In this document: positions 1 through 64,000 of the stretch, one piece after another
How positions within the stretch are numbered: the stretch's first letter is position 1
How the letters are laid out: the number at the start of each line of letters is the position of its first letter
Source of the DNA: Thermolongibacillus altinsuensis
GTDB taxonomy: Bacteria > Bacillota > Bacilli > Bacillales > Anoxybacillaceae
DNA: 64,000 nucleotides
NCBI RefSeq assembly: GCF_004341205.1
Contig: NZ_SLUL01000007.1
Coordinates: forward strand, 62,001-126,000
Direction: 5' to 3'
The notes under the pieces: model-generated
The model's database searches: none
Told to the model about the DNA's origin: nothing
The model's input: only the letters and a program-made list of their open reading frames with translations
Made by a program: the position numbers and the translations under genes

Positions 1-1165
1 TGTAACCTAAGAAGAAATGAAGAACTAAAAACGATGTAAAGATGGAAAGCGGAATCGAGATAATCGCAATAATCGTAGAACGAACATTTCTTAAAAATAA
101 TAAGGTTACAATGACTGCCATTACCGCACCTAAAATGGCTTCCCGCAGCATAGCATAGACAGACTCTTTAATGGTCGTTGACTGATCTAACAATGTTTCA
201 ATCTTATATCCTTTTGGCAGTTCTAAGTCTTCCAATTTTTCCTTTGCTTCTTTTACAATTGCAACTATATTGGCGCCACTTTCCGGAACTAACCCAAACG
301 TTACTGCTTCTTTCCCGTTCATTCGTGTATAGTTCTTTTCTTTGCGATCAAAAACGACTTCTGCGATATCTCCTAATTTGACAGATGTTACTGGAATTTC
401 ACCAGGATTTGTAGGCAACTTAGGTTTTGGCAGTAAAATGCGGATATTTTTTACGCTATCGAGCGAAGTTAGTTCTTTATTAACACGCACGGGCAAAATT
501 TCATCGTTCATGGTCAAATTCCCCGTCGGGATTGACAGATTGTTAGCCATAATTATTTGCTTTACATGGTCAACGGTTAATCCGTATTCTGTTAATTGTT
601 CCGGCTTCAGGCGAACATACACTTTTTTATCTTCTAATCCCGATGTTTCTACTTTATCTACACCGTCAATTCCTTCTAATGCCGGCACGACTTCATTTTT
701 TACAAACGTTTGCAATTCTTGGGCATTGCCAGTTCCATACACCCCTGCTAAATAGATGACCGGATTATCGGGAGTTTGCCGGAAAAACTCAGGTTCCTCT
801 GCTCCCTCCGGCAATTTTACTTTGTCAACCGCTTGACGCATGAGCGCTTCTCCTTCATCCATATCAATACTCATCTCATATTCAGCAGTAATCCAAGCTC
901 CCCACGGTGTTCCATCCGTATACACATTCTTTACCCCATCAATATTCATAACTTCCTTTTCAATCGGCTCCCCGATCTCTTTCATTGCTTGTTCCGGAGA
1001 CGCCCCTGGATAAGCTACAAAAACGGACAAATATGGAATATCGACGCTCGGATATTTTTCGATATTCATATTCATTACCGAATAAATCCCACCGCCGATT
1101 AGTATGACAACCATTAGGCATAAAGCAACCGTATTTTTCATGCTAAAACGGATAATCGATTTCAT
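1..1165 (-). CDS. RND-family efflux transporter, N-terminal part (cut by window edge)
   Basis: Reading leftward from ATG at 1165 the frame stays open to the window edge (388 codons). An AAAGGGG ribosome site precedes the start. The N-terminus has a membrane segment, then the RND porter-domain pattern (PSVDIPYLSV, YPGASPEQ, EKEVMNIDGV), and near the edge a second hydrophobic block that should start the helix bundle. The layout resembles B. subtilis SwrC (YerP), a proton-driven exporter of surfactin-type compounds. The substrate here cannot be read. No partner gene is visible on the right side. Family call is firm; the SwrC equivalence is an inference. Confidence 0.88.
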   Translation of the reverse strand, partial: MKSIIRFSMKNTVALCLMVVILIGGGIYSVMNMNIEKYPSVDIPYLSVFVAYPGASPEQAMKEIGEPIEKEVMNIDGVKNVYTDGTPWGAWITAEYEMSIDMDEGEALMRQAVDKVKLPEGAEEPEFFRQTPDNPVIYLAGVYGTGNAQELQTFVKNEVVPALEGIDGVDKVETSGLEDKKVYVRLKPEQLTEYGLTVDHVKQIIMANNLSIPTGNLTMNDEILPVRVNKELTSLDSVKNIRILLPKPKLPTNPGEIPVTSVKLGDIAEVVFDRKEKNYTRMNGKEAVTFGLVPESGANIVAIVKEAKEKLEDLELPKGYKIETLLDQSTTIKESVYAMLREAILGAVMAVIVTLLFLRNVRSTIIAIISIPLSIFTSFLVLHFFLGY

Positions 1166-1377
1166 AAAATCCCCTTTCGATAATTTTACACATTTTTCAA
1201 TTTTACTGTGTACGATTCGCTGTAAATTTTGTTTTTGTTCGGGAAATAGTGCAGGATTGGATGGTATAGTGAGGAGGAATGTCTCGTTGCTGGTTGATTT
1301 GATACGTTTTAGCCTGGGGAATTGGATAGATCAATTCATTTTTATTAAAGTTTTAGACTGCACCTTACCGAAATTCA

Positions 1378-1428
1378 TCTCCCACTTAGCGCGTTTGACG
1401 ACTCCCTTCACACGCTTGAAGTGGGAGA
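1378..1428. repeat. Inverted repeat with 10-bp perfect arms, possible transposon-end remnant
   Basis: TCTCCCACTT (1378-1387) and AAGTGGGAGA (1419-1428) are perfect inverted copies; the inner AGCGCGT/ACACGCT bases extend the stem with one wobble. It lies just past the stop of the broken pepF gene but has no T-run on either side, so it is a poor terminator. Such hairpins occur at ends of IS200/IS605-type elements, but no transposase remains. The stretch 1166-1434 holds no gene I can support. Confidence 0.45.
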
Positions 1429-1434
1429 ATTATG

Positions 1435-3149
1435 TTAAAGTTGCTTATCATCAACACTATTAAGCCAACATTCAATCTCACCGACAACCGATTGAACGCA
1501 ACCGTCTTCAAACGGCGAAATAAGGTTAGCGACACGAACTAATTCTGTAAACGGCTTGCTTCCGCCTTCACGACATAGTTTGACATAATCGTTCCACGCT
1601 TCTTTATAGTTTTCACGCGAACGTTTCCAAAATTGGAAAGCGCAAATTTGTGCTAACGTGTAGTCAATGTAATAAAACGCCGTCGTGTAAATATGGCTTT
1701 GGCGCTGCCAAAAGCCGCCGCGTTCCAAATAATCGTTTCCATCATAGTCCCTTGTCGGCATATATTTCTTCTCAATTTCGCGCCATGCCTGCTTTCGTTC
1801 CGCCGGCGTTATATCCGGATTCTCATAGACAAAATGTTGAAACTCATCGACAGCTACTCCATACGGTAAAAACAGCAATGCGGAGCTTAAATGGTTAAAC
1901 TTATATTTTTCTGTATCCTCTTTAAAAAACAATTCCATCCACGGCCATGTAAAAAATTCCATGCTCATCGAATGAATTTCGCACGCTTCTAAAGTCGGCC
2001 AGTTATACTCTGGGATTTCAAAATGACGGCTTTCATACACTTGGAAGGCATGACCTGCCTCATGCGTCAGTACGTCAATATCGCTGGATGTTCCCGTAAA
2101 ATTGGAGAAAATAAACGGTGCTTTGTAATTTTCAATGTATGTACAATAGCCGCCGCTCGCTTTTCCTTTTTTCGCAACAAGATCCATTAGTTCATGATCG
2201 ATCATAAACCGAAAAAATTCATCGGTTTCCGGTGAAAGCTCTTGATACATTTTTTTCCCGTTTTCAATAATCCATTTCGCATCGCCTTTTGGAGTCGGAT
2301 TTCCGGTTTTAAACGCAAACGCTTCATCGTAATACTTTAACTTGTCAACGCCAATTCGCTCTTGTTGACGCTCTCGGAGCTTCACTGCAATCGGAACGAT
2401 AAACTCTTTTACTTGCTCGCGGAACTTTGCAACCATCTCAGCATTGTAATCCGTCCGGCCTAAACGGGCATAACCGAGCTCGACAAAGTTTTCAAAGCCA
2501 AGTTTTTTCGCCATGTTCGTACGTACTTTCACGAGCTGATCATAAATATCATCAAATTTTTCTTCATGTTCTTGGAAAAACGCAAATCTTCTTGGAAAAA
2601 CGCAAATCTCGCCTCATTCGCCCGCTTGCGCATCTCGCGGTCCGGTGATTCCACAAACGGCTGAAGCTGCGCTAACGTCCGTTCTTCGCCCTCAAAGAAA
2701 ATTTTTGCTGAAGCAACAAGCTTTGTATATTCGCTTGCTAATTTATTTTCCAGCTGCAAATCTTCTAAAATGTCTGGAGAAAACGTTTTTAGTTCCGTTT
2801 CCGCTAAAGCAAACAACTGCTTCCCCCATTTTTCTTCCAACTGCGCCCGAAACGGCGAAGCGACAAGCGCTTTATAATAATCGTTCACAAGCCCTTTCAT
2901 AATCGGCTCAACTTCATCGAAAAAGTCTTGTTCTTGTTTATAAAACTCGTCATTTGTATCAATCGTATGACGAATATAACAAATGTTCGCCATCGTGCTA
3001 AACTCGTTGCGAATCGCGTTAATCTGCTTCATCGCTTCATGTTGCGCTTCCACTGTTGTTGCTTGTTGAAACATTTGCAACGCCTTATGAAACTCCGCTT
3101 TTAGTTTTTCTACGTCCGGCCGTTCGTACCGAAACTGTGAAAACTTCAA
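1435..3149 (-). pseudogene. pepF: Oligoendopeptidase F (M3 peptidase) disrupted by a 20-bp tandem duplication
   Basis: This zinc metallopeptidase of family M3 would degrade short peptides in the cytoplasm. The start is TTG at 3149 behind AAGGAAGGG. Reading runs through ARFAFFQE and then shifts frame where a 20-bp unit is repeated exactly (2570-2609). Removing one copy restores a 564-residue protein, the usual length of Bacillus/Geobacillus oligoendopeptidase F and Pz-peptidase. The 3' part is otherwise intact and carries the zinc motif HEAGH (in LTHEAGHAFQVY). As given, the product is about 206 residues plus an out-of-frame tail and lacks the active site. The downstream piece could only be made by internal initiation, for which I see no good ribosome site. 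Recent lesion, reversible by slippage; an assembly error is the alternative. Confidence 0.9.
2570..2609. repeat. Exact 20-bp tandem duplication inside pepF
   Basis: The unit beginning TCTTGGAAAA and ending GCAAATCT occurs at 2570-2589 and again without gap at 2590-2609. Twenty is not a multiple of three, so the copy shifts the reading frame of the peptidase gene. Confidence 0.95.
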
Positions 3150-3240
3150 ATGAATCCCTTCCTTTTCTTTTAATTTCCCAATCATAGATTATATTCCATT
3201 TTCTAGCGAAAAATTCCTGTTTTTCATCACAAAAAGATGA

Positions 3241-3269
3241 TTGACGAATCTTGTCGAACTTTGTATGAT
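3241..3269 (+). promoter_or_regulatory. SigA-type promoter of the APC transporter gene
   Basis: TTGACG (3241-3246), 17-bp spacer, TATGAT (3264-3269). Expected transcription start is near 3277, giving a leader of about 115 nt. Confidence 0.75.
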
Positions 3270-3276
3270 CATAACG

Positions 3277-3392
3277 TCAAATGAATATTTTTTCTTTCGA
3301 AGTTTGTCATGTTCTAGTCGTTGATACGGTTGTTCCATACACCCGTAGAGAACTTAGGGTGTGTTTTTTATTTTCAGAAAGGAGAAACAACA
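3277..3392 (+). promoter_or_regulatory. Leader with terminator-like hairpin, candidate attenuator
   Basis: Between promoter and start codon lies ACACCC (3339-3344), a 12-nt loop, GGGTGT (3357-3362) and a T-rich run to 3374, i.e. an intrinsic-terminator shape upstream of the ribosome site. GTTCT (3311-3315) could pair with AGAAC (3348-3352) in the loop as a competing fold. The leader is too short for a T-box or lysine riboswitch and I recognise no known class. Confidence 0.45.
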
Positions 3393-4808
3393 ATGAATCA
3401 ACAAAAATTAGGCTTTTGGTTACTCACTGCATTGGTCGTTGGCAATATGGTCGGATCGGGCATTTTTATGCTCCCTCGCTCTTTAGCAGAAGCGGCAAGC
3501 CCTGCTGGCGTTATTTTGGCATGGTTATTAACAGGCGGCGGCGTGTTAATGCTTGCGCTCGTTTTCGGAAATTTAGCGATCCGCAAACCAGAGTTAAATG
3601 GCGGTCCGCAAATTTATGCAAAAGAATTATTCCCAAAAGGATCGAATGCTTCCATTTTATCCGGATTTATGGCTTCATGGGGATATTGGATCGGAAACTT
3701 TGCTGGAAATGTTGCGATTATTACGACCTTTACAAGCTATTTATCTACGTTTTTCCCGATTTTAACAAGCCAACAACATGCGTTTACAATCGGTTCGCTT
3801 GATGTGAAAGTCGGAAACTTGCTCACGTTTATTATTTGTACCGTTTTATTATGGGGAATGCATTTCATCATTCTCCGCGGCGTTGAAGGAGCAGGAAAAT
3901 TAAATTTCTTAGCAACGTTTACAAAAGTACTTGGCTTCTTCTTATTTATTGTCATTAGTTTGTTCGCATTTGAAAAAAGCTATCTTGATCCATTTGTTGC
4001 TCCGCGCTACAACGAAGCCGGAGAAGCGTTCGGGTTACTAAGCCAAGTAAACAACGCCGCTGTCAACACATTATGGGCATTTATCGGTATTGAATCAGCG
4101 ATCGTTTTCGCTTCTCGTGCGCGCAAACAAAGCGATGTTAAGCGAGCAACGATTTTAGGTTTATTCATCTCCCTTGCTATTTATATCGGAATTAGCGTAC
4201 TTGTCATGGGGCTTTTAAAGCAAGAGCAGCTCATTCACTCAGAAAAGCCGCTCGTCGATGCGATCGAAACGATTTTAGGCCCAATGGGAGCTTATCTTCT
4301 TGCTGGGCTTGGACTGATTAGCTTGCTTGGATCAACCTTAGGATGGGTTTTGTTAAGTGCTGAAGTGCCATACCAAGCAGCAAAACAAGGGTTGTTTATC
4401 CCTGCCTTTTTACAAGAAAACAAAAAAGGAATGCCGCGTTTCTCTTTAATTGTTTCAAATGGACTTGCTCAAATTTTTATTTTTTCAACGGTATCGAATT
4501 CAATGTCGGCTGCATTTGATTTTGTCATTTATATTGCGACATTATCTTATCTCGTTCCATATTTAATCGCTTCTTTATTCCAGTTCAAGCTTGTGCTAAC
4601 AGGTGAAACCTATCGCACGGCAACCGAACGATTATCCGATGGATTGATTTCAATTTTAGCAACCATTTATTCGATTTGGGTCGTTATCGCCGGAACAGCG
4701 GATTTAAAAACATTTATGCTCGGTGTTGCTCTCCTTGTCAGCGGCATCGTCTTTTACCCGATGATTCCAAAACCAATAGAAGCAATCGTGAAAAAAGCAA
4801 CAGCTTAA
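3393..4808 (+). CDS. APC-family basic amino acid/polyamine antiporter-like transporter
   Basis: 471-residue membrane protein with about 12-13 hydrophobic segments. The N-terminal GNMVGSGIFMLP is the helix-1 substrate loop typical of APC transporters, and the overall sequence resembles the basic amino-acid antiporter branch (ArcD/YvsH type, arginine-ornithine or lysine exchange). Start ATG 3393 is chosen because AGAAAGGAG lies 7 nt upstream; the longer frame starts inside the leader hairpin. It has its own promoter and a strong terminator (4813-4847), so it is monocistronic. No arginine-deiminase genes are nearby, so the substrate is uncertain. The hairpin in the leader suggests attenuation. 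Confidence 0.82.
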   Translation: MNQQKLGFWLLTALVVGNMVGSGIFMLPRSLAEAASPAGVILAWLLTGGGVLMLALVFGNLAIRKPELNGGPQIYAKELFPKGSNASILSGFMASWGYWIGNFAGNVAIITTFTSYLSTFFPILTSQQHAFTIGSLDVKVGNLLTFIICTVLLWGMHFIILRGVEGAGKLNFLATFTKVLGFFLFIVISLFAFEKSYLDPFVAPRYNEAGEAFGLLSQVNNAAVNTLWAFIGIESAIVFASRARKQSDVKRATILGLFISLAIYIGISVLVMGLLKQEQLIHSEKPLVDAIETILGPMGAYLLAGLGLISLLGSTLGWVLLSAEVPYQAAKQGLFIPAFLQENKKGMPRFSLIVSNGLAQIFIFSTVSNSMSAAFDFVIYIATLSYLVPYLIASLFQFKLVLTGETYRTATERLSDGLISILATIYSIWVVIAGTADLKTFMLGVALLVSGIVFYPMIPKPIEAIVKKATA

Positions 4809-4812
4809 AACA

Positions 4813-4847
4813 AAAGGCTGAAGCGGTGGATCCCGCTTCGGCCTTTT
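4813..4847 (+). terminator. Intrinsic terminator of the APC transporter gene
   Basis: AAAGGCTGAAGCGG pairs with CCCGCTTCGGCCTTT around a TGGAT loop, followed by a short T/A-rich run. Confidence 0.85.
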
Positions 4848-4926
4848 ATAATTTTTGGTTTTGTTCACAATTTTAGGGTGTTATAATATTCCTGTACAGT
4901 TTGTTTCTGCTAAGGGAGAAGAACTT

Positions 4927-6405
4927 ATGGGGAAATGGAAGCTTAAAGACATATTGTTGTATATCTTGATCGTTTTAGTACCTTCTATATTAGGAAGCAT
5001 TTATCTTATTTACTGGCAAAACGAGCGACAAACAGCCATCGCCAAAGAGGAAACAGCGATGTTTGCTCATATTCATAAAAATGATATTGATCGATTTATT
5101 GCCGAAACAATCACAAGACTAGAAACACTTGCTTTCATCATCGGTGGAAATTTACCGATGAAGCATAAGCAAATGGAATCCATTTTGAACGGTTTACTTG
5201 ACGATGACCAACGCTTTGATCGTCTTTCTTTTTTAGCGGACGAACGCGAGGTAAACGGTTCTAAATATTGGATTAAACTCGCCCGTCAAACAAAACAGAC
5301 CGTCGTTTCGAAAGCACACAAAGAAAACGATAAAATATTGACAACGATTGTTACTCCGATTATTGACTTATCTTCAGAACAGGTTAGCGGTTTTTTAATT
5401 GCGGATGTTCGCCTCGATTACATTAAAAATATTATAAAAGTCGTCAATCCGCATATTTCATTTTGCTTGTACGATTCGGATCGTTCAATTTTGTTTGCAA
5501 CCAAACAAAAACGAAACGAAAAAATCGAAACGATTTCTGTTCACTTAAATAATGTTCCTTGGAAAATTGAAGCATATGTACCACCTTTAGACAAAAAACA
5601 GTTATTGCTGTCTTCTATTCATTGGATTTTGCTCATCGTTGTCGTTACCCACATCATCTTTTTGTTAATCAAATATTGGCTTCTCAAACGGGCAACAATG
5701 TATGAACGAATTCAAAACGAAGCGCAAAAGCTCGAACTTGTCGGAACGCTTGCGGCTAGTACCGCCCATGAAATTCGCAACCCGCTTGCCGGCATTAAAG
5801 GTTTTATTCAGCTTTTAAGCGAAAAACATAAAGATCAAGAATCCCAACTGTATTTTTCCGTCATCGAAAAAGAAATTGCACGCATTAACCAAATCGTAAG
5901 CGAATTTCTAGTTCTTGGAAAACCGACTGCCCAAAAGCTAGAACGATGCGATTTACGTGAAATCGTCACTGAACTGCATCCCATTATTGAATCGCAAGCT
6001 CATTTGCATAATGTCCTTTACACTCTCGACTTTCCGTCGATACCGTTACCGATCTTTTGTTCAAAAGATCATCTAAAACAAGTGATTTTAAATTTGGCAA
6101 AAAACGCGCTCGAATCGATGCCGAAAAATGGGTGGTTGACCATTTCTTTATCAAAAGAAAAAACATGGGCAAAACTGCAAGTGAAAGATACAGGATGCGG
6201 CATTCCAAAAGAAATGCTAGATAAAATTTTTCAACCATTTTTCACGCTCAAAGAAACAGGAACAGGGCTAGGGCTTGTCGTTTGTAAGCGCATCATTGAG
6301 ATGTATGACGGAAAAATTACTATTGACAGCGTTGTTAATAAAGGAACGACGGTAACCGTTTTACTTCCACTCCAACGTGAAGAAAGGGTGGACACTCGTG
6401 AATGA
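4927..6405 (+). CDS. Membrane sensor histidine kinase, KinD-like
   Basis: 492 residues. Membrane segments at about 8-30 and 229-251 enclose an extracytoplasmic sensor of some 200 residues (Cache-like length). The cytoplasmic part has the H-box ASTAHEIRNPLAG with phospho-acceptor His281, then the ATP-binding boxes DTGCGIP and TGTGLGLVVCK. Start ATG 4927 follows GGGAGAAG. No response regulator is adjacent, as for the orphan sporulation kinases that feed Spo0F/Spo0A. In B. subtilis kinD and kinE flank the mtn cluster, and here a KinE-like gene also sits on the other side of mtn, so KinD is the best match. The signal is unknown. Its stop overlaps the start of the ZIP transporter gene. Confidence 0.82.
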   Translation: MGKWKLKDILLYILIVLVPSILGSIYLIYWQNERQTAIAKEETAMFAHIHKNDIDRFIAETITRLETLAFIIGGNLPMKHKQMESILNGLLDDDQRFDRLSFLADEREVNGSKYWIKLARQTKQTVVSKAHKENDKILTTIVTPIIDLSSEQVSGFLIADVRLDYIKNIIKVVNPHISFCLYDSDRSILFATKQKRNEKIETISVHLNNVPWKIEAYVPPLDKKQLLLSSIHWILLIVVVTHIIFLLIKYWLLKRATMYERIQNEAQKLELVGTLAASTAHEIRNPLAGIKGFIQLLSEKHKDQESQLYFSVIEKEIARINQIVSEFLVLGKPTAQKLERCDLREIVTELHPIIESQAHLHNVLYTLDFPSIPLPIFCSKDHLKQVILNLAKNALESMPKNGWLTISLSKEKTWAKLQVKDTGCGIPKEMLDKIFQPFFTLKETGTGLGLVVCKRIIEMYDGKITIDSVVNKGTTVTVLLPLQREERVDTRE

Positions 6406-7129
6406 AATGCTCGTTGGCAGCATATTATCCGCGCTCTCGACAGGAATGGGGGCTATTCCAATTTTATTTTTATCGCGCTCGTTAACTCATCGATGGCGCG
6501 ATATTTTACTAGCTTTTTCCGCCGGCATTATGATGGCGGCATCCATGCTTAGCCTCATCCCTGAATCGCTCGCAAATGGAAATTTTCTTTCACTCGCTGT
6601 CGGACTATTTCTCGGTGTAATCGTATTAACCGTTCTCGAAAAAACAGTACCGCATATCGATTTAGAGCACTCGAAAAAAGGGATTGCTTTCGATGAAAAA
6701 GCATTATTAATCATTGCGGCCATTACGCTACATAACATTCCAGAAGGACTCTCTGTTGGCGTAAGCTACGCTTCGCAAAAAGCAGATACAGGAAGCTTAA
6801 TTGCCTTAGCGATCGGTTTTCAAAATGCGCCTGAAGGATTTCTTGTTGCCCTTTTTCTCTTGAATCAAAATATTTCGAAATGGAGAGCGCTTTTCATTGC
6901 AACATTCACGGGTTCAATTGAACTGATTGCATCCCTTCTTGGCTTTTATTTAACATCGATCATTCAATCGCTCGTCCCTTACGGCTTAGCATTTGCCGCC
7001 GGGGCGATGTTATTCATCATTTATAAGGAACTCATTCCCGAAAGCCATGGAGATGGAAATGAGCGAACGGCAACATATGCCTTTATTCTTGGCTTGCTTT
7101 TCATGATTTTTTTGATCGAAACATGGTAA
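6398..7129 (+). CDS. ZIP-family metal transporter
   Basis: 243-residue membrane protein with about eight hydrophobic segments. The fourth carries LHNIPEGLSVG and the fifth FQNAPEGFLVA, the paired metal-binding helices of ZIP (ZupT-type) importers of zinc and related divalent metals. GTG 6398 is chosen because AAAGGGTGG lies 6 nt upstream; it overlaps the kinase stop codon (6403-6405), implying translational coupling. The coupling with a sensor kinase is unusual and may only reflect compact packing. Direction and metal cannot be read from sequence. Confidence 0.88.
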   Translation: MNEMLVGSILSALSTGMGAIPILFLSRSLTHRWRDILLAFSAGIMMAASMLSLIPESLANGNFLSLAVGLFLGVIVLTVLEKTVPHIDLEHSKKGIAFDEKALLIIAAITLHNIPEGLSVGVSYASQKADTGSLIALAIGFQNAPEGFLVALFLLNQNISKWRALFIATFTGSIELIASLLGFYLTSIIQSLVPYGLAFAAGAMLFIIYKELIPESHGDGNERTATYAFILGLLFMIFLIETW

Positions 7130-7144
7130 AGGACGGAACATAGA

Positions 7145-8002
7145 ATGAAATACTATTTATTGCTACTAATTACCAGCGCTTTATGGGGGGGAAACTTTGT
7201 CGCTGGTAAATTTCTTGTTGGACACGCCTCTCCTCTCGCTTTAACATCGATGCGCTGGCTTTTAGCTATTCTTTGTCTCATTCCAATCGTGTTATGGAAA
7301 GAACGAACGTTACGATTGAAAAAAGAGGCCTTTGCTTCGCTGCTGGCAATGGGGCTGACAGGCGTAATTTTTTTTAATGTGCTTATGTTTCAAGCGCTTC
7401 AATACACATCGGCGGATAACGTCGGATTGCTTTCAACACTAAACCCAATCGCGATTGCCGTCGTTTCTTACTTTTTTTATCATGAAACGCTAGCAAAACG
7501 ACAATGGCTAGCGATGTTTATTTCCCTCCTCGGTGTCATGATCGTCATGACACACGGACACATCGAAACATTGCTTCGCCTTCATTTTAACATTGGCGAT
7601 TTATTTATGTTAGCAGCTGTCCTCGTTTGGGGATTATATTCTGCGTTTGCGAAAAAAGCGATGAAATGGCATTCCCCTCTCGAAGCCACATTTTGGTCTG
7701 GAGTGTTTGGAACGATCGGGATGCTTCCGTTTACTCTTTCATCGTTTTCCATCAAAACAATCGATGCTTCATTTGCCTTTGCTTTATTGTATACAAGCTT
7801 TGGAGCAACCGTATTGGCAATGATTTTTTGGAACATTGGCGTCCAAAAAATCGGCGGAACGAAATCGGGAATTTTTTTAAACTTTAATCCTCTGTTTACA
7901 GCTCTTTTCGCTTATGTATGGTTAGGAGAACAAATGAACGGCGCACAGCTCATTGGCAGCATCATTACCATCAGCGGCGTTGTTTTATTTGCAAAAAAAT
8001 AG
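7145..8002 (+). CDS. DMT-superfamily (EamA) transporter
   Basis: 285 residues with ten predicted membrane segments in two EamA repeats: ALWGGNFVAGKF opens the first and VWGLYSAFAKKA the second. Such proteins usually export amino acids or metabolites; the substrate is unknown. The start ATG 7145 has AAAGGACGG upstream and follows the ZIP gene by 15 bp, so kinase, ZIP and this gene probably form one operon ending at the terminator at 7999-8029. Confidence 0.85.
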   Translation: MKYYLLLLITSALWGGNFVAGKFLVGHASPLALTSMRWLLAILCLIPIVLWKERTLRLKKEAFASLLAMGLTGVIFFNVLMFQALQYTSADNVGLLSTLNPIAIAVVSYFFYHETLAKRQWLAMFISLLGVMIVMTHGHIETLLRLHFNIGDLFMLAAVLVWGLYSAFAKKAMKWHSPLEATFWSGVFGTIGMLPFTLSSFSIKTIDASFAFALLYTSFGATVLAMIFWNIGVQKIGGTKSGIFLNFNPLFTALFAYVWLGEQMNGAQLIGSIITISGVVLFAKK

Positions 8003-8029
8003 AAGGCATAAAGCCTTCTATTTTTTTAT
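7999..8029. terminator. Bidirectional terminator between the EamA gene and mtnD
   Basis: ATAGAAGGC-ATAAA-GCCTTCTAT followed by a T-run on the plus strand and, read the other way, by A/T-rich sequence next to the mtnD stop. It overlaps the EamA stop codon. Confidence 0.85.
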
Positions 8030-8559
8030 GTATTTGCTTCTTCTTTTTCATAAATCGGCACCCAACCTTCTGTCGTCACGAAAATACGAACAGCAACCAC
8101 TTTTCGATCTTCTTGCAATGTAAAATAATGGCGTGTATATTCCGGAACAGAGATTAAATCACCAGGATTTAATTCGACATCGAAAAACTTTCCGTCTTTT
8201 CCTTGAATCGCAAATACTCCGTGGCCGCTCACAATGAAACGCACTTCATCATCCGTATGGTGATGCTCTTTTTTAAAGTTTTCAAGCAGCTGTTCAAGGT
8301 TTGGTGTTTGCTCGGATAGGGCGACAACATCTTGTGCTCGATAGCCGCGACGTGCGGAAATGTCCGCAATTTCCTCTTTAAACGTTTCAAGAATTTCGTT
8401 TTTTTCTTCATCCGTTAATACGTATTTCTCGCGTAAATGCTCAGGAAGTTTCGCAATGTCCCATTTTTCGTAAATAACCCCTTGCTCTTGTAAAAATTGA
8501 ATCACCTCTTGCTCTTTTTCAATCGTTTCGTTTGTTTCATGAAAGCGAATGATAGCCAT
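8026..8559 (-). CDS. mtnD: Acireductone dioxygenase
   Basis: 177-residue cupin enzyme of methionine salvage. It cleaves acireductone with O2; the Fe2+ form gives formate and the keto acid 2-oxo-4-methylthiobutanoate, the Ni2+ form an off-pathway product. Metal ligands are visible in the cupin motif: a run of three His before TDDE, VSGHG, and TRHYF. AAAGGAGG lies ahead of the ATG. It is the last gene of mtnW-mtnX-mtnB-mtnD, the order known from B. subtilis, and its keto acid product is the substrate of MtnE encoded upstream. Confidence 0.95.
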   Translation of the reverse strand: MAIIRFHETNETIEKEQEVIQFLQEQGVIYEKWDIAKLPEHLREKYVLTDEEKNEILETFKEEIADISARRGYRAQDVVALSEQTPNLEQLLENFKKEHHHTDDEVRFIVSGHGVFAIQGKDGKFFDVELNPGDLISVPEYTRHYFTLQEDRKVVAVRIFVTTEGWVPIYEKEEANT

Positions 8560-8582
8560 CCTTTTTCCTCCTTTAATGTATG

Positions 8583-9218
8583 TTAATTCGATACAAACGC
8601 GGACTGGCGCGTCAGCATCAACAATTTCACATGATAACTAAATAAAAATTCATAAGCTTCTAAAAATTTTTTCGCTTCAAATGCATCTTTTCCCCATACG
8701 GTAATGCCATGATTGCGAATAAGCACGGCACCTGCATCTTCGTTCACGTATTTGGCAAACTGTTTGGCTAGCGTCGGAATATGGGCATCGTTTTTTATGA
8801 TCGGAAGGCGAACGACCGCATCCTCTTCCCATAAACCGAGCGCTTTTATGATTTCTTGGCCAGTAAACGTCACTTCGCCTTGCTCACCATATAGTTCCGA
8901 AATAACATTATTATCGATTGTATGAACGTGAAGACAGCAACCCGCATTTGTTTTTGTGTATACTTCCACATGCAGCAGCGTTTCGGCAGAAGGCTTCAAA
9001 TGGGTTTGTTCTGCTGGATTGCCAAACGCATCAACAAGAAGAAAATCTTCGCTTGTTCGCTTGCGTTTATCTTTCCCGCTCGCTGTGACAAGAAAGGTGA
9101 GCGGATCGTTCGTTACTTTAATGGAAAGATTGCCGCTTGTGGCGAAAAACCAGTCTCTCTGGGCAAGTTCTTCTTTCACTGCCGCAAGCTCTTCCCATTT
9201 TTTAATCAATACGCTCAT
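8583..9218 (-). CDS. mtnB: Methylthioribulose-1-phosphate dehydratase
   Basis: 211-residue class II aldolase/adducin-fold enzyme that dehydrates methylthioribulose-1-phosphate to diketomethylthiopentyl-1-phosphate. Zinc ligands are visible as LHVHT (central) and [10 protein letters not shown] (C-terminal); [11 protein letters not shown] near the N-terminus is the phosphate-binding region. Its ATG overlaps the mtnX stop codon (ATGA), so it is translationally coupled. The gap to mtnD is 23 bp. Confidence 0.94.
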
Positions 9219-9874
9219 CGTTTCACCTTCATTTCTTCAAAAAAGTCAATGACATCGAAAAAGGTTGTAAACGGAGTGTGTGAAAGGTTGAGTTCGCGAC
9301 ATTTTTGTAGGAGAAAATCGCGAGCAATAACATGATCCGCTAATTTAGCCGCTTGAAGATCGGTAATGGAATCGCCGATCACGATGATTGAATGTTCTTC
9401 GTTTGCCAACTTTCGTATCAGTGAAGGCTTGCAGCAGCCGCATTGATTGCGGCAATGCTCATCGCATGAATACGGCCAAATAATTTCAATCGTTTCCCGA
9501 TCAAAGCGAGCGGAGTTGCAAAAAATGTGTTCTTTTTCAATCCATTTCTCTAAAAGCGGATGCACGAAAAAATCGATTCCTCCGCTCACCACATAAAACG
9601 GAATGTCTGTCTTTTTGACATAAGCAACAAAATCAGCAAACCCTTCGCGAATCGTGGCGTTTTCAAGCAAAAATGCGACAATTTCCTTCTTCAAGCTTGA
9701 CGGCAAAAGCGAAAACATGTAACTGACTCCCTTTTGCACGGAAAGGCGCCCATCAAGAATATCATCCTTCACGCGCTCCCATTCCGGCGGAGCAAACCGT
9801 TTCATAATGGCAATAATGTTGTCGCTATTCGTAATCGTCCCGTCAAAATCACAAAAAATCATCGGTTTTTTCAT
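9215..9874 (-). CDS. mtnX: 2-hydroxy-3-keto-5-methylthiopentenyl-1-phosphate phosphatase
   Basis: 219-residue HAD phosphatase that turns the enol phosphate made by MtnW into acireductone. The catalytic motif [12 protein letters not shown] is at the N-terminus and [11 protein letters not shown] is the C-terminal Mg2+ motif. A Cys-rich insert ([10 protein letters not shown]) is present. There are two adjacent ATGs; the second (9874) has the better distance from GAGGTG. Either overlaps the mtnW stop codon, and the gene's end overlaps mtnB. MtnW plus MtnX replace the fused enolase-phosphatase MtnC of other bacteria. Confidence 0.93.
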
Positions 9875-11073
9875 CATTTCACCTCAACCATTCCCCAAAG
9901 ATCGAGCGCCTTTTGCAACGCTTCATTCTCTTTGGCTGCTTGCTTAAGATCCACTCCCGCTAAAACGGCATCTACTGCTGAACGAAACGCTCGACCGCCA
10001 CCGATAGCGCCATCTGGATGACCGTGCACACCGCCTCCTGCATTAATGATGCTATCAATCCCAAAATCTTGAATAAGCTGCGGCACAAGCCCCGGATGAA
10101 TGCCAGCCGATGGAACAGGGAACGTCTTTTTGAAACTTTCTTCTTTCGTTAATTCCGCGGCGATTTGTAACGCTTCTGTTCGTTCAAGCGCAACGCTTCC
10201 GTACGGCGATGGAAACAAGGAAAAATCCGCCCCCGCCAAGCGAAGTAACTTGCCAAGCAAAAGCGGGCTGGCGATGCCGTAAAATTTGGACGAAATCAGC
10301 GCACCGCTCACAGCCGGATGAGCCATAATCGGCAGCGCAATTTCATCATCTTCGCGAAGCGCCTGCAACACATCAAGCCCATACGCAAACACGTTGAATA
10401 GAAGAACGTCTGCCCCAAGCTCCGCTGCTCGCTTTGCTTTTTCCTTTAGCTCAAACGTCTTTCCGGTTACATTCACCGCATATAACGTCTTCTCTCCTGT
10501 TTGCTCATAAACATCATTTAAAACTTTTTTCCCTTCCACAATTCGCTGTTCAAATGGCGCTAAATCATTTTCAAACAAAATTTCGTCATCCTTAATGAAA
10601 TCCACCCCACCAAGCGCCTGCTGTTTCAGCTGTTCACATAAATAAGCAAGATCGCGGCCGATGACCCCTTTAAAAATACTCATCACAAGCGGACGATGAA
10701 ACACGCCAACTTTTTCGCGAATTCCTTCGATTCCAAAGCGCGGACCAGGAAACTGCTTTTTCAATTCATCCGAAAACTGTAAATCTATTAATTTAATTTT
10801 TCCATCTAACGATAATTTTCCAAACGTTGTGATGAGTATAGCTGGTAAATCTGCACTAAAGTTGGCGCTTGGATAAGCAATTTTAATAAATCCGCTATTC
10901 TCTTCTAACGGTTCGACCGAAATGACAGTTCCTTTATGTTTTTTTAATTGTTCTTGCTCTAAAAGAGGCAAATCAGTCCAAGAACCAACTGTTAATCCTA
11001 ATGCGATGCTTTCAGCTTTTTTTTGCAAATCTTTCGTATCATGCACAAGATATGTCGCAATGACTTCACTCAT
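9874..11073 (-). CDS. mtnW: 2,3-diketo-5-methylthiopentyl-1-phosphate enolase (RuBisCO-like protein)
   Basis: 399-residue form IV RuBisCO-like protein. It enolises diketomethylthiopentyl-1-phosphate instead of fixing CO2. The barrel carries [10 protein letters not shown], equivalent to the carbamylated-lysine region of RuBisCO, and [14 protein letters not shown] near the C-terminus. ATG 11073 is used (GAGG 8 nt upstream); a start two codons earlier would overlap the ribosome site. First gene of mtnWXBD. A SAM riboswitch lies upstream (11317-11471), but a 225-bp repeat element separates it from the start codon, so the mRNA has an unusually long structured leader. Confidence 0.95.
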
Positions 11074-11095
11074 GACCAAAACCTCTTTTCGTAAA

Positions 11096-11320
11096 ACTAT
11101 ATAGATTTAAGTTGAGTTTCCGACGTATCTCATCATGAATGGAAGAGTGCTTTTCTGCCATAGGCGGCAAGATTTTTCTTGCCGCCCTGGCATGCTTCTA
11201 GCGTGCCGATCCCGAACGTAAAACGCATGACAGACAAATTTATTTGTCTGATGACGTTTTCGTTCGGGGAAGTGGCAGAAAAGCTTGTTCATATCGGAAA
11301 ATCAAGACTATCATATATAA
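11096..11320 (+). repeat. 225-bp cloverleaf repeat element, copy 1
   Basis: Nearly identical in layout to 59507-59732. Outer arms GCTTTTCTGCCA and TGGCAGAAAAGC pair perfectly; inside are three hairpins: GCGGCAAG/CTTGCCGC, GGCATGCT/AGCGTGCC, and a long one with CCGAACG...CGTTCGG enclosing CAGACAAA/TTTGTCTG. The ends (ACTATATAG... and ...CATATATAA) are imperfect inverted repeats that continue into TTTCCG/CGGAAA. No coding capacity. It sits in the mtnW leader, touching the T-run of the riboswitch terminator. It looks like a MITE or a bcr-type structured repeat. Confidence 0.88.
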
Positions 11321-11471
11321 AAAGAAGCCTCTTCATAAGAAGAGGCAAGAAAAATCCGTACTCTTCTTATCTCTCAGCATATCGCTGCAAGAATTAGCAC
11401 CGTGCTTAACAAACGTTAAGTCGGTTGCCGGGCTTCATTGGGCTCGTCCCTCCACCTACTCTTGATAAGAA
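11317..11471 (-). ncRNA. SAM (S-box) riboswitch of mtnWXBD with its terminator
   Basis: On the minus strand the P1 strands are TTCTTATC (11471-11464) and GATAAGAA (11371-11364). Between them are the S-box landmarks GGTGGAGGGACGAGCC, AAGCCCGGCAACC and GGTGCTAATTC. Downstream GCCTCTTC/GAAGAGGC (11346-11327) plus a T-run form the terminator. It shuts the operon off when SAM is plentiful. Confidence 0.95.
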
Positions 11472-11524
11472 TGCGATGTTTATTCATTTTTCATAATTTT
11501 TAGCACTGACAAAATTTAATTTGA

Positions 11525-11553
11525 ATTATGACACTACTTTAGAACGTTGTCAA
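11525..11553 (-). promoter_or_regulatory. SigA-type promoter of the mtnWXBD transcript
   Basis: Minus strand TTGACA (11553-11548), 17-bp spacer, CATAAT (11530-11525), followed at a suitable distance by the S-box aptamer. Confidence 0.8.
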
Positions 11554-11567
11554 TCTTTTTTCATTGT

Positions 11568-12743
11568 TTAACCAAAAAGTTTTAATCTTCCAATTCTCGT
11601 TGCTGCTTCTTTTAACCGTTCTTCCTCTGCCAGCAAGCCAACGCGCACATATCCTTCTCCATGCGCTCCAAATCCAATTCCCGGAGCGACAACAACATGC
11701 GCCTGTTCAAGAAGAAGATCAGCGAACTGCTCGGAAGTAAACGGCTTTGGAACCGGCAACCAAGCAAAGAAGGAACCCGCAGGCGCCTCTACTTCCCATC
11801 CAATTTCTCGCAGCGCCCCGATCAACGTATTGCGCCGCCGTTCATACAGCGCAACTAATTCGCGAACACACTGCTGAGATGAAAGCAAAGCAACTGCCGC
11901 TGCTTCTTGAATGGCGCCGAATAAACTGACATATAAATGATCTTGTAACAAATTCAACACTTCAATGACATGTTCATTCCCAACGGCGAAACCAATGCGC
12001 CAACCTGCCATATTGTATGTTTTTGAAAAGGTGTAAATTTCGACGCCGACTTCTTTCGCTCCATCGATTTGTAAAAAACTGATCGGCTTTTTGCCATCAA
12101 ACCCAATCGCTCCGTACGCAAAATCATGAACGACGCAAATGCCGTATTTTTCAGCAAGCGAAACCGTTTCGGCAAAAAATGATTCCGTCGCCACGGCTCC
12201 GGTTGGATTATTTGGATAATTGAGAAACATAACGCTCGCTTTTTCTAACACGGTCGGCGACAACTCGCGATAATCAGGCAAAAAATGATTTTCTTGGCGA
12301 AGCGGCATCATTTCCATTTTCGCCCGCGCTAAGGCGATTCCAGACCAATAATCTGGATAACCAGGATCTGGGACAAGAGCGACATCGCCGGGATTTAAAA
12401 GGCATAACGGAATCTCCACCAAACCTGCTTTTCCGCCAAATAAAATGGCGACTTCCTTTTCAGGATCGAGATTCACTCCATACTCTCGCTTATAAAATTG
12501 AACAATCGCTTCTTTCAAAAACGAATAGCCGCGAAACGGAGAGTATCGATGATATTTTGGATTGGATGCCGCTTGTTGCAACGCATCCACAATATGTGCG
12601 GGTGTCGGCTGATCTGGATTTCCTTGCCCGAGATTAATTAAATCATGACCTTTTTCCAATGATTTTCCAACCTTCTCAACAAGCGAGGCAAAAAACTGCT
12701 TCGGTAATTGTTTTAATAATTCAGATTGATCGAAATGTTGCAT
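11568..12743 (-). CDS. mtnE: Methionine-salvage aminotransferase (glutamine-dependent)
   Basis: 391-residue fold-type I PLP aminotransferase that converts 2-oxo-4-methylthiobutanoate to methionine, preferring glutamine as donor in the Bacillus homologue. The PLP lysine lies in TFSKTYNMAGWRIG; NYPNNPTGA and VHDFAYGAIGFDG are also typical. ATG 12743 is used (AGTAGGTG upstream). It lies just upstream of the mtnWXBD promoter on the same strand and has no S-box of its own. Next to mtnU it forms a transaminase-omega-amidase pair. Confidence 0.9.
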   Translation of the reverse strand: MQHFDQSELLKQLPKQFFASLVEKVGKSLEKGHDLINLGQGNPDQPTPAHIVDALQQAASNPKYHRYSPFRGYSFLKEAIVQFYKREYGVNLDPEKEVAILFGGKAGLVEIPLCLLNPGDVALVPDPGYPDYWSGIALARAKMEMMPLRQENHFLPDYRELSPTVLEKASVMFLNYPNNPTGAVATESFFAETVSLAEKYGICVVHDFAYGAIGFDGKKPISFLQIDGAKEVGVEIYTFSKTYNMAGWRIGFAVGNEHVIEVLNLLQDHLYVSLFGAIQEAAAVALLSSQQCVRELVALYERRRNTLIGALREIGWEVEAPAGSFFAWLPVPKPFTSEQFADLLLEQAHVVVAPGIGFGAHGEGYVRVGLLAEEERLKEAATRIGRLKLFG

Positions 12744-12837
12744 TGTATACACCTACTCAAAAATTTCTTGAAATTCTAATCAAAAATAATATATTGTTAA
12801 AGACAGCTTGTAAAGTTATTTTTTGGAGGTAAAGAAG

Positions 12838-13626
12838 ATGGAGTGGAAAATTGCCTGCTTACAATTGGATATTGCCTTTGGAAATCCAACAGAAAATAAA
12901 CAACAAGTTCATAAGCAATTCGAACAGCTTCGCGATGAGCATCCTGATGTCGTCATCTTGCCTGAGCTTTGGTCAACGGGATATGACTTAACAAGACTAG
13001 AAGAAATTGCTGACGAAAACGGTGAAAAAACGAAAACATTGATTAGTCAACTGGCGCGTACGTACCATACGCATATTGTGGCTGGTTCCATTGCGAAAAA
13101 AACAAACAACGGAATTACGAACACGATGTACATCGTCAATCGTCATGGAGAGGTCGTTAGTGAATATAGCAAAGTCCATTTATTTCAACTCATGGACGAA
13201 CATCTTTATTTGCAAGCTGGCGACCAGTTAGGACTGTTTACATTAGACGAAACGTCATGCGCAGGCGTCATCTGTTATGATATTCGCTTTCCTGAATGGA
13301 TTCGCGTTCATACGGCGAAAGGGGCGGAAATTTTGTTTGTCGTCGCTGAATGGCCGCTTGCTCGCCTTTCCCACTGGCGCACATTACTTCAAGCGAGGGC
13401 GATCGAAAATCAATGTTATGTCATCGCATGCAATCGTGCCGGAAGCGATCCGAATAATGTGTTTGCTGGACATTCTCTTGTCATCGACCCTTGGGGGGGA
13501 ATCATTGCCGAAGCTGATGAACATCCTGGCATCGTCACAGCAACCATTGATTTAAAAAAAGTAAAAGAAGTGCGCAAAAAAATTCCAATTTTCGCTGATC
13601 GTCGTCCGGACCTTTATCACACATAG
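12838..13626 (+). CDS. mtnU: Omega-amidase (2-oxoglutaramate amidase), nitrilase family
   Basis: 262 residues. The nitrilase triad is visible as Glu in LPELWSTGYDL, Lys in YSKVHLF and Cys in GVICYDIRFPEW. In methionine salvage it hydrolyses the 2-oxoglutaramate left when MtnE uses glutamine, pulling transamination forward. ATG 12838 lies 8 nt after GGAGG; an in-frame TTG earlier is part of the ribosome site. It is transcribed away from mtnE and read toward mtnK, but the promoter and riboswitch at 13654-13906 separate it from mtnKA. Confidence 0.9.
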   Translation: MEWKIACLQLDIAFGNPTENKQQVHKQFEQLRDEHPDVVILPELWSTGYDLTRLEEIADENGEKTKTLISQLARTYHTHIVAGSIAKKTNNGITNTMYIVNRHGEVVSEYSKVHLFQLMDEHLYLQAGDQLGLFTLDETSCAGVICYDIRFPEWIRVHTAKGAEILFVVAEWPLARLSHWRTLLQARAIENQCYVIACNRAGSDPNNVFAGHSLVIDPWGGIIAEADEHPGIVTATIDLKKVKEVRKKIPIFADRRPDLYHT

Positions 13627-13653
13627 TTCTTCAAAATTTTTGCAAAAATTGTA

Positions 13654-13683
13654 TTGACAAACAAAAAACGTTTCATGTATCAT
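13654..13683 (+). promoter_or_regulatory. Promoter of the mtnKA transcript
   Basis: TTGACA (13654-13659), 18-bp spacer, TATCAT (13678-13683). The SAM riboswitch follows about 70 bp downstream. Confidence 0.75.
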
Positions 13684-13754
13684 TCGAATCAAGTAAAATT
13701 ATTTAAAATTTTTCATTGTTTTAAATATTCATAAAAAATAAATATGCGATAAAA

Positions 13755-15115
<1,361 letters not shown>

Positions 15116-15131
15116 GAAAGGAAGAACAGGT

Positions 15132-16178
15132 ATGATCCATATTCCGCGCTCTGTTGAGTGGCATGACACCCATTTAACGATTTTAAATCAACAAGCATTG
15201 CCGCATAAGACTGAATACTTAGAATTAAAAGATATTCATGATGTTTGGAACGCTATCGCCACATTAAAAGTGCGCGGAGCACCTGCCATTGGCATTGCTG
15301 CTGCTTACGGTCTTGCCCTTGCCGCAAATCAATACGAAACAGACGATTTAGATGAATTGAAACAACGTCTGCAAAAAGATCGCGATTACTTAGCAAGCGC
15401 TCGACCGACTGCTGTTAATTTATTTTGGGCGCTCGATCGCCTCATTCAGAGCATTGCCGATGCGTCATCTGTCAATGAAGCGAAAACAACGCTTGTTCAC
15501 GAAGCGATTCGCATTCAAATCGAAGATGAAGATACATGTCAACAAATTGGGGAGCATGCTCTTTCGTTATTAAAAAACAAAAAGCGTGTGATGACGATTT
15601 GTAATGCAGGCTCGATTGCTACCGCACGCTATGGAACAGCTTTAGCACCGTTTTATATCGCCAAAGAAAAAGATATGGATTTTCACGTCTTCGCCTTAGA
15701 AACTCGCCCTGTTTTGCAAGGGGCGCGGTTGACAACTTGGGAATTAATGCAAGCCGGCATCGATGTGACATTAATTACGGATAATATGGCTGCACATACG
15801 ATCAAGACAAAAAACATTGATGCCATCATCGTTGGAGCCGACCGCATTGCGGCAAACGGCGACACGGCAAACAAAATTGGCACATTTGGGCTCGCTTTGC
15901 TTGCGAAAGCGTTCAATATCCCTTTTTACGTCGCCGCCCCGCTCTCATCGATCGATTTAAAAACGAAAACAGGGCAAGACATCCCAATTGAAGAAAGAAG
16001 CGCCGAAGAAATCACCTACATCGCTGGGGTGTCAATCGCTCCAAAAGACGTCAACGTTTACAATCCAGCATTTGATGTTACGCCAAACGAGCTCATCACC
16101 GCCATTATTACGGAAAAAGGGATTGTTTACGGACCGTATGAACAGGCTTTGCCTCGTTTGTTTGAATCGGAACATTAA
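15132..16178 (+). CDS. mtnA: Methylthioribose-1-phosphate isomerase
   Basis: 348-residue aldose-ketose isomerase of the eIF2B-like family that makes methylthioribulose-1-phosphate, the substrate of MtnB. Conserved motifs: [29 protein letters not shown], and [18 protein letters not shown], which holds the catalytic Asp. Start ATG behind AGAAAGGAAG. It shares the SAM-riboswitch transcript with mtnK and ends at the terminator 16199-16226. Confidence 0.96.
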
Positions 16179-16198
16179 CTCTCATATGCAAAAACGAT

Positions 16199-16226
16199 GA
16201 AACCTACCTTCGTTAAGGTAGGTTTC
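16199..16226. terminator. Bidirectional terminator between mtnA and kinE
   Basis: GAAACCTACC-TTCGTTA-GGTAGGTTTC; convergent genes lie on both sides and it touches the kinE stop codon. Confidence 0.85.
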
Positions 16227-18444
16227 ACTCATCCTCCGATTGTAAAGCAATTGGAATGGTAATGTAAAATGTCGTTCCAACTCCGACTTCGCTTTCGACA
16301 TCAATTTTCCCTTTATGTTCCTCAATAATTTTATAGCTCACCATCAATCCTAATCCCGTTCCTCTCTCTTTCGTCGTATAGAACGGTTCCCCTAATTTTT
16401 TAAGCTTATCTTGAGGGATGCCACAACCTTGATCGCGAATGGCAATACGAATATGTTCCTCATCGCTTTTCTCAACCGTCACGGTAATCGTTCCGCCTTT
16501 AGGCATTACTTCGATCGCATTTTTCAGCATGTTAATAAACACTTGTTTTAATTGCTTTGGTTCGCAATAAATTTCTGGAAGATGATCATCATAACGCGCC
16601 TCGATTTGAATGTTATGCATCGTCGCTTGTACGCTTAACAAATCAATGGTATCTTGCATAATTTTACAAATATCGCTCTGTTGATATTGAATCGCTTGCG
16701 GTTTCGCAAGAACGAGGAATTCCGTAATGATCGATTCAATTCGTTTGAGTTCGGATGTAATGACATGGAAATACATCGCGTAATCTTCACGATCACTGCC
16801 AATGCTTCCTTGTAATAATTGAATAAACCCTTTTAAAGCAGTCATTGGATTGCGAATTTCGTGAGCGATTCCGGCCGCTAACTCTCCGACCACATTTAAC
16901 GTATCCGATTTGCGCAATTGCTCTTCCATTTCTTTCTTTTCGGTAATATCGCGCAACATCATCATTCCAACATTTTGAATAATGTCGCGCTTTAAAGAAA
17001 TTTCAACCGTTTTTTGCGTGCCATCTGCTGCAACAACGACAAATTCAAAATATGTTTCTTCATTTTCCATACAATTCTTTAACCATCGCTGAAATTCGCG
17101 CTGATGTTCTGGCAAAATAAAATGAAAAACATTCTTTTGCAACAACTTCTCTTTCTTAATGGCCAAAATCGAGCAGGCAATCGGATTGGCATCCAATATG
17201 TTATATTCGTTATCCCAAAGAATAATTCCATCCATCGCATGATTAAAAATGCTCCGGAATTTTTGCTCTTTTTCGCGAAGATCTTTTTCCATTCTTCTTC
17301 TTTCGCTAACATTGCGAAAAATCGTCAAATGGTAGCCGTTAACGACGGCTTTTTTCGACGTAAACTCCAACTGCTTCTCTTCACCGTTCGGCATATAAAA
17401 CGTTAACTCATCACGAATTTCGCCGAAACGGAAAAAGTTACGAATCACTTTGTTCACTTTTTTACTTTTTTTATTCACAAATTCAAGCAAATTGCACTGA
17501 ACTAACTCATGAAGCGGCTTTTCAAACATGCGGCTCGCCGCTGGATTCGCCCGTAAAATATTGCCGAAGTCATCACAAATTAAAATTGCTTCATGCGCTT
17601 GTTCAAAAATCGCTCGAAATCGCTCTTCACTTCGCTGCAAATTAATTTCCATATTACGTTTTTCCGTAACGTTTCGCATAATCGCCATGTAAAACCCGCT
17701 ATGTACGTTTGCCGTCAATGTCAATTCGAACAACTTCTGCGTGCCATCCGCCAAAATGAACGGAAGCTCTCCAGCTGCTGTTCCTTTCTTTTTCAACATC
17801 AATAACAACTGTTCAAACATAACGTGATATTCAATCGGAATAAACGTTTGCATAGAAAGTTTTAACAGCTCTTCTTTTTTTACATTGACGCCCGCACAAA
17901 AAGAAGGATTCGCATCAATAAAACGACCGTGCGCATCAAAAATGACAATTCCATCGACTGCACGATTAAACACATCTTTAAAAAGCGATTCATTAATCGT
18001 CCGCTCACGCTCAAGGGCTTTTTTAGAGGAAATATCGCGGAGAATATATAGGTCAAAATGATGGAATGCATGCTTCCTCATAAAAATTTGAATGTGTTTA
18101 ATTTCACCATCGCTTAAGCGAATGATAAGTTCATCATCGTATGTGCCGAACTTTCGCAACATTTGTTTTTGAAATTGGAAGATGTGTGGTGGAACCAGCT
18201 GTAAAAAAACGTGAAAGCTTTTACCGATTAATTGTTCTTTTGACGCACGAAATAGACGGCATGCCGCTTCGTTCATCTCAATAAAACACCCATGGTCATC
18301 AAGCAACACAACCGCATCCATCACTTGTTCCAAAATGAAAGAATATCGCCGCAATTGTTCTTTCAATCTCTCATTTTCTTTTTCAAGCAAGCGAATGATC
18401 TCTAAATCTTTCATTCCCTCACGTTCAGTTAAACCGCCCTTCAA
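16225..18444 (-). CDS. kinE: Four-PAS sensor histidine kinase, KinE-like
   Basis: 739 residues, no membrane segment, so a cytoplasmic kinase. Four PAS modules can be seen by their repeated hallmarks (VVLLDDHGCFIEMNEAA, IVIFDAHGRFIDANPSF, ILICDDFGNILRANPAA, IILWDNEYNILDANPIA). Then come the H-box AAGIAHEIRNPMTALKG (His near 530) and ATP-lid motifs DQGCGIP and GTGLGLMVS. TTG 18444 is chosen because AGGAGG lies 7 nt upstream; the frame runs 62 codons further into AT-rich promoter sequence. Length and position next to mtnA match B. subtilis KinE (about 738 residues), a phosphorelay kinase. Confidence 0.87.
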   Translation of the reverse strand: MKGGLTEREGMKDLEIIRLLEKENERLKEQLRRYSFILEQVMDAVVLLDDHGCFIEMNEAACRLFRASKEQLIGKSFHVFLQLVPPHIFQFQKQMLRKFGTYDDELIIRLSDGEIKHIQIFMRKHAFHHFDLYILRDISSKKALERERTINESLFKDVFNRAVDGIVIFDAHGRFIDANPSFCAGVNVKKEELLKLSMQTFIPIEYHVMFEQLLLMLKKKGTAAGELPFILADGTQKLFELTLTANVHSGFYMAIMRNVTEKRNMEINLQRSEERFRAIFEQAHEAILICDDFGNILRANPAASRMFEKPLHELVQCNLLEFVNKKSKKVNKVIRNFFRFGEIRDELTFYMPNGEEKQLEFTSKKAVVNGYHLTIFRNVSERRRMEKDLREKEQKFRSIFNHAMDGIILWDNEYNILDANPIACSILAIKKEKLLQKNVFHFILPEHQREFQRWLKNCMENEETYFEFVVVAADGTQKTVEISLKRDIIQNVGMMMLRDITEKKEMEEQLRKSDTLNVVGELAAGIAHEIRNPMTALKGFIQLLQGSIGSDREDYAMYFHVITSELKRIESIITEFLVLAKPQAIQYQQSDICKIMQDTIDLLSVQATMHNIQIEARYDDHLPEIYCEPKQLKQVFINMLKNAIEVMPKGGTITVTVEKSDEEHIRIAIRDQGCGIPQDKLKKLGEPFYTTKERGTGLGLMVSYKIIEEHKGKIDVESEVGVGTTFYITIPIALQSEDE

Positions 18445-18660
18445 GGTTCCCCCTCCTAAAGACTTCTCAATTTTGTAAATATATTCTCCATAAACTTTTT
18501 TATTCCTTTTTAATATTATGAAAATTTTAGTAATCTTATATGAATTTAATATCATAGGAAATTTTAGTAATCTTAATAAAAAGGCTCTTTTTGAAAATTT
18601 TGTTACTTTTATAAAAATTTTGTTTTTCATATGATAAAATTTTTGAAGGAGGTGTTTTAA

Positions 18661-18984
18661 ATGGACATTATTTCAATTATTGTTATCGTATCATTATTGC
18701 TATTCGGGATCTGGATTGAGGAAAAGTATTTAAAAGAACTCGAACAAACTGAAAATAGTCATAGAATTAGGATCAAGTATAGTGCGTACAAAAATTCGTT
18801 CCATGCTATGACTTCACTATTTGTTCTTGCAATCACTTATGAGTTTTTCTTCGGCAAATTATCTTATGACGATTTACGATTTGTTTTTAGTTTAACAGTT
18901 GGTTTGGGCTTCATCACCCAATTGATTACGATTGTAATTTTAATTAATCGAAATAAAAAGAAAATGAAAACCACAAGGCTGTAA
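18661..18984 (+). CDS. Small membrane protein of unknown function
   Basis: 107 residues. Three hydrophobic stretches are visible (about 3-18, 48-66 and 77-95), joined by charged loops; the C-terminus is lysine-rich (NRNKKKMKTT). GAAGGAGGTG lies 7 nt before the ATG, so translation is credible. It is divergent from kinE with a very AT-rich 216-bp gap between them. I recognise no family and propose no function. The 208 bp after it (18985-19193) hold no gene or clear signal. Confidence 0.65.
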   Translation: MDIISIIVIVSLLLFGIWIEEKYLKELEQTENSHRIRIKYSAYKNSFHAMTSLFVLAITYEFFFGKLSYDDLRFVFSLTVGLGFITQLITIVILINRNKKKMKTTRL

Positions 18985-19193
18985 AAGTGTTGTTTTTGAT
19001 TTGAAAGTGCTAAGCACTTCTGTGTTGGATGTCCGAGAGAACGGATCACATAAAGGATTTTAAAAGGCAGTCGAAATATGAATATCAAGTGCTTCGACTA
19101 TCTTTGGTAATATATTCACCATCATTTCAACCAACTTATGAGGGGGATCCTGTTCCTGACACTATAAAGCAACAACCTATAAAAAAGAAAAAA

Positions 19194-19217
19194 GATGAGT
19201 AGTCGAAACTACTCATC
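19194..19217 (-). terminator. Terminator of lutABC, overlapping the lutC stop
   Basis: GATGAGTAGT-CGAA-ACTACTCATC has perfect 10-bp arms; on the minus strand a T-rich run follows. The lutC stop codon (19215-19213) lies inside the stem. Confidence 0.85.
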
Positions 19218-19938
19218 GATCCGTGATGACAACATAAGTTGCTTTTACCGGTCCATGCACACCGACAACTAAATTCATTTCGATGTCGGCAGAGTTGCTT
19301 GGCCCTGTAATAAAGTTGATACATGAAGAAACTTGTTTTCCTTGCTCAATTTGCTGATGAATGTAAGAAGCTGCTTGTGTCATTCTTGGGACAATCGTGC
19401 TTTTTGGAATGATGGCAATATATGTCGTCGGCAAAAAGCTGACGGTTCGCCCTTTTCCATTTCCGCTAAACAACACGACCGTTCCCGATTCCGCTAGCGT
19501 GATATCGCTAAAGGTAATGCCAACATTTGCTTTCTCAGCAAACTCGATGTTTTTTCTTCCTAATTTGGCATCCCATATGTGCACAGAGACGTTCTCGTTC
19601 GGCCATTCTTCTTGCAATAAAGGCATTAATCCGTATTCGTCAAACCGCGGATCATCCCATGTAACAACAGGACCTCCGCCATGCTCAACCACGATTCGCT
19701 TTAACGTAGCAGCTAAATCATGACACGTCGTTTCCACTAGTGTCGTATGAATGCGCAAACATTGCTTTTTCAATTCCTCAAGAAGCTCATCTTGACTATA
19801 ACCCTGAAAAACGGTATGCTGCGGAGCATATTTCCACATCGGCCGAACAACGCCTGTTGTATATACATCTCGTCCGAGACGCTGGGCAATATTTTGTAAA
19901 AATGCTTCACGACGATAAATATTTCCGACGGTCATCAC
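19213..19938 (-). CDS. lutC: Lactate utilization protein LutC
   Basis: 241-residue LUD-domain protein, third subunit of the LutABC iron-sulfur L-lactate oxidase complex that feeds electrons from lactate to the respiratory chain. LUD motifs include [15 protein letters not shown] and [12 protein letters not shown]. The GTG at 19938 overlaps the lutB stop; an ATG follows directly, so the start is uncertain by one codon. Last gene of the operon. Confidence 0.93.
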
Positions 19939-21362
19939 TCATCTCCGCCTTTCTCTCGATTTTTAAACCAATCGCGAAAACGCTCTTTTCCTGGAGCCGG
20001 GAATTCACGAATCTCTGTCCATGCTTTCAGTGGACCTGGACCTTTCGAAATGCGTTCATTTACGGTAAATGGATTCATCGCACTTGATGCTAATTTAGAA
20101 CCGAGTTTATAAAGCGATGCTGACGCTGCGCCTAGCCCGAACGCTTTCATCGCCAATTTTTCTGAAATCGGCGCTTTTCCTTCACGTTCGACAATCGTCT
20201 GACGATGTTTTAGCAATAATTCATGAAGCGGAATTTTCACCGGACATGCTTCCGTACAAGCCGCACATAATGTCGATGCATACGGCAACTCTTTGTAGTC
20301 ATCATATCCGCCTAACAGAGGAGACAATACCGCTCCAATCGGACCTGAATAGATCGAGCCGTATGAATGACCGCCAATGTGACGATACACCGGACATACG
20401 CTGACACAAGCTGCACAGCGAATACACTGTAAAATAGACTGAAATTCTGTTCCAAGAATAGCGGAGCGACCGTTATCGACAATAACGAGATGAAACTCTT
20501 CTGGTCCATCCACATCTCCTTCATCTTTTGGACCCGTTAATACTGTAATGTAACTCGTCAATTTTTGCCCGACCGCACTGCGTGTTAATAAACTTACAAG
20601 CACTTCCATTTCTTCGAATGTCGGAACAATTCGTTCCATTCCCATCACTGTAATTTGCGTTTTCGGAAGCGCTGTCACTAAATCGGCATTTCCTTCATTC
20701 GTCACAAGCGTAATCGATCCTGACTCCGCAATCGCAAAATTACAGCCCGTAATTCCGACATCAGCTGTTAAGTATTCTTGGCGCAACATTTCGCGCGCAT
20801 GAAGCGCCAGTTCTTCCGGCTTCTCGGTTTTTGTGTATCCCAATTTTTCTCTAAACACGTCGCGGATTTGCTCTTTATTTTTATGAAGCGCTGGCGCAAT
20901 GATATGGGAAGGTGGATCGTGGTCATCTACTTGTAAAATGTACTCGCCAAGATCGGTTTCAATCACTTCACAGCCGACAGCTTCTAACGTCGCATTCATA
21001 TGAATCTCTTCTGTTACCATCGACTTTGATTTCACAATTTTTTTTGCATTCTTTTTAACAATGACATCGCGAATATATTCGTTTGCTTCTTCGGCTGTTT
21101 GAGCAAAGAAGACGTGACCGCCGCGCTTCGCTACATTTTCGCTTAACTGCATTAAATAATAATCAAGATGTTGCAGCGTATGTTGGCGAATTTGTTCACC
21201 GAGTGCGCGCCACTCTTCCCAATTTCCAAGCTCTGCCGCTGCTTCAAGACGGCGCGTCCGCAATCGATCTTGTGCTCCAGCAACTGCACCGCGCATAAAT
21301 GAATTATGAATGCCTTTTTCGACTCGTTCCTTAAACTCTTCTGTACTAATTTTCATCGCCAT
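19935..21362 (-). CDS. lutB: Iron-sulfur lactate oxidase subunit LutB
   Basis: 475 residues: an N-terminal LUD domain ([23 protein letters not shown]) followed by two 4Fe-4S motifs, [18 protein letters not shown] and [13 protein letters not shown], and a basic C-terminal tail. It passes electrons within LutABC. Start ATG 21362 lies 8 nt after AGGGGG. The gap to lutA is 21 bp and the end overlaps lutC. Confidence 0.94.
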
Positions 21363-21383
21363 GAAAAATTCCCCCTTTGATTC

Positions 21384-22100
21384 TTATCGGCTGTTCAGCA
21401 CTTCAGCGATATGCATCACTTTAATCGGTTTTCCTTTTCGTTCCATTCGTCCGCCGATGTTCATTAAACAGCCACAATCCGCTCCGATTAAATAATCAAC
21501 ATCAATTTCTTCAATATGGTGAATCTTTTCATCGACTATTTGTTCAGAAATTGGACCCATTTTCACTGAAAATGTCCCACCGAATCCACAGCAATTTTGT
21601 GCATTTGGAAGCGGAACAAATTCAAGCCCTTTCACATTTTTTAATAGTTTCATTGGCGCATCTTTTACACCAAGCAAACGTGTCATATGACATGATGTAT
21701 GGTACGTTGCACGCCCTTCTAACTTGGCACCGACATCCTCAACCTTTAGTACATCGACGATAAATTGTGTCAATTCATACGTTTTATCCGCTACCTTTTT
21801 TGCTCGCGCTTCCCACTCTGCATCCCCTTTAAAAATATGCGGATATTCTTTAAACATCGTCGCACAGGAACCAGACGGAGTGACGATATACTCCGCATGT
21901 TCGAATGTGCGAATCATATGTTTCATCGCTTCCTTCGCTTCTTTCACATAACCGCTGTTGTACGCTGGCTGCCCACAGCATGTTTGCGCTTCTGGAAACT
22001 CAATTTCACATCCTAAACGTTCCAATAATTCAACCGTTGCCTTCCCAACGTTCGTATGAAATAAATCAACTAGACACGTTACAAATAATGTCACTTTCAT
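21384..22100 (-). CDS. lutA: Lactate utilization protein LutA (CCG-domain)
   Basis: 238 residues with the two Cys-rich CCG domains found in heterodisulfide-reductase-like and glycolate-oxidase iron-sulfur subunits: [10 protein letters not shown] and [12 protein letters not shown], each followed by a later Cys. ATG 22100 ([14 protein letters not shown]) is taken because it lies about 8 nt from GAGGGG; an ATG two codons earlier is too close. First gene of lutABC. A CcpA-like site and a LutR-like operator lie upstream. Confidence 0.93.
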
Positions 22101-22123
22101 TCCCATTTCCCCTCTTTCTACAA

Positions 22124-22137
22124 AGAAAACGTTTTCT
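22124..22137. promoter_or_regulatory. cre-like (CcpA) site in the lutA leader
   Basis: AGAAAACGTTTTCT is a perfect 14-bp palindrome fitting the catabolite-response element, between the LutR-like operator and the lutA start. This would give carbon-catabolite repression of lactate use. Confidence 0.65.
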
Positions 22138-22178
22138 TTTTTATCACTTTACCCCGAAATTTTCCATTAGTCAACTGG

Positions 22179-22189
22179 TCATCTGATGA
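22179..22189. promoter_or_regulatory. Candidate LutR operator upstream of lutA
   Basis: TCATCTGATGA, an 11-bp near-perfect palindrome. The same core (inverted) recurs upstream of lutR at 23147-23157. It abuts TATACT (22193-22188), a possible minus-strand -10 box. Confidence 0.7.
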
Positions 22190-22211
22190 GTATAGTACAA
22201 AAAATAGTAAC

Positions 22212-22241
22212 TAGGCTGTTTTTTCACAAAAAAACAGCCTA
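22212..22241. terminator. Terminator between lutR and lutA
   Basis: TAGGCTGTTTTTT-CAC-AAAAAAACAGCCTA, long stem with a T-run; separates lutR from the lutABC transcript. Confidence 0.8.
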
Positions 22242-22269
22242 ATCATTTGTGAGCGCTTACTTAAAACGC

Positions 22270-22980
22270 TTACTTAATATAGTCAGCAAGCACATTCTCG
22301 ACATGCCCTAAATGTTCTTTCATTCGCTCTTGGGCTAACTCATCGTCTTGAGCTTTAATCGCTTCAAAAATTCGAATATGGTCTTCAAGCAATTGCTCAC
22401 TCGTCGCTTGTTTCGCAAATAGCCATATTCGCCTTGTTTCTCGCATCGTTTCCATCATCATGCCGGATACGTTGTTCATTAAGCTGACTAAAAGCGGATT
22501 TTGCGAAGCAGCGGCAATCGCCATATGAAATAAAAAGTCAGCTTTTTCCCCAAGTTCTTCGTCACCAATCGCCTCACGCATTTGGATCAAAGCATGCTCC
22601 ATTGCTCTTAAATCTCGCTCTGTTCGCTTTCGTGCTGCTACACCGGAAGCACCAACTTCTAATAGTTTACGAACTTCAAGTAAATGAGCAACATCTTCCT
22701 TTTTCATTAAAATCGCAATGGAAATCGGGAAAGAAAGCATCGCTGGATCAAATTCACGAACATAAGTTCCCTCCCCCTGCTTTATTTCGATGAGCCCCAT
22801 CGCTCTTAACGCGCTTAATGCTTCACGAATAGCCGCGCGCCCAACTTGGAAATTTTCAGCAAGTTGTTGAACGGAGTCTAATTTATCTCCAGGTTTCAAC
22901 TGCCCTGTTTTGATCATTTCAAAAATCGCTTCAGCAACTTCTTCGTATATTTTTTTCGGTTTAATTTGTTTATAAATCAC
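22270..22980 (-). CDS. lutR: GntR/FadR-family lactate-responsive repressor LutR
   Basis: 236 residues. The N-terminal winged helix-turn-helix reads KLDSVQQLAENFQVGRAAIREAL, followed by the all-helical FCD ligand domain with its Asp/His metal residues. LutR represses lutABC until L-lactate binds. It is encoded directly upstream of lutA on the same strand, with its own terminator. A TCATCAGATGA palindrome lies about 165 bp upstream, suggesting autoregulation or control of the divergent gene. Identity rests on family plus context. Confidence 0.88.
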   Translation of the reverse strand: MIYKQIKPKKIYEEVAEAIFEMIKTGQLKPGDKLDSVQQLAENFQVGRAAIREALSALRAMGLIEIKQGEGTYVREFDPAMLSFPISIAILMKKEDVAHLLEVRKLLEVGASGVAARKRTERDLRAMEHALIQMREAIGDEELGEKADFLFHMAIAAASQNPLLVSLMNNVSGMMMETMRETRRIWLFAKQATSEQLLEDHIRIFEAIKAQDDELAQERMKEHLGHVENVLADYIK

Positions 22981-23143
22981 CCATTTTCACCCCATAACAA
23001 CAATGTTCGAACATTCGCTATCTTTTTTTATAGTAGCACTTTCTGCGACACAAATGAAATACAATATCATGTTTTTCATCAAAAGAAATGTGAAAAATTT
23101 TTAAATTGTGATATCGAAAAATGTTTACGCTTACATTATGATT

Positions 23144-23160
23144 TAATCATCAGATGATTA
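23144..23160. promoter_or_regulatory. Palindromic LutR-like operator upstream of lutR
   Basis: TAATCATC-A-GATGATTA, perfect 8-bp arms around one base. Shares the TCATC/GATGA core with the site ahead of lutA. Confidence 0.7.
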
Positions 23161-23173
23161 TATAACCTTGCTT

Positions 23174-23204
23174 AAAAAGGCTGTCTGAAAAGGACAGCCT
23201 TTTT
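23174..23204. terminator. Terminator-like hairpin between two divergent genes
   Basis: AAAAAGGCTGTC-TGAAAAG-GACAGCCTTTTT, symmetric with T-runs on both strands. No gene ends here: lutR points left and the radical SAM gene points right, so it may insulate them or be a relic. Confidence 0.7.
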
Positions 23205-23273
23205 CATTTGAATTTGGTTATGATATAATTATGATTTGCTTTAAACGATTGAACATAAAGGAGATTTCGTGCG

Positions 23274-25052
23274 ATGAAGATCATCTGTACAACGTTAAAT
23301 GCCAAATATATTCATACGAATTTAGCCATTCGTTATTTAAAAGCATACGCCCAACCCGAATTTCAAATTGATATCGTTGAATATACGATCAAAGACCCAT
23401 CCTTAAACATTGTCACGGATTTATATCAACGTCAACCAGATATCATCGGATTTAGCTGCTATATTTGGAACATTGAAGAAACGATTAAAATCGTTAAAAT
23501 GCTTAAAAAAATCCGCCCCGATTTAATTGTTGTCGTCGGCGGACCGGAAGTATCGTACGACGTAAAAGAATGGATGGAAAACGTTCCAGAGTTTGATTTT
23601 ATCGTCATCGGCGAAGGAGAAGAAACGTTTAAACAACTTTTATTCGCATTGCAAAAAGGGAAAGACGTATCATCTGTTCACGGCATTGCCTTTCGCCAAA
23701 ACGGAAACGTCATCATCAACCCACAGCAAAATAAAGTTAACTTAGCGGAAATGCCGTCACCGTTTCGCTTCCCTGAAGACATTCCGCATCTTTCCAAACG
23801 GATCACCTATATCGAAACGAGTCGTGGCTGTCCGTTTAACTGTCAGTTTTGCCTTTCTTCGACTGAAGTCGGCGTTCGTTATTTTGATCGGGAAAAAGTA
23901 AAAGAAGATTTGCGTTATTTAATGAAAAACGGGGCAAAGAATATTAAATTTATTGATCGCACGTTTAATATTAGCCGAAGTTACGCCATGGAGATGTTTC
24001 AATTTTTAATTGATGAACATGTACCGGGGACCGTGTTTCAATTTGAAATTACCGCTGATATTATGCGCCCTGAAGTGATTGAGTTTTTGAATAAAGAAGC
24101 GCCTCCAGGGCTATTCCGCTTTGAAATTGGCGTTCAATCAACCAATGATGAAGTAAACAAACTAGTCATGCGCAAACAAAACTTTGAAAAGTTAACACGC
24201 ACCGTCACGATGATTAAAAATGGCGGTAAAATTGTACAACATCTCGATTTAATTGCCGGACTTCCAGAAGAGGATTACACTTCATTCCGCAAAACGTTTA
24301 ATGATGTGTTCGCTCTTCGCCCTGAAGAAATACAGCTTGGATTTTTAAAAATGCTGCGCGGAACAGGACTTCGCTTACGCGCAAAAGAATACGGCTACGT
24401 CTTTATGGATCATGCGCCATATGAAATTTTATCCAACAACGTTCTTTCCTTCTCTGACATCGTTCGCATTAAACAAGTGGAAGATGTGCTTGAAAAATAT
24501 TGGAATGATCATCGCATGGATGAAACGATTGAATATTTAGTGACGAACATCTTTGAAACGCCGTTTGACTTTTTCCAACAGTTTGGAACGTATTGGGATG
24601 AACAAGGTTGGGCGCGCATCGGCCATCAGTTAGAAGATTTATTCCGACGTTTATATCAATTCTTACAGACCCAATCATTACAAGAGCTTCCAATCATTGA
24701 AGGACTGATGAAATACGACTATTTGCGCAATCAAAAGCATAAACCACGCAAACCATGGTGGGATGAAAAAAGCGATAAAACGTTGCGCACAAAAATTTAT
24801 TCGTACGTTCTCGACCATCCAGAGGCGCTTGGAGAAACGTTTGCGTCCTTGCAGTTAAATGAAAAAGATTTGTTTAAACATACCGTCATGGAAATCGTTC
24901 CATTTGATCTGCCGCACTATTTAGAAACAAAAGAAATTCGTCAAGACGAAACAGCGATGATCGTTTATTTCGACCCAGCTACCGCAACCGCCCATCCATA
25001 TTTTTTACGAACATCTGCACTAAAAGAGGCTGACTCAAAACATCGCCTTTGA
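23274..25052 (+). CDS. B12-binding domain radical SAM protein
   Basis: 592 residues. An N-terminal cobalamin-binding-like domain (about 1-140, with GFSCYIWNIEE and VVVGGPEVSYD) precedes a radical SAM barrel whose cluster motif is TSRGCPFNCQFCLSS (CxxxCxxC near 187). The C-terminal 200 residues look like the DUF4080 extension found on this branch. Such enzymes methylate or rearrange unreactive carbons; the substrate is unknown. ATG follows AAAGGAG. Single-gene transcript with a promoter-like TATAAT near 23224 and a strong terminator whose loop contains the stop codon. Confidence 0.9.
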   Translation: MKIICTTLNAKYIHTNLAIRYLKAYAQPEFQIDIVEYTIKDPSLNIVTDLYQRQPDIIGFSCYIWNIEETIKIVKMLKKIRPDLIVVVGGPEVSYDVKEWMENVPEFDFIVIGEGEETFKQLLFALQKGKDVSSVHGIAFRQNGNVIINPQQNKVNLAEMPSPFRFPEDIPHLSKRITYIETSRGCPFNCQFCLSSTEVGVRYFDREKVKEDLRYLMKNGAKNIKFIDRTFNISRSYAMEMFQFLIDEHVPGTVFQFEITADIMRPEVIEFLNKEAPPGLFRFEIGVQSTNDEVNKLVMRKQNFEKLTRTVTMIKNGGKIVQHLDLIAGLPEEDYTSFRKTFNDVFALRPEEIQLGFLKMLRGTGLRLRAKEYGYVFMDHAPYEILSNNVLSFSDIVRIKQVEDVLEKYWNDHRMDETIEYLVTNIFETPFDFFQQFGTYWDEQGWARIGHQLEDLFRRLYQFLQTQSLQELPIIEGLMKYDYLRNQKHKPRKPWWDEKSDKTLRTKIYSYVLDHPEALGETFASLQLNEKDLFKHTVMEIVPFDLPHYLETKEIRQDETAMIVYFDPATATAHPYFLRTSALKEADSKHRL

Positions 25053-25075
25053 GCGATGTTGAGTCAGCCTCTTTA
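25022..25075 (+). terminator. Long terminator containing the radical SAM stop codon
   Basis: AAAGAGGCTGACTCAA pairs with TTGAGTCAGCCTCTTT; an inner CATCGC/GCGATG continues the stem. The stop codon (25050-25052) lies in the loop. Probably bidirectional with the PTS-like gene. Confidence 0.88.
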
Positions 25076-25080
25076 TATAA

Positions 25081-26094
25081 TTAGATCGGTAATCTTAAAT
25101 CGTTTTCTTTAATCTTGCCAAGCTTTTTAAGCATATAGTAGATGGCATATGAGATAACAGCTGGCACAATGACATAAGTGATCAACATCGCTGGAACGAT
25201 AAATCTAGCATCATATATTGTTAAAAGCTGTATTGGTGCAACGAAAGAGCTTAATCCCATACCTGCAATCTCTTTTCCTGCTTCAATTTTGAACACTAAC
25301 GCGGAGATTGGTCCAGCAACCGCACTGGCAACGACGGTTGGCAGTAAGATGTATGGGTTTTTCGTAATGTTCGGCAATTGCACTTTAGGAGTGCAGACCC
25401 CTTGAGCTAAAATTCCGCCTAGTTGATTCTCTTTCCAAGAAATGAGAGAGAATCCGATAAAGTGCGCCGCACATCCTGCCAAAGCTGCTCCACCGGCAAT
25501 GCCGCTTAAATCTAAGGCCATCGCTAATGCCACAGATGATGCTGGTGAGATTAAGAACAATCCCCAAACGACAGCTAAAACGATCGATGAGAGCAGCGGG
25601 TTACCTGCAGTTGATGATTTAATCGCTCCTCCTACCGTTGTTAAAACAGGGGCAATGATTTGTGATAACCATAAACCGGCCAATCCAGCGATTAACATCG
25701 TTCCCAACGGAACAATCATCATATCGAGAACGGTTTTTCCGCTGATTCGTTTCCCTACATAAGTGGCAATCGTTGCCGTTAGCAATGCGCCAATTGGTTC
25801 ACCTGGTTTAATGAGAACACCTGCTTCTGTAATGCTTAGCGCGCCTGCTCCGACTGCCGCTGCAATCATCGCCGAGAAGATGACAAGAGCGTTTGCTCCC
25901 AGCATTAAGGCAATTCCCGCACCGATGGCTGGTGCCATCAGACTAATCGAAATCGTGCCAATTTGTTCAAGTGCACTAATTCCAAAGTTTGTTCCTAAGT
26001 TTTTAATAAGCAAACCAATACCGAGTGTGACAAAAATTCCTTGTGCAATACCTGTTGAAGCTTTAAAAATTCTTGGCATTACATATTCTTTCAT
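25081..26094 (-). CDS. Stand-alone PTS EIIC-like membrane protein (PTS_EIIC_2 family)
   Basis: 337-residue polytopic protein, rich in Gly/Ala, with about ten hydrophobic segments. The sequence fits the PTS_EIIC_2 (PfoR-like) family, which resembles PTS permeases but occurs without EIIA/EIIB; none are seen here. It follows the lactate-dehydrogenase-like gene by 22 bp, so the two are co-transcribed, suggesting transport of a 2-hydroxy- or 2-keto-acid or a sugar acid rather than a PTS sugar. Substrate unknown. Confidence 0.8.
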   Translation of the reverse strand: MKEYVMPRIFKASTGIAQGIFVTLGIGLLIKNLGTNFGISALEQIGTISISLMAPAIGAGIALMLGANALVIFSAMIAAAVGAGALSITEAGVLIKPGEPIGALLTATIATYVGKRISGKTVLDMMIVPLGTMLIAGLAGLWLSQIIAPVLTTVGGAIKSSTAGNPLLSSIVLAVVWGLFLISPASSVALAMALDLSGIAGGAALAGCAAHFIGFSLISWKENQLGGILAQGVCTPKVQLPNITKNPYILLPTVVASAVAGPISALVFKIEAGKEIAGMGLSSFVAPIQLLTIYDARFIVPAMLITYVIVPAVISYAIYYMLKKLGKIKENDLRLPI

Positions 26095-26116
26095 AAGAAA
26101 CTCCTTCTTCCTATTC

Positions 26117-27112
26117 CTAAAAGATGGAATTTTTTTGCGAAAATTGTACTAAAATCTCTTGTTTGTAACCGATGCTTTCCATGTATTGACGCAATATAGC
26201 ATTGGATTGTTTGAATTTTGCTTGCTCTTCTTCCGTTAAGCGAAGCTCGATAATTTCTTTAATTCCTTCGCGAGTAATAACGGCAGGAACACCTGTGCAA
26301 ATTTCTCTCTCGCCGTACTCGCCGTCCAACACGCAAGAGAGGGCAATGATTTTATGGTCGTCATTGAAAATTGATTTTGTAATGTAAGCTAACGCATTTC
26401 CGATCCCGTAATAAGTGGTTCCTTTTCGTTTTAAGATCTCAAAGCCAACCTTTCTAACCTTGTCGACAATTTCATCTAAATCGATTTCACCAAGTTCTTC
26501 TTTTCGTTCCTCTAAAATTTCTAGAAGCGGCTTTCCGCCTACGTAAGTGTGAGACCAAGCTGCAAATTGCGAATCCCCATGTTCACCCATCATGTAGCCG
26601 CTAATGCTTCTTGGATCGACATCTAAAATTTCGGATAAAAATGTTTTTAATCTTGAAGAATCTAGCGAAGTACCTGTTCCGATCACTCGATGTCTTGGTA
26701 AACCGGATAGCTTCCAAACGTGATAGGTGATAATATCAACCGGGTTGGAAGCGATTAAGAAAATTCCATCAAAACCGCTCGCCATAATTTGTGGAACGAT
26801 ATCTTCCATAATTTTTGCGCCAATTCCTAGCGTATCTAGGCGAGTTTGACCTGGTTTTGGCGGCGGACCAGCAGTAATAATCGCGACATCAACATCTTCT
26901 AAATCGCTGTAGGATGCCGCGCGAACCTTCGTTCTTGAATTTACAAAATCGATGCAATGGGATAAATCTAAGGATTCACCTATCGCGCGTTCCTTGTTGA
27001 TATCGATCATTAATAATTCTTCACAAATTCCTTGATTGATGATGGAATAGGCCGCGCTTGAACCAACTAATCCTGTACCGATGATCGCAACTTTTCTTGT
27101 TGTTTTTCCCAT
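26117..27112 (-). CDS. L-lactate/L-2-hydroxyacid dehydrogenase family protein
   Basis: 331-residue NAD-dependent dehydrogenase. [13 protein letters not shown] is the Rossmann loop, [19 protein letters not shown] the substrate arginine region, and [11 protein letters not shown] holds the catalytic His. In the specificity loop, where lactate dehydrogenases have Gln and malate dehydrogenases Arg, this protein has Pro ([11 protein letters not shown]). It is also diverged from the canonical Geobacillus Ldh, so another 2-hydroxyacid is likely. Its ATG directly follows the stop of a 47-codon ORF. No ribosome site other than AAGGAAAG inside that ORF is seen, implying coupling. Confidence 0.88.
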
Positions 27113-27256
27113 CTAGGTCTTTCCTTTCTTATTTTTCGTTTCTTCCAGCAATTCGATCGTTTTTTGAGCGTTGAAATCGCCAAGTTCGTGCCCAAATTCT
27201 TCTTTTAAAACATCGCTTGGAATCGGAATAGTCTTCCCCTTTTCCTTGTTCTTCAT
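27113..27256 (-). CDS. 47-residue hypothetical protein, third of three coupled tiny ORFs
   Basis: A short hydrophilic protein starting MKNKEKGKTIPIPSD, rich in Lys and Glu, with no membrane segment or Cys. AAGGGAAG sits ahead of the ATG. Its stop is directly followed by the ATG of the dehydrogenase gene, so it may serve to couple translation. I recognise no family. Coding status is supported by the ribosome site and tight packing only. Confidence 0.55.
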   Translation of the reverse strand: MKNKEKGKTIPIPSDVLKEEFGHELGDFNAQKTIELLEETKNKKGKT

Positions 27257-27259
27257 CGT

Positions 27260-27415
27260 TTACTTCCCTTGTCTTCCTTTTTGCGAATTGCGATTGGCGC
27301 CGCGGCTCATATCTTCTTCCCCTGCATATTGGGCAGCAAACTCATCTTTTGGCATGCTTTCGGTCGGCGTTTGATTATTTGTTTTCGCCGCATCATGTGT
27401 CAATTTTCGTTTCAA
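27260..27415 (-). CDS. 51-residue hypothetical protein, second of three coupled tiny ORFs
   Basis: Begins at TTG 27415, whose last two bases are shared with the preceding ORF's stop (TTGA). GAGGAGG lies upstream inside that ORF. The product is polar and Asn/Gln/Lys-rich (AAKTNNQTPTES, SRGANRNSQKGRQGK), a composition common in small spore-associated proteins, but I cannot assign a family. The next ORF starts 3 bp after its stop. Confidence 0.6.
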   Translation of the reverse strand: MKRKLTHDAAKTNNQTPTESMPKDEFAAQYAGEEDMSRGANRNSQKGRQGK

Positions 27416-27552
27416 TTCAATTCCTCCTCACGTTTGTATGCGATTAATACAATTTCTTCGCCTGTTTCTTCACGCAATTTTTTCTCCAAATCCTGAATCT
27501 TTTCAAGAGCATTGCTTTCTAAATAAGCAACAGGAAATGAACGATTTTTCAA
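27412..27552 (-). CDS. 46-residue hypothetical protein, first of three coupled tiny ORFs
   Basis: TTG start at 27552 behind AAGGGGGG. The protein has a central amphipathic helix (ALEKIQDLEKKLREETG) followed by a strand-like EIVLIAYKRE. No known family is recognised. It heads the run of three tiny ORFs, the dehydrogenase and the PTS-like gene, and is divergent from the DUF3905-like gene at 27650. Confidence 0.6.
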   Translation of the reverse strand: MKNRSFPVAYLESNALEKIQDLEKKLREETGEEIVLIAYKREEELN

Positions 27553-27649
27553 TCTTCTCCCCCCCTTGTTTTTCTTAATGTCAGTAAAACGAAACATTTT
27601 TATTCATAACAATCGCTCCGAAGGTCAAACTAATGATGAGGTGATCGCA

Positions 27650-27994
27650 TTGGAAAACAAAAAAAACATGGAGTCGCCTATTTTGGATGAAACCCAACCT
27701 CATCAAATCCATGCCCCATCTTTTAAAGGAACGGGGATTCGCATGCAGCCGCCATTTGTTAATCGTTACGGAGTCGTCATTGGTGATAGTAAATATAACT
27801 CCCAAAATTCTCCGCTTAACCATTGGAGCGATGAAACCGATCCGAGCACGATGACAGGAGATGAATGGGTTCATCCGACAAACGATATCGGTTGGAATAC
27901 AGCTGAAAACCGTGAACTTCTCGAAAAGAAAAAACGGGTACAAGGCGTCCCGTTTATGCACCCGAGCATCGATACAAGCTACGATGCCGATTAA
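27650..27994 (+). CDS. DUF3905-like small protein
   Basis: 114 residues from TTG 27650, which has GATGAGGTG upstream. The central NRYGVVIGDSKYN, SPLNHWSDETDP and GDEWVHPTNDIGWNT resemble the uncharacterised Bacillaceae family DUF3905 (recalled, not searched). Hydrophilic, no signal peptide, no Cys. Single gene between a divergent tiny-ORF operon and a bidirectional terminator. Function unknown. Confidence 0.75.
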   Translation: MENKKNMESPILDETQPHQIHAPSFKGTGIRMQPPFVNRYGVVIGDSKYNSQNSPLNHWSDETDPSTMTGDEWVHPTNDIGWNTAENRELLEKKKRVQGVPFMHPSIDTSYDAD

Positions 27995-28031
27995 AAAAAC
28001 AATCCCGCGCAAATCGCACGGGATTGTTTTT
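27995..28031. terminator. Bidirectional terminator
   Basis: AAAAAACAATCCCG and CGGGATTGTTTTT arms around an 11-nt loop, between the convergent DUF3905-like and sugar-permease genes; touches the permease stop codon. Confidence 0.88.
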
Positions 28032-28857
28032 ATTTTCCACCTGTAAACGAAATTCCTTTAATGAAATAGCGGTTGAAAAAGGCGTAAATCACGAGAACAG
28101 GCAATGTAAATACCATGGATGCCGCCATAATGTAGTTCCAGTAGCTAATGTATTGACCTTTAAACGAGTTTAAACCGAGCGGAAGCGTAAATAGTTGCGG
28201 ATCCGATAAAATGATCAGCGGACGCATAAAGTCGTTCCATGAACCCATAAAAACGAAAATCGCTTGCGCCGCTAATGCTGGTCGAGCGAGCGGCAACACA
28301 ATGCGGAAAAACGTCCCGATGCGGCTTAATCCGTCCAACGCCGCCGCTTCCTCTAATTCTTTCGGGAAGTTAATGAAAAATTGGCGCATCATAAAAATAA
28401 ACGTTGCGTTAATCATCGCTGGAACAATCATTCCTTGATAAGTATTTAGCCAGCCGAGCTGTTTCAAAATTAAATAGTTTGGAATCATCGTTACTTGCGC
28501 AGGAATCATTAAAACCGCCAAAATAATCATAAATAACGTATTCTTTCCCGGGAACCGAAGACGAGCAAGCGCATAGCCAGCCATTGAGTTAAAAATTAAG
28601 TTGAGCGCCGTCACGGTCACCGCAATAAACACGCTGTTTAACAACCAGCGTGGAAACAACGCCTGTTCCACGAAAATTTGTTTATAGTTATCAAGCGTAA
28701 AGTTTTTCGGAATAAAGTTGATCGATCCGCTTACAATTTCCTCTAACGTTTTAAACGAAGACGATAACGCCCATAAAAACGGAATGAGCGTAATGATCGC
28801 ATATAAGACGAGAATGGTGTACAAAAGCGCTTTTCCGAAGCCTATTTTCTTTTTCAT
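28030..28857 (-). CDS. Sugar ABC transporter permease, MalG-like
   Basis: 275 residues, six membrane segments. The cytoplasmic EAA loop, contacting the ATPase, reads EEAAALDGLSRIGTFFRIVLP. Belongs to the carbohydrate-uptake CUT1 group. Strong GGAGGGGG site. It pairs with the upstream permease (15-bp gap). Last gene of the alpha-glucoside operon; no ATPase gene is present, so a shared MsmX-type ATPase must energise it. Confidence 0.9.
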   Translation of the reverse strand: MKKKIGFGKALLYTILVLYAIITLIPFLWALSSSFKTLEEIVSGSINFIPKNFTLDNYKQIFVEQALFPRWLLNSVFIAVTVTALNLIFNSMAGYALARLRFPGKNTLFMIILAVLMIPAQVTMIPNYLILKQLGWLNTYQGMIVPAMINATFIFMMRQFFINFPKELEEAAALDGLSRIGTFFRIVLPLARPALAAQAIFVFMGSWNDFMRPLIILSDPQLFTLPLGLNSFKGQYISYWNYIMAASMVFTLPVLVIYAFFNRYFIKGISFTGGK

Positions 28858-28872
28858 TGGCCGTCCCCCTCC

Positions 28873-29772
28873 TTAGTACAGCGACTCTTCTTTTGAAAAT
28901 TTCCGTTGTAGAATCGTCGCAATTAAAATGATAATCGCAAGCGCGAACGCTAATGCTGCCGCATACCCCATTGTACCTAATGACTTAAAGGCGTATTGAT
29001 AAATAAGAAGCACAACTGTTAATGTCGAGTTGTTCGGTCCGCCTGAACCCTGTGAGAAAATGTAAGACTGGTCAAACAATTGGAACGTACCGATTAGACC
29101 CATAATGACAACAAATGAAGTGACCGGTTTTAAATTTGGCACCGTAATATACCAAAACTTTTGCCATGCATTTGCCCCATCTAATTCCGCTGCTTCGTAA
29201 AGCGAATCAGGAATATCTTGCAGCGCTGCCAAATAGATAACCATAAAATATGGAGCCGTCGACCAAATATTCATAATCATGATCGCATTTAACGCAACGG
29301 AAGGATCTCCTAACCAGTTATAGGTGGGTAAACCAAAAAATTTGAGCACATGGTTAATGAGTCCGTTTTGGTTGTACATCCACATAAAAATAAGCGTTAA
29401 CACCGCAGATGAAGTTAATGTCGGCAAGAAGTAAACGATGCGGAAAAACTTTTGCCCTTTCAATCCAGCATTTAATGTTGCCGCTAACACAAGCGCTAAA
29501 ATCGTTTGCGCTGGAACGACAATGGCCACATATTTGACAGTATTCCAAAGCGCAATTTTCGCCCGAGTATCATCAAGCATACGCTTAAAGTTATCAAGTC
29601 CAACAAACTCAAAGCTCGTCGTCCCTAAAAATTGCACTTTATGAAAAGCGAGATAAATCGCAAACAAAATCGGACCAATAATAAATAGAAGAAGAACGAA
29701 CAAAGCCGGGGACATTAATAAATAACCTGAACCAGCTTCTCGCAACGCTTTTTTCGAAAACACTTTTCTCAT
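28873..29772 (-). CDS. Sugar ABC transporter permease, MalF-like
   Basis: 299 residues, six membrane segments, EAA loop YEAAELDGANAWQKFWYITVP. ATG 29772 is used since GGGAG lies 9 nt upstream; the earlier ATG is too close. Partner of the following permease and the binding protein. The 132-bp gap to the binding-protein gene holds two hairpins that probably set the protein ratio. Confidence 0.9.
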   Translation of the reverse strand: MRKVFSKKALREAGSGYLLMSPALFVLLLFIIGPILFAIYLAFHKVQFLGTTSFEFVGLDNFKRMLDDTRAKIALWNTVKYVAIVVPAQTILALVLAATLNAGLKGQKFFRIVYFLPTLTSSAVLTLIFMWMYNQNGLINHVLKFFGLPTYNWLGDPSVALNAIMIMNIWSTAPYFMVIYLAALQDIPDSLYEAAELDGANAWQKFWYITVPNLKPVTSFVVIMGLIGTFQLFDQSYIFSQGSGGPNNSTLTVVLLIYQYAFKSLGTMGYAAALAFALAIIILIATILQRKFSKEESLY

Positions 29773-29818
29773 GCTTTTCATCTCCCTTGCATAATGAAGA
29801 GAATATCGCTATTCTCCT

Positions 29819-29855
29819 CTTTCTAGTGAAGCGTCCAAACCACTTCACTAGAAAG
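29819..29855 (-). other. Intercistronic hairpin, perfect 13-bp arms
   Basis: CTTTCTAGTGAAG (29819-29831) and CTTCACTAGAAAG (29843-29855) around 11 nt. No T-run, so it is probably an mRNA-processing or stability structure rather than a terminator. Confidence 0.75.
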
Positions 29856-29878
29856 AAGTGAACAGCAAAGATTGGGGA

Positions 29879-29900
29879 GGGAGGAGAAGCATCTCCTCCC
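29879..29900 (-). other. Intercistronic hairpin right after the binding-protein gene
   Basis: GGGAGGAGA-AGCA-TCTCCTCCC, 9-bp perfect stem a few bases past the stop codon, without a T-run. Such a stem can protect the 3' end of the binding-protein message. Confidence 0.75.
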
Positions 29901-29904
29901 GCCA

Positions 29905-31176
29905 TTATTTCGCCTCAATTTCTTTATTGGCTGTTTCTTGTGCTTCTTTTAATGCTTCCGCTAATGGACGTTCACCTAAAAACGCGCTCACGAATTGGTT
30001 GTTAAAGTTATTCATAATAATCGGCAAGTTCGTTCCGTTTTGCCATACGGTTGCGTACTCTGCACCTGCAACAAACACTTTACGAAGTTCGTCTTTGTCA
30101 TAACCTAATTCAGCCGCAACAGACTTGCGTGTTGGCAATGTATATCCTTTGCTTGTCCAGATTTTCATTCCTTCTTTACCAGTTAAGAACGAAATCAATT
30201 TCCACGCCGCCTCTTTATTCTTAGATGATGCGTTCATGACATAAGCAACGGTATACGCCATCGTTCTTTTTTGACCGTTAATCGTTGGCATTTCAGCTGT
30301 ACCAAATTCGATATTCGGGAATGTTTCTTGTAAGAAATTAATCGCCCAGTTTCCTTCAATCACCATCGCCGCTTTTCCTTGGCCGAACATCTCACCGCCC
30401 CAGCTAGCGCCAACTTCGCTCGGTTGCGCTGCTGATTTATCTTTCAAGTGCATATCCACGATCGGCTGTAACGCCTCAACTACTTTCGGATCCGCAAAGC
30501 TTGCTTTATTATCCGTTACAACTTTGCCTCCTTTTGATTCAGCAATGTAGTAAAGACGCGCCAATTCTGGAGCGACACCGAAACCGTACACTTCTGTTCC
30601 TTTTGTTAACTTTTTCGCTGCTTCGCGAAGCTCATCCCATGTTTTCGGAACTTCTAATCCCGCTTCTTCAAACATTTTTTTGTTGTAAAATAATGCAAGT
30701 GTTGAGTAGTCTTTCGGGAATCCGTAAATTTTGCCGTCTTCTCCTTTGAATGCATCAAGTAAAGGCTTTTCAAAATCATTGATATCAAAATCATCTGTTA
30801 CATATTGATCAAGCGGCTCTAATACGCCTGTTTCAATTAGAGCAGGAGCTTCAAACGCATCAAGATAAAAGACATCTGGACCTTCGCCGCCAATTAAACG
30901 AGTTTTAATCACATCCATGTATTGTTCCGAAATGACTTCATACTTCACTTTAATGTTCGGATATTTTTTCTCAAACTCATCCAACGTTTGTTTAAGCAAT
31001 TTTTGCTCCACTGGGTTGCCGCCCCAACCGGCTAACGTAACTTCAACTTTTTCATCAGCAGCTTGTTTGTCGCCTTCTTTTTCGGCTGCTTTTTCTCCAC
31101 CGCTGCATCCAGTTAAAACGCTTCCAAAAAGCATAGTCGAAACACCAACAGTTGCCAACCATTTTTTCTTATTCAT
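29905..31176 (-). CDS. Extracellular sugar-binding lipoprotein, MalE-like
   Basis: 423 residues. Signal peptide with lipobox LTGC (Cys24), then a Gly/Lys/Glu linker and the solute-binding family 1 fold (ITVSEQYMDV-type region near 80, GPDVFYLD, YGFPKDYSTLALFYNKK). It captures an oligosaccharide, probably an alpha-glucobiose given the GH65 phosphorylase in the operon. Ribosome site AAAGGGG. The gene is followed by two stabilising hairpins. Confidence 0.92.
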   Translation of the reverse strand: MNKKKWLATVGVSTMLFGSVLTGCSGGEKAAEKEGDKQAADEKVEVTLAGWGGNPVEQKLLKQTLDEFEKKYPNIKVKYEVISEQYMDVIKTRLIGGEGPDVFYLDAFEAPALIETGVLEPLDQYVTDDFDINDFEKPLLDAFKGEDGKIYGFPKDYSTLALFYNKKMFEEAGLEVPKTWDELREAAKKLTKGTEVYGFGVAPELARLYYIAESKGGKVVTDNKASFADPKVVEALQPIVDMHLKDKSAAQPSEVGASWGGEMFGQGKAAMVIEGNWAINFLQETFPNIEFGTAEMPTINGQKRTMAYTVAYVMNASSKNKEAAWKLISFLTGKEGMKIWTSKGYTLPTRKSVAAELGYDKDELRKVFVAGAEYATVWQNGTNLPIIMNNFNNQFVSAFLGERPLAEALKEAQETANKEIEAK

Positions 31177-31238
31177 CCTGTAAAACCCCTTTCTTTTTTT
31201 GTGAAATCTATAGGAAGGGGGAGATCCCCTTCATCTCG

Positions 31239-31910
31239 CTATTTTTGTTGAAAGGCTTTAAGAATGCTTTCGTAATTTAAGTCGGCTGTGCTCTCAACGA
31301 TGTAATCAGCATCTTTCATCGCCTCTTTTGTGCCGACACCAACCGCGAACATGTTCGCGGCCTTAATGGCTTGAATGCCTGCTTCCGCATCCTCAACGCC
31401 TACACATTCAACGCATGGTACACCGAGTTGCTGGGCAGCTGTCAGGAAAATTTCAGGATGCGGTTTGCTATGTTGAATGTTGGCTGCATCGACAATCGTG
31501 TCAAAGTAACCGCCGATTTGCAGGCGCTCAATGACCGCAAAAGCGTTTTTGCTCGCTGAAGCCAGCCCGATTTTAATTCCTCGCTTCTTCAAATCTTCTA
31601 ACAGCTCCGCAATTCCCGGAAGCAAATCATTTGGCGTAATCTTCTCAATAAGCTGTTTGTAGTGTTCATTTTTCTTTGCAGCCAGCGCCTCTTTCTCTTC
31701 TTTCGTATAGCGTTCGGCTTGATTGCCGAACGCTAAAATTCGCTCTAATGATTCCATGCGGCTGACACCTTTTAACTGTTCATTAAACTCGCGGTCGAAA
31801 AAGATGCCCAGCTCCTCCGCGAGCTGTTTCCAGGCTAAATAGTGATACTCTGCCGTATCGGTGATGACGCCATCTAAGTCGAAAATGAACGCGCTAATCT
31901 TTTTCGTCAT
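31239..31910 (-). CDS. pgmB: Beta-phosphoglucomutase
   Basis: 223-residue HAD enzyme that converts beta-glucose-1-phosphate, the product of GH65 phosphorylases, to glucose-6-phosphate. IFDLDGVITDTAEYHYLAWKQ contains the nucleophile and acid Asp pair; LASASKNAF and VGVEDAEAGIQAI are the other HAD motifs. It lies 20 bp after the phosphorylase gene. Its ribosome site (GAGAGGG) is rather far, about 11 nt, from the ATG. Confidence 0.93.
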   Translation of the reverse strand: MTKKISAFIFDLDGVITDTAEYHYLAWKQLAEELGIFFDREFNEQLKGVSRMESLERILAFGNQAERYTKEEKEALAAKKNEHYKQLIEKITPNDLLPGIAELLEDLKKRGIKIGLASASKNAFAVIERLQIGGYFDTIVDAANIQHSKPHPEIFLTAAQQLGVPCVECVGVEDAEAGIQAIKAANMFAVGVGTKEAMKDADYIVESTADLNYESILKAFQQK

Positions 31911-31929
31911 GTCTATAAAAACCCTCTCT

Positions 31930-34272
31930 TTATGTTAATGGAATCGTTTTTTCATCGCTTACTTCGTGGATGGTGCCAAACACTTCAAACACAACTTTTT
32001 CGTTTTCGTTTGTTACTTTTTTAACGTGAAGTGTTTCATGAGTGACCGTCACTTCAAGACGATCGCCGCGCCAATAAATCGGGAACACTAACTTTTTCCA
32101 CTGTTTTGGCAATTTTGGATTGATGCGCAGCTTGCCATCTAACATGCGCACGCCGCCAAAACCGCACACGACAGATTGCCATATTCCGCCAATGGAAGCT
32201 GTATGCATGCCATGATCAGATGATTTCATATTTGGGCCTAAGTCGATGCGAGCAGCGCGCTCAAATAATTCATACGCTAATTCGCGATCATCCATATCGC
32301 TTGCCAAAATGCAGTGTGTTGACAAGCTTAATGAAGAGTCGTGCAATGTTTTTGGCTCATAATAATTCCAGTTGGCTCGCTTCACTTCTTGCGAGAATTT
32401 ATTTTCAAGCAAGTAGAACAACACCATAACGTCCGCTTGCTTAGAAACTTGAATATTGTTGACTTGCTCCATGTTGTAGTCTTCAAAGATCGTGCCGACT
32501 TGCGTTTGATTTTTATATTTCGTTAAATCGATAATTTGTTTTGTTAAATATGTGTCATCTTGCGGAATGACTAAATCTTCTTCGCGCGGTTGCGGCAAGT
32601 AAATTTTATCGACTTTTTCTGTCCACTTTTTGTATGCATCATCGAGATTTAATTTCTCGTTTAGCTTTTCTAAAATTTCTGGCCGATGTTGTTTTAACTC
32701 TTCATAGTAGCGAATCGCTGTTTGAATGTTCCAATGCGCCATATAGTTTGTAAATGCATTATTGTTGACATGTTCTTTATACTCATCTGGACCGATGACA
32801 TCATTAATGTGGTATTCTTGCTTTTCCTCATTCCATTCAAGGCGACTCGCCCAGAACGTCGCTGTATCAAATAGCATTTCGTACCCGTAGCGATCCATAA
32901 AATCTTGATCGCCAGTGACTTGGTAATATTGCCATACGGCATAAGCGATATCGCTCGTAATATGTTGTTCAATAAATCCACACCAAATTTTTGTCGCCTT
33001 TCCTGTAACGATATCGACCGCACCCCATTCAGGTGTCACTTCGTCACCAGTGAAAGCCGACTCCCACGGATACATCGCTCCTTCGTATCCGTTTGCCCGC
33101 GCTTTTCTTCTTGCCCCTTCAATGGTGTTATAGCGATATTCAAGCAAGCTGCGCGCCACTTTCGGGAACGTGTATGTAAAGAACGGAAGAATGAAAATCT
33201 CCGTATCCCAGAAAGAATGTCCTTTGTATCCTTCTCCTGTTAATCCTTTTGCTGCAACACCGAAACGGTTATCATGGGCAGGCGTCATGATGATAAGATG
33301 ATAGTGTGCAAAACGAATCGCTAATTGATCGAAATCGTTTTCACTTTCAATGGTAATCTCCATCTCTTTCCAACGTTTTGCCCATTCCGAAACGTTTTCG
33401 GCAAACAGTTGATCGTACCCTTTTTTCGCTTCTTCTTTTAGGTTGTTCAACGAATCTTCGCGTAATTGTTCAAGGCTATAGTTTTCATGATCGTATTCTT
33501 TATCGCGGCTTGTATAAACGTTTGAAATTTTTTCAAACGTCAACTTTTGCCCTTTTTGCAATTGGAATGTTGTTTCAATAAACACTTTGCGGCGACCCAT
33601 CACCATACGCGGATCTTTTTCTATTTCCTCGCCATCAATCGCATAGCGATGTGTTGTGTTAAAGACAAAATCAATTTTTGATTCCGTTGTTTTTTGAAGC
33701 AGTTGCAAATATTTTTTATCAAAAATGCGCTTTTCTCCTTCATGGAAATGCTGCACTCCTGTGTTTGTCATCTGTCCGTTAATGCCTGAACCGATTTTAA
33801 TTTCCGCATCGCTATTGAGCGCTGTCACTTCCATTTTCATTCCGATTAAATGCAAGTTTTTTAGCGATACAAATCGTCTAAATAAAAACTCGAATTGCTC
33901 ACCACGGCGATTTTCCCAAATAACATGACGAATTAATTCTGCCGTTTTTACATTTAAATCGCGGCGATAGTGAATGATTTTTCCTTTTTCTAACGAAAAT
34001 TTTTCACCGTTGATCCAAATGTCTAACTCAACAACGTCAGCAGCATTGGGCAATTCGGTTACTTCATATTCATCAAACTGATTAAATGTCCCAGCAATAA
34101 ACAAGTTGCGCACTTGACCTAAGTAAGACTCTTCTGTTGACGAACGAAGCCCCATATAACCATTTCCAAGCGCCATAATCGATTCGCATTTTCCAAGGTG
34201 ATGCGGATTAAATTCCACTTCAGAAACAATCCAGTTTTTATATTCTCCCGTCCCTAAGTCGTACCTTAGCAT
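31930..34272 (-). CDS. GH65 alpha-glucoside phosphorylase (specificity unresolved)
   Basis: 780 residues, the usual length of GH65 inverting phosphorylases. It would split an alpha-linked disaccharide with phosphate to glucose plus beta-glucose-1-phosphate in the cytoplasm. The catalytic Glu is in VIGPDEYKEHVNNNAFTNY; GHSFWDTEIFILPFF lies in the (alpha/alpha)6 barrel and HGMHTASIGGIWQSVVCGFGG near the phosphate site. The N-terminus (MALGNGYMGLRSS) is closer to the kojibiose/trehalose-type branch than to B. subtilis maltose phosphorylase YvdK, as I recall them. The adjacent pgmB and CUT1 transporter fit. A palindromic LacI operator lies 40 bp upstream. Confidence 0.88.
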   Translation of the reverse strand: MLRYDLGTGEYKNWIVSEVEFNPHHLGKCESIMALGNGYMGLRSSTEESYLGQVRNLFIAGTFNQFDEYEVTELPNAADVVELDIWINGEKFSLEKGKIIHYRRDLNVKTAELIRHVIWENRRGEQFEFLFRRFVSLKNLHLIGMKMEVTALNSDAEIKIGSGINGQMTNTGVQHFHEGEKRIFDKKYLQLLQKTTESKIDFVFNTTHRYAIDGEEIEKDPRMVMGRRKVFIETTFQLQKGQKLTFEKISNVYTSRDKEYDHENYSLEQLREDSLNNLKEEAKKGYDQLFAENVSEWAKRWKEMEITIESENDFDQLAIRFAHYHLIIMTPAHDNRFGVAAKGLTGEGYKGHSFWDTEIFILPFFTYTFPKVARSLLEYRYNTIEGARRKARANGYEGAMYPWESAFTGDEVTPEWGAVDIVTGKATKIWCGFIEQHITSDIAYAVWQYYQVTGDQDFMDRYGYEMLFDTATFWASRLEWNEEKQEYHINDVIGPDEYKEHVNNNAFTNYMAHWNIQTAIRYYEELKQHRPEILEKLNEKLNLDDAYKKWTEKVDKIYLPQPREEDLVIPQDDTYLTKQIIDLTKYKNQTQVGTIFEDYNMEQVNNIQVSKQADVMVLFYLLENKFSQEVKRANWNYYEPKTLHDSSLSLSTHCILASDMDDRELAYELFERAARIDLGPNMKSSDHGMHTASIGGIWQSVVCGFGGVRMLDGKLRINPKLPKQWKKLVFPIYWRGDRLEVTVTHETLHVKKVTNENEKVVFEVFGTIHEVSDEKTIPLT

Positions 34273-34312
34273 CGCAAACTTCCTTTCTATTAATTTACTA
34301 AAAAATCAAAAA

Positions 34313-34326
34313 CCGAAACGTTTCGG
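34313..34326. promoter_or_regulatory. LacI-type operator upstream of the phosphorylase
   Basis: CCGAAACGTTTCGG, perfect 14-bp palindrome; near-copy at 35389-35402. Confidence 0.8.
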
Positions 34327-34348
34327 AAAAGTTGTTTTTAAAAAGGGA

Positions 34349-35377
34349 CTACATTCGTCCCTTTAGCAATTGATTCTTTTTTGTCGATTCGCGAACAATT
34401 AATTGCGTTCGAAGCATGACGACTTTCGCTTCTTTTCCTTCAAGCATTTCGACTAACATGCTTGCGGCTTCATAGCCCATTTGAAATCTATTTTGCGCAA
34501 TCGTTGTCAATGATGGAGAAACATATGAAGCTAACAAAATATCATCATAACCGACGACGGAAACATCATCCGGCACACTGAGCCCCATTTGTTTGAGCGC
34601 TTTCACCACGCCTAGCGCCATCAAATCGCTGGCGCAAAAAATAGCCGTGATTTCACGATGTTTACTAAAAAGCTCAAGCGCTTTTTTCTCCGCCACTTCT
34701 TCAGAAAATTCGCCGTTTACAATCCAATCATCGTTGATCGCTACATTCGCTTCTTCCATCGCTTGGCGAAAGCCTTCAAGCCTTTGTTTGCTTACGAACG
34801 CATAGTCATGCCCATTCATCATGGCAATGTTTTCATGCCCTAACTCGATTAAATGTTGGACTGCTTTTTTCGCCCCCAACACATTATCGGTCGTTACATA
34901 GCCAACTTTGTCCGATTGAATCGGAATATCAATTAAAACGCAAGGAATATCGCTTTCCACTACCTCTGTTAAATACGGATCGTCCGTCTTAATGCCTTGA
35001 AGAATGACGCCATCGACTCTTCGTTCCCGGCAAAGCTGGGAATACGTCTTCTCTCTTTGTTTTGTCGAATTTGTACTGAATAAAATTAAATCGTAGTCTG
35101 TTTTGGCGATATAATCGTTAATTCCCGTCAGCACCTCAAACGTAAAATTATCTTTTATCGCTGAATGATTCATTCCAGATACAAGCAATCCGATCGTTTT
35201 GGATTTGTTCATGACAAGACTGCGCGCTAGCGTATTCGGACTATAATTGAGTTGCTTAGCGATTTCGATAATTTTTTGGCGCGTTTTTTCACTGACATCA
35301 GGGTAACCATTTAATGCTCGCGATACCGTTGTAACAGAAACTCCAGCTACCTTCGCAATATCTTTAATTGTTGTCAC
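34349..35377 (-). CDS. LacI-family transcriptional regulator of the alpha-glucoside operon
   Basis: 342 residues. N-terminal DNA-binding head TIKDIAKVAGVSVTTVSRALNGY, then a periplasmic-binding-fold sensor domain (GLLVSGMNHSAIKDNF, VSVVGYDDILLASYVSP). GTG 35377 is chosen because GGAGG lies 7-8 nt upstream and it puts the HTH at the usual position; 38 further codons upstream are in promoter sequence. Two near-identical palindromes, ahead of itself and of the phosphorylase gene, suggest it represses both. 76 bp separate it from the phosphorylase. Confidence 0.9.
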   Translation of the reverse strand: MTTIKDIAKVAGVSVTTVSRALNGYPDVSEKTRQKIIEIAKQLNYSPNTLARSLVMNKSKTIGLLVSGMNHSAIKDNFTFEVLTGINDYIAKTDYDLILFSTNSTKQREKTYSQLCRERRVDGVILQGIKTDDPYLTEVVESDIPCVLIDIPIQSDKVGYVTTDNVLGAKKAVQHLIELGHENIAMMNGHDYAFVSKQRLEGFRQAMEEANVAINDDWIVNGEFSEEVAEKKALELFSKHREITAIFCASDLMALGVVKALKQMGLSVPDDVSVVGYDDILLASYVSPSLTTIAQNRFQMGYEAASMLVEMLEGKEAKVVMLRTQLIVRESTKKNQLLKGRM

Positions 35378-35388
35378 TTCTTCTTCCT

Positions 35389-35402
35389 CCAAAACGTTTC
35401 GG
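35389..35402. promoter_or_regulatory. LacI-type operator next to the regulator's own start
   Basis: CCAAAACGTTTCGG, one base different from the perfect palindrome at 34313; it touches the ribosome site, so binding would give autorepression. Confidence 0.7.
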
Positions 35403-35431
35403 ATTCTTTCTGATTGCATTTTAACGTATAA

Positions 35432-35445
35432 TGAAAACGATTGCA
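35432..35445. promoter_or_regulatory. cre-like site upstream of the LacI-family gene
   Basis: TGAAAACGATTGCA matches the CcpA cre pattern in 13 of 14 positions, suggesting catabolite control of the operon. Confidence 0.5.
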
Positions 35446-35572
35446 ACAAAAAACGTGACATTTTTTGGCTGTTTTTTGAACAATCGTCCAAAAAACTTTT
35501 TCAGCAAATCGTATCGCCACTTTTTACATATCATGCTATAATTTTACTTAAAACAGTGAGGGGGGCTCTCGG

Positions 35573-37294
35573 ATGAGAAAAGGAAGAGCGATGTCGATTG
35601 GCCAAAAATATGGTATCGTTTTCATTTTTACAACAACCCTTTTTGTTAGCGTTTTCATTTTTGTCGCCTTGCTTGTCAACAACTTAATGGGAGTTGTGAA
35701 ACAAGTCGAACAAAAAAGTGATCAATCGATTTTAATAACAGAAATTGCCTCGCTTTTTAAACAAAAATATATTACCATTACCGACTATATTACAAACCCA
35801 AAACAAGAAACATTCCAACAATATGAACAACAGTCCACGTTGTTTCATGACAACATGAAACAATTGAAGCCGCATATGAAATCAGACGAAGCTAAAACCA
35901 TTTATAAAGCGACGCTGCTAATGGATGAACAGTTAAATAAACTGTTTTCCGGTGAAATCCAACCGACTGTATTCGCCTATCGCAATCGCGGTGAGCAAAT
36001 TGATGTTTTTCAGCAAATTAGCTTGCAAAACAAAGCAGCGACCATTCGCGATATGAGTATTGAAAAGCTGGATCTGTTAAAAAAACTTGTGACCGAAGAA
36101 CGACATAAACTAGTCAGCGAAATGGATCAAAAAACAAAACAAAATATGTTGATGATGATTATAACGATCATCGCTGCCATTTTACTATCGATCGTCTCAC
36201 TCATAGCCGTGAGCAAAAAAATTAGCCGCAACTTGCGTGAAGCCGTTCATTTATGCAAAGAATTAGCGAGCGGAAACTTGCGCGCGAAGCGAATGAGCTA
36301 TACGAAAAACGATGAAATCGGACAAATTGCGTTAGCGATGAATGAGTTAGCTGATCATTTGCAACAATCGATTGAACAAATTCAAAAATCAGCGGAACAT
36401 GTCAATGAAATGTCACAGACGTTACGCATGAATGCAGAAACAACAACAGAAGCAAACGAACAAATTACACAAGCCATTTTACAAGTTTCAGCAGGTGCAG
36501 AAGAACAAGTAACGATGTCTCAAAAAACAAATGAATCGGTTCATGCGATTTCAGATGAGCTAACGACTGTCATGATGCGCATGGAAGAAACGGTACAACT
36601 CACGACAAACACGACCGAACAAGTTCAACAAGGAGCGCAATTTGTTGAACAAACCATCGAACAAATGCGTCTCATTAATGATCAAATCGATCGTCTATCT
36701 ACCGTCATTCAAACATTGAATGAAAAATCGAAGGAAATTAACAAAATCGTTGGGTTCATCACCGACATTTCGGACCAAACAAATTTGCTTGCTTTAAACG
36801 CGGCCATCGAAGCGGCACGCGCAGGTGAACATGGGAAAGGATTCGGCGTCGTCGCAGGAGAAGTGCGTAAACTAGCCGAACAAACAGCAGCCGCTGCTGG
36901 AAATATTCGCTCGATTCTCGAAGTATCACAGACGCAAACAGCAAACGCGGTCAACGTGATGAACGAGAGCAGTGAATCCTTTAAAAACGGAAATGTTCTC
37001 GTTTCACAAGTTGGGCACATTTTCAAAAATTTATACTCATCCATTATGGATGTAAAAGAGCAAAGCCGAATGGTTTGTCAAGCTATTTTAAATGTGAATG
37101 AAAAAATGAAAACAATGACCGAGGCGGCCGATCAAATTATCGATATTTCTGCTACATCCGCACAAAATATTGAACAAATTGCCGCAACAACAGAAGAGCA
37201 AAACGCGACGATGCAAGAATTGCTCGCTTCTTCCGAGGAACTTGCTAACACAGCAGAGCAATTAAAGCAATCGTTTGCACGTTTTAACATATAA
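35573..37294 (+). CDS. Methyl-accepting chemotaxis protein
   Basis: 573 residues. Membrane segments at about 15-37 and 190-212 flank a helical extracytoplasmic sensor of about 150 residues; a HAMP domain follows, then the coiled-coil signalling domain with the conserved tip [37 protein letters not shown]. The start ATG 35573 has GAGGGGGG upstream; a second ATG ten codons on is also possible. Ligand unknown. It stands alone between the divergent LacI gene and the CdaR-type regulator. Confidence 0.93.
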
Positions 37295-37332
37295 TGCCCA
37301 ATAATCGATGGCTTTTTTAAGAGGTGATCCGT

Positions 37333-38442
37333 GTGCTATTGCCCCATTTAGCGAAAAAGATTGTATCAGAAGTGCGGCGTTTGCTTGATGAAGATATTAT
37401 TATCGTCGATACAAACGGAATCATTATCGCCAGCACTGATTTGGAAAGATTAGGGAATTTTCATGAAGGCGCCTTTCTCGTATGCCAAGAAAAAAAGAAA
37501 CGGATCATTACAAAAGAAGATGAGAGCCGATTGAAAGGTGTGAAAGCAGGTATTAATTTGCCAATCTTTTTCCATGGTGACGTCATCGGCGTCATCGGCA
37601 TTACCGGGGATCCAAAAAAAGTTTCACAATATGGCGAGCTATTGAAGAAAATGACCGAATTGCTTATTCAAGAGAGCTATTACACGGAGCAGTTAGAACT
37701 CGAGTCGCGAGCGCTTGAAGCGTTCGTATTCGACTGGGTGCAACGGCGCGAGTGGTCAACCGTTTTTTATGAAAGGGCACAGCTATTCGGCATCGACCTT
37801 CATCTCCCAAGGCGCGTCATCGTCGGTGCATTTTTTAGCAAAAATGCATCGCTGCAAATCGATATATGGAAATATGTGAAAAAAGCGTGGAACGAACAAG
37901 GGGATGTGATTGTTCGCTGGGGGAACGACCGCTTTCTTATTTTGCAAACCGCTCACATTCATGAAAAAGAACGGATCGCAACAAAAATAAAACATTTGCA
38001 ACATGCGCTTAGCGAAAAATATGGCATCCCCTTCTCTTTCGGCGTTGGAAAAATCGTTTCTGCGAAAAACGTTCATCTTTCCTACAAACAAGCGGAGCGT
38101 GCACTGCACGTCGCCAAACAGACAAATGCGATCATATTTGATGAAGATTTACGATTAGAAATGTGCCTAGAAGAAATTTCGTTGCCAACGCGTGAAGAAT
38201 TTATAAAACGAACGATCGAACCGCTTTTTAACGAACAAGAGTTGTTGGACACGCTACGCACATTTTTTGAGCATCATTTATCTTTAAAGCGAACCGCCCA
38301 AGCGCTACATATTCATATTAATACGCTTCACTACCGACTAAAAAAAATACAAGAATTAACGAATTTGAATATGAAACAAACAGAAGACTTAGTGACGCTT
38401 TATTTAGCGGTTCGTTTTTTAGATGAAAACACAAAAAAATAG
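37333..38442 (+). CDS. CdaR/YsfB-type regulator of glycolate oxidation
   Basis: 369 residues: N-terminal sugar-diacid-recognition domain (LLPHLAKKIVSEVRRLLDEDIIIVDTNG), central GGDEF-like fold, C-terminal helix-turn-helix of the PucR type (LSLKRTAQALHIHINTLHYRLKKI). GTG 37333 fits the GAGGTG site better than the GTG within it at 37324. It directly precedes glcD-glcF as ysfB precedes ysfCD in B. subtilis, so it is probably their activator, sensing glycolate or a related acid. Confidence 0.85.
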   Translation: MLLPHLAKKIVSEVRRLLDEDIIIVDTNGIIIASTDLERLGNFHEGAFLVCQEKKKRIITKEDESRLKGVKAGINLPIFFHGDVIGVIGITGDPKKVSQYGELLKKMTELLIQESYYTEQLELESRALEAFVFDWVQRREWSTVFYERAQLFGIDLHLPRRVIVGAFFSKNASLQIDIWKYVKKAWNEQGDVIVRWGNDRFLILQTAHIHEKERIATKIKHLQHALSEKYGIPFSFGVGKIVSAKNVHLSYKQAERALHVAKQTNAIIFDEDLRLEMCLEEISLPTREEFIKRTIEPLFNEQELLDTLRTFFEHHLSLKRTAQALHIHINTLHYRLKKIQELTNLNMKQTEDLVTLYLAVRFLDENTKK

Positions 38443-38476
38443 ATTGAAAACGTTTTAATTTTATATTTTTATACAT

Positions 38477-38500
38477 AGCGGGTTTCCCTGCTTTTTTTTT
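38477..38500 (+). terminator. Terminator after the CdaR-type gene
   Basis: Short G/C stem AGCGGG-TTT-CCCTGCT with one bulge, followed by a run of nine T's. Confidence 0.7.
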
Positions 38501-38548
38501 ATTCTTACATTACAAATAAAGCAATTGATTACAGAGAGGGTGAACGGC

Positions 38549-39961
38549 ATGATTTCAAACGAAATCAAACAAAAATTGATTCAAATTGTTGGTCCCGAAA
38601 ATTACGATGACTCAAAAGCTGGACGTCTCGCTTATTCATATGATGCCACACCACAGTTTCAATCTCTTCCTGACGCTGTCATTGCTCCGCGCAATACAAA
38701 AGAAGTTTCAGAGATTGTAAAAATTTGCAATGAATACCGCATTCCAATCGTTCCGCGCGGTTCAGGAACGAATCTTTGTGCAGGCACCTGCCCGATTGAA
38801 GGGGGCATCGTGCTCATCTTCAAACATATGAACAAAATTTTAGAAATTGACGAAGAAAACTTAACGGTCACTGTCCAGCCGGGTGTGATTACGCTTGATC
38901 TGATTCAAGCTGTTGAAGAAAAGGGACTGTTCTATCCCCCTGATCCAAGCTCGATGAAAATTTCAACGATCGGCGGAAACATTAATGAAAATTCAGGCGG
39001 ACTGCGCGGCTTAAAATACGGCGTAACCCGCGATTACGTCATGGGATTAGAAGTCGTGCTCGCAAACGGGGATATTATTCGCACAGGAGGAAAACTGGCG
39101 AAAGACGTCGCTGGCTACGACTTAACGCGCTTATTCGTTGGATCTGAAGGAACGCTTGGCATCATTACAGAAGCCACATTAAAACTTATTCCGATGCCCG
39201 AAACGAAAAAAACAATGTTGGCCTTATACGAAGATTTAGAAGCGGCAGCTCGTTCCGTTTCGGCCATTATCGCGAACAAAATTATTCCGGCCACGCTTGA
39301 ATTTCTCGATCAACCGACGCTTGAAGTCGTTGAAGCATATGCGCAAATTGGCTTGCCAACGGACGTCAAAGCGGTTCTGTTAATCGAACAAGACGGGCCA
39401 AAAGAAGTCGTTGAACGCGATATGAAGAAAATGGAACAAATTTGTCGCGAACAACAAGCCATTTCCGTACAAGTCGCCCGTTCAGAAGAAGAAGCAAACG
39501 CTTTGCGCACGGCAAGACGTTCTGCTCTTTCTGCGTTAGCCCGTTTAAAACCGACGACCATTTTAGAAGATGCGACCGTTCCGCGTTCAGAAATCGCCAA
39601 AATGGTGAAAGCGATTAACGAAATTGCGCAAAAGTATAACGTAAAAATTTGTACATTCGGCCACGCAGGAGACGGAAACCTCCATCCAACTTGTCCGACG
39701 GATGCTCGCGACCGCGATGAACTGGAACGAGTGGAAAAAGCGTTTGAAGAAATTTTCGCCAAAGCGATCGAATTAGGAGGAACGATTACAGGAGAACACG
39801 GCGTTGGAGTGATGAAAGCCCCATACTTAGAGTGGAAGCTGGGAGCGGAAGGAATCGCCGCAATGAAAGCGATTAAACAAGCGTTGGATCCAAACAATAT
39901 CATGAACCCGGGTAAAGTGTTTGCAAAAAGCACACGAAAGCGAGTGGTGGTGACAAGATGA
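38549..39961 (+). CDS. glcD: Glycolate oxidase FAD subunit GlcD
   Basis: 470-residue FAD-linked oxidase of the VAO/PCMH fold. VPRGSGTNLCAGTCPIEGG and DPSSMKISTIGGNINENSGG bind FAD; CTFGHAGDGNLHPT and TGEHGVGVMKAPYL are C-terminal signatures. It oxidises glycolate (or a similar 2-hydroxyacid) to the keto acid and passes electrons to GlcF. ATG 38549 follows GAGAGGGTG. Stop overlaps glcF. No separate glcE gene is present, as in B. subtilis ysfCD. Confidence 0.93.
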   Translation: MISNEIKQKLIQIVGPENYDDSKAGRLAYSYDATPQFQSLPDAVIAPRNTKEVSEIVKICNEYRIPIVPRGSGTNLCAGTCPIEGGIVLIFKHMNKILEIDEENLTVTVQPGVITLDLIQAVEEKGLFYPPDPSSMKISTIGGNINENSGGLRGLKYGVTRDYVMGLEVVLANGDIIRTGGKLAKDVAGYDLTRLFVGSEGTLGIITEATLKLIPMPETKKTMLALYEDLEAAARSVSAIIANKIIPATLEFLDQPTLEVVEAYAQIGLPTDVKAVLLIEQDGPKEVVERDMKKMEQICREQQAISVQVARSEEEANALRTARRSALSALARLKPTTILEDATVPRSEIAKMVKAINEIAQKYNVKICTFGHAGDGNLHPTCPTDARDRDELERVEKAFEEIFAKAIELGGTITGEHGVGVMKAPYLEWKLGAEGIAAMKAIKQALDPNNIMNPGKVFAKSTRKRVVVTR

Positions 39962-41322
39962 CAACAGTAAAAGAGCGCGAGAAAATTCAACAACAATTCC
40001 AAGAACGAATGAACGAGGATGAACTGCTGAACTGTATGCGCTGCGGCTTTTGTTTGCCAACTTGCCCGACGTACATCGAATCGGGGTTTCAAGAATCTCA
40101 TTCACCGCGCGGACGCATTGCGCTCATGAAAGCCGTTGTCGATGGATTAATCGAACCAGATGAAGATGTCGAGCGATCGCTTAACATGTGCCTCGGCTGC
40201 CGCGCATGCGAACCGGTTTGTCCATCTGGTGTTCGATACGGTCACTTGCTTGAAGAAGCGCGCGATATTATTGCACAAAATAAAAAACACCCTCTTTTTG
40301 TTCGTATCATTCGTAAAATGGTTTTTAACGGGCTGTTTCCACATCAAAACCGCATGCGTATGTTAACGGCGCTCCTTGGTTTTTATCAGCGCTCTGGACT
40401 GCAATCGCTCGTGCGTCGTTTGGGCATATTAAACATATTGCCAAAGCACCTTGCGACAATGGAAAAAGTGCTGCCAAACGTTCCGACATGGAAAGAAATG
40501 AACGATCGTCCTCAACATCTAGCGCCAGAAGGAACAAAAAAACGGCGCGTCGCTTTCTTTACCGGCTGTTTAATGGACACGATGTTTATGGAAACAAACG
40601 ATGCGACAATGAAGTTGCTGCAGCTCGCTGGCTGTGAAATTGTCATTCCTCCTGGGCAAACATGCTGCGGGGCGCTGCACGGCCATAGCGGCGAGAAAAA
40701 CGATGCAAAAGAATTAGCGAAACGAAACATTGAAGCGTTTGAACAATTAAATGTTGATTATATCATTACGAATGCGGGCGGGTGCGGCGCGTTTTTAATC
40801 GAGTATGATCACTTATTGAAAGACGATCCGCATTGGGCTGAGCGAGCAAAAGCATTTACCGCAAAAATTAAAGATATTTCGGCGATTTTAGTAGAAATGG
40901 AGTTTCATAAAAAAGGATTGAGCCTGCCTGAACAAATTGTCACGTACCAAGATTCGTGCCATTTACGCAACGTCATGAAAACAGCTCATGAACCTCGCTT
41001 GCTTTTACAATCGATTGAAGGCGTTGAATTTCGCGAAATGAAAGATGCCGATCGCTGTTGTGGTTCGGCAGGGATTTATAACATCGTTCAACCAGATATG
41101 TCGATGCAAATTCTTGACTATAAAATGGAACAAGTCAAGAAAACAAAAGCAACCACGATTGTCACCGCCAATCCGGGTTGTCTATTGCAAATGAAACTTG
41201 GAATCGAACGAGAAGGATTAAGCGAACACGTTCGGGCTGTTCATATCGTTGACTTTTTACTTGAAGCCGTAAAGGCAAGTCAACAACAAACAAACAACCA
41301 GATACAGAAAAAAACAGGCTAA
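39958..41322 (+). CDS. glcF: Glycolate oxidase iron-sulfur subunit GlcF
   Basis: 454 residues. Two 4Fe-4S motifs near the N-terminus, CMRCGFCLPTCPTYIE and CLGCRACEPVCPSGVRYG, then two CCG domains (GQTCCGALHGHSGE and DRCCGSAGIYN). It carries electrons from GlcD toward the respiratory chain. Its start overlaps the glcD stop (ATGA). Its stop lies within the first copy of a 23-bp repeat that ends in the terminator. Confidence 0.93.
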   Translation: MTTVKEREKIQQQFQERMNEDELLNCMRCGFCLPTCPTYIESGFQESHSPRGRIALMKAVVDGLIEPDEDVERSLNMCLGCRACEPVCPSGVRYGHLLEEARDIIAQNKKHPLFVRIIRKMVFNGLFPHQNRMRMLTALLGFYQRSGLQSLVRRLGILNILPKHLATMEKVLPNVPTWKEMNDRPQHLAPEGTKKRRVAFFTGCLMDTMFMETNDATMKLLQLAGCEIVIPPGQTCCGALHGHSGEKNDAKELAKRNIEAFEQLNVDYIITNAGGCGAFLIEYDHLLKDDPHWAERAKAFTAKIKDISAILVEMEFHKKGLSLPEQIVTYQDSCHLRNVMKTAHEPRLLLQSIEGVEFREMKDADRCCGSAGIYNIVQPDMSMQILDYKMEQVKKTKATTIVTANPGCLLQMKLGIEREGLSEHVRAVHIVDFLLEAVKASQQQTNNQIQKKTG

Positions 41323-41384
41323 CTCGCCAAAAAAAAACAGGCTAACTCGCCAAAAAAAAACAGGCTAACTCGCCTGTTTTTTTT
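41315..41384 (+). repeat. 23-bp repeat (2.6 copies) ending in the glcF terminator
   Basis: CAGGCTAACTCGCC plus nine A's occurs at 41315-41337 and 41338-41360; a third partial copy (41361-41374) runs into GCCTGTTTTTTTT, forming AACAGGC-TAACTC-GCCTGTT plus a T-run, a working terminator. The upstream copies are half-hairpins that duplicated within the terminator and include the glcF stop codon. Confidence 0.9.
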
Positions 41385-41386
41385 CG

Positions 41387-42418
41387 CTAATTCGACCTTT
41401 TCGCCAACCAAGCCGCAACGGTCGGATACGTTTCTTTGACCGCTTTCGGTCCAAAAACGACCGAAACGTGCCCCGTCTCCATAAGAACGTACTCTTTATC
41501 TTCGCTTGCAATAACATTCATTAACGCTTCCACTTGTTTCGGCGTTGCGATATGATCGCGCGAAGCCGCGATGTTTAACACATTCGCCTTGATCTTTTCT
41601 AACTGAACGCGTCGACCGCGAACGGTTAACTCCCCTTTAATTAACTTATTTTTTTGATAAAATTCACGAATCCATTGCCGATACGCTTCACCTGGAAACG
41701 GAACCCCATCCGACACCCATTTTTGCATCAATTTCCAACTCTTCACAAACTGTTCATTTTCCGAACGGTCCAACAATGTCATATATGGTCCGTAAAAATT
41801 GGTAATGGGTTTGAGCATTTTATTGCCAAAATCAATCATCTCAGGAGGGATGTTTCCAAGCGTATCGACCGCTTTATCTAAGTTGAAATAACGCTCATCT
41901 AAAAAAGCGCCGTACAGCCCTGTATCCGAAAAATCAAACGGGCTTGTTAAAAAGATTAAATTGCGAATCGGCCAATCATCATGCAACGCAGCAAACATCG
42001 CCGTCATCGTTCCGCCCATGCAATATCCGAGCAGCGAGATTTCAGATGCTTTGGATACGTCAAGCACTTTTTTGATCGCTTTTGGAATGTAGTCTAAAAC
42101 GTAATGATCAAGCTTCATATGACGATCCTCAAGCCCTGGCGTTCCCCAGTCAAGCAAATATACATCAAATCCGTTCTCTACTAAATGTTCAACTAAACTA
42201 TTTTTTGGAGTTAAATCGAGAATATATGGTTTATTAATTAACGCGTAGATCATTAAAATCGGTACGCGATGCGTTGTTTCTTTGACAGGAATGTAGCGAT
42301 ATAGCTTCGCTTTATTTTTTCGCCAAATCACTTCTTTTGGCGTTAACCCTACTTCCGGTTCCGCTTCGGTCGCAACAACTTCGACAACGCGTTGCCACTT
42401 TTTATACGCAGCGATCAT
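41387..42418 (-). CDS. phaC: Class IV polyhydroxyalkanoate synthase catalytic subunit
   Basis: 343-residue alpha/beta hydrolase-type polymerase joining hydroxyacyl-CoA into PHA. The triad is Cys133 in GYCMGG (lipase-like box), Asp288 in ASRDHI and His317 in TGHVSV. It needs PhaR. The ATG follows AAAGGGAGAG; in-frame stops lie just upstream, so the N-terminus is truly about 18-20 residues shorter than that of B. megaterium PhaC as recalled. Last gene of phaR-phaB-phaC. Confidence 0.93.
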   Translation of the reverse strand: MIAAYKKWQRVVEVVATEAEPEVGLTPKEVIWRKNKAKLYRYIPVKETTHRVPILMIYALINKPYILDLTPKNSLVEHLVENGFDVYLLDWGTPGLEDRHMKLDHYVLDYIPKAIKKVLDVSKASEISLLGYCMGGTMTAMFAALHDDWPIRNLIFLTSPFDFSDTGLYGAFLDERYFNLDKAVDTLGNIPPEMIDFGNKMLKPITNFYGPYMTLLDRSENEQFVKSWKLMQKWVSDGVPFPGEAYRQWIREFYQKNKLIKGELTVRGRRVQLEKIKANVLNIAASRDHIATPKQVEALMNVIASEDKEYVLMETGHVSVVFGPKAVKETYPTVAAWLAKRSN

Positions 42419-42441
42419 TTCAGCTCTCTCCCTTTATGTAT

Positions 42442-43185
42442 TTACATATATAAACCGCCGTTCATGTTTAACTGTTGACCAGTCATGTACTCTCCATCGC
42501 GGCATAAAAATAATACTCCGCGCGCAATTTCATCCGCATGACCAAATCTCCGCATCGGAATTTTTGCCTTAATTTGTTCTTTAATTTGCTCTGGCACTTC
42601 TGCAAGCATATCCGTTTCAATAAACCCTGGGCAAATTGCATTGACGGTGACGCCTGTTTTCGCCAATTCAAGCGCTAACGACTTTGTAAAGCCGATCATT
42701 CCTGCCTTTGCTGCTGCGTAGTTTGTTTGACCGAATCCCCCTGCTTGGCCAATAATCGATGAAATGTTAATAATTCTTCCTGCCTCCGATTGCATAATGT
42801 GCGGCAAGGCGGCTGCGGTCATGTTGTACACACTATTTAAATTAATATCAATCACCTTATGCCAATCTTCTTCCGAAAGTTTTTTGAACGTACGATCGCG
42901 CGTAATGCCTGCGTTATTCACTAAAATATCAAGTTTCTCGTATTTTTCCATTGCGATTTCTACCAATTTTTTTGCTTCTTCCAAAACCGATACGTCTGCT
43001 TGTACAGCGATGGCCTCGCCGCCGCATTCATGAATGGATTGAACGACCTTTTTAGCCGCCTCACTACTCCGATTGTAGTTAATTACTACTTTCACACCGT
43101 TTTCAGCTAATTGTTTGGCAATCGTTGCGCCAATTCCCTTTCCTCCGCCCGTTACAATCGCCACTTTTCCTTTTAACTCTACCAT
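42442..43185 (-). CDS. phaB: Acetoacetyl-CoA reductase
   Basis: 247-residue short-chain dehydrogenase making (R)-3-hydroxybutyryl-CoA for PHA. TGGGKGIG is the NADPH loop, NNAGITRD and SSIIGQAGGFGQTNYAAAKAG carry the catalytic Ser-Tyr-Lys. It resembles FabG, but the position between phaR and phaC fixes the role. Ribosome site GGGGG ahead of the ATG. Confidence 0.92.
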   Translation of the reverse strand: MVELKGKVAIVTGGGKGIGATIAKQLAENGVKVVINYNRSSEAAKKVVQSIHECGGEAIAVQADVSVLEEAKKLVEIAMEKYEKLDILVNNAGITRDRTFKKLSEEDWHKVIDINLNSVYNMTAAALPHIMQSEAGRIINISSIIGQAGGFGQTNYAAAKAGMIGFTKSLALELAKTGVTVNAICPGFIETDMLAEVPEQIKEQIKAKIPMRRFGHADEIARGVLFLCRDGEYMTGQQLNMNGGLYM

Positions 43186-43248
43186 AAAAAATCCCCCTAA
43201 CTACGAAAATAGATATGACGGAATCACTATATGCCGCGAAAGGACAAG

Positions 43249-43599
43249 TTATTCTTCTTGCTTTTTCTCAAACAACCGAAAAAGCTCATCGAGTTTTGCT
43301 TCGACCCTTTTTATTTCTTCTCTCATCTCTTCCAAGGTTTCTAATTTTTCTTCCACATTGACAACAAGCGCAGCGACATTGGCAATATCTTCTTTCGATG
43401 GAACATTGACTTGCGCTAAATAGCGCTCCGCCCCTTCTTTCATAAGCGACTGCAGTTGTAAATTAAAATTTAAAACGGTTCCCATCCATTGCGAAAACTG
43501 CTCGCGCTTCATTGCATCATCAAGAACATTGCCAAAATACTTTTCTGTTTGTTCATACGTTTCCTTCCACAATAAAAATGGATCAAACGTTTTCTCCAT
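43249..43599 (-). CDS. phaR: PHA synthase subunit PhaR
   Basis: 116 residues, wholly helical, with a C-terminal coiled coil (VEEKLETLEEMREEIKRVEAKLDELFRLFEKK). DPFLLWKETYEQTEKYFGN near the N-terminus is typical of the Bacillus PhaR subunit required by class IV PhaC. It is short compared with the roughly 150-200-residue PhaR of B. megaterium/B. cereus as recalled. It heads the minus-strand phaRBC operon, divergent from phaQ. Confidence 0.85.
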   Translation of the reverse strand: MEKTFDPFLLWKETYEQTEKYFGNVLDDAMKREQFSQWMGTVLNFNLQLQSLMKEGAERYLAQVNVPSKEDIANVAALVVNVEEKLETLEEMREEIKRVEAKLDELFRLFEKKQEE

Positions 43600-43714
43600 G
43601 ATCGATACCCCTTTCCTTTTCTTATTCCCCTATCATGTATAGAAAAAAAGAAAAGGAATATACCATTTCGAGCTATTTAGACAAAATAACAGGATTTTTT
43701 TACCATGAAAAGAA

Positions 43715-43750
43715 TTGACAAATAAACCATATAAGTGTAAATTACACTTA
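43715..43750 (+). promoter_or_regulatory. phaQ promoter with overlapping palindromic operator
   Basis: TTGACA (43715-43720), 17-bp spacer, TAAATT (43738-43743). The perfect palindrome TAAGTGTAA-A-TTACACTTA (43732-43750) covers the -10 box, so a bound repressor would block transcription; PhaQ is the natural candidate. Confidence 0.75.
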
Positions 43751-43776
43751 ACAGTAAGATTCATTGAGGTGAGCAC

Positions 43777-44184
43777 ATGAAAAAACGTTCCTCATCTTCT
43801 CCAGAACAAAACTTTCCCGGTGCTCCAAAGCAATTTGTCGTTCCATTTTTGCTCCTCCAGTTGCGCGACTTCAATCTCCACGGCTATCAATTAATTGAAC
43901 AACTCATCAAACTAGGATTTCACTCCATCGACCGCGGAAACATTTATCGCATATTGCGCCAATTGGAAAAAGACCATTTAATTTCTTCGCAGTGGGACAC
44001 ATCGTCAGAAGGACCAGCCAGACGAATTTATTCATTAACAGAGGCAGGTGAAGCGTATTTACAATCATGGGCCGCATCACTAGAACTTTATCAGCACATG
44101 CTGGAGACATTTTTTTCGTTGTATAAAAAAATGTTTGTGTCACCGTCTAATGAAAACGAATATTCAAAGGGGGAACGATCATGA
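43777..44184 (+). CDS. phaQ: PadR-family repressor PhaQ
   Basis: 135 residues with a PadR winged helix (LLQLRDFNLHGYQLIEQL, DRGNIYRILRQLEKDHLISSQW, RIYSLTEAGEAYL). In B. megaterium PhaQ represses phaQP and is released by PHA. A perfect palindrome covers its promoter. Its end overlaps phaP by 4 bp. Confidence 0.9.
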   Translation: MKKRSSSSPEQNFPGAPKQFVVPFLLLQLRDFNLHGYQLIEQLIKLGFHSIDRGNIYRILRQLEKDHLISSQWDTSSEGPARRIYSLTEAGEAYLQSWAASLELYQHMLETFFSLYKKMFVSPSNENEYSKGERS

Positions 44185-44594
44185 CGGAAAAAAGTAAACA
44201 AATCGTTGACGTATTGTGGAGTCCTTTCGAAAACAATCTAAATGCCTTTTTCGCTTTCAGCAAACAAATGGAGAATGTGATGAAATCACAACTATTTGAG
44301 CAGTGGAATGCCGCGCTACAGCCGTTTCATCCAATAAACGCAAACTTAGACTCTCCTTCGCTCGAACCTGTTTTGCAACAATGGCAAAAAGTGAATGAGC
44401 AACTCCAAAAGCTTTCGATGATGCCAAACAAAGCCAATGAATTGCTTCAACAACAAACGGAAGCCATTGCCGAAAAATTAAAGAAACAGCGAGAGGATAT
44501 CGAAAAACAAATCCATGCGTATGTAAATGAAATGAAAGACGTTCAAAGGAAGTGGCTGGAATCGCTTTTTTTCAGCCCATCGATTCTGAGTTAG
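44181..44594 (+). CDS. phaP: Phasin, PHA granule-coat protein
   Basis: 137 residues, mostly amphipathic helix with many Gln (EPVLQQWQKVNEQLQKLS, ELLQQQTEAIAEKLKKQ), as in Bacillus phasins that coat PHA granules. ATG overlaps the phaQ stop; ribosome site AAAGGGGG lies inside phaQ. Its 3' end is 5 bp from, or overlaps, the phaJ start. Confidence 0.88.
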   Translation: MTEKSKQIVDVLWSPFENNLNAFFAFSKQMENVMKSQLFEQWNAALQPFHPINANLDSPSLEPVLQQWQKVNEQLQKLSMMPNKANELLQQQTEAIAEKLKKQREDIEKQIHAYVNEMKDVQRKWLESLFFSPSILS

Positions 44595-44599
44595 ATTCC

Positions 44600-45040
44600 T
44601 TGGCTTACCAATCGACGCTTGTTTCCTCTCTTCCATATGAGACCATTCGTATTGGTGACTCAGGATCGATCACGAAAACGATTACAGATGAAGATCTAAT
44701 TCAATTTGCGAAATTAACAGGAGATGTCAATCCCATTCACGTTGATGACAAATACGCAAAAACAACGCAGTTTCAAGGAAGAATTGCACACGGGATGCTT
44801 GTCGCAAGCTACATCTCAACCATTTTAGGCACAAAGCTTCCCGGCAAAGATACCATCTATTTGTCGCAGCACATTCAGTTCAAAAAACCTGTCAAAATTG
44901 GTGATACATTAACGATTACCGCAACGGTTATTCAAAAACGCGACGATAAAAAAATCATTACGTTAAAAACAGAAGTGACCAATCAACAAAGAGAAGTCGT
45001 GCTAACCGGAACAGCCAATGTGATGAAAATCGAAAAATGA
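44600..45040 (+). CDS. phaJ: (R)-specific enoyl-CoA hydratase, MaoC family
   Basis: About 146 residues, hot-dog fold. The hydratase motif reads FAKLTGDVNPIHVDDKYA followed by GRIAHGMLVASYIS, with the catalytic Asp and His. It supplies (R)-3-hydroxyacyl-CoA from fatty-acid oxidation to PhaC. The start is uncertain: TTG 44600 gives a normal N-terminus but lacks a clear ribosome site; a GTG at 44552 inside phaP is in frame, with AAAGGAA too close. Either way it is tightly coupled to phaP. Confidence 0.85.
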   Translation: MAYQSTLVSSLPYETIRIGDSGSITKTITDEDLIQFAKLTGDVNPIHVDDKYAKTTQFQGRIAHGMLVASYISTILGTKLPGKDTIYLSQHIQFKKPVKIGDTLTITATVIQKRDDKKIITLKTEVTNQQREVVLTGTANVMKIEK

Positions 45041-45050
45041 AAAACAAAAA

Positions 45051-45076
45051 GATCCCAAAGCTAAGCTTGGGATCTC
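45051..45076. terminator. Hairpin terminator after phaJ
   Basis: GATCCCAA-AGCTAAGC-TTGGGATC, shared by convergent phaJ and the gene at 45085. Confidence 0.75.
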
Positions 45077-45084
45077 TATTAATT

Positions 45085-45345
45085 TCACCAAAAAAACCAA
45101 AAAGGAATGAGGCTCAAGGCGACAATCGCTCCAATGGCAATCGCAAACGCTGCAGCACCGAATCCAAAAAACCCGAATCCGAATCCGCCAAAACTTCTCG
45201 GTCCCCGCGCTCTTATTGGCCGTATATACACATGCGATGGAGTGACTCGATCAATGATTCCGCGATGAATTCTGCCAAACCGATCGCGAATTTCAACGGA
45301 TCTTCCCCTGTATCTGCAGCATAAATGATAATAATCTCGAATCAA
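45085..45345 (-). CDS. Small Gly/Phe-rich membrane protein
   Basis: 86 residues from TTG 45345 (AAAGGAG 8 nt upstream). The first half is basic and strand-rich (GRSVEIRDRFGRIHRGIIDRVTPSHVYIRPI), resembling a small beta-barrel of the kind seen in many spore-associated Bacillus proteins. The second half is a Gly/Phe run (SFGGFGFGFFGFG) and a hydrophobic C-terminal anchor. Family not recognised with certainty; membrane or spore-coat placement is inferred. Confidence 0.65.
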   Translation of the reverse strand: MIRDYYHLCCRYRGRSVEIRDRFGRIHRGIIDRVTPSHVYIRPIRARGPRSFGGFGFGFFGFGAAAFAIAIGAIVALSLIPFWFFW

Positions 45346-45444
45346 TCCAAAAACTCCTTTCTACCATTTTTTCATTGATGAACATGCACTCAACATACCG
45401 TATGTTTCATTACGTATTTTTGAAATGGACAATCGTTGATAAAT

Positions 45445-45472
45445 AAAAAAGCTGACTACTAGAGTCAGCTTT
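45445..45472 (-). terminator. Terminator of the ferritin gene
   Basis: AAGCTGACT-ACTAG-AGTCAGCTT with an A/T run that reads as T's on the minus strand; starts at the stop codon. Confidence 0.85.
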
Positions 45473-45977
45473 ACATTTGTTCTGGCGTAAACGTCCGTTT
45501 CGCCAATTCATTGTCCAACATAAATAGCGAGTTGTTGTCATTTTCAATTCGTTTTAACTTTTGAATAAGCGTATCAAACATCGCTTCTTCTTCGACTTGT
45601 TCATCAATGAACCACTTTAAGAAGTTGATCGTCGCATGCTCGCGTTCATCAAACGCTAGATCCGACAGCTTATAAATCCGTTTCGTGACCTCTTTTTCAT
45701 GAGCAAGCGCTTTTTCAAAGCAATCGCGAATCGATGTAAATTCATTGTTCGGTGACGGGAAGCCAGTGATGATGACACGCTTTCCTAACGCGTTAATAAA
45801 ATTATAAAATTTCATCGCATGAAAACGCTCTTCTTCTGCTTGCACTAAGAAAAAGTTGGCAAACCCGTCTAATCCTTCGGCTGAACAATACGCCGCCATC
45901 GCCATATACGCATGTGCTGAATAAAATTCAAAATTCATTTGCTCATTTAATCCATTCAACAATTTCTCGCTTAACAT
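45471..45977 (-). CDS. Ferritin
   Basis: 168-residue non-haem ferritin storing iron as ferric mineral in a 24-subunit shell. Ferroxidase residues are visible in NEQMNFEFYSAHAYMAM, VQAEEERFHAMKFYNFI and FIDEQVEEEAMFDTLI. ATG 45977 follows GAGGTG by about 8 nt. The last 30 residues (KLKRI, NDNN, LFM, KRTFTP) form the tail beyond the helix bundle and match the end of the RsgI-like protein encoded at 55402 in 22 of 30 positions. Confidence 0.93.
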   Translation of the reverse strand: MLSEKLLNGLNEQMNFEFYSAHAYMAMAAYCSAEGLDGFANFFLVQAEEERFHAMKFYNFINALGKRVIITGFPSPNNEFTSIRDCFEKALAHEKEVTKRIYKLSDLAFDEREHATINFLKWFIDEQVEEEAMFDTLIQKLKRIENDNNSLFMLDNELAKRTFTPEQM

Positions 45978-46056
45978 GTTCCACATCACCTCATTTCTCT
46001 TATGAAATTTTATTATAACATGGTTGAACTTTCCTCACACAATTATGCTTCCATTC

Positions 46057-46848
46057 TTATTCACTTTCAGCTTTTTTTAACACACGAATAGCTTCTTTTT
46101 GCTGTTTCGTTTCTCGTCCTGAGAAAAACCATCCACCTAACGCAATCAATAACAATACCGCCCAGAACGTAATTTTCCATAAAGCAGAATGTGGAAAGTG
46201 TTCAGAAATGATGGCTACACTCGGATGAGCGAGCGTATGCACAGCTAATTTTACTCCAACCCAAGCAACAATGAGAAACGCAGCCGATTCTAAGCTTGGA
46301 CGCTTCTGCAATAGCTGTACGAACAAATTCGCCGCAAAGCGCATAATAATGACACCGATTAAACCGCCAGCAAAAATGACTAAAAAGCGTCCACCGTCCA
46401 TGCCGCCGATCGCTGGTAAATTCGTTTCCGGTAAAGTAACCGCTAAGGCGACAGCAGCTAAAATGGAATCGATCGCAAATGCTAAATCAGCTAATTCTAC
46501 TTTTAAAACGGTTCCCCAAAAACCTGATTTTTTTGCATGTTCTTTATGTGTTCCATCCTTTTTCTTATGAAGAAAATGGTGAACAGCAATAAAAATTAAG
46601 TATAGAGCACCAATCGCTTGAATTTGCCATATATTCACAAGATATGAAATAACAAATAAAGCCGCAAAACGAAGAATAAACGCGCCTGCCAAGCCGTAAA
46701 AAAGGGCTTTTTTCTGTTGGTCTTGTGGCAAGTGCTTCACCATAATCGCCATCACGACTGCGTTATCAGCTGCTAAAATCCCTTCAAGCGCAACTAAGAC
46801 GAGAAGCACCCATCCATACTCGAACAATAATGATACATCCATCCACAA
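46057..46848 (-). CDS. TerC-family membrane protein, YkoY-like (probable Mn2+ exporter)
   Basis: 263 residues, seven membrane segments. LEGILAADNAVVMAIMVKHL and ELADLAFAIDSILAAVAL carry the paired acidic residues typical of TerC metal-efflux proteins. In B. subtilis the homologue YkoY lies under a yybP-ykoY manganese riboswitch, and so does this gene (46904-47045). That supports manganese export, possibly to metallate secreted proteins. Confidence 0.9.
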   Translation of the reverse strand: MWMDVSLLFEYGWVLLVLVALEGILAADNAVVMAIMVKHLPQDQQKKALFYGLAGAFILRFAALFVISYLVNIWQIQAIGALYLIFIAVHHFLHKKKDGTHKEHAKKSGFWGTVLKVELADLAFAIDSILAAVALAVTLPETNLPAIGGMDGGRFLVIFAGGLIGVIIMRFAANLFVQLLQKRPSLESAAFLIVAWVGVKLAVHTLAHPSVAIISEHFPHSALWKITFWAVLLLIALGGWFFSGRETKQQKEAIRVLKKAESE

Positions 46849-46903
46849 TCCCTCCTATAGTTGTTGGTTTTCCCTTTTTTCTTGGCAAAAGTCGAGGAAA
46901 TGC

Positions 46904-47045
46904 AAAAAAGACCTCTGCCATAAAGGCAAAGGTCTTGCTAGACACTCATGAAGTGCCAACAAAGCCGATGGACTGAGTCCATGAATTGACGACTTTGTTT
47001 TCAGGCATATGCCTGAACGCTACTCCCCTTTGACTAGGAGAACCA
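46904..47045 (-). ncRNA. yybP-ykoY (Mn2+) riboswitch with terminator
   Basis: On the minus strand CAAAGGGGAGTAGC (47032-47019) is the class signature. CAGGCATATGCCTG follows as a hairpin, then GACTCAGTCCAT, the conserved GGCACTTCATGAGTGTC and CTAGC. The expression platform AAGACCTTTGCC/GGCAGAGGTCTT plus T's (46935-46904) is an intrinsic terminator. Mn2+ turns the gene on. Confidence 0.92.
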
Positions 47046-47063
47046 TTATTTACTTACATCTCT

Positions 47064-47093
47064 ATTGTACAAAACGTTTTCCATTATTGTCAA
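47064..47093 (-). promoter_or_regulatory. Promoter of the riboswitch-TerC transcript with cre-like spacer
   Basis: Minus strand TTGACA (47093-47088), 18-bp spacer, TACAAT (47069-47064). The spacer contains the palindromic GGAAAACGTTTTGT, 12 of 14 matches to a cre site. Confidence 0.7.
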
Positions 47094-47099
47094 TAGGTC

Positions 47100-48515
47100 T
47101 TATCCTGCTTGTTTTTCAACGTTCGCATGTTCATTTAAAGCACTATGTTTGCGACCATACAAGAAATAAATGACAAGACCAATCAATAACCAAGAAGCGA
47201 AACTAATCCATGTCATCAATGGCAGCTGCAAAGCTAAATAACCACAAAATGCTACCGCTGCTAACGGAATCCAAGGAACAAAAGGAACTGTGAAGCTCCG
47301 TTTCAAATTCGGTTTGGTTTTACGCAATACAAGAATACCGATCGATACCATCATAAACGCAAATAACGTACCGATATTCGTTAACTCAGCTAATTTATTT
47401 AACGGTACAACTCCAGAGAAAAAGGATATGCCAACTCCCGTCACCCATGAGTTAATGATTGGCGTTTGCTTACGCTCACTCACTTTCGCAAATAACTTTG
47501 GTAATAATCCGTCGCGGCTAATCGCATAAAATAAACGTGTTTGCGCATAAAGCATGACAAGCAATACGGTTGTAATTCCTGTAATCGCTCCAATTGAAAT
47601 AAATCCCGCTACCCAATCTTGATGAATATAATTTAACGCAAAAGCCACCGGATTTTTTACGCCAAGCTGGTCGTATGGAACAATTCCTGTCAAAATGAGC
47701 GAAACGACGATATATAAAAGTGTACAAATCGCTAAAGAAGCGATGATGCCAATCGGCATGTTGCGCTGCGGATTGCGCACTTCTTCTGCTGCTGTCGATA
47801 CCGCATCAAAGCCTAGATAAGCAAAGAAAACCGTAGCGGCTCCCGCTGCCACTCCCGAAAAACCAAACGGCATAAACGGCGTCCAGTTTTCAGGTTTCAC
47901 ATACCATGCACCGACAGCGATAAAAAGTAAAATAACAGCGACTTTAATCACAACCATCACCGCATTAAAACGCGCCGATTTTTTCACACCTTGCGTTAAT
48001 AAAAGAGTAATGAACAGAACGATCAAAATAGCTGGAAGATCAATGAATGTTCCTTTTGCTGGATCATATGCGCTTGTTAACGCTTTTGGAAGTTCAATAC
48101 CAAATCCCGAAAGAAGCCCTTGAAAATATCCAGACCATCCCGCTGCGACCGCAGAGGCCGCTACCCCGTATTCTAAAATTAAATCCCATCCTAAGATCCA
48201 AGCAATGATTTCGCCAAACGCTGCATAGCTGTACGTATAGGCGCTGCCGGAAACAGGAACAGTTGAAGCGAATTCGGCATAACAAAGTGCCGCAAATACA
48301 CAAGCAAGCCCTGAGAGAATGAATGAGAGAACAAGAGATGGTCCCGCATGTTTCGCGGCAGCAACACCCGTTAAAACGAAAACTCCTGTTCCGATAATCG
48401 CTCCGATTCCAAGCATCGTTAAATCGAATGCTCCTAAATCTTTTTTCAATGCCGCTCCTGTTTTTCCTGATTCATGTATAAGCGCTTCAATCGATTTCTT
48501 TCTGAATAAACTCAT
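47100..48515 (-). CDS. Cationic amino-acid transporter, YfnA/ApcT-like
   Basis: 471-residue APC transporter with twelve membrane segments. LGIGAIIGTGVFVLTG is the helix-1 loop binding the amino-acid backbone, and FFAYLGFDAVSTAAEEVRNPQRNMP is typical of the CAT branch, which includes the structurally studied Geobacillus kaustophilus ApcT homologue. Proton-coupled amino-acid uptake is expected. Monocistronic; 233 bp of AT-rich sequence separate it from the divergent SLH gene. Confidence 0.9.
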   Translation of the reverse strand: MSLFRKKSIEALIHESGKTGAALKKDLGAFDLTMLGIGAIIGTGVFVLTGVAAAKHAGPSLVLSFILSGLACVFAALCYAEFASTVPVSGSAYTYSYAAFGEIIAWILGWDLILEYGVAASAVAAGWSGYFQGLLSGFGIELPKALTSAYDPAKGTFIDLPAILIVLFITLLLTQGVKKSARFNAVMVVIKVAVILLFIAVGAWYVKPENWTPFMPFGFSGVAAGAATVFFAYLGFDAVSTAAEEVRNPQRNMPIGIIASLAICTLLYIVVSLILTGIVPYDQLGVKNPVAFALNYIHQDWVAGFISIGAITGITTVLLVMLYAQTRLFYAISRDGLLPKLFAKVSERKQTPIINSWVTGVGISFFSGVVPLNKLAELTNIGTLFAFMMVSIGILVLRKTKPNLKRSFTVPFVPWIPLAAVAFCGYLALQLPLMTWISFASWLLIGLVIYFLYGRKHSALNEHANVEKQAG

Positions 48516-48748
48516 CGCTGCAAACTCCTCTCATTTTTGTCAATCGCTTGTTTGATTTTTCTGAAAATTATATAGCAACTTTTTACTGTACAGTTCAAAA
48601 GTTTATGAAAATAAAAAAATCCTTTGTCCGTTTTATACTTTAACGCTAAAAACGGATAAAAACAATAGTTTTTTGCAATTGAAATTATTTTACTATTTTC
48701 ATAGAATGGTAAAAGAATCATAGATGAGGATAAATTTGGAGGATAACC

Positions 48749-51265
48749 ATGATCAAAAAGAAGCTTTTTATTACCATTACTTTGTTTTTGTTAATCTCCT
48801 TCACCCATGTTGCTTTCGCTAACGCTGCTTCGATTTACGAGCAGTTCACGGTGACACCTGGCGTTACATATCAAGATGTTCGCATCAATGAAACCAATAC
48901 AAAAAAAGCGATTCGGACGTTGAAAATTGACTTGAATAATCCGTACGCGAAAGTCGAGCTAGGCATTCCAAATCCGCTCACTGCGCTCTCTTCAACATCC
49001 GCTCAAGCGAAAAGAAAAAGTTATGAAAATCATCATGTTGTCGGAGCGGTCAATGCCGCTTTCTTCCGTCCATCACTGCGTTTACCTGCGTTTTTGATCG
49101 TTGAAAACGGAAAAATCGTCAATCTCGGCGTTATTTCAACAGGCTATGATAAGTATATGAGTGTCCCGACCGCTTTTGGCATTCATTCCAATGGCAACGC
49201 GATCATTGATCGCTTTTCATATGATGCATCTTTTACAGTCGGAGACGTCACAGCCGTTTTCAACTCGATTAATAAACAAAGAGGAGAAAATGAAATTATT
49301 TTGTACACCCCCGAATATGAGTATAGCTCCACGAAAACAAATGAATATGGAATGGAAATCGTCGTAACAAATCTATCAAAATCTCTTGATCATGATTTGA
49401 CACTTGGAGAAGCAGTGACTGGAACCGTTCAACATGTAACAAGTTATGGAAAAGGAAATTCAACCATCCCAAAGAACGGTTGCGTCATTTCCATTCATGG
49501 TGCAAAACAAGCAGAAAAATTTAAGAACATTCAACCAGGGGAAACGATCACAATCACCATTGACGTACATGAACCTTGGAAAAACGCTCAATTTATTCTA
49601 GCCAGCGGACCGATGCTCGTTAACAACGGAAAAGTAGAAATGACAATGTCCGAAAACAGTCCCCAAGCAAAAACGCGCCATCCACGAACGGCGGTCGCCA
49701 TTGATTCATCAGGAAAAAAAGTATTTTTTGTCACGGTCGACGGCCGCCAACCGGGCTATAGCGATGGCATGACGTTAAAAGAGTTTGCGCAATATCTTGT
49801 GAGCATCGGTGCATACAAGGCGGTTAATTTAGACGGTGGCGGATCGACAACGATGGCTGTCCGCCGCCTCGGACAAACATATCCGACCGTTGTGAATTCT
49901 CCATCGGATGGAAAAGAGCGATCCGTTTCTGCGATTTTATTAGCAGTCAGCACCGCTCCTTACGGTCAACCCACTTATTTATCTGTAAAGACGGTGCCAA
50001 ATATCAATAAAGTCACAGTTGGAAGAACTGTTGATTTACAAATCAACTACGTACTCGATGAACATCTCCATCCTCTTCCATTTAATCAAGCGAATATCGT
50101 TTATGAGGTAGAGGGGGGGATCGGAAAAATCGTTGGCAACCGCTTTATCGCCGAAAAAGAAGGGAAAGGAACGATCATTGCTAAATACGGAAAAGCAATC
50201 GCCAAAATTCCGATAACAGTAGAAGTCATTCGTAATCCAAATAAACCTGTTGTTTTATTAAGCGGCATGGATGATAAAAACCAATGGGAAGCCGAATCAG
50301 CGCGAGCAAAAACAACGATCGCAACAAGCAAACAAAACGAACCAACCTTTTTCGGAAAAACAGCGTTAAAGCTTGTCTACGATTTCCGCAAAGCGAACGG
50401 AGCCATTGCAGCTAGTTATCTAAGGGCAAAAAAGCCAATCGCCATGGAAGGTCTCCCAAAAAACATCGGCGTATGGGTATATGGTGACGGAAAGGGGCAT
50501 TGGTTGCGCGGAAAATTAATCGATGCGGCAGGAAAAGTGCACACCATTGATTTTACAAAGGAAGGCGGATTAACTTGGACAGGCTGGCGCTACGTTCGTG
50601 CGCAAGTTCCGCAAAATGTCTCCTTGCCAATTCAGCTAACGAAAATTTACGTTGCTGAAGCTAAAAAAGAAAAGCAAGGAACAGGAGCACTATATTTCGA
50701 TAAGCTGCAAGCAGAATATGTCGACAACTATGTAGAACCATCTTTTAACGACGTACCGCATGATTTTTGGGCACGAAATTCCATTGAATTTCTCGCTGAA
50801 CGCCAAATAATTTCGGGCTATAACGACGGTTCATTTCGACCAAACGACACTTTAACAAGAGCTCATGCCGCTATTTTCTTGGCAAGAGCGTTAAAGATCG
50901 CTCCTGTAGAAAACAGCACGGTTGCATTCCATGACGTTCCGCGCAATCACCCATACTATCCTATTATTTCAGCTGTCGTCAGCAAAGGGATTATGAATGG
51001 CAAGAAAAGCCATACATTTGATCCGAACGGAACGCTCACACGCGCTCAAATGGCTGCGATTTTAACACGTGCTTACAAGCTGAGCGGCATACCTGAAAAA
51101 GATTTTAGCGATGTTCCAAAAAGCTTTTGGGCATATAAAGAAATTTCGGCTTTAGCGGCAAACGGGATTGCCAAAGGATCTAACAGCTCATTTCGTCCGA
51201 ACGATTTCGTGACAAGAGCTCAATTTTCTGAATTACTCGCTCGCACGTTAAAAAGCGTACAGTAA
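48749..51265 (+). CDS. SLH-anchored phosphodiester glycosidase (NAGPA-domain) protein
   Basis: 838 residues. Signal peptide to about 27 (FANAAS). A NAGPA-type phosphodiester glycosidase domain spans about 95-400, with VVGAVNAAFF, RHPRTAVAID and NLDGGGSTTMAV. Then come Ig-like and jelly-roll-like segments (about 405-655), and three S-layer homology repeats (from FNDVPHDFWARNSIEF, FHDVPRNHPYYPIIS and FSDVPKSFWAYKEIS). The SLH repeats bind pyruvylated cell-wall polymer, so the enzyme sits on the outer surface and probably uncaps or hydrolyses a phosphodiester-linked glycan. Own promoter region and terminator. Confidence 0.9.
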   Translation: MIKKKLFITITLFLLISFTHVAFANAASIYEQFTVTPGVTYQDVRINETNTKKAIRTLKIDLNNPYAKVELGIPNPLTALSSTSAQAKRKSYENHHVVGAVNAAFFRPSLRLPAFLIVENGKIVNLGVISTGYDKYMSVPTAFGIHSNGNAIIDRFSYDASFTVGDVTAVFNSINKQRGENEIILYTPEYEYSSTKTNEYGMEIVVTNLSKSLDHDLTLGEAVTGTVQHVTSYGKGNSTIPKNGCVISIHGAKQAEKFKNIQPGETITITIDVHEPWKNAQFILASGPMLVNNGKVEMTMSENSPQAKTRHPRTAVAIDSSGKKVFFVTVDGRQPGYSDGMTLKEFAQYLVSIGAYKAVNLDGGGSTTMAVRRLGQTYPTVVNSPSDGKERSVSAILLAVSTAPYGQPTYLSVKTVPNINKVTVGRTVDLQINYVLDEHLHPLPFNQANIVYEVEGGIGKIVGNRFIAEKEGKGTIIAKYGKAIAKIPITVEVIRNPNKPVVLLSGMDDKNQWEAESARAKTTIATSKQNEPTFFGKTALKLVYDFRKANGAIAASYLRAKKPIAMEGLPKNIGVWVYGDGKGHWLRGKLIDAAGKVHTIDFTKEGGLTWTGWRYVRAQVPQNVSLPIQLTKIYVAEAKKEKQGTGALYFDKLQAEYVDNYVEPSFNDVPHDFWARNSIEFLAERQIISGYNDGSFRPNDTLTRAHAAIFLARALKIAPVENSTVAFHDVPRNHPYYPIISAVVSKGIMNGKKSHTFDPNGTLTRAQMAAILTRAYKLSGIPEKDFSDVPKSFWAYKEISALAANGIAKGSNSSFRPNDFVTRAQFSELLARTLKSVQ

Positions 51266-51273
51266 AAAATGAA

Positions 51274-51304
51274 GGGACCGATCAACATGCGATCGGTCCC
51301 TTTT
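51274..51304 (+). terminator. Terminator of the SLH protein gene
   Basis: GGGACCGATC-AACATGC-GATCGGTCCC plus TTTT. Confidence 0.9.
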
Positions 51305-51498
51305 GTCATTCGGTATGAGTGAATAAACTCCTATTTTGCGTTATCCTAGATCATTAAAAAATATAAATTTTTAATTTACAAATTTTTCTGATAATTATAT
51401 AATAACTTTGTGACAAATTTATGAACATCAGGAGGTGAACTTTTTAGAAAACGCTTACTTTACAAAAATTTACAAAAAAATAAGGGAGGTCATTAAAA

Positions 51499-51840
51499 AT
51501 GCAAGAAAACGTATTACAACATTCAAAAGAAATGAAAAGAAAGTTGGATTACTCAGCAATCGTTCAATCTTCTTCATTTCAGCAATTGATGAATGCGAAA
51601 AAAGCATTTATTTTACCAGCGTCACTTTTCTTCTTAGCATTTTACTTTACACTTCCAATTCTCACTTCATACTCTACCATTTTAAATCAACCAGCGATCG
51701 GTTCGATTAGCTGGGCTTGGGTATTTGCATTTGCGCAGTTTATTATGACATGGACACTCTGCATCCTCTACTCCAAACGCGCGGCCACATTCGATAACAT
51801 GATTGAAAAAATTAAACAAGAGATCCAACAAAGGAGCTGA
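51499..51840 (+). CDS. DUF485 small membrane protein (YwcB-like)
   Basis: 113 residues with two membrane segments and basic ends. DUF485 proteins accompany acetate-type sodium/solute symporters, as ywcB with ywcA in B. subtilis and yjcH with actP in E. coli; the symporter gene starts 6 bp later. Ribosome site AAGGGAGG. It probably assists the symporter. The 193 bp before it are AT-rich promoter sequence without a gene. Confidence 0.88.
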   Translation: MQENVLQHSKEMKRKLDYSAIVQSSSFQQLMNAKKAFILPASLFFLAFYFTLPILTSYSTILNQPAIGSISWAWVFAFAQFIMTWTLCILYSKRAATFDNMIEKIKQEIQQRS

Positions 51841-51846
51841 AAAACG

Positions 51847-53388
51847 ATGAATGTATTAGCATTTGTTCTATTTTTAGCGATCGTTGCTCTCACTCTTGTC
51901 ATTACGTACTATGCATCGAAAAAAACAAATACAACTAGTGAATTTTATACAGCAGGTGGCGGATTGACAGGGTGGCAAAACGGATTAGCCATCGCTGGTG
52001 ATTATATGTCCGCAGCCTCGTTTTTAGGAATCGCTGGAATGATTGCGCTATCAGGATTTGACGGTTTCTTCTACAGCATCGGCTTCCTTGTTGCTTATCT
52101 TGTCGTTTTGTACATTGTTGCTGAGCCGCTTAGAAATTTAGGAAAATATACCATGGCAGATATGATTGCAGCCCGTTTTGACGATTCGAAAGTACGTGGG
52201 ATTGCGGCGTTAAATACGATTGCGATTTCCATTTTCTATATGATTGCCCAACTCGTTGGGGCAGGCGGACTGATTAAATTATTACTTGGAATTGATTATG
52301 TGTATTCCGTTTTAATTGTCGGAATATTAATGACCATTTATGTTGTATTCGGCGGAATGACCGCAACAAGCTGGGTACAGATTATTAAAGCTGTTCTTTT
52401 AATGGTCGGAACATTTATCATTTCATTTATCGTCTTCGCGAAATTTGACTTCAATTTTGTAAAAATGTTCAACGAAATGAAAACAGCTACTCCACTAGGT
52501 GACGCATTCCTCAACCCAGGCAACAAATTTAAAGATCCACTCGATACAATTTCATTGAACTTAGCCCTAATTTTAGGAACAGCAGGACTTCCTCATATTT
52601 TAATCCGTTTCTTCACAGTAAAAGATGCACCCACTGCTCGTAAATCTGTCGTATATGCTACTTGGATTATTGGATTATTTTACGTCATGACCATTTTCTT
52701 AGGCTTCGGCGCAGCCGCTTTCGTTGGCTATGACAAAATCGTTGCTGCCAATCCATCTGGAAATATGGCCGCACCGCTTTTAGCCGAAGCATTAGGCGGC
52801 GATTTCCTCTTTGCATTCGTTTCAGCCGTTGCTTTTGCAACCATCTTAGCCGTCGTGGCCGGACTTGTGTTGTCAGCAGCCTCTGCGTTTGCTCATGATT
52901 TCTATAGCCATATCATTCGCCGCGGGGAAGCTACTGAGCGCGAACAAATGCTTGCAGCTCGTTGGGCTTCTGTTGGCGTCGCCGTATTATCCATCATCCT
53001 TGCTTTATTCGCTCAAAAAATGAACGTTGCCTTTCTTGTTGCCCTTGCTTTTGCTGTCGCTGCAAGTGCTAACTTGCCAATTATTATTTTAACGATCTTC
53101 TGGAGAAGGTTTAATACAACAGGAGCGATCACAGGAATGCTTGTCGGTCTCTTTAGTTCCCTTATTCTTGTAGCGATCAGCCCGAACGTATGGTCACCAG
53201 AAGTTGGAAAAGCTATTTTAGTTGGCGAACCAATTTTCAAACTTGCCAATCCAGGAATTGTTTCCATTCCATTAGGATTTATCGCCGCCATTGTCGGTAC
53301 ACTTCTGTCTTCGAAAAAGGCAGACAGCAAAAAATTTGATGAAATTCTCGTAAAAGCGAATACAGGGATTAAAGAATTGACAAATTAA
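51847..53388 (+). CDS. Sodium/solute symporter, acetate-permease type (YwcA/ActP-like)
   Basis: 513 residues, thirteen membrane segments of the SSS family. FYTAGGGLTGWQNGLAIAGDYMSAASFLGIAG and the GTAGLPHILIRFFTVKDAPTARKSV segment are typical of ActP-type monocarboxylate uptake. With the DUF485 partner it forms a two-gene operon that ends at a strong terminator. Acetate is the likely substrate, but propionate or pyruvate cannot be excluded. Confidence 0.9.
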   Translation: MNVLAFVLFLAIVALTLVITYYASKKTNTTSEFYTAGGGLTGWQNGLAIAGDYMSAASFLGIAGMIALSGFDGFFYSIGFLVAYLVVLYIVAEPLRNLGKYTMADMIAARFDDSKVRGIAALNTIAISIFYMIAQLVGAGGLIKLLLGIDYVYSVLIVGILMTIYVVFGGMTATSWVQIIKAVLLMVGTFIISFIVFAKFDFNFVKMFNEMKTATPLGDAFLNPGNKFKDPLDTISLNLALILGTAGLPHILIRFFTVKDAPTARKSVVYATWIIGLFYVMTIFLGFGAAAFVGYDKIVAANPSGNMAAPLLAEALGGDFLFAFVSAVAFATILAVVAGLVLSAASAFAHDFYSHIIRRGEATEREQMLAARWASVGVAVLSIILALFAQKMNVAFLVALAFAVAASANLPIIILTIFWRRFNTTGAITGMLVGLFSSLILVAISPNVWSPEVGKAILVGEPIFKLANPGIVSIPLGFIAAIVGTLLSSKKADSKKFDEILVKANTGIKELTN

Positions 53389-53396
53389 CGAAAAAT

Positions 53397-53425
53397 CGCC
53401 TCGCTCTGTTAAAGAGAGCGAGGCG
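53397..53425 (+). terminator. Terminator after the symporter gene
   Basis: CGCCTCGCTCT-GTTAAAG-AGAGCGAGGCG followed by a T-rich stretch. Confidence 0.88.
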
Positions 53426-53484
53426 GTTGCTTTTTCGTCTTTTTCGTGTTCATTCATGCCGCTGTCATGTTCCTCTTTTTACGT

Positions 53485-53904
53485 TTACGCCTTTTTTATG
53501 ATTTGATTGATCACTTCTGAAAATACAAGACCCATCGCAATCGCTCCAGATATCATAAATGCTTTTGCAGCCAATTGAAGGGCAAGGTTGTAGTCATCAA
53601 TGACAAAATGCCGCATGGCCTCGTATGCCAATCCCCCGGGAACTAAAGGAATAATCCCTGAAACGCTAAATATCGTCATCGGAGTTTTATAAATCCTCGC
53701 AAACAGTTGGCTAATCAGCGCTATGAAAAAGGTAGCAACAAATGTAGCAAGAACAGAATCAAAATCATATTCGACAAACGAAATATAGATGAACCAACCG
53801 ATCATTCCAACCAGTCCGCCGTTTAATAACAATTTTTTTGGAACATTAAAGATGATTCCGAACGCAGCGGTGGCAATAAAGCTAGTCAAAAGTTGTTCGA
53901 TCAT
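53485..53904 (-). CDS. Threonine/serine exporter subunit, ThrE_2 type (YjjB-like)
   Basis: 139 residues, four to five membrane segments, with VSGIIPLVPGGLAYEAMRHFV matching the PLVPG motif also found in its partner. It represents the C-terminal half of ThrE exporters, encoded separately. 19 bp downstream of the partner gene. Confidence 0.87.
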   Translation of the reverse strand: MIEQLLTSFIATAAFGIIFNVPKKLLLNGGLVGMIGWFIYISFVEYDFDSVLATFVATFFIALISQLFARIYKTPMTIFSVSGIIPLVPGGLAYEAMRHFVIDDYNLALQLAAKAFMISGAIAMGLVFSEVINQIIKKA

Positions 53905-53922
53905 CGTTCTCTCTCCGTTTTT

Positions 53923-54678
53923 TTAATAGATTGAAAAAATAAGCGCAATGCCCGTACCAATGGCAAACGCTGTTAAAAATGCTTCTGCCCCTTTTGATAA
54001 TCCTGCAACTAAATGACCTGCCATTAAATCTCTCACAGCATTCGTAATTGGTATTCCCGGTACTAATGGCATCACTGAACCAATGATAATTTTATCAAGG
54101 TCATGTCCAAGTCCAATAGCAACAAAGCACATTGCCAATATTCCAGCAATGAACGAGGCCAAAAATTCAGCAAAAAACTTGATTTTTACTAAACGATGAA
54201 CAAAATCAAGACAGTAAAAACCGCCCCCGCCGGAAATCAACGCCGGCAAAAAGTCACTCCAGCTGCCTTGGAATATAATAGCGAAACAACCGCTCGCAAT
54301 CGCTGCCGCTGCCACTTGCACCCAAAGCGGATAAGCAAGACGGTTAGTCTCCACTTCTTTTAGCATATCGTAAGCTTCTTTCAAAGATAGTTCTCCGCTG
54401 CTAATTTTGCGGGAAATGCTGTTGACAATGATGACCTTTTGCAAATCCGTTGAGCGTTCGGCAATGCGAATTAATTTCGTCGGTCCAGTCCCGTCAATCG
54501 AAAAAATAATTCCTGTCGGCGTCACATAGCTATGGGACTCCCGAATGCCAAACGAAGCAGCAATCCGCATCATCGTATCCTCGACCCGATACGTTTCCGC
54601 CCCGTTTTGCAGCATAATTTTTCCTGCCAGTAAACAAACTTCGACGATTTGATTGGTTCGATCTAAGTGATTGATCAT
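53923..54678 (-). CDS. Threonine/serine exporter subunit, ThrE type (YjjP-like)
   Basis: 251 residues: an N-terminal cytoplasmic domain (AGKIMLQNGAETYRVEDTMMRIA, TPTGIIFSIDG) followed by five membrane segments with SVMPLVPGIPITNAVRDL. ATG 54678 lies 7 nt after GGAGAG. Together with the next gene it forms a split ThrE-type exporter. Actual substrate unproven; related pairs export threonine/serine or dicarboxylates. Confidence 0.88.
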   Translation of the reverse strand: MINHLDRTNQIVEVCLLAGKIMLQNGAETYRVEDTMMRIAASFGIRESHSYVTPTGIIFSIDGTGPTKLIRIAERSTDLQKVIIVNSISRKISSGELSLKEAYDMLKEVETNRLAYPLWVQVAAAAIASGCFAIIFQGSWSDFLPALISGGGGFYCLDFVHRLVKIKFFAEFLASFIAGILAMCFVAIGLGHDLDKIIIGSVMPLVPGIPITNAVRDLMAGHLVAGLSKGAEAFLTAFAIGTGIALIFSIY

Positions 54679-54864
54679 TGTTTTTCTCTCCAAACTTTAT
54701 ACATAGGATGAAACAAAAAGTAAATCTGTACTAAATTTAATTCAATTGAGATATTACAGGAAAAAAAGTTTTTAGACAACCGAATTAGAAGCCAAAGTCA
54801 GCACTTCTAAAAACAGTTAATTTTCATTTTAAGTCATTGAAGGCATGCTCTAATAATGAAAATC

Positions 54865-54892
54865 GAGCAGCAATAAACGCTGCTCTTTTTTA
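54865..54892 (+). terminator. Orphan terminator
   Basis: GAGCAGC-AATAAAC-GCTGCTC plus TTTTTT. No gene ends upstream on this strand; the stretch 54679-55044 otherwise holds only AT-rich sequence and the sasP promoter, so this may mark a lost gene or a small RNA. Confidence 0.7.
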
Positions 54893-55044
54893 GAAATGCA
54901 GTTATTTTATTATTTTAGTTTTTCGTTTATTTACAATACGTTCCAGAATATTGCGATATCCACATATCATTACCATCATAAATTGGGTGATGAGATAGCA
55001 AACTAAACATGCAAGCGATTATCTAATATAAGGAGGAAATAAAC

Positions 55045-55254
55045 ATGGCTAGAAGCAGCAATAAATTGCTTGTGCCTGGGATTGAACAAGCACTTGATCA
55101 AATCAAATATGAAATTGCACAAGAATTTGGCGTACAGTTAGGTTCTGATACAGTCGCTCGCGCTAACGGTTCTGTCGGGGGCGAAATCACAAAACGGTTA
55201 GTAGCACAGGCCCAAAGTCAACTTGCTGGAACTGCTCGTACTCAGTCTAAATAA
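55045..55254 (+). CDS. Alpha/beta-type small acid-soluble spore protein
   Basis: 69 residues. The family signatures are complete: [23 protein letters not shown] with the germination-protease cleavage context, and [19 protein letters not shown]. These proteins coat spore DNA and protect it from UV and heat. AAGGAGG precedes the ATG. It is made in the forespore under SigG in known species; I could not fix a SigG promoter by eye. Confidence 0.96.
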
Positions 55255-55262
55255 AATGGATA

Positions 55263-55286
55263 TAGCCGAGTGAGATCACTCGGCTT
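55263..55286 (+). terminator. Terminator of the SASP gene
   Basis: AGCCGAGTGA-GA-TCACTCGGCT, perfect 10-bp arms; T-run weak. Confidence 0.75.
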
Positions 55287-55336
55287 ATGTACAAATTCGT
55301 CGCTCTCAGCATGTTTCGAGGGGAGCCAGGATGGCG

Positions 55337-55383
55337 AATTTCGCCGTCGCCCTCAGGACGTGGGCGGCCTTTTAGGCGAAATT
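55337..55383. other. GC-rich inverted repeat between the SASP gene and rsgI
   Basis: AATTTCGCC (55337-55345) and GGCGAAATT (55375-55383) pair around GCCC/GGGC inner arms. The segment 55315-55395 is much richer in GC than its surroundings and codes for nothing recognisable. Possible RNA structure or foreign remnant. Confidence 0.5.
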
Positions 55384-55401
55384 GGGGCGCTTTCGCTTTT
55401 C

Positions 55402-56631
55402 TTATTCCTCTTGTTTTGGTGTGAATGTTCGTTTCTCAAATTCGTTATCAGGCATAAATAAAGCGTTGTTATCATTTTGAATCCGTTTTAATTTTAGTGC
55501 ATCGTTTTCTCGCTCATATTCTTTTTCATGTTCTCGCTCTATTCTCTGTTGTTCATCATCATTTCCATTTCTATTCTTTTGTGCCCATCTTTCTTTTTCC
55601 CTCTCTTTTCTCCCTTTTCTCTCTTTTCTTTCTTCTCTCTCTTCTCTATCTTCCCGCTTTTTTTCTTGTATTCCCTTCCTTTTTAGCTCTTGTTTTTCTT
55701 GATTTTCTTCTTCAACGAAATAGTTGGAAGGAACTTGTTTTTTCATTTTTGCTTGTTCTTCTTTTTCAAGTTGTGGCTGTTCTTGCTGCTTCGGCTTTTG
55801 TTGAACTTTTTGTTTTCTTTCAAGTTGTGGCTGCTCTTGCTGTTTCGACTCTTGTTCTTTTTTGAGCAGGTTACTTGATGGAGGAAGATGGTTATCATTA
55901 CTTTCATTTTGCTCTCTGTTCACAGGTACATTTTCTTTCTGATTTTGGCTACTTTCGTTATTTTTTATTTTATTTTCTTTTTCGATTAGCCTCATGTATT
56001 TTCCAGTTGTAAATCCTTTTTCTATCGCCTCTTTTCTCAACTCTAACGTACTTTTCTTGGTTGTAACAACGATATCTTGTTTTTGATAAGAGCGTTTTAC
56101 TTCATCTAATTCTTTCGCTAGCCGCTGCGAAGAAGAGCGATTCGCTTTTTTTTCAACGGTGGTAATCAGCACTTCCTCCCCTTTGTGCAAATAACCGTTT
56201 TTCATACTCAATTCAATAATTTTCTTTGTAACGTCAACAAACTTTTTTTCTTTCCAGTCAGAAAGATTGGCAACCAATTTTTTGCCATCTTGATTATAGC
56301 CCCTGATGTTGATCACTTCTAACTTTTTATTGATCATTAATTCAATGCTTGGGTTGATATCGATCGACAAATACGCATACACTTCATTCGAAGTAACGCT
56401 CGAAAACAAACTTAATACCAGGAGACATACTGCGGCGATGCTCGCGACCGCTAATTTAAATGAAGAAAAATGAAAAAACGGTTTTTTTGTTTTTTGGCGC
56501 CGCATTGGAATTCCTTCAATTTCCTGTCCAATTTGATAAGATCCTTCTTTCTTTATTTGAACAAATTCACCGTCAGGGGTTAATAGCGTGACAAAATCAT
56601 CATCAACCTCTAATACAATTCCTTTTTTCAT
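55402..56631 (-). CDS. rsgI: RsgI-type anti-sigma-I factor with ferritin-like C-terminal tail
   Basis: 409 residues. The N-terminal cytoplasmic RsgI domain (about 1-50) binds SigI. One membrane segment (about 53-77) follows, then the conserved extracellular part VYAYLSIDINPSIELMINKKLEVI. From about 230 to 375 the chain is a Gln/Glu/Lys/Arg-rich low-complexity stalk. It ends in a segment (KLKRI, NDNN, LFM, DNE, KRTFTP) matching the ferritin tail in 22 of 30 residues. Known RsgI proteins end in sensory or low-complexity regions; a ferritin-like end is odd. ATG overlaps the sigI stop by one base. Confidence 0.9.
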   Translation of the reverse strand: MKKGIVLEVDDDFVTLLTPDGEFVQIKKEGSYQIGQEIEGIPMRRQKTKKPFFHFSSFKLAVASIAAVCLLVLSLFSSVTSNEVYAYLSIDINPSIELMINKKLEVINIRGYNQDGKKLVANLSDWKEKKFVDVTKKIIELSMKNGYLHKGEEVLITTVEKKANRSSSQRLAKELDEVKRSYQKQDIVVTTKKSTLELRKEAIEKGFTTGKYMRLIEKENKIKNNESSQNQKENVPVNREQNESNDNHLPPSSNLLKKEQESKQQEQPQLERKQKVQQKPKQQEQPQLEKEEQAKMKKQVPSNYFVEEENQEKQELKRKGIQEKKREDREEREERKERKGRKEREKERWAQKNRNGNDDEQQRIEREHEKEYERENDALKLKRIQNDNNALFMPDNEFEKRTFTPKQEE

Positions 56632-57362
56632 TATGAAAGCACCCCTTTTATGTAATCTCTTAAATAGACGTAATCACCAGCTAAAACAATGGTGATCGCA
56701 ATAATATATTTACGGTTTCTCTCTAATGTTTTGCGACTTACATGAACCTTGCTTTGCAGCTGTTTAATTGGCAATTGTTTTTTCTCAAAAAGTTTTGCAC
56801 ATAGTTCGCGGTCTTCAGCTAACAACTTAGCAATTTTAATCGCATTGAGACGGGCATCAGAATGTTTTGGAGATTGTTCAACCAGCTCTTGAAAACTAAT
56901 CCCAAACTCTTGTAACACTTTTTGATAATGAATAATTTCCTCTTTTCGCTCTTCCTGCTCCATTTGCTTATAAAATTCATCCATTGATAATCTCGTGTCT
57001 AAATACGTTTGTGCCGCTTCTTCTTCCTCTTGTTCTTCTAAAGAAACGGTTTTGACTTTTGCTTCTTTGCGAATATAATCAATCACTCTTCTTTTTATAA
57101 TCAGTTCAGAAAAAGCAATAAAAGAACCACCTTTATTAACTGCATATTTTTCAATTGCTTCATTAAATGCGATTAAACCTATGCTAAATTCATCATCCTC
57201 TTCACTAATAAATCGTTTACAGACACTTGAAACCGTTTTTGCGATAAACGGTTTGTATTCATGAATCAATCTATTTTGTAATGCTGTATTTCCTTTTTGG
57301 ATTTCAGCAATCATATGTTCGATTGGTTTCTCTTTTTTAAACTTAAATAATATGCTGAGCAT
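56631..57362 (-). CDS. sigI: RNA polymerase sigma factor SigI
   Basis: 243 residues. NRLIHEYKPFIAKTVSSVCKR and DDEFSIGLIAFNEAIEKY form region 2; FSELIIKRRVIDYIRKEAK is also typical; the C-terminal SKVHVSRKTLERNRKYIIAITIVLAGDY is the SigI-specific DNA-binding part. ATG 57362 is taken since GAGGTG lies 6 nt upstream. It is co-transcribed with its anti-sigma gene. SigI responds to heat and envelope stress in B. subtilis. Its own promoter region shows a SigI-like pattern, indicating autoregulation. Confidence 0.93.
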   Translation of the reverse strand: MLSILFKFKKEKPIEHMIAEIQKGNTALQNRLIHEYKPFIAKTVSSVCKRFISEEDDEFSIGLIAFNEAIEKYAVNKGGSFIAFSELIIKRRVIDYIRKEAKVKTVSLEEQEEEEAAQTYLDTRLSMDEFYKQMEQEERKEEIIHYQKVLQEFGISFQELVEQSPKHSDARLNAIKIAKLLAEDRELCAKLFEKKQLPIKQLQSKVHVSRKTLERNRKYIIAITIVLAGDYVYLRDYIKGVLS

Positions 57363-57412
57363 CAACTTCACCTCATTGTGAAACAGACAAAAACTTACCC
57401 TTCCAAGATATC

Positions 57413-57440
57413 ATTCGTACATCATAGCGAATTTTTGTCG
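57413..57440 (-). promoter_or_regulatory. SigI-like promoter of sigI-rsgI
   Basis: Minus strand CGACAAAAA (57440-57432), 14 bp, CGAAT (57417-57413), then GATAT. It fits the A-tract -35 and CGWA -10 reported for SigI promoters, and recurs at 57756-57784. Confidence 0.65.
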
Positions 57441-57755
57441 GTGGCTCAATCGGAAAATGAATGCAATGTTGTAATCACCATTGTTGAATGCTTTCTCTCA
57501 AAAGTGAAACTGATATCACAGAGAATAAGTTTTTGTCAACGAAAATACTCACTTTGCTATTGAAAAAGAGAAGTTGAGCATCTCACATATTCTAATATAG
57601 TTATACGTAAATAAAAAAAGATATAGGGGGCATTCAGAGATAAAAACCTAACTATTTTTGCAAAAAATCCTTTCCTAAATTTAGTAGACATTCAAATTTC
57701 TGTAAACAAAATAATCAGGATATTTGTGAAAAAATATGAGTTTTTTTTTGTTTTG

Positions 57756-57784
57756 CGACAAAAACGAGCCATTCGGTGCCGAAT
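57756..57784 (+). promoter_or_regulatory. SigI-like promoter of the DUF5667-like gene
   Basis: CGACAAAAA (57756-57764), 15 bp, CGAAT (57780-57784), then AGATAT; about 50 bp before the start codon. Same pattern as ahead of sigI. Confidence 0.65.
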
Positions 57785-57833
57785 AGATATAGTGCACGAC
57801 ATGAAATAAAACAAACTGACAGGAGGAGTCAAA

Positions 57834-59213
57834 ATGAAGTTTAACAAAAACATCCGCAATGTGTTAGCAACTGGAGTCATCACAGCCACACTCGCTCTAC
57901 CACTTGGAACAAGCAATGTATACGCAAGTGAGAATGAATCCGTGACACAAACGAACAACACCACCATTGTCGAAGAAAACAAAACAGCAAACACTACAAA
58001 AACAATGGAAGCATCTCCAGAAAGCACGGTAACTGAGACTGCTCCAGAAGCTTCAACTGTTGACAATGAAAAAGCAGAATCTTCTTTAGATGAAACGAAG
58101 GGATCAGAACAAAAAACAGAAACAGGTATAGAGGATACCAATAAAAAAATGCCGTCCCTTCTTCCGGGTGACTTCTTTTACTTCTTAAAAACGATTACCG
58201 AAAAAATTAAATTGGCGTTAACATTTGATGATGTTGAAAAAGCAGAGTTGCTTGCAAATTTTGCTCAAAAGCACATCGCTGAGGCAGAAGCATTACTTGC
58301 TCAAGGCGAGGAGGAATTAGCTAAAGAGGTTCTTGAAAAAGCGTTAGAGCAACAAGAACTCGCTATGGACAAGTATGAAGAGACGCAACAAGAAAAAACT
58401 GCGAAAGAACAAGATCCTGTAAGTGATGAAGCAACTGGAGAAGCAACTAAAGAAGGAACAGATAAACAAACAAATCATTCAGCTGCTGAAATAGATTCAA
58501 TCCGTCAACAATTAGAGGAAAAATTGTCCCAAAACATTTTAGCTTTACAAGCGGTTTTAGCGAAAATCGAAAACCCTAAAGCAAAAGAAGCACTCGCAAA
58601 AAACATTGCGAAAGCGCAAGAAAAGCTAGAAAAGAAAATTAATAAAAAGCTAGCAAAACTTGAAAATAAAGAGCTTAAAGCTGAGAAAAAAATCGATGAG
58701 CTAGAAGAAAAACTAGCATCTGGTGAGATTAGCCAAGAAGAGTACGAAAAAGCATTAACAAGAATTCAAAATCATCTAGCGAATGAACAAGAAAAAGCCG
58801 TTGAAGAAACAACTAAAAAAATCGATAAAGTAACAAAAGAGATGCAAGAAAAAATTTCTGATAAACAAGAAAAAGAAGAAGCAAAACAGTTAGATAGCGG
58901 TAATCATAACGATAGCCGTTATAACGAAGCAAAAAAAGCCGCGGAACTCAAACGTGAAGAAATGAAAAAGGCTGCAGAACTCAAACGTGAAGAAATGAAA
59001 AAGGCTGCGGAACTCAAACGTGAAGAAATGAAAAAAGCCGTGGAACTCAAACGTGAAGAAATGAAAAAAGCTGCGGAACTCAAACGTGAAGAATGGAAAA
59101 AGGCCGCAGAACTCAAACGCGAAGAAGCGAAAAAAGTAGCAGAACTCAAACGTGAAGAAGCGAAAAAAGCAGAAAAACGCGAACATGAAGAAAAGGAAAA
59201 AGAGGAGAATTAA
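57834..59213 (+). CDS. Secreted DUF5667-like protein with 11-residue C-terminal repeats
   Basis: 459 residues. Signal peptide with likely cleavage near 32 (SNVYAS). A Thr/Glu-rich linker follows, then LLPGDFFYFLKTITEKIKLALTFDDVEKAELLANFAQKHIAEAE at about 105-150, which matches the DUF5667 pattern, then long charged helices, and seven 11-residue repeats of the KKAAELKREEM type. No SLH or LPXTG anchor. It is probably a long helical cell-surface or wall protein. It is divergent from sigI and shares its promoter pattern, so it is likely a SigI target. Ribosome site AGGAGG. Function unknown. Confidence 0.82.
   Translation: MKFNKNIRNVLATGVITATLALPLGTSNVYASENESVTQTNNTTIVEENKTANTTKTMEASPESTVTETAPEASTVDNEKAESSLDETKGSEQKTETGIEDTNKKMPSLLPGDFFYFLKTITEKIKLALTFDDVEKAELLANFAQKHIAEAEALLAQGEEELAKEVLEKALEQQELAMDKYEETQQEKTAKEQDPVSDEATGEATKEGTDKQTNHSAAEIDSIRQQLEEKLSQNILALQAVLAKIENPKAKEALAKNIAKAQEKLEKKINKKLAKLENKELKAEKKIDELEEKLASGEISQEEYEKALTRIQNHLANEQEKAVEETTKKIDKVTKEMQEKISDKQEKEEAKQLDSGNHNDSRYNEAKKAAELKREEMKKAAELKREEMKKAAELKREEMKKAVELKREEMKKAAELKREEWKKAAELKREEAKKVAELKREEAKKAEKREHEEKEKEEN
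58932..59162 (+). repeat. Seven tandem 33-bp repeats in the DUF5667-like gene
   Basis: Units encode KKAAELKREEM with changes only at residues 3-4 and 11 (M, W or A). An eighth, degenerate unit (KKAEKREHEEK) follows. In frame, so copy number could vary without frameshift. Confidence 0.93.
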
Positions 59214-59233
59214 TTCTCCTCTGGAAACGTCTA

Positions 59234-59273
59234 AAGCCGATAAACAATAAAGGATCGTTTTGTTTATCGGCTT
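59234..59273. terminator. Terminator after the DUF5667-like gene and coat-gene remnant
   Basis: AAGCCGATAAACA pairs with TGTTTATCGGCTT. The same hairpin occurs at 62579-62618 as part of a duplicated segment. Confidence 0.85.
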
Positions 59274-59311
59274 CTTTGTTAATATCTTATTTTGTCAAAC
59301 ATCTCTATTCA

Positions 59312-59476
59312 TTAATCTCTCTGATTCTGATCTTGATCTTGTTCTTGATCTTGATCAGATTCCGCGCGTGAACGTACTCTTGTAGCAGAATCGGAATCGA
59401 CATCAATGTCAATATGAACCTTTGCATTTCCACTTTCAATGACTTTTGCAATATTTGTGTTTTTATCTATATTTTT
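59312..59476 (-). pseudogene. Truncated copy of the acidic spore-coat-like gene
   Basis: Encodes the last 54 residues of the protein at 62657 (KNIDKNTNIAKVI to the acidic QDQ tail) but lacks its first half. Upstream the frame continues into unrelated sequence and then into the cloverleaf repeat, where a chance ATG at 59581 gives a chimeric 89-codon ORF without a ribosome site. Probably a relic of duplication; the original promoter is missing. Confidence 0.8.
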
Positions 59477-59506
59477 GCACACAAATATCGTATCACTGAT
59501 CCAATC

Positions 59507-59732
59507 ACTATATAGATTCAAGCTGAGTTTCCGACATATCTCATCATGAATAAAAGACCGCTTTTCTGCCATAGGCGGCAAGATTTTTCTTGCCGCCCCG
59601 GCATGCTAGAAGCATGCCCATTCCGAATGTAAAACGCATGACAGACAAATTCATTTGTCTGAATGGCGTTTTCGTTCGGGGAAGTGGCAGAAAAGCTTGT
59701 TCATGCCGGAAAATTAAGCTTATCATATATAA
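59507..59732 (+). repeat. 226-bp cloverleaf repeat element, copy 2
   Basis: Same structure and orientation as 11096-11320, with many base differences that keep the stems: CGCTTTTCTGCC/GGCAGAAAAGC outer arms, GGCGGCAAG/CTTGCCGCC, GGCATGCT/AGCATGCC, CCGAATG...CGTTCGG around CAGACAAA/TTTGTCTG. Its right end abuts the stop codon of the HipA-like gene (59733). Confidence 0.88.
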
Positions 59733-60521
59733 CTAAGGAGATGATCCATTTATTCGTGAGTTGCGTATAGGACGATACACTTTTTTAATAAACTTTTCAA
59801 TTAACATAGGCAATACTTTGTCACGTCTGCAAATAAGCGCTTTGATGATTTCCTGCTGTTCTTCAAGGGATAAATGCCAGTCGCAAGGAATCAGTAAAAG
59901 AATTTCTTCTAATAATTGTGTAGGGATGGTTTGGATGAGTTTGATTTGCTTTTTAAAGTCTTCTTCATCGGTAATAAATCGCGCCATCATTTCATGTGTA
60001 GCACTTTTCATTATCTTTTGCGGAAGGTGGTGAAGATCATTCGTGATCCAAGAAAATGACCCAAATATTTCAGCTTGATCAATGATCCATAAAAAATAAC
60101 TGCCTTCTTCTCGCTCTTGCAACAACACATTTTTTCGCGTTCGGTCGGTGTTGCATAGCCAATAGTCAAACACGATAATTCCTGCAAGATCTTTATGATT
60201 AATGATGCTTTTAACGTTTGCTTCATGTCCGTTGACGCTATTTTCTATATATTTACTTGCAAAGTGTTTTACCGTATATTGAAATTGGTCTTTGTTTGGA
60301 ATTGTATCTATAAACTCTTTAGGCATCTCTACTAAACACGCTGGGGCAACCGGCAATTCCATATACCGAGCAATACAGTAAGCAAGCCATTCATTAATGA
60401 GCGCTTTCTCTTCTGTCCTTTTAAACAATTTTACAACGTAATCTTCATTATGATCGAATGTAATGAAATGTGCGTTATTTGTTTTGCTTTCAAAAAGCTT
60501 GTGATACTGTTTAGGATTCAT
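59733..60521 (-). CDS. HipA-like kinase-fold protein
   Basis: 262 residues. YVVKLFKRTEEKALINEWLAYCIARYM gives a candidate ATP lysine (Lys31) and Glu44; DYWLCNTDRTRKNVLL (Asn124, Asp126, Asn131) and WIIDQAEIFGS (Asp148) match the catalytic and metal motifs of HipA-type kinases. No hipB-like gene is near, so this is not a toxin-antitoxin pair. Overlap with the glycosyltransferase gene and proximity to coat-like genes suggest a role in spore-surface phosphorylation. The cloverleaf repeat sits right after its stop. Confidence 0.8.
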   Translation of the reverse strand: MNPKQYHKLFESKTNNAHFITFDHNEDYVVKLFKRTEEKALINEWLAYCIARYMELPVAPACLVEMPKEFIDTIPNKDQFQYTVKHFASKYIENSVNGHEANVKSIINHKDLAGIIVFDYWLCNTDRTRKNVLLQEREEGSYFLWIIDQAEIFGSFSWITNDLHHLPQKIMKSATHEMMARFITDEEDFKKQIKLIQTIPTQLLEEILLLIPCDWHLSLEEQQEIIKALICRRDKVLPMLIEKFIKKVYRPIRNSRINGSSP

Positions 60522-61614
60522 CCGTCTTCCCCTCCCTTGTTACTTCACGCAAAATCTCAATATATCGATTCGCGCAATGGGAAATGGAAAACATCTGTTC
60601 AACACGTTCTCGAGCTAATTTCGAAAGGTTTCCATATCGCTCTTGATCATCTACAATACGATAAATTTGTTCCGCTGCTCCTCTAACATGCTCTTCACGG
60701 AATAAGTATCCCGTTTTGCCATCTGCGACAATTTCCGGAATAGAAGAAACACTAGGCGCCACTACTGGAACACCGCATGCCATCGATTCGATAAACGTAT
60801 TACCGAAAGATTCTGCCTTTGTTGTTGCGATGGTACATCCACCGGACTGTCTAATTTTTGCATAAACATGCGGCATCTCATGATAAGGAACAACGGGAAA
60901 CCATTTGATGATGTCGGTTAATTGCCGTTTTTTCCATTCATCTTCAAATTGTTGACGTTCCACACTTTTGGCTCCACCAATTACCCAAAATTCAATATCC
61001 TCTCTCTCTTTTTGTACTAGTTCAGCTGTTTTCAATAAAAGGCGCCAATTTTTCCGCACATCTAATCTGCCAATATACGCGACTATTTTTTTATCAGAAG
61101 AAACAATAGGATCTTTTTGTTCATGGATTTCTTCAGGTTTTAGCGGGCGGAAAAATGATGGATCCAAACCGTTATAGATGACTTCAATCGGTGTAGGTTC
61201 ATTGACTAGGATGGATAATACCCGTTTTTGATGTTGGGAGGGGACAATGAATTTTTGCGGTTGAATTTGATCGTATCCTGTTAAATTCCGCTTTAACTTC
61301 ATAATTTCAGGTGTGCGTGCTTCAATGATGATGGGACCTTTGTAGTTTGCTTTTGCTAACCAATCGTAAGCTTTGCTCGTATCAACAACAATAATCGCAT
61401 CATAATGATTTTTCGTTAAAATTTCATGGATCCTCTGTTCATCCGTTGTTAAATATACAGGAGCGATATCTTTCATCATATGCATCCCGCCAAGGTCTTT
61501 ACAATAGAGAAACTCAGTTGTGATCCCACGCTGTTTAAAATAAATGGCCCGATTGCGCCAACCGGCATTCACTCCTCCGACCGTTAATAAACGCCAAATG
61601 ACTAAAATTTTCAA
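60511..61614 (-). CDS. GT4-family glycosyltransferase, CotSA-like
   Basis: 367 residues, GT-B fold. VGGVNAGWRNRAIYFKQRG is at the acceptor side; VAYIGRLDVRKNWRLLLKTAELV and TTKAESFGNTFIESMACGVPVVAP (the E-x7-E motif) form the nucleotide-sugar site. TTG start behind GAGGAGGAGAGG. It overlaps the HipA-like gene by 11 bp and follows the kinase gene by 29 bp, so the three are one operon. CotSA of B. subtilis is a related spore-coat glycosyltransferase next to the kinase-like CotS; that parallel is an inference. Confidence 0.88.
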   Translation of the reverse strand: MKILVIWRLLTVGGVNAGWRNRAIYFKQRGITTEFLYCKDLGGMHMMKDIAPVYLTTDEQRIHEILTKNHYDAIIVVDTSKAYDWLAKANYKGPIIIEARTPEIMKLKRNLTGYDQIQPQKFIVPSQHQKRVLSILVNEPTPIEVIYNGLDPSFFRPLKPEEIHEQKDPIVSSDKKIVAYIGRLDVRKNWRLLLKTAELVQKEREDIEFWVIGGAKSVERQQFEDEWKKRQLTDIIKWFPVVPYHEMPHVYAKIRQSGGCTIATTKAESFGNTFIESMACGVPVVAPSVSSIPEIVADGKTGYLFREEHVRGAAEQIYRIVDDQERYGNLSKLARERVEQMFSISHCANRYIEILREVTREGKTDES

Positions 61615-61643
61615 CTACCTCTCCTCCTCAAAACCTTGCTATA

Positions 61644-62456
61644 TTATTTTTTCTTCTTTTTCTCTCTTTTCAATCTTTCTTGTTTCTTAAGCTCCTTTAC
61701 TACTTTATATACAAGATTGTGCAAATGTTCATAATGTCTCTTTTTATTCTTAATCGTTAACAATTTGTTTGCTTCTTGTCCAATGGAGCTCCAATCAAAA
61801 TCTTTCTTCCTTTTCATCTCCTCGTACATTTGCGCTGCTACTTCATCCATATGGATATAGTATTGCCATTCTTCATAAAGCTCTGGAGCCATTTCTTGAA
61901 CGTGTTGTAAGAAGACCGCTTCATAATCTTTTCCTAAGCTTCGCAATAACTTTCTTGGATACGGATACGTTCGATTTCGCCATACGGTTCTTCCGACATC
62001 GATCACTTTTAACGAGCCGTCCTCTTGAAGATAAACTTGCCGTTTATGATGATCGATTCGTTCATAACCAATTTCTTTAAACGTCAATAACATTTGAATC
62101 AACTGATAAGATAGTTCTTCCGTTAATGGATTCGTTTGCAAATATTCACGTAAATCAATTCCGTATACCATTTCCATCACAATAAAATTTTTACCTTTAC
62201 AGTAGATTTTCGGAATAAGCGATGTATGTTGGCCAAGAGACATCGCGTAATGTTCTCTGGCACAATCTTCTTCATCGCCATATACTTTCATACACATTTC
62301 GTCATTAATTTTAAAAACGGCACCTTGTCTTCCTCTCCCGATCATTTCAAAACTACTTTCACTATTTACGATCACATCTTCGTCTTCTATTGTTTTCACT
62401 TTAATTTTTTTTACTTCTTTCTTAATCTCGCTACAATCAATCATTTGATTTTGCAA
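61644..62456 (-). CDS. Serine/threonine kinase-like protein (YrzF/RIO-like)
   Basis: 270 residues. The glycine loop IGRGRQGAVFKI (40-50) and Lys57 (MCMKVYG) are followed by the hinge VMEMVYG. The catalytic loop is atypical, RIDHHKRQVYL (Asp135), and KVIDVGRTVW (Asp153) replaces DFG, as in RIO-like and CotS/YrzF-type kinases. The C-terminus is Lys-rich and could be a localisation signal. TTG start behind GAGGTGG. First gene of the three-gene operon; it may phosphorylate the Ser-rich acidic proteins encoded just upstream. Confidence 0.82.
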   Translation of the reverse strand: MQNQMIDCSEIKKEVKKIKVKTIEDEDVIVNSESSFEMIGRGRQGAVFKINDEMCMKVYGDEEDCAREHYAMSLGQHTSLIPKIYCKGKNFIVMEMVYGIDLREYLQTNPLTEELSYQLIQMLLTFKEIGYERIDHHKRQVYLQEDGSLKVIDVGRTVWRNRTYPYPRKLLRSLGKDYEAVFLQHVQEMAPELYEEWQYYIHMDEVAAQMYEEMKRKKDFDWSSIGQEANKLLTIKNKKRHYEHLHNLVYKVVKELKKQERLKREKKKKK

Positions 62457-62578
62457 GTAACCCCACCTCTTTCTCGCTATTTGAAGCGCATAAATACTCT
62501 TTCTATTAGTTAATGAAAAACTTTACATTCCGGTCACTATCAACGGTCTATCTTTCGCACAATTCAAAAAAGAAACTA

Positions 62579-62618
62579 AAGCCGATAAACAACAAAACAT
62601 CGTTTTGTTTATCGGCTT
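62579..62618. terminator. Terminator after the 101-residue acidic protein gene
   Basis: AAGCCGATAAACA and TGTTTATCGGCTT arms; near-identical to 59234-59273. Confidence 0.85.
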
Positions 62619-62656
62619 CTTTGCTAATATCTTATTTTGTCAAGCATCTCTATTCA

Positions 62657-62962
62657 TTAATCTCTCTGATCCTGTTCCTGTTCTTGCTCTTGATCTTGAT
62701 CAGACTCCGCACGAGAACGTACTCTTGCAGCAGAATCTGAATCCACATCAATGTCAATACGAATCTTTGCATTTCCACTCTTAATCACTTTTGCAATGTT
62801 CGTATTTTTATCTATATTTTTCAAATCATTTTCATTGTCTACTTCCGTATCATTTCTTAAGTCGATATCAGAGTCGAATTCAACATCTGCTTTTGAACGG
62901 CTGTCTGCATCTGCATTCGAACCGTTACGACCATTGGAATCCCTAAAAAAATTTCTGCTCAT
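62657..62962 (-). CDS. Acidic Asp/Ser-rich probable spore-coat protein
   Basis: 101 residues without signal peptide. An Asn/Ser/Asp-rich first half (SNADADSRSKADVEFDSDIDL) is followed by a strand-like NIAKVIKSGNAKIRIDIDVDSDSAARVRSRAE and a Gln/Glu/Asp tail (QDQEQEQEQDQ). A paralogue lies at 63513 and a truncated copy at 59312. The upstream region shares a 45-bp block with the paralogue, including AATAGACTA, which fits the ATANNNTA core of SigK -10 boxes. Spore-coat role inferred from composition and neighbours. Confidence 0.75.
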   Translation of the reverse strand: MSRNFFRDSNGRNGSNADADSRSKADVEFDSDIDLRNDTEVDNENDLKNIDKNTNIAKVIKSGNAKIRIDIDVDSDSAARVRSRAESDQDQEQEQEQDQRD

Positions 62963-62991
62963 TTCCTCACCCCCTTCCTTCTTTGTACAAG

Positions 62992-63036
62992 TAGTCTATT
63001 CAAATTTACACGAAAGTGTTTGCACAAACACCATTA
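62992..63036 (-). promoter_or_regulatory. Shared promoter block, possibly SigK-type, copy 1
   Basis: Minus strand TAATGGTGTTTGT, 23 bp, AATAGACTA; an identical layout lies at 63873-63917. AATAGACTA resembles the SigK -10 pattern CATANNNTA with one change. Confidence 0.5.
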
Positions 63037-63092
63037 GTTCCCTTGCTCAATTTTGTTCCCCTTATCTACGTAAAATGAGGAAGGTAATGATA

Positions 63093-63437
63093 TTACCATC
63101 CCCATCTTTTTGGATTTATCCCATTCGCTTTGGATCGATCGTTCGTTTCTCTTCGATCGTTTGATTTCTTATAACGATTCGTGAGAGTCTCTAGTTTCGC
63201 AACAGCTAGATCAAACTCTTCGTTTGTCATTTGTTTTGTCGCTAATAATGAACAAAGAATAGCAAATGCAATTGGCATCGTATCCACTTGAATATCTACG
63301 TTCACATCAACATCCGAATTTCCGCTATGCCCAATTTGCGATTGATTGGATTGTTTATCAATGGAATAAACTTTCCCTAGCGAGGATAAATTTCCTACAT
63401 TCTCTAACGAAAATTGCTGGTCATTCTCCTTTTTCAT
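63093..63437 (-). CDS. Probable spore-coat protein of the acidic cluster
   Basis: 114 residues. SQIGHSGNSDVDVNVDIQVDTMPIAFAILCSLLATKQMTNEEFDLAVAKLETLTNRY: an alternating Asp/Val strand segment runs into a hydrophobic helix with one Cys, and the C-terminus is basic (RRETNDRSKANG). The strand motif resembles the D-x-D-x pattern of its two neighbours, so it may co-assemble with them. No exact family is recognised. Lies between two paralogous acidic genes on the same strand. Confidence 0.7.
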   Translation of the reverse strand: MKKENDQQFSLENVGNLSSLGKVYSIDKQSNQSQIGHSGNSDVDVNVDIQVDTMPIAFAILCSLLATKQMTNEEFDLAVAKLETLTNRYKKSNDRRETNDRSKANGINPKRWGW

Positions 63438-63512
63438 CCCATCACATCCCTTCTTAAGGAATAAAAGATAGGAAAGGTGAGATTAAACGTTCCCACCCAT
63501 CCTTTACGTCTG

Positions 63513-63842
63513 CTAGATTCTCAGTTGTCTTGCCCCCTGTTCTTGCTCTTGATCTTGATCAGACTCCGCACGAGAACGCACTCTTGCAGCAGAATCTGAA
63601 TCCACATCAATGTCAACATCAACCCTTGAATTTCCACTTTGAATGACTCTTGCAACATTCTTATTTTCATCTACATTTTTCAAATCGTTTTCATTATCTA
63701 GCTCCGTATCATTTTTTAGTTCGATATCCGATTCAAAATCAACCTCTGCTTTTGAACGGCTGTCTGAATCTGCGTTCGAACGGCTTGGACTAATAGATTG
63801 AAAATTTCTATTAATAGGAAAACCTCTCCATGGTTCACTCAT
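63513..63842 (-). CDS. Acidic Asp/Ser-rich probable spore-coat protein, paralogue
   Basis: 109 residues from ATG 63842 (AAAGGAGGAGAG). It shares most of its sequence with the protein at 62657: NADSDSRSKAEVDFESDIEL, ARVIQSGNSRVDVDIDVDSDSAARVRSRAESDQDQEQEQ. It differs in its N-terminus (MSEPWRGFPINRN) and its last residues (GARQLRI). The repeated Ser/Asp/Arg pattern makes it a plausible kinase substrate. 155 bp to the window edge hold only its promoter. Confidence 0.75.
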   Translation of the reverse strand: MSEPWRGFPINRNFQSISPSRSNADSDSRSKAEVDFESDIELKNDTELDNENDLKNVDENKNVARVIQSGNSRVDVDIDVDSDSAARVRSRAESDQDQEQEQGARQLRI

Positions 63843-63872
63843 TCTCTCTCCTCCTTTTCTCCCTTGTACAGT

Positions 63873-63917
63873 TAATCTATTCACACTTATCCAAAAATGA
63901 TTAGACAAACACCATTA
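63873..63917 (-). promoter_or_regulatory. Shared promoter block, possibly SigK-type, copy 2
   Basis: TAATGGTGTTTGT, 23 bp, AATAGATTA on the minus strand, same spacing as at 62992-63036 although the 23 bp between differ. Confidence 0.5.
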
Positions 63918-64000
63918 GGTTGGACGCTGATGTTTGATCATGATTCGATCGCTATGAAATGTATAAACCAATTTTTAATGGTAAAATTTTTATAATATAG

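Follow-up and report, generated by a model that had tools for sequence, protein, structure and literature searches.

A ferritin-derived C-terminus on an RsgI-like anti-sigma factor of Thermolongibacillus altinsuensis, probably the leftover of a deleted neighbouring ferritin gene

Results and Discussion

The rsgI locus of T. altinsuensis

We have analyzed a window of 64,000 nucleotides, the whole stretch of DNA considered here, from the draft genome of T. altinsuensis (2.90 Mb, 39 contigs). The window has a G+C content of 40.5% and lies inside a contig of 147 kb. On its minus strand, positions 55402..56631 hold an rsgI-like anti-sigma factor gene encoding 409 amino acids, the 3' end of which has been joined to the stub of a ferritin gene. 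RsgI_N (PF12791) matched residues 1-40 with 60.3 bits against a Pfam cut-off of 25, and RsgI_M (PF23750, E 2e-35), the central periplasmic domain, matched residues 85-213 (55993..56379, minus strand) with 122.7 bits against a cut-off of 25.3. The latter domain contains a DINP motif, in which N93 and P94 are invariant among six aligned RsgI sequences, and these two residues are the predicted Asn-Pro self-cleavage site. A helix of residues 62-75 (56407..56448, minus strand), placed by AlphaFold2 with low confidence, lies in a hydrophobic and presumably membrane-spanning stretch. The sigI-like sigma factor gene, with a Sigma70_r2 match, adjoins rsgI at 56631..57371 on the minus strand, and its product is 83-84% identical to the SigI proteins adjoining rsgI in A. 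vitaminiphilus and A. calidus. A SASP alpha/beta gene (PF00269) at 55045..55254 on the plus strand would, judging from synteny, mark the far border of a lost ferritin gene.

Based on the domains, the Asn-Pro motif and the adjacent sigI, the product of 55402-56631 is classed as an RsgI anti-sigma-I factor, with inhibition of SigI as its predicted activity. It shares its domains, the DINP motif, the neighbouring sigI and a long polar C-terminal stalk with the RsgI anti-sigma-I factors. It differs from the other RsgI loci compared in that its last 26 homologous residues are ferritin-derived. Beyond residue 215, 82% of its residues are polar or charged (KREDQNHSGP), compared with 72-90% in 39 other RsgI loci, 36 of which are distinct and three of which are second copies. 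The C-termini differ widely among these relatives, and a ferritin-like end was absent from all 39, in agreement with the preliminary description, which knew of no other RsgI with such an end. This set leaves aside 13 further RsgI-like places and the loci L077 and L078, which are second copies of those in G009 and G012. In the AlphaFold2 model of RsgI (three sequences, mean pLDDT 67.5), a long helix extends up to residue 390, and residues 392-409 have a pLDDT below 50, so that the tail end is predicted to be unstructured.

According to PMC12203970, the C-terminal part of RsgI is extracellular, and its periplasmic domain cleaves itself. PMC10202637 describes wall defects as being sensed by the extracellular part of B. 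subtilis RsgI, and Brunet et al. 2022, by its title, reports that intrinsically disordered regions are required. The remark in the preliminary description that the RsgI C-terminus should be outside the membrane and ferritin in the cytoplasm is sound, and this difference in location argues against a ferritin-related role of the tail.

The C-terminal tail and its likeness to ferritin

The ferritin-derived tail comprises residues 380-405 (KLKRIQNDNNALFMPDNEFEKRTFTP; 55417..55494, minus strand) and is followed by KQEE and the stop codon. An intact ferritin gene (PF00210) lies elsewhere in the window at 45471..45989 on the minus strand. Upstream of it, a gene for a TerC-family membrane protein (PF03741; 46057..46848, minus strand) serves as the marker of this second locus. 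The preliminary description had reported that the ends of the two proteins are alike, and we found both open reading frames as it gave them. In the alignment that begins at KLKRI, RsgI and this TerC-linked ferritin share 22 of 29 residues, together with 68 of 90 nucleotides when the ferritin stop codon is included. By codon position, the identity is 27/30 at the second, 23/30 at the first and 18/30 at the third. The Smith-Waterman score of RsgI against this ferritin was 121, compared with a maximum of 74 and a mean of 37.8 in 1000 shuffles of RsgI. When the tail was searched against six frames of the whole genome, it matched RsgI itself (E 1e-16), the ferritin (E 2.5e-10) and, without significance, two other places at E 0.43 and 0.76.

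With the ferritin as a query in six frames and E up to 1, the rsgI locus matched ferritin residues 126-166 only. The locus therefore holds a stub, and we reject a frame error that would conceal a complete ferritin. PF00210 was absent from RsgI at E up to 0.001, and the fused RsgI lacks a four-helix ferritin-like domain. What it carries corresponds to the C-terminal end of a bacterial ferritin (PF00210), including the short helix E, with 24 of 26 residues matching the rsgI-linked ferritin copy of A. calidus and A. vitaminiphilus. We take the tail to be the helix E region. Since AlphaFold2 modelled the ferritin poorly, from three sequences and with a mean pLDDT of 56, this placing is based on general knowledge and on an alignment to a PDB ferritin. 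Ferritins keep their core, whereas the tail is without it, and P394 and E399 of the tail are found in 0 of 19 and 0 of 11 ferritins in two alignments.

Occurrence of the tail in other genomes

In 41 genomes of the family, the tail was matched 19 times, in 18 of the genomes, and apart from the match in RsgI these were all in open frames of 168-192 amino acids. The A. calidus version of the tail, searched in 397 genomes of the order drawn evenly from a larger group, gave 86 matches in 85 genomes, which lie in frames of 57-213 amino acids except for the present RsgI, whose frame there is of 423. We judge the other matches among the order genomes to be ferritins by size and similarity, one of them in a frame of only 57 amino acids (G196). 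No second tail match in an open frame longer than 213 amino acids was found in either the 41 family or the 397 order genomes. Nearly all the frames are ferritin-sized, and these results leave a sorting or binding motif shared with other proteins unsupported. As for a cargo peptide of an encapsulin, a search for the shell protein (PF04454) gave no match in this genome, and its control matched three of 14 named genomes; with no shell gene found, we ruled out this candidate. In the literature, none of the titles listed concerned a link between RsgI and ferritin, and both words occurred together in one paper, on a cellulosome genome.

Gene order at the rsgI locus in relatives

The nearest RsgI matches, as well as the best matches of the neighbouring symporter, are in A. 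calidus and A. vitaminiphilus. Both genomes show the order APC-sigI-rsgI-ftn-SASP-MaoC with an intact ferritin gene on the rsgI strand. In these close relatives, both parents of the fusion are adjacent and on the same strand. The ferritin open frame starts 40-54 nt past the rsgI stop, and the sequence between the two genes can be read as containing a terminator hairpin and a -10 box. In T. altinsuensis, the remainder of the ferritin is absent at the rsgI locus, and SASP is the next gene after rsgI. Only 172 nt separate the rsgI stop from the SASP match, compared with 715-721 nt in the two relatives.

The order rsgI-ftn-SASP is also present in G059, a genome of another family. There, at locus L038, rsgI lies near 7842-8561 and the ferritin at 6017-6520 on the minus strand, and the RsgI stalk has many KKDKWDHENKKD-like repeats. 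In addition, APC, ferritin and SASP follow each other without an intervening sigI-rsgI in all seven g8 loci examined. On the other hand, most relatives are without a ferritin at this place. Among 27 rsgI loci compared, two of which belong to A. caldiproteolyticus (G004), a ferritin between rsgI and SASP was found only in that species, in decayed form. The ancestral order is thus inferred from A. calidus, A. vitaminiphilus, G059 and the g8 loci.

The decayed copy of A. caldiproteolyticus (L076:9092-9800) lies between rsgI and SASP and is broken up by stops and frame changes, its ferritin fragments occupying more than one frame. It is an independent loss of ferritin at the same place. In the g3 genomes (e.g., G010 and G032), the RsgI query matched only ferritin ends in eight of nine and nothing in G029, so that sigI-rsgI seems to be lost in this group.

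The ferritin from which the tail was derived

The intact ferritin at 45471 is probably not the parent of the tail. Over the 26 codons from KLKRI to FTP, the tail agrees with the rsgI-linked ferritin found in A. calidus and A. vitaminiphilus at 67 of 78 nucleotides and 24 of 26 residues, compared with 60 of 78 nucleotides and 21 of 26 residues for the ferritin at 45471. The remaining 16 of the 19 ferritins compared differ from it at 14-24 of the 78 nucleotides. Three residues separate the ferritins of A. calidus and A. vitaminiphilus from the TerC-linked ones (IQ/IE, NA/NS and EF/EL), and in all three the tail is of the A. calidus and A. vitaminiphilus kind. This split is imperfect among the SASP-linked ferritins, as G025 has EL and G059 has IE.

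The ferritin at 45471 itself is 91-93% identical in amino acids to eight g3 ferritins and groups with the g3 ferritins in the ferritin DNA tree with a support of 99/96. The terC-ftn pair is found at seven of eight g3 loci, and in the g3 genome G020 the two genes are about 1.7 kb apart. In the same tree, the clade of the tail with the A. calidus and A. vitaminiphilus ferritins has a weak support of 74/74. A tree forced to unite the tail and the ferritin at 45471 in one group is worse by 11.2 log-likelihood units (p-AU 0.068), which falls short of a formal rejection, and every branch of a tree built from the 78 nucleotides was poorly supported. Since position, identity and diagnostic residues agree, the parent was very probably a rsgI-linked ferritin that is now lost. 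Accordingly, the likeness to the ferritin at 45471 that had first been noticed is real, but it is general to ferritins and stronger to the lost copy.

A proposed deletion and fusion

In all likelihood, the tail is the in-place stub of a deleted neighbouring ferritin, a molecular leftover that probably has no new function. The preliminary description had proposed that a fragment of a ferritin gene became joined to the RsgI stalk, which is right in kind, but it named the wrong donor and route. The ancestor would have had the order sigI-rsgI-ftn-SASP at this locus, together with a second ferritin behind terC that was already present or was gained. This TerC-linked ferritin may have covered iron storage, making the loss tolerable. 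A deletion would then have taken away the DNA between a point in the charged and variable 3' region of rsgI and about codon 140 of the ferritin, including the rsgI stop and the spacer. As the ferritin is gone and its last codons are in frame in rsgI, the stub appears to have been fused to rsgI through the loss of about 490 bp or more. By the relatives' maps, the smallest such deletion measures at least 486-487 nt, to which any codons lost from rsgI would have to be added, and it would have removed about 140 ferritin codons. The ferritin frame would have been retained by chance, at odds of about one in three, and the last 26 conserved ferritin codons would now be read as the extracellular C-terminus of RsgI. 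The fused end is presumably made, and tolerated because the RsgI stalk past residue 215 is variable and polar. The order of these events, as well as the absence of a ferritin-related role of the tail, is inferred.

The exact base of the fusion is not fixable within a junction zone at 55495..55539 (minus strand), which we delimited by in-register identity to the relatives' ferritin. Counted in steps of 15 nucleotides, the matches number 11-14 per step in the tail. Upstream of KLKRI they drop to 7-8 over three steps and then to 4-5, and this upstream stretch of RsgI is rich in Glu and Lys codons. Past the RsgI stop codon, we looked for homology of the DNA to the ferritin 3' flank and found none, which, together with the many relatives lacking a ferritin between rsgI and SASP, counts to some degree against the stub of a lost ferritin, as do the weak clade and the p-AU value given above.

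The loss of a stop codon gives a protein an extra C-terminal stretch. In this respect, the present case resembles the new C-termini that are the subject of the paper "The Recent De Novo Origin of Protein C-Termini" (PMC4494051), likewise a C-terminal gain. The stretch gained in RsgI differs in that it is left over from a known gene next door and is still read in the frame of that gene.

Age of the fusion and selection on the tail

The tail differs from the A. calidus ferritin by nine synonymous and two replacement differences. If all 11 had arisen neutrally after the fusion, about 7.3 changed residues would be expected, and two or fewer were obtained in none of 5000 simulations. Therefore, we are left with a recent fusion or with selection on the tail. 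The counts mean that most of the change took place under selection, on the simplest reading at a time when the sequence belonged to a ferritin gene. With a tail evolving neutrally ever since, the fusion would fall roughly within the most recent 6% (0.7-20%) of the period after the divergence from A. calidus, a rough date that rests on two events and on nearly saturated silent sites. Selection acting after the fusion would leave the same pattern. The two replacements are L394P and A399E, and all 19 ferritins compared have L and A at these sites. The sites are not absolutely fixed, as the ferritin of G038, a genome of another family in the alignment of 11 ferritins, has M and S there. The 41 family genomes searched included no further genome of this genus.

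Alternative explanations

The stub left by the deletion might have been kept for a use, as a new binding end of the extracellular stalk or as a cap or protection of the C-terminus, and we consider this unlikely. The excess of synonymous over replacement differences and the intact frame and stop would suit such a use, but a recent fusion yields the same ratio of nine to two. Moreover, both replacements fall at sites common to all 19 ferritins (though not to G038), the tail end is predicted to be unstructured, and RsgI ends vary widely in relatives. That selection has kept a function of the tail, for example as a wall- or partner-binding end created in one deletion step, seems quite unlikely. 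The tail would also resemble the ferritin at 45471 if a partial duplicate of this gene had been inserted behind rsgI, a route for which the 22 shared residues of 29 and the p-AU of the joint clade leave room. Although the tree alone allows it, synteny speaks against it, as a ferritin already occupies this position in the genomes with the nearest RsgI, and this rsgI-linked ferritin is closer to the tail in DNA and protein and has the three diagnostic residues in common with it. We give this route very little credence.

In a draft genome of 39 contigs, the junction of rsgI and the ferritin stub could be an artefact of assembly or sequencing. However, 18 of the 78 nucleotides of the tail differ from the single other ferritin found in the genome, and no further part of a second ferritin was found, so that the tail is not a collapsed copy. 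With the window lying inside a contig of 147 kb as well, we regard an artefact as highly improbable. The proposal that unrelated proteins share the tail as a binding or sorting peptide that can be reused is hardly credible: its other matches lie in frames of 168-192 amino acids in the family and 57-213 in the order, no encapsulin was found in this genome, and two residues shared by all 19 ferritins compared are lost from it.

Among these readings, we prefer the stub of the lost rsgI-linked ferritin. Read in this way, the locus offers a readable case of a deletion giving a membrane sensor a new end, in which both parents and the likely older arrangement are visible. The latter is seen in two relatives, with an independent decay of the ferritin at the same place in a third. 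It also agrees with the view that the end of the RsgI stalk is under little constraint in its sequence. The case would be an evolutionary accident and not a new system. If it were true that the tail is under selection across the genus, a new sensor part would have been made in one step.

Other features of the neighbourhood

The APC gene adjoining sigI in A. vitaminiphilus (L035:3210-4616) aligns as two separated pieces. In A. calidus, there is an extra APC fragment beside a full copy, and G013 and G019 have two full APC copies near the ferritin. Beside sigI in the window, positions 57834-59213 encode a repeat-rich, exported-looking protein with tandem AAELKREEMKK-like units. Relatives of this protein, whose family is presumably DUF5667, are encoded about 0.6-4.5 kb from sigI in A. 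vitaminiphilus, G059 and G040.
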